Origin: Candidatus Schekmanbacteria bacterium
GTDB lineage: Bacteria > CSSED10-310 > JACPHN01
DNA: 12,462 nt
Assembly (NCBI GenBank): GCA_016188575.1
Contig: JACPHN010000147.1
Coordinates: 1-12,462 of the forward strand
Reading direction: 5' to 3'
Shown here: piece by piece, positions 1-12,462 of the stretch
Position numbering within the stretch: the first letter of the stretch is position 1
Layout of the letters: every line of letters begins with the position of its first letter
Position numbers and translations under genes: made by a program
The notes under the pieces: generated by a model
The model's input: the letters and a program-made list of their open reading frames with translations, nothing else
What the model was told of the DNA's origin: nothing
Databases searched by the model: none

Positions 1-3000
1 CGACTCCAGGTAGCGCGCCCGCAGGTAGGTCAGGTCGAGCTGCTTGTCGTACTGGCCGCCGATGAAGCGCCGGTCGTTTTCGACCTCGGCGCTGTCGAGC
101 TGCCGCTCGCCCCCGTCGAACACCGCCCCCCACGGCATGTACTCCACCGGCTGCGAGCTTCGGGAAGCCGAGCCCGAGAAGTCCGCCGGCCACACCACCG
201 CGCCGTGCTGGTCGCTCATCGCGACCACGCTGCCGAGGTGATCGAGATGGTAGAAGTAGCGTTTGGCGGGATAGGGGCCGGTGCCGAAGGCGTCGGCCGT
301 GCCGAGCTGGACCATGGCCGCCAGCGCCAGCCCCGCTCCCGCGGCCAAAAGCCGCCGCTGCCGCCACCACAGCGCGCACGTCAGAAGCCCCAGCGCGCCC
401 GCCAGTGCCGTGCGGCTCCACACCGGCACCGTGCTCCAGCCTGGCGCCAGGTCCATGCGGCCGATCAAGGTGTCCTCCGAATATGCATAGATCCTGCGCA
501 GCTCGCCCTCACCGTCGATCTCCGCGAGCGGATTACCCGATTCGTCATACAGATAGTACTGCTCCGACCCGACCGTCGAGCGCCAGCAGCGCTGGCCGGC
601 GGCGTCGTAGTCGAAGGACACCGCCGCTCCCTCACCGCCCTGTGCCGAGACCAGCAGGCCATCATACCCATAGTCCAGGTGCTTGGTCTCGCCCGTGTCC
701 GCCGTCGGGTACGCGGTCAACCAGCCGTCGAGATGATACGCGTAACCCGCGGCGGTCACGCGGTTGCCGCGGTAGGTCCAGCTCGCGCTCGGCTGCCCCG
801 GCACGGTCGAGGTGACGCTTTCAACGCTGCCGTGAGGCTCGTGCGCGAAGCTCAGCGTGCCGTGCTCGGCGTAATCGGCGCTCGCCACGCGGCCTTTGGC
901 GTCGTAGCTGAGGTCGTCCCAGATCGTGCCGCCGCCGTAGAAGATGCGCGCGGGGTTGCCGCGGCGGTCGTATTGGTACAGGCGATCGAAAATCCCTCCG
1001 GTCGTCTTGATCCGGCCAGGCCGGTTTGGATCTGCCCCGGAAGGCTCGACGGTGGTCGTGACGCCGTTGGCGAATCTCACCGCCTTCAGCCCGCCGGCGG
1101 CGTCGTAGTCCAGCGCGGTAGCGAAATCCCCGAGCGCGCTGATGCGGTTGTCCTGGCCGCGCGTGTAGCGCAGCTCGTAGTCGTTGGGATACGTCACGCC
1201 CACGAGGTTGCCGTTGGCGTCGTACCGATACTGGAGCTCGTAGCTGCCCACCGGATAGGTGGTTTTGACCCTCCGCACCCTGCCGAGCGCATCGTATTCG
1301 AGATAGTCCGTCGAGCCGCCGTTGAACCGTGCCGCCGTCAGGTAGCCGAGGCGCGTCTGCTGCGTGGTTCGCTCGTCGTAGGTAAAGGAGGTCGTGCGGC
1401 CCACGTCCGAGAAGAACCGCGACGTCACCCGATTGTTGTCGTCGAATTGCTGCTCCACGTAGGCACCGCCGCGGCGCGTGCGGCGGCGCTGGTTACCGTT
1501 TTCGTCGTACTGGTAGTCCACCCAGCCGGTCTCGGGGTGCAGCTCGCGCGTCAGCCGCGAGGCGCGGTCGTAGACGAGCTCGCGGTCGTTGTCGCCACCC
1601 GGCGCGTCGATTTTGCTCAGGCGGGAGAGCGCGTCATAAGCGTAGCGGAAGGCGGTGCCGGTCTCGTCCACGAGCTCCACGACATTGCCCGAGGGGTCGG
1701 TAACCGTTTCGCGCGTCCGCCCCAGCGGATCGGTTTGCCGCACCGCGTTGCCGTCGTAGCGGTAGGTCCAGGTGCCGAAGGGATCGGTGCGCTCGACCTC
1801 CCGGCCCAGCGCGTCGTAGGCATGGCTCGTTGCCGCGCACGGCGAGCAGGTCTGGGCGCTCGTCGGCGCGCTCGCGAAGGTCCGGCGGCCGACCGCGTCG
1901 TAGCGATAGTGGATGTAGTCGAAAGCTCCCGGTCCAGCGGCGGTGCGCACCCGCACCACCCGCCCCAGGTCGTCCAGCGCTTCGACCGTTTCCGCGTCGC
2001 CGCGCCTGCGCACCACTTGCTCACCGGCCTCGTACTCGACCTCGAGCGGGTTATCGCCTGGAAAGCCGGTCCGCGTGCGGCGTCCGAGCGCGTCGTAGGC
2101 GAAGGTCGTCGTGTTGCCGTTCGCATCGGTCTCGCTCCGCGCGAGCCCGGTGCTCGCGTCGATGGCGCGCGTGAACGACTGCCAGCCGCGCGGCGTGCGC
2201 ACGGATTCCAGCGTGCCGTGGTCGGTCTCTGCCTCCCATTGCTTGCCGCGCGGGTCGATCACTCGCTCGAGGTTGCCGTCGCCGTCGTAGGAGCGCCGCG
2301 TCACCAGGCGCAGGCCCGAGGGATCGACCACTGTCTCAGTCACCCGGCCGAAGTCGCTCGCGGAGACCGAGGTGCCGTAGGTGTGGCGGGTTTCGCTCAG
2401 GAGCGTGCCTGCAGGCTCGTCGTAGATTCGTTCCGCGCTCACCAGCGCCACCAGGTTCGCCGCCGCGAGGCTCTGGCTGCCCGTCCAGGCGCGCTCGTAT
2501 TCCGCGCGCCGCAAGAGCGCGGTGGTGTCCCAGCCCGTTTGCTGCACCTCGCCGGGGTTGCCGTAGGCGTCGTAGCCCAGGTAGTAGGTGCGCGCGAGAT
2601 CGACGGCGGTCGTCCCCGGCCGGTGCAGCTCGACGCGCGTCTCGGCGGGCAACGCCACGCGGGCGAGCTGCGCATCCTCGAAGCCCGGCCAGGTGATCTC
2701 CTCCATGCCCAGGACGGGGTCGCTCGAGAGGACGCGGAAGTCGTAGTCCGTTTCCTCCCGCCGCGCGAGATTTGCATACCCGCCGGTGTCCGTGCCGTCG
2801 TAATACTCCGTGCGGAAGCTCAGCCCGATGTTGTACGGCATCACCAGGCTGGTCGAACCGAGCCCGTGAAAGAAGCTGCGGGTCACGTTGCCCAGCGGAT
2901 CGATGGTGCGCACGTAGGTCTCGCCCGAGCTCGGGTAGTCGTAGGTCCACCGCGCCGTCCCGAAGTCGCCGGCATGTTGGCGGCTCACCAGCACCCGCGA

Positions 3001-4379
3001 CGGAACGCGCGTCGAGCGCACTCCGTCGCTGACGTAGCGGTAGCGCGTGTCGTGCTCGTAGGTGGCGAGGCCGCCGTAGGGATTGCGCAGCTCGCGCAGC
3101 TCCGGAAAGTGGCCCGTGGCGTAGGTATAGGAGACGCCGGGACCGGCGGGGGGCGTGACCGCGGACAGCACCGCAAGCTGGCCGGTGTCCTTCACCTCGT
3201 AGCGGATGCTCGCCGGCGCACCGTCAAAGGCGGTGAACGAGATTTGCTCCAGGCGCTCGTGTGCTGGCGCCGCCGTGCTAAACGTCACCGTCCGGCCGTA
3301 GGTATCGCGAATGGACTTCAGGTTGCGTTTGCCCGCGAGCTCCTCGTCGTACTCGACCGCAATGGCATTGGCGCCGCTGGCGCTGCTGATCCGCGTAAGC
3401 GCCAGGAAGGGGAAACCCTCTTCATCGGCGGCGAGGTGGCCGAATTCGAAAACCGTGCCGTCGCGGCCCCGCAGCGTCGCGACGCCGCCGGCGGCATCAT
3501 ACTCGTAGCGGCGAAAGCTCTTGGTGAAGTCGACGCCGGCGACGACGTCCGGGAATACCCGCTCGCGGGAACCGTCGGGCGTGACCACCGTCGGGTTCTT
3601 GTCGTCGGCGTAATCCGCGTGGTAGACGCGCCCCAGGTGCAGGGTCCAGCCCAGACCGAGCCACGAGCCCCCGATCGGTTCCGAGGCGTCGCCGTTCCAG
3701 CGTACGACCTTGCTGTTGTAGGAGCGGGTAATGACCAGGTCGAGGCCGCCCTTCCCCGGCAGGCGCAGGTCCGTGTAGGTGAGGAGCAGGTTGCCGTTGA
3801 ACAGGTTGACGGTTTCCTCGCCGCTCCCGGGTTGGTAGCCGCCACCGTCCTTGACGCCGGCCTGATCGAAGAACCAGTCCTGCTGAAAGGCCGCGAGGTC
3901 CTCGACGAGGTAGAGCACCTCGCAGTAGATCGCGATGCGCGCCGCCTGGTCCGTGAGCCAGTCATTCGCGACGCCGCCGGCGAAGTCCCCGTCAACCTTG
4001 GGAGCGACGTCCTGGCGCAGCTTGTTTTCGGCCGCGCCGAATGCTCCCTGAGCGATCTGGGTCCGGGCGACCTCGATCTTCTTCGCGAGCACGCACTGCC
4101 GCAGCGAGGTCGGCGGATCCGAGACATCCTGGCACCCGGCCGACAGCGCGGCCCTCCGCGCCGTGGCACCGAAGGCCCCGGCGGGCAATCCCTCGATGTA
4201 GGTAATAATGCGGCTGGCGTGTGATACGAGGTGGTCTACAGGCTCAAGAGCATGTGGCGCGGGGGGGGGGGGGGGAAAAGCAGAACCAGCAGCCGCGCGG
4301 CACGAGGCAAGACAGCGCCATGCAGGGAAATGTTGGAAGCTCCTGGCAGGCCGTGCACGCCACTCTGTCTTCTCATCAT
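1..4379 (-). CDS. RHS/YD-repeat exported protein, partial, interrupted by a poly-C frameshift
   Basis: This is a giant RHS-family protein; its C-terminus lies beyond the left edge. The minus frame with codons on plus positions 1-3, 4-6 and so on is open from 4395 to position 1. It has an N-terminal segment, then VNLFNGNLLLTYTDLRLPG (about residues 188-206), typical of the start of RHS shells. Many YD repeats follow, such as YDALGRRTRTGFPG, YDALGREVERTDPFG and YDANGNLVGVTYP. The RHS core comes last: HLDHLGSVVAMSD, then RFIGGQYDKQLDLTYLRARYLE at 4-69. No ATG, GTG or TTG exists in this frame between 4395 and the poly-C run; the first candidates after it are weak (TTG near 4190, GTG near 4091). 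The start at 4379 is chosen for its GGAGG site and upstream promoter, but it is out of frame by one base at the C run. RHS shells usually encapsulate a C-terminal toxin, which is not visible here. Family assignment is secure; the functional state is uncertain. Confidence 0.9.
4261..4275 (-). repeat. Homopolymer of 15 C (coding strand) inside the RHS gene start
   Basis: There are fifteen uninterrupted G on the plus strand. On the coding strand the run follows CTGCTTTT and precedes GCGCCACATGC. With 15 C the ATG at 4379 gives a 47-residue peptide ending at the TAG at 4236-4238. With 16 or 13 C the same ATG reads through a proline stretch into the open RHS frame. Runs of this length are prone to slippage during replication and are also prone to sequencing error. 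Confidence 0.9.
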
Positions 4380-4383
4380 GGTT

Positions 4384-4388
4384 CCTCC
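4384..4388 (-). promoter_or_regulatory. Ribosome-binding site fixing the RHS start
   Basis: The coding strand reads TGGAGGAACCATGATG. GGAGG lies four bases before the ATG at 4379. This is the best ribosome-binding site in the region, and it marks a start whose frame matches the RHS frame only if the poly-C run changes length by +1 or -2. Confidence 0.7.
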
Positions 4389-4394
4389 ATCGCC

Positions 4395-4720
4395 CTTACG
4401 TCTGAGGTCATCCGAACACGACACCGACCATTCGCCTCTCCCCGGCGCGAAATGTATCCCCGGCCGGCAAGAGATCGCATACCAGGGGCAGTCGCACGTG
4501 TCAAGGCCTGTCCCTGGGCGACGACTCCCCACCAAAACCCCTTTCATGGGTAGGCATTTCGAGCGACGGCTATCTCACCAGACCTGCCAAGCGCAGAACA
4601 CCAGATACCTACGCGCTTTCTCCGAGCGCCATGGCCCGCGGGTGTCTGCCGTAGCCATGGCCGTAGCCGTAGCCCTCGCCTTCGCCATCATCTGCGTACC
4701 GCGCACCCCTTGCTTGGAGC
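4395..4720. other. Intergenic region between the RHS start and the IS5 remnant
   Basis: Apart from the candidate promoter at 4476-4504, no gene is evident. Around 4640-4690 a GCC-phased stretch (GCCATG, GCCGTA twice, GCCCTC, GCCTTC, GCCATC) reads on the minus strand as GEGEGYGYGHGYG. No start or homologous context supports translation, and the stretch may be debris of a lost gene. Confidence 0.4.
4476..4504 (-). promoter_or_regulatory. Candidate sigma70 promoter for the RHS gene
   Basis: On the minus strand there is a perfect -35 box TTGACA (4499-4504), a 17-base spacer, and TATGCG (4476-4481) preceded by TGG, giving an extended -10 form (TGnTAT). Transcription would start near 4469, leaving a leader of about 90 bases before the ATG at 4379. 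Found by eye only. The -10 hexamer matches the consensus at only three positions, offset by the extended -10. Confidence 0.5.
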
Positions 4721-5105
4721 CTATCCCAATAGGCCACTCGACCGCCAGGTGATGATCGCCAAGGCCAGGTGGAGCTCGGCCAGATAATTCTGCGGTTTCT
4801 TTGCCCAGCGCACAGGATCCCACGAAAGCGGTTCATCCAACTGTGCAGACGTTCCACTACCCAACGTCGCGCCCTGAAGCCAGCCTCATTCTTGATGGCC
4901 TTGGCCTCCTCCCCCTGGCCGCGAATATGAGCGGTGAATTGGAATTCTATCAACAGCTCCCGCACTTCCTTGTAGTCGTACCCTTATGTCCAGGCACATT
5001 CCCTGAGGGCCATCGGCCTTGGGGACGGGTCTGTCGATGGGAATGCTCTCCACGGTCTCCCGTGCCCTGTTGGTCAGCTCAGCCACGAGCACTCGCGCCG
5101 GCATC
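4721..5105 (-). pseudogene. IS5-family transposase remnant (C-terminal part, frameshifted)
   Basis: This is the remains of a DDE transposase of the IS5 family (IS427-like group), split over three frames on the minus strand. The first piece contains LVAELTNRARETVESIPI and ends in DGPQGMCLD near 4990. After one frameshift it continues as GYDYKEVRELLIEFQFTAHI, then ARRWVVERLHSWMNRFRGIL, the region carrying the catalytic glutamate of the family. A second frameshift near 4805 leads to RWAKKPQNYLAELHLALAII and then WRSSGLLG with a TAG at 4721-4723. The N-terminal half, with its aspartates, is missing. The stop lies in CCTATCCCAATAGG, which resembles terminal sequence of this group. It lies just downstream of the DUF3108 gene. 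Inactive; the group name is less certain than the family. Confidence 0.8.
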
Positions 5106-5141
5106 AACCCAGCGGTGCGAAGAGGGCGGACAGCGACGTCC

Positions 5142-5960
5142 CTAGGGCCGCTGGCTCTGACCGCCACCTGCCTGTAGCACCCCGCCGGGTGCTCCCGACA
5201 CCTTGGTCAGCTTCAGGTGCAGCGATCCGAACGGCAGCTTGGTGCTGACGCGCACCACGAGGCGGCGATCGTCGTCGCTGATCCAGATTTTCGCGTCGCT
5301 GCCCTTCTTGAAGATACCGCGCTCGGGCAGCTCCGGGTGGAGCACGAAGCACGCAAAGGTGCCGGCGGTCACCTCGATGGTCTCGCGCCCGATGACGACC
5401 ACCTTGACCGGGTTGTGCTTCGGCTTGAAGTAACGGTTCAGCTCCAGACGGTCACCGACGGCCAGCGGCAGCGCGCGCACGAAGTAGAGAAACGAGACGT
5501 CGTCGAGGGGATCGGGAGAGGTCGGTTCGGGCGGTCGCTCGTCCTGGCTGAAGGTGCCCTGGTCCGGAAAGATCTCATAATGCTCCTGGCGCGAGTCCGT
5601 GGACTGCTTGATGTCCTTGTGAAATCGGTACGACACGAAGTGCTCCGGGTCAAACCAGCTTTCGAGCATGTCGTGGACCGAGTACCACAAGGCCTTGCCG
5701 GTGATCTCGAACTGGGCGTGGGCGGCCGGCTGGCCGCGGACTGCCTCGAGGCCGGCAATGCGCATGACGCCGCGGCCGACGCGAAACGGCCCGAAGTGCA
5801 CCGAGTATTCGAGGTTCTCGCCAATGGGAAAGACACTCGTCACCGCCGGCGCAGCGCCTGCCGGCGCGCGCTCGCCGGGTGCATCGGGAAGCTCCTGCGT
5901 CCTACCGGGCACCGGCGCAAACAGGAGGATGGTCAGGGCGAGGCACAGATTTCGCTGCAT
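5142..5960 (-). CDS. Exported DUF3108 domain protein
   Basis: A 272-residue protein with a Sec-type signal peptide: MQRN, hydrophobic LCLALTILLFAPV, and a likely cleavage near residue 22. The mature part carries DUF3108 features: GENLEYSVHFGPFRVGRGVM (48-66), SWFDPEHFVSYRF (101-113), DVSFLYFVRALPLAVGD (154-170), ETIEVTAGTFACFVLHP (193-209), GIFKKGSDAKIWISDDDRR (215-233) and KLPFGSLHLKL (241-251). Proteins of this family are predicted periplasmic or outer-membrane-associated beta-rich proteins without a firmly assigned function. It starts 25 bases after the spoVR stop on the same strand, so it is probably the last gene of the prkA operon. The only purine-rich site, AAAGGA at 5974-5979, is rather far from the ATG (13 bases). 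The last residues after TKVSGAP look non-conserved and abut transposon debris, so the end may have been altered. Confidence 0.85.
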   Translation of the reverse strand: MQRNLCLALTILLFAPVPGRTQELPDAPGERAPAGAAPAVTSVFPIGENLEYSVHFGPFRVGRGVMRIAGLEAVRGQPAAHAQFEITGKALWYSVHDMLESWFDPEHFVSYRFHKDIKQSTDSRQEHYEIFPDQGTFSQDERPPEPTSPDPLDDVSFLYFVRALPLAVGDRLELNRYFKPKHNPVKVVVIGRETIEVTAGTFACFVLHPELPERGIFKKGSDAKIWISDDDRRLVVRVSTKLPFGSLHLKLTKVSGAPGGVLQAGGGQSQRP

Positions 5961-5985
5961 TTCGGTGCGCCAGTCCTTTCACGCG

Positions 5986-7476
5986 CTACTTCAGATTCTT
6001 TTCGGAATGATTGGAGCCGTCGAAGGAAAGCAGCTTCGGGCGCTCCTCCACCGCCGTTTCCAGGTGAACGGGACGGCGCCAGATACGCTGCACGTTGCGC
6101 ATCGTCTCCTTCGCCTCGTCCATCTTGAGGTCCACGCCCTCGTGTTTGTGCCGCAAGTATAGCTCGCCGCGATTAATGTAGTTGGCGTCTTGAACCAGGA
6201 TCACAGGTTGCCCGAAGTTGGTCAAGCTGAACAGCAACTTCTGCTTGACGGCTTTGAACTCCCGCGATTCGATCTCGTAGTTGCCGCTGTGGCGGTTGAA
6301 CGCGTACGTGAACAGGCGGTGCTCGCGGCAGAAATCTTCGGTGAGAAACGTATCAATAAAGGTCACGTCGTTGAAGATGCGGCGGACTTCGAAGATTTTC
6401 TCACGCCCCAGCCCCACTTTTCGATCCCAGTCGCGGCGCGTTGCGTAGTCGTCGCACTGTTCGTATTCCGGTCCGAACTTGCCCTTGTTCCACCTGTCCT
6501 CGATGTCTCTGAACAGCTCGACTCCAAGCTTGTAGGGGTTGAGCTGACCGGGACTGGTGCCCATGGTTCCGGAGTGGCGATCGGCGTAGTCGATGACCTC
6601 CGAATCGCGTAGCGCCCGCGTCGTCATGATCCGAGAGTGCCAGTATGATGCCCAGCCCTCGTTCATGATTTTGGTCTGCGCCTGGGGCGTGAAGTAATAG
6701 CCTTCCTCGCGCGCCATGGCGAGAATGTCTTTTTGCCAGTTCGGAATCGGCGCATGGTCCATGAGAAAGCGCAGCACGTCGCGCTCCGGCTCGGCCGGGA
6801 ACTGCTCCTCTTTCTTCTTGTCCTCTTCGATCTGTCGCCGCTGCTCCTCAATGAAGTCCGGGGGATTGATATACCGATCCATGTACGATTTCGCGCTGAT
6901 CTTGCGGACCACCGTGACGTCCTGATCGTCTTCTTCGAGAATGGTGGTGTCTTTGGCGCGCCGCCGCCGAATCGCCGGAGCGTGTGGGTCGATAAGGTAT
7001 TGAATCGAGAGGCAAGCGTCCAGGAACTCTTCGACGTTTTCCAGCCCATGCTTTTCGGCATAGCCGCGGATCCGCGTTCCGTGGTTGGCCATTTCGTCCA
7101 TCATCTTGCGATTGGTGTGAGCGAACCAGAAATTGTTCTTGAAGAAGTCGACGTGGCCATAGACGTGAGCCATGACGAGCTTCTGGTCGACCAGGTGGTT
7201 ACACTCGAGCAGGTACGCATACGACGGGTTGTTGTTTATGACCAGCTCGTAGATCTTCTGAAGGCCGTACGTATACCCCTTTGACAGGCGCTCGTATTCC
7301 ATTCCGAACGACCAGTGGGGGTAGCGGTTGGGAAAGCCGCCGTAAGCGGCGACGGCATTGAGCTGTTTGTAGTCGAGCAGCTCGAAGATCGTGGAGAAGA
7401 AGTCGAGGCCGTATTCTCGGGCATACTCTTCGATTTCGGCGCGAATGGTCTCGAGATACGCGGGCAAATCAGCCAT
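5986..7476 (-). CDS. spoVR: SpoVR family protein (YcgB type)
   Basis: A 496-residue SpoVR/YcgB protein, close to the usual family length of about 470-510. Family blocks are GGFPNRYPHWSFGMEYE (46-62), NNNPSYAYLLECN (81-93), MAHVYGHVDFFKNN (102-115) and MNEGWASYWH (271-280). The conserved His and Glu residues in HVYGH and NEGWASYWH look like a metal site, which is my inference. A charged linker rich in Lys and Glu spans about 209-232. The start is supported by AAGGAG five bases upstream (7482-7487). It follows yeaH after 14 bases. SpoVR takes part in spore cortex formation in Bacillus, but orthologues are widespread in non-spore-formers, nearly always with PrkA and YeaH, where they belong to a stress or starvation module of unsolved biochemistry. 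Confidence 0.95.
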   Translation of the reverse strand: MADLPAYLETIRAEIEEYAREYGLDFFSTIFELLDYKQLNAVAAYGGFPNRYPHWSFGMEYERLSKGYTYGLQKIYELVINNNPSYAYLLECNHLVDQKLVMAHVYGHVDFFKNNFWFAHTNRKMMDEMANHGTRIRGYAEKHGLENVEEFLDACLSIQYLIDPHAPAIRRRRAKDTTILEEDDQDVTVVRKISAKSYMDRYINPPDFIEEQRRQIEEDKKKEEQFPAEPERDVLRFLMDHAPIPNWQKDILAMAREEGYYFTPQAQTKIMNEGWASYWHSRIMTTRALRDSEVIDYADRHSGTMGTSPGQLNPYKLGVELFRDIEDRWNKGKFGPEYEQCDDYATRRDWDRKVGLGREKIFEVRRIFNDVTFIDTFLTEDFCREHRLFTYAFNRHSGNYEIESREFKAVKQKLLFSLTNFGQPVILVQDANYINRGELYLRHKHEGVDLKMDEAKETMRNVQRIWRRPVHLETAVEERPKLLSFDGSNHSEKNLK

Positions 7477-7490
7477 GGTTTCTCCTTTCG

Positions 7491-8591
7491 CTATCGGCCG
7501 GTGCCCAGGAATTCTTTGATGGAATCATAAATCGCGTCTTTGTCCGCGATGATGGAGGTAATCAGATTCGTCTTTTCGGGAAAACCTTTGCGCAGCTCCT
7601 TGGCGAACTGACCACTACCGTATGGCGACGTGACCTGGCCGTAGCAGAAGAGGTTCACCTTGGGCAGTAGTTGCTCGCGGAGCAGGCGCATGCAGGAGGT
7701 GTTGTCGTCCCCCCAGTTATCGCCGTCACTGAAATGGAAACAGTAGACGTTCCATTCGTCGGGGGGGAAATGGTCTTCGACCATTTTCTTGCACAGCTCG
7801 TAGGCGCTGGAGATCTTGGTTCCACCGCTTTCCCGCGTGTGGTAGAAGGTGTGCTGGTCGACGAGGCGAGCGGCGGCGTCGTGGACAATGTAACGGCATT
7901 CGACATTCTGGTACTGGTTGCGCAGCCAGGTGTCGATCCAGAAGGCTTCGATGCGCACGATCTCCTTTTGCTCGTCGCCCATGGAGCCGCTGACGTCGAG
8001 CATATAGACGATGACCGCATTGGACTCGGGCCGGCGGGTCACTTTCCAGGAACGGTAGAGCTTGTCCTCCTTGACCGGTATGACCAACGGCCTGTCCGGA
8101 TTGTACGAGCCCGCCGAAATTTGCCGCTTGAGCGCGCGCTTGTAGGTGCGCTTGAAGTGGCGGAGGCTCTCCGGTCCAACGCGCCGGATACCGGTGTATC
8201 GCTCCTTGTCCGAAACGATGTTTTCCTTTCCGCGAGGTTCGATGCGAGGAAGCTGCAGCTCTTCGCCGAGGATTTCGGCGAGCTCGTCCATGGTAACGTC
8301 GACCTCGAGCAGGTGCTCGCCCGGCCCTTCGCCGGCGGGTCCCGTGCCGGCCTGCCCGTCTTGCTTGCCGATCGCATCGCCGAGGTTGCCCTCACCGATG
8401 CCAACGCCGCCAGTCTGCTTGCCGCCGTAGCGAAAGCGCGGGATGTCGATCTGCGGCAGCGGAATGCTGACACGATCGCTGCCTTGCCGTCCGAGCATTT
8501 CTCCCTTGGACATGAATTTGCGCAAGTCCCGCCGGACCCGGCCCTTGACGATCTGGCGAAAGCGAAAATGGTCTTGCTCGATTCGTGCCAT
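7491..8591 (-). CDS. yeaH: DUF444 protein with VWA domain (YeaH/YhbH)
   Basis: A 366-residue YeaH/YhbH family protein. The N-terminal part is basic ([20 protein letters not shown]), followed by a glycine-rich linker (about 56-92, [17 protein letters not shown]). The C-terminal half is a von Willebrand A-like domain with the metal-coordinating DVSGSMG motif at 199-205, plus [11 protein letters not shown] and [12 protein letters not shown], all typical of DUF444. The ATG overlaps the prkA stop in TGATG, so translation is probably coupled to the kinase; no strong separate ribosome-binding site is visible. In Escherichia coli yeaH is co-transcribed with the kinase gene yeaG and both respond to sustained nitrogen starvation. 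YeaH is a plausible partner or adaptor of the AAA+ kinase, but its molecular role is unknown. Confidence 0.95.
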
Positions 8592-10672
8592 CAGCGCTTC
8601 GCGTCGCCTCGCGCGAAGACGCTGCCCACGAAGGTGAGCACGTCAGACGCGCAGATGGAACAGTATCCGTAGTTGCGGATCAGGCGATCCTTGACCACGT
8701 CGATTTTCTCCTGCCCTTCCTTGTCCACGACGCTACTCACGAGCGAGCTGAGCTTGATGGTATCGCGCTGGTCCTCAAACAGCTTCAGCTCCAGCGCCTT
8801 GTGGAGTCGCTCGTTGGTGCGATAATCGAACGTCTTGCCTTCGAGCGCCAGAGCGCCGATGTAGTTCATGATTTCGCGGCGAAAGTCGTCCTTCCGGCTC
8901 TCAGGGATGTTGATCTTGTCTTCAATGGAGCGCATGAGCCGCTCATCGGGCTCTTCGTATTGCCCCGTGTAGCGGTTGCGGACCTTCTCCTTCTGCGTGT
9001 AGGCCTTGACGTTGTCGACGTAGTTGGAGCACAGCTTGCGGATGGCCTCCTCGTCGGCGGAGATGGCGCGCTGGACTTCGTTCTTGACGATGTCCTCGTA
9101 CTCCGCACGGACGACGGCGAGGAGATCGCGGTAGGTCTTCTTCTGGTCTTCGGAGGTGATGAGCGAATGATGGCGCAGGCCTTCACCAAGCTCGTTGAGG
9201 ACCATGAACGGATTGATGCACCCCTCGTTTTCGTCGCTGACGAGCGCGTTGGAGATCTTGTCCTGGATGTAGCGAGGACTGATCCCCTCCATGCCTTCGC
9301 GAGGCGCTTCCTCGCGGAGCTCCTTGATGTTGTCCTCGGTAAAGCCAGGAAGGCTCTTTCCATTATATAGCTTGAGCTTCTGGAGAACGGAAAGATTGGC
9401 GTTCTTGGGGGCAGACAGGCGAGTCAGGACTGCCCACATCGACGCCATTTCTATTGTGTGTGGCGCGATATGTCTACCCTTTACGCGCGTCGCGTTGTAG
9501 TATTTCTTGTAGATCTTGACCTCGTCCTTCAGCTTTGTGATGTAGGGGACGTCGATCTTTACGGTGCGGTCGCGCAGAGCCTCCATAAACTCGTTGTTCT
9601 GTAGGCGGCGGTATTCCGGTTCGTTGGTGTGACCGATGATGACTTCATCGATGTCGGTTTGCGCGAACTTCTTGGGCTTGATGACGTGCTCCTGACTGGC
9701 ACCGAGCAAATCGTAGAGGAACGCGACATCGAGCTTGAGCACTTCGATAAACTCGACGACACCGCGATTGGCGATGTTGAACTCGCCGTCGAAGTTGAAA
9801 GCGCGGGGGTCACTATCGGAACCGAACTCGGCGATCTTGCGGTAATTGATGTCGCCGGTGAGCTCGGTCGAGTCCTGGTTCTTTTCGTCCTTGGGCTGAA
9901 ACGTGCCGATCCCGACGCGATCCTTCTCGCTGAGGATGAGGCGATGGACGCGCACGTGCTCGATGACCTTGGTCCAGTCACCGCGGTTCTGGATCATGAG
10001 CTCGCGGAAAGTCCAGCGGCAAGCGGGGCAGAGATCACCTTCGAGCACGACACGGCTTGCCTCGGGGACATCCGCATTGAGCACCTCCAGCACCTGGGAG
10101 CGGAACGTATCGGGGATCAGGTGCAGCGGTTCTTCGTGCATCGGACAGGGCGTCCAGTCCATGCGGTTAGGTCCGCCGTCTGGCGGCGTACCCTCCGGCA
10201 CCCAACTGAACGTGTACAGCGCTCCCGCGTCGGTGCGGCTATACGCCTCCAGGCCTTTTTTCAGCAGCCGGGCAATCGTGCTTTTGGCGCTGCCCACGGG
10301 GCCGTGCAGCAGGAGCACGCGCCGCTCGGTGCCGTACCGTTGAGCCGCCGACTTGAAAATGTTCGTCAGCTTCATCACGGCCTTTTCAAGGCCAAATATG
10401 GAGTCGTCTCCGGCGATGTCGGGGTCGCTGAAGAACTTGTAGCGAATGAAACGTTCCTTGTTTACAACCGTCTCCTCGGTGCCGTGCGAGACGATCATGT
10501 CGTAGATGCGCTGAAAAGCGGATCGCGTCACGCTGGAATTACTCTTGACGATGTCCAGATATTGGGCGAACGTGCCTGTCCAGTTTTGCTCGCGAAATCG
10601 ATCCACGTCTTGAAGATCGGCAATGAGCGAGATGATGTTACTATTTTTCGGTTCTTGATAACCCGGGATCAT
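8591..10672 (-). CDS. prkA: PrkA/YeaG AAA+ serine protein kinase
   Basis: A 693-residue PrkA family protein, slightly longer than E. coli YeaG (about 640). The N-terminal AAA+ region has Walker [10 protein letters not shown] at 124-132. The family's Cys motifs are [12 protein letters not shown] (176-187) and GDLCPACR (212-219). A downstream block, [20 protein letters not shown] (294-313), corresponds to the Walker B/sensor region. The C-terminal kinase-type domain contains [13 protein letters not shown] near the end. PrkA proteins have serine kinase activity, and ATP-dependent protease activity has been reported for the Bacillus protein. E. coli YeaG acts in adaptation to nitrogen starvation. 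The start at 10672 has AGGAGG 11 bases upstream (10684-10689); the closer ATG at 10683 is out of frame. First gene of the prkA-yeaH-spoVR-DUF3108 operon. Confidence 0.95.
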
Positions 10673-10994
10673 GCTGATTCATGCCTCCTGGCAGTCGGGA
10701 AAAGCGCCGTGCAGAAACCCGGCGGCCGCCGGACCAGGGTGTCAAACACGGGCGGGACGAAGCGCTGATGGCGGGTCGGTGGCTCCACGCTTCCATAAGG
10801 TTTAGGTTAGCAAGGGGGGGCAGCCTGGTCAACCCTCGGGCGCTCCGAATCCACCGCCGGTTCGACGTCGAGGCGACAGCGCCCCTCTATTCCTCCGCCC
10901 GCTTGCGAGGAGGTGAGTCCGTCTCTCCCCCCGCGTGCGGCTGAGTCTGATGCACAGCTAACGCGGGCGTGGCGGGTGTTATGTATCACGGAGC
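10673..10994. other. Intergenic region upstream of prkA
   Basis: It holds the prkA ribosome-binding site (10684-10689) and the candidate promoter described separately. No convincing gene is seen on either strand, and codon patterns in the short open frames look random. The right-hand part leads into the IS4-type remnant; no clear terminal inverted repeat was recognised. Confidence 0.5.
10804..10832 (-). promoter_or_regulatory. Candidate promoter of the prkA operon
   Basis: On the minus strand TTGACC (10827-10832) is separated by exactly 17 bases from TAACCT (10804-10809). The -10 lies in GCTAACCTAAA, which resembles the sigmaS-type extended -10 (consensus about KCTAYRCTTAA) at most positions. 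This would fit the sigmaS control known for E. coli yeaG. The spacer contains a run of seven C. Predicted start near 10797, giving a leader of about 125 bases. Found by eye, so tentative. Confidence 0.4.
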
Positions 10995-11476
10995 ATGTGG
11001 GTGAACGGTCGATATTTAAACGCGGAGCTTCTCGAGCGAATCGAGGGAGCGGCGAGGGCGAGGCCCGAGATGTCTCGCACCCAGCTTTCCCGGTTGGTCT
11101 GTGGGTGGCTCGACTGGCGAAATCCTCAGGGCGGCGTCCTCGATGGGAGCTGTCGCAAGGCCTTTGTCGTCCTCAAAAGCGCATCCTCGACTGCAGTCTC
11201 GTGGAGCTCGGCGGTGTCGAGCTCCTGCCGGTTGGCCCGACACGCTCCGGGTCGTACGAGACTTGGAAGCAGCTCTTGGAGGACGATCACCCGCTGGGCG
11301 ATGCTCCCCGCATGATTGCTCGCCTGGGGGGCTTGCTGGCGCGCAAACGCGAAGGTGAACCCGGCATGATTACACTGTGGCGAGGATTGGTGCGGCTCGC
11401 TGACATCGCCGGGTGTTACCTCCTTTTTGGTCCCCTGGCACGAGATGGACCGGCTACCCGCGTTACCTGTGCCTAA
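10995..11476 (+). pseudogene. IS4-type transposase remnant, frameshifted and internally deleted
   Basis: The first frame from the ATG at 10995 reads GRYLNAELLERIEGAARARP, then LSRLVCGWLDWRNPQGGVLD and SCRKAFVVLK. This resembles the N-terminal helix-turn-helix-like region found in DUF4338/IS4-associated transposase proteins. A frameshift between about 11170 and 11195 leads into LVELGGVELLPV and WKQLLEDDHPLG, which resembles the next block of the same family. It then joins RMIARLGGLLARKREGEPG followed by TLWRGLVRLADIAG, the C-terminal signature of IS4/Tn5-like transposases, and stops at 11474-11476. The DDE catalytic core is missing between these blocks, apparently by deletion near 11310. A GGAG lies almost against the ATG. 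Inactive. The C-terminal assignment is firmer than the N-terminal one. Confidence 0.65.
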
Positions 11477-11552
11477 GGCTCAGGCGCGCTGGGGGGGGAG
11501 GGATGGTGCAGGGCATTGTCACTCCGGCGTCGAAGAAGTCGGTAGATTGAGG

Positions 11553-11686
11553 GGGGTGCAAGGATTGCTTGCGGGGGGTGCGGCGGGGGGTGCGGCGGGG
11601 GAGCGCGGGGGGTGGGGGCGAAAGGCGATGGTTGTGCCATCGTGGCGGGCGAAAAAGGGCGCGCCGGGGTGCAAGGTTTGCTTGCG
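11553..11686. repeat. Pair of 21-base direct repeats with internal dyad symmetry
   Basis: Positions 11553-11573 and 11666-11686 are identical except for one base (A versus T at the thirteenth position). Each copy contains the inverted repeat GCAAG-N5-CTTGC. The copies are 113 bases apart, start to start. Two spaced, symmetric copies upstream of a gene suggest operator sites, but duplication debris is also possible. Confidence 0.6.
11573..11618 (+). other. G-run cluster with quadruplex potential
   Basis: Five runs of five or six G lie within 46 bases (11573-11578, 11585-11590, 11597-11601, 11607-11612, 11614-11618), separated by loops of one to six bases; another run of six lies at 11551-11556. 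This matches the usual pattern for a G-quadruplex on the plus strand. Whether it forms or matters is unknown. Confidence 0.6.
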
Positions 11687-11709
11687 CCTCGGCTTCATAT
11701 ACTTGCGGG

Positions 11710-11738
11710 TTGACAGGGTCGTACGCGCGTGCGATCCT
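11710..11738 (+). promoter_or_regulatory. Weak candidate promoter for the 12110 gene
   Basis: A perfect TTGACA (11710-11715) is followed after 17 bases by GATCCT (11733-11738), a poor -10 box. If real, the leader would be about 365 bases and would contain the inverted repeats and the CCTT microsatellite. Confidence 0.2.
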
Positions 11739-11912
11739 GAGCGTGGGGCGCGAGGAATCGCGCCGCTTCGCCCGCGGGTCCGCCGCGGCCGCGTGCCGCG
11801 GGCGGTGGGCGAACTAGCCAGGCGCGAGAGCTCGAGATGACGTTGGCAAGTCAAGACCGGTGGCCAGTGCTGCGCGGTTTCCGCGGGTCGATTGACCGCG
11901 GCACGGATTTTG

Positions 11913-11946
11913 CCTTCCTTCCTTCCTTCCTTCCTTCCTTCCTTCC
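11913..11946. repeat. Tetranucleotide microsatellite (CCTT) x 8.5
   Basis: Thirty-four bases of perfect CCTT repeats lie about 165 bases before the ATG at 12110. Perfect tetranucleotide arrays of this length are uncommon in bacterial chromosomes outside contingency loci and can change copy number by slippage. The array lies outside any credible coding frame, so an effect would be on transcription or leader structure. Confidence 0.95.
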
Positions 11947-12098
11947 GCGCTCGCTAGCGCCTGGCCGCGGCCTTCGCGCCGCACATTCGGGCGATCCCGC
12001 CGCTCCTGCCAACCTCGAGAGCTCAGCCGCAGGGCCGCCTTGTGCCCGCGGCCGATGGTTGTCGCTTTTACGCGCGAGTTCACCCCGACACCCCCTCC

Positions 12099-12103
12099 GG
12101 AGG
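12099..12103 (+). promoter_or_regulatory. Ribosome-binding site of the right-edge gene
   Basis: GGAGG followed by ACCACC and ATG, a six-base spacing. It fixes the start at 12110; no other in-frame start occurs before the hydrophobic segment. Confidence 0.75.
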
Positions 12104-12109
12104 ACCACC

Positions 12110-12462
12110 ATGCTCAGCCGTTCCGTCTGTCAGCATTGCCATCTGGACTGTCGCGCCTCCGCGGGTGACGTCTTTGCCATCGAGCGGCGCCGCCGCGAGG
12201 CGAATCACCGATCGCGGCCGTGGCTCCGGCTCGCCGGCGCAGGGCTGATCCTGGCCGGTGCGCTGTTCGCGCCGGCCGGAGGCGCGGGTGCGAGCACCTC
12301 GCCGCCGCTGGCCGCCGGGTTCTATGGTGCTGTGAGTGTGAATGGCGGCACCGTCCCCGCCGGCGTGGCGGTGACCGCGTGGGCCGCGGGCCGCGAGCTG
12401 GCGCGGAGCGCGGTGCGCATGGTCGACGGCCAGGCCGTCTATTCTCTCGATGTGCCGGGCGA
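12110..12462 (+). CDS. Exported or surface protein with beta-sandwich domain, partial (N-terminus)
   Basis: The first 117 residues of a gene running off the right edge. The start is fixed by GGAGG six bases upstream. Residues 1-37 form a long cytoplasmic-type leader with CQHCHLDC (Cys 7, 10, 14) and a basic stretch (ERRRRE, NHRSRP). A hydrophobic segment, LRLAGAGLILAGALFAPAG (39-57), then acts as a signal peptide or membrane anchor, probably cleaved near GAGAS (58-62). The exported part begins with FYGAVSVNGGTVPAGVAVTAW and ends at this edge with YSLDVPG. This is the pattern of a small beta-sandwich domain (carboxypeptidase-regulatory/Ig-like type) found in large secreted or surface proteins. 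I cannot name the protein: the family call rests on pattern resemblance, and the function is unknown. Confidence 0.7.
   Translation, partial: MLSRSVCQHCHLDCRASAGDVFAIERRRREANHRSRPWLRLAGAGLILAGALFAPAGGAGASTSPPLAAGFYGAVSVNGGTVPAGVAVTAWAAGRELARSAVRMVDGQAVYSLDVPG

What the first reader, a model, noticed from the sequence alone, without database searches (positions are those of the whole stretch)
4236..4395. Poly-C(15) tract appears to switch a giant RHS protein ON and OFF
The sequence shows a TTGACA/17/TGG-TATGCG promoter-like element, a GGAGG site and an ATG at 4379 in correct order. The frame from this ATG stops after 47 residues at 4236. The RHS frame is open through the same region (from 4395) but has no ATG, GTG or TTG before the C run. 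Adding one C or removing two joins the two frames and gives a hydrophobic, proline-rich export-like leader fused to the RHS shell. Long homopolymers near a 5' end are a classic cause of phase variation of surface factors. I know of no established phase-variable RHS system of this kind, so this may be a new contingency locus controlling a toxin-delivery or cell-surface protein.
Basis: partly seen in the sequence, partly recalled or inferred. Interest (0 to 1): 0.8.

Follow-up and report, generated by a model that had tools for sequence, protein, structure and literature searches.

The report
Poly-C switch family for RHS proteins
An uncultivated environmental bacterium carries a set of giant surface-type proteins whose genes contain long runs of a single base near the start, and related copies in the same genome are caught in different reading frames, which is what a random on/off switch made of miscounted bases would leave behind.

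Summary
A C15 run (4275-4261, minus strand) separates a 47-codon leader (ATG 4379, TAG 4236) from an RHS frame with no ATG/GTG/TTG before it. The same genome holds four more copies of this promoter, leader, poly-C and RHS start (contigs C38, C46, C106, C173), with tracts of 9-10 C and all three reading frames represented; every indel between ATG and the RHS start lies in the tract. A second family, teneurin-like RHS proteins, carries G10-G25 at an equivalent place in seven copies, again in all three frames. Three smaller secreted families show the same design. In total 17 of 19 family members are out of frame, against 1 of 156 short C/G runs in coding sequence. RHS codons just after the tract evolve under purifying selection. 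Best reading: a translational phase-variation (contingency) repertoire of exported giant proteins, new for RHS as far as the searched papers show. Not shown: switching of one locus in a population, or the protein's function. The only in-frame RHS-leader copy (C38) is broken by a repeated element 177 codons later, so no complete ON copy of the window's own family is assembled.

The parts
4499..4504 (-). -35-like hexamer TTGACA
   Evidence: sequence; TTGACA present in all five paralogues 120-125 nt before ATG
4476..4481 (-). -10-like hexamer TATGCG, 17-nt spacer
   Evidence: sequence; TATGC conserved in all five paralogues; function inferred
4384..4388 (-). Shine-Dalgarno-like GGAGG
   Evidence: GGAGG conserved in the paralogues
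4236..4379 (-). leader ORF, 47 residues: charged start, hydrophobic stretch AARLLVLLF (signal-peptide-like), then poly-Pro, stop TAG
   Evidence: 34 leader codons free of stops and indels in all five copies
4261..4275 (-). C15 homopolymer, proposed slippage switch
   Evidence: homologous tracts of 9-10 C in four paralogues
1..4260 (-). RHS reading frame after the tract, cut by contig end
   Evidence: Pfam RHS_repeat 9e-35, DUF6531 3e-10; dN/dS 0.26 against C38 over 177 codons
3562..3816 (-). DUF6531 domain
   Evidence: residues 125-209
181..258 (-). RHS core motif (PF03527, slightly below cut-off)
310..417 (-). predicted transmembrane hairpin inserted just before the RHS core
   Evidence: sequence inspection, coordinates

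Best explanation
The C15 tract is a contingency (phase-variation) switch. The promoter and ribosome-binding site drive a leader that encodes a Sec-type signal peptide; the poly-C run sits between its hydrophobic core and the mature RHS protein. Slipped-strand mispairing during replication changes the number of C, so translation either continues into the RHS shell and exports it (ON) or ends within a few to a dozen codons (OFF). The assembled copy in the window is OFF. The locus is one of a repertoire: five copies of this RHS family, seven copies of a teneurin-like RHS family with poly-G, and three further families of secreted proteins share the design, so cells would display different random subsets of giant surface proteins. 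Shown: tract, frames, paralogue length differences, purifying selection on the RHS frame. Inferred: slippage as the cause, signal-peptide function, ON/OFF expression. Unknown: what the RHS protein does.
For: (1) Five paralogues of promoter, leader and RHS start, 80-97% identical, carry tracts of 15, 9 (with an extra ACCCG before it), 10, 9 and 9 C, giving offsets 2, 0, 2, 1, 1; the alignment from ATG to the RHS start has indels only in the tract, while the 5' UTR has others. (2) Right after the tract, upstream of the first possible TTG, the window copy and C106 differ at 8 synonymous and 3 nonsynonymous sites (p about 0.001), so the RHS frame is translated upstream of that TTG. (3) dN 0.056, dS 0.212 over 177 codons, window versus C38. 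(4) Family B: G25, G17, G10, G13, G10, G10, G11, offsets 1, 2, 1, 0, 2, 1, 1; the in-frame copy C151 encodes teneurin TTR and NHL domains and a tract-less in-frame homologue, C154, is a complete 2105-aa teneurin-like RHS protein. (5) Families C, D, E and singleton C238 have tracts at the signal peptide, out of frame. (6) Eight tracts of 12 or more against 0.5 expected. (7) 17/19 out of frame against 1/156 at C/G runs of 5-9 nt. (8) Poly-G of 8 or more is known to switch genes in C. jejuni (PMC6321876).
Against: No population or strain data for a single locus. Leader codons show no protein-level constraint (dN/dS about 0.7-1.1 against the window copy). The only in-frame copy of family A (C38) is interrupted after 177 RHS codons by an element present in about 24 near-complete copies. 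All three family C copies have the same G10 and the same frame. Out-of-frame copies slightly exceed the two thirds expected at random (17/19, p 0.05). MutS and MutL are intact. The length of a 15-C run in a draft assembly may be miscounted.
Confidence: 0.8

Rival explanations
1. The frameshift is a homopolymer counting error of sequencing or assembly; the real genes are all in frame.
For: Draft assembly of 275 contigs; 15-C runs are error-prone; poly-C at extreme contig ends in other assemblies (G004, G006) looks artefactual.
Against: Runs of 5-9 nt keep frame in 155 of 156 testable cases; the C9-C10 copies, a length range usually read well, also sit in different frames; the existence of long tracts at homologous positions is not an error. 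An error could still have changed the window copy by one C.
Confidence: 0.08
2. Programmed ribosomal frameshifting or transcriptional slippage on the run makes a fixed fraction of full-length protein without any DNA change.
For: Most copies are out of frame; family C copies share one length and one frame.
Against: Families A, B and E contain different offsets at the same homologous site, which a mechanism with a fixed direction would not serve; C38 and C151 are directly in frame.
Confidence: 0.07
3. The out-of-frame copies are decaying pseudogenes; the tract is a mutational scar.
For: C38 is broken by a repeated element; insertion-sequence remnants lie beside C1, C46 and C173.
Against: RHS frame of the window is open for 1465 codons to the contig end with dN/dS 0.26 over the testable part; a tract at the same place in diverged paralogues of several families is not expected from decay.
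Confidence: 0.05
4. The RHS gene uses another start (TTG 4188, or re-initiation after the leader stop) and the leader is a separate peptide.
For: TTG 4188 with GAGGGA close upstream is conserved.
Against: Synonymous-site excess upstream of TTG 4188; it would remove the export signal, whereas the homologue in G001 has a fixed signal-peptide-like N terminus; the leader stops at different places in different copies.
Confidence: 0.04

Closest known systems
Neisseria pilC1/pilC2 (poly-G/C, PMC5953494 citing Jonsson 1991)
   Same: poly-C/G (9-20) in the reading frame of a secreted surface factor; two paralogues that switch; position in the signal-peptide region recalled from own knowledge
   Different: unrelated protein family, pathogen of a different phylum, switching demonstrated there
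Campylobacter poly-G phasome (PMC6321876)
   Same: genome-wide set of poly-G/C tracts of 7-8 or more in reading frames, ON and OFF states mixed
   Different: there a low-GC host-associated genus (own knowledge) and other gene types; here tracts reach 25 and cluster at signal peptides or membrane hairpins of giant proteins
RHS / YD-repeat proteins with DUF6531, and bacterial teneurin-like proteins (TTR, NHL, YD shell)
   Same: Pfam RHS_repeat, DUF6531 (window); TTR, NHL, YD shell (family B and C154)
   Different: no homopolymer switch found described for them in the searched library

Membership tests
SSR-mediated translational phase-variable gene | hypermutable-length repeat inside the 5' reading frame | tested here: met
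   C15 between leader and RHS frame; threshold of 8 from PMC6321876
SSR-mediated translational phase-variable gene | repeat number differs between homologous copies and changes the frame | tested here: met
   five paralogues, offsets 2,0,2,1,1; family B seven copies, all three offsets
SSR-mediated translational phase-variable gene | gene after the repeat is maintained by selection | tested here: met
   dN/dS 0.26 over 177 codons; synonymous excess just after the tract
SSR-mediated translational phase-variable gene | same locus varies between cells or strains | not testable with these tools
   no reads; nearest held genomes share only the phylum
SSR-mediated translational phase-variable gene | ON/OFF protein expression | not testable with these tools
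   needs experiment
RHS / YD-repeat proteins | RHS repeats and DUF6531 | tested here: met
RHS / YD-repeat proteins | RHS core PF03527 | tested here: inconclusive
   26.2 bits against cut-off 27.9
polymorphic RHS toxin | variable C-terminal toxin domain and immunity gene | not testable with these tools
   contig ends within the RHS gene
programmed frameshift gene | constant frame offset in homologues | tested here: not met
   families A, B, E have several offsets; family C constant

The most novel reading that the evidence does not exclude
A free-living bacterium of a little-known phylum runs a genome-wide phase-variation repertoire of giant exported RHS and teneurin-like proteins, switching them at homopolymers placed at the signal peptide or membrane hairpin, so that clonal cells differ in the recognition or antagonism molecules they display.
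Probability: 0.6. Interest if true: 0.8.

Novelty: new variant of a known kind. Interest (0 to 1): 0.66.

Why it matters
Homopolymer contingency loci are known mainly from host-adapted pathogens. Here the same trick appears in a 9.2-Mb genome of a little-known lineage and acts on RHS/teneurin-like giants, proteins linked elsewhere to contact-dependent antagonism and cell recognition. If switching is real, clonal populations would be mosaics of cells with different giant surface proteins, which makes testable the idea that phase variation serves bacterial competition or phage avoidance and not only host immune escape. It also warns that automated annotation will call these genes broken.

Tried and rejected
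The genome-contig scan for relatives gave only two distant RHS loci, one of them a Zodletone MAG; that homologue has no run of seven or more near its start. C12 counts in the other genomes were not a clean comparison because poly-C at contig ends inflates some counts. The automatic frame-call test was too strict for the short signal-peptide flanks of long tracts (24 of 36 unscorable), so family frames were read from homology instead. The C112 C15 and several C10 tracts lie in intergenic repeats and were left aside. A Burkholderia mallei paper on repeats mentions Rhs only in expression tables. The taxonomic name of the organism was not found, and that it is free-living is an inference.

Full report
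What is in the window. The window is a complete 12,462-bp contig (C1) of a 9.20-Mb, 275-contig, 94% complete draft genome of about 65% GC. On the minus strand lie a PrkA kinase, a DUF444 protein, SpoVR and a DUF3108 protein, then a transposase remnant, then the RHS gene that runs off the contig end. The reported elements are all present at the stated places: TTGACA 4504-4499, TATGCG 4481-4476, GGAGG 4388-4384, ATG 4379, C15 4275-4261, stop 4238-4236 after 47 residues; the RHS frame is open from 4395 and its first ATG, GTG or TTG is TTG 4188. C15 never arises in 200 dinucleotide shuffles of the window.

The leader and RHS start are a repeated family. Searching the own genome with the RHS N terminus and with the leader DNA found four more copies, on contigs C38, C46, C106 and C173. 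Each has the same promoter-like pair, the same Shine-Dalgarno-like site, a leader of 34 codons before the tract ending in a hydrophobic stretch (ALLLALLF or AARLLVLLF), a poly-C tract and the RHS start. Tract and frame: C1 C15, offset 2; C38 C9 preceded by ACCCG, offset 0; C46 C10, offset 2; C106 and C173 C9, offset 1. So one homologous site is found in all three reading frames. From the ATG to the RHS start the only indels are in the tract, although the window copy differs from the others at about 22% of leader positions; the 5' UTR has other indels.

The RHS frame is real and is entered before TTG 4188. Over 177 codons the window and C38 copies have dN 0.056 and dS 0.212. In the 23 codons between the tract and TTG 4188 the window and C106 copies differ by 8 synonymous and 3 nonsynonymous changes, p about 0.001. 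The ribosome must therefore enter this frame upstream of TTG 4188, and the RHS frame has no ATG, GTG or TTG there. The naturally in-frame copy C38 shows the likely product: signal-peptide-like leader, prolines, then the RHS N terminus. That copy is, however, interrupted after 177 RHS codons by a repeated element, so an intact ON gene of this family is not seen in the assembly. The leader itself shows no clear protein-level constraint.

It is one of several such families. The genome has about 36 C/G runs of 10 or more, against about 10 expected from its own run-length decay, and eight of 12 or more against 0.5. Reading them out: family B, seven copies with G10 to G25 at the end of a membrane hairpin, offsets 1, 2, 1, 0, 2, 1, 1; families C (three copies, all G10, same offset), D (two copies) and E (two copies, offsets 2 and 1) with the tract inside or next to the signal peptide; and a singleton, C238, with a signal peptide followed by C10, out of frame. 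A few other long runs lie in frame inside genes (C31, C78, C87). The in-frame member of family B, C151, encodes a teneurin TTR domain and NHL repeats before its contig ends. A tract-less homologue, C154, is a complete 2105-residue protein with a signal-peptide-like start, hairpin, TTR, FN-plug, NHL and YD shell in one frame. Family B is therefore also an RHS/teneurin-like family, and the two halves on either side of its tract belong together.

Sequence error. At C/G runs of 5-9 nt where both flanks could be scored, the frame was kept in 155 of 156 cases. Family members are out of frame in 17 of 19. Tracts of 9-10 nt, which are usually read well, already differ in frame. An error of one base in the 15-C run of the window cannot be excluded, but it would not change the conclusion drawn from the family.

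Mechanism. The most economical explanation is translational phase variation by slipped-strand mispairing, as for poly-G/C genes of Campylobacter, where tracts of eight or more switch expression (PMC6321876), and Neisseria pilC (PMC5953494). The tract would switch export of a giant RHS protein on and off. Programmed frameshifting is less likely because the offset is not constant in families A, B and E, though it remains possible for family C. Whether a single locus varies between cells was not testable: no reads, no conspecific genome; the nearest held genomes share only the phylum. A related RHS gene in one of those, a Zodletone MAG, has a fixed signal-peptide-like N terminus and no run of seven or more around it. 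Mismatch-repair genes mutS and mutL are intact.

Novelty. Full-text searches combining RHS, YD repeat, teneurin or polymorphic toxin with phase variation returned no paper that was found to describe a homopolymer-switched RHS gene (only the most relevant hits were opened). The library lacks most subscription papers, so this is a lead and not proof of absence. The mechanism class is well known; its use on RHS and teneurin-like giants across several families of one genome appears new. What the protein does cannot be said, because the C-terminal part is beyond the contig.

Noticed in passing
310-417 (minus strand): Transmembrane hairpin inserted in the RHS shell just before the RHS core; a similar hairpin with a basic loop carries the poly-G tract in family B and in C31 (L116).
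   Followed up: partly
L175 (C154:14000-24000): Complete 2105-aa bacterial teneurin-like protein with signal-peptide-like start, hairpin, TTR, FN-plug, NHL and YD shell; about twenty further contigs with RHS repeats in this genome.
   Followed up: partly
L129 (C144), L143 (C260), L135 (C231), L123 (C96): Secreted proteins starting with a SFESGGLD-type region and Thr-Pro-rich linkers; no Pfam family; tract next to signal peptide. C144b appears to have a second frame break further on.
   Followed up: partly
L144:1-88: Element with about 24 near-complete copies (33 matches in all) interrupts the C38 RHS copy; probably the end of an insertion sequence.
   Followed up: partly
4609-4965 (minus strand); L038 and L041 upstream of the promoter: Transposase remnants directly upstream of the RHS promoter (DDE type in the window, IS110-like by inspection in C46 and C173).
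   Followed up: no
4464-4483 and the paralogues: In most paralogues the -10 region overlaps an inverted repeat GGTATG..CATACC, a possible operator; degenerate in the window copy.
   Followed up: no
L010:12988-13002 (C112): Another 15-nt C/G run, in an intergenic repeat, with no gene frame found across it.
   Followed up: partly
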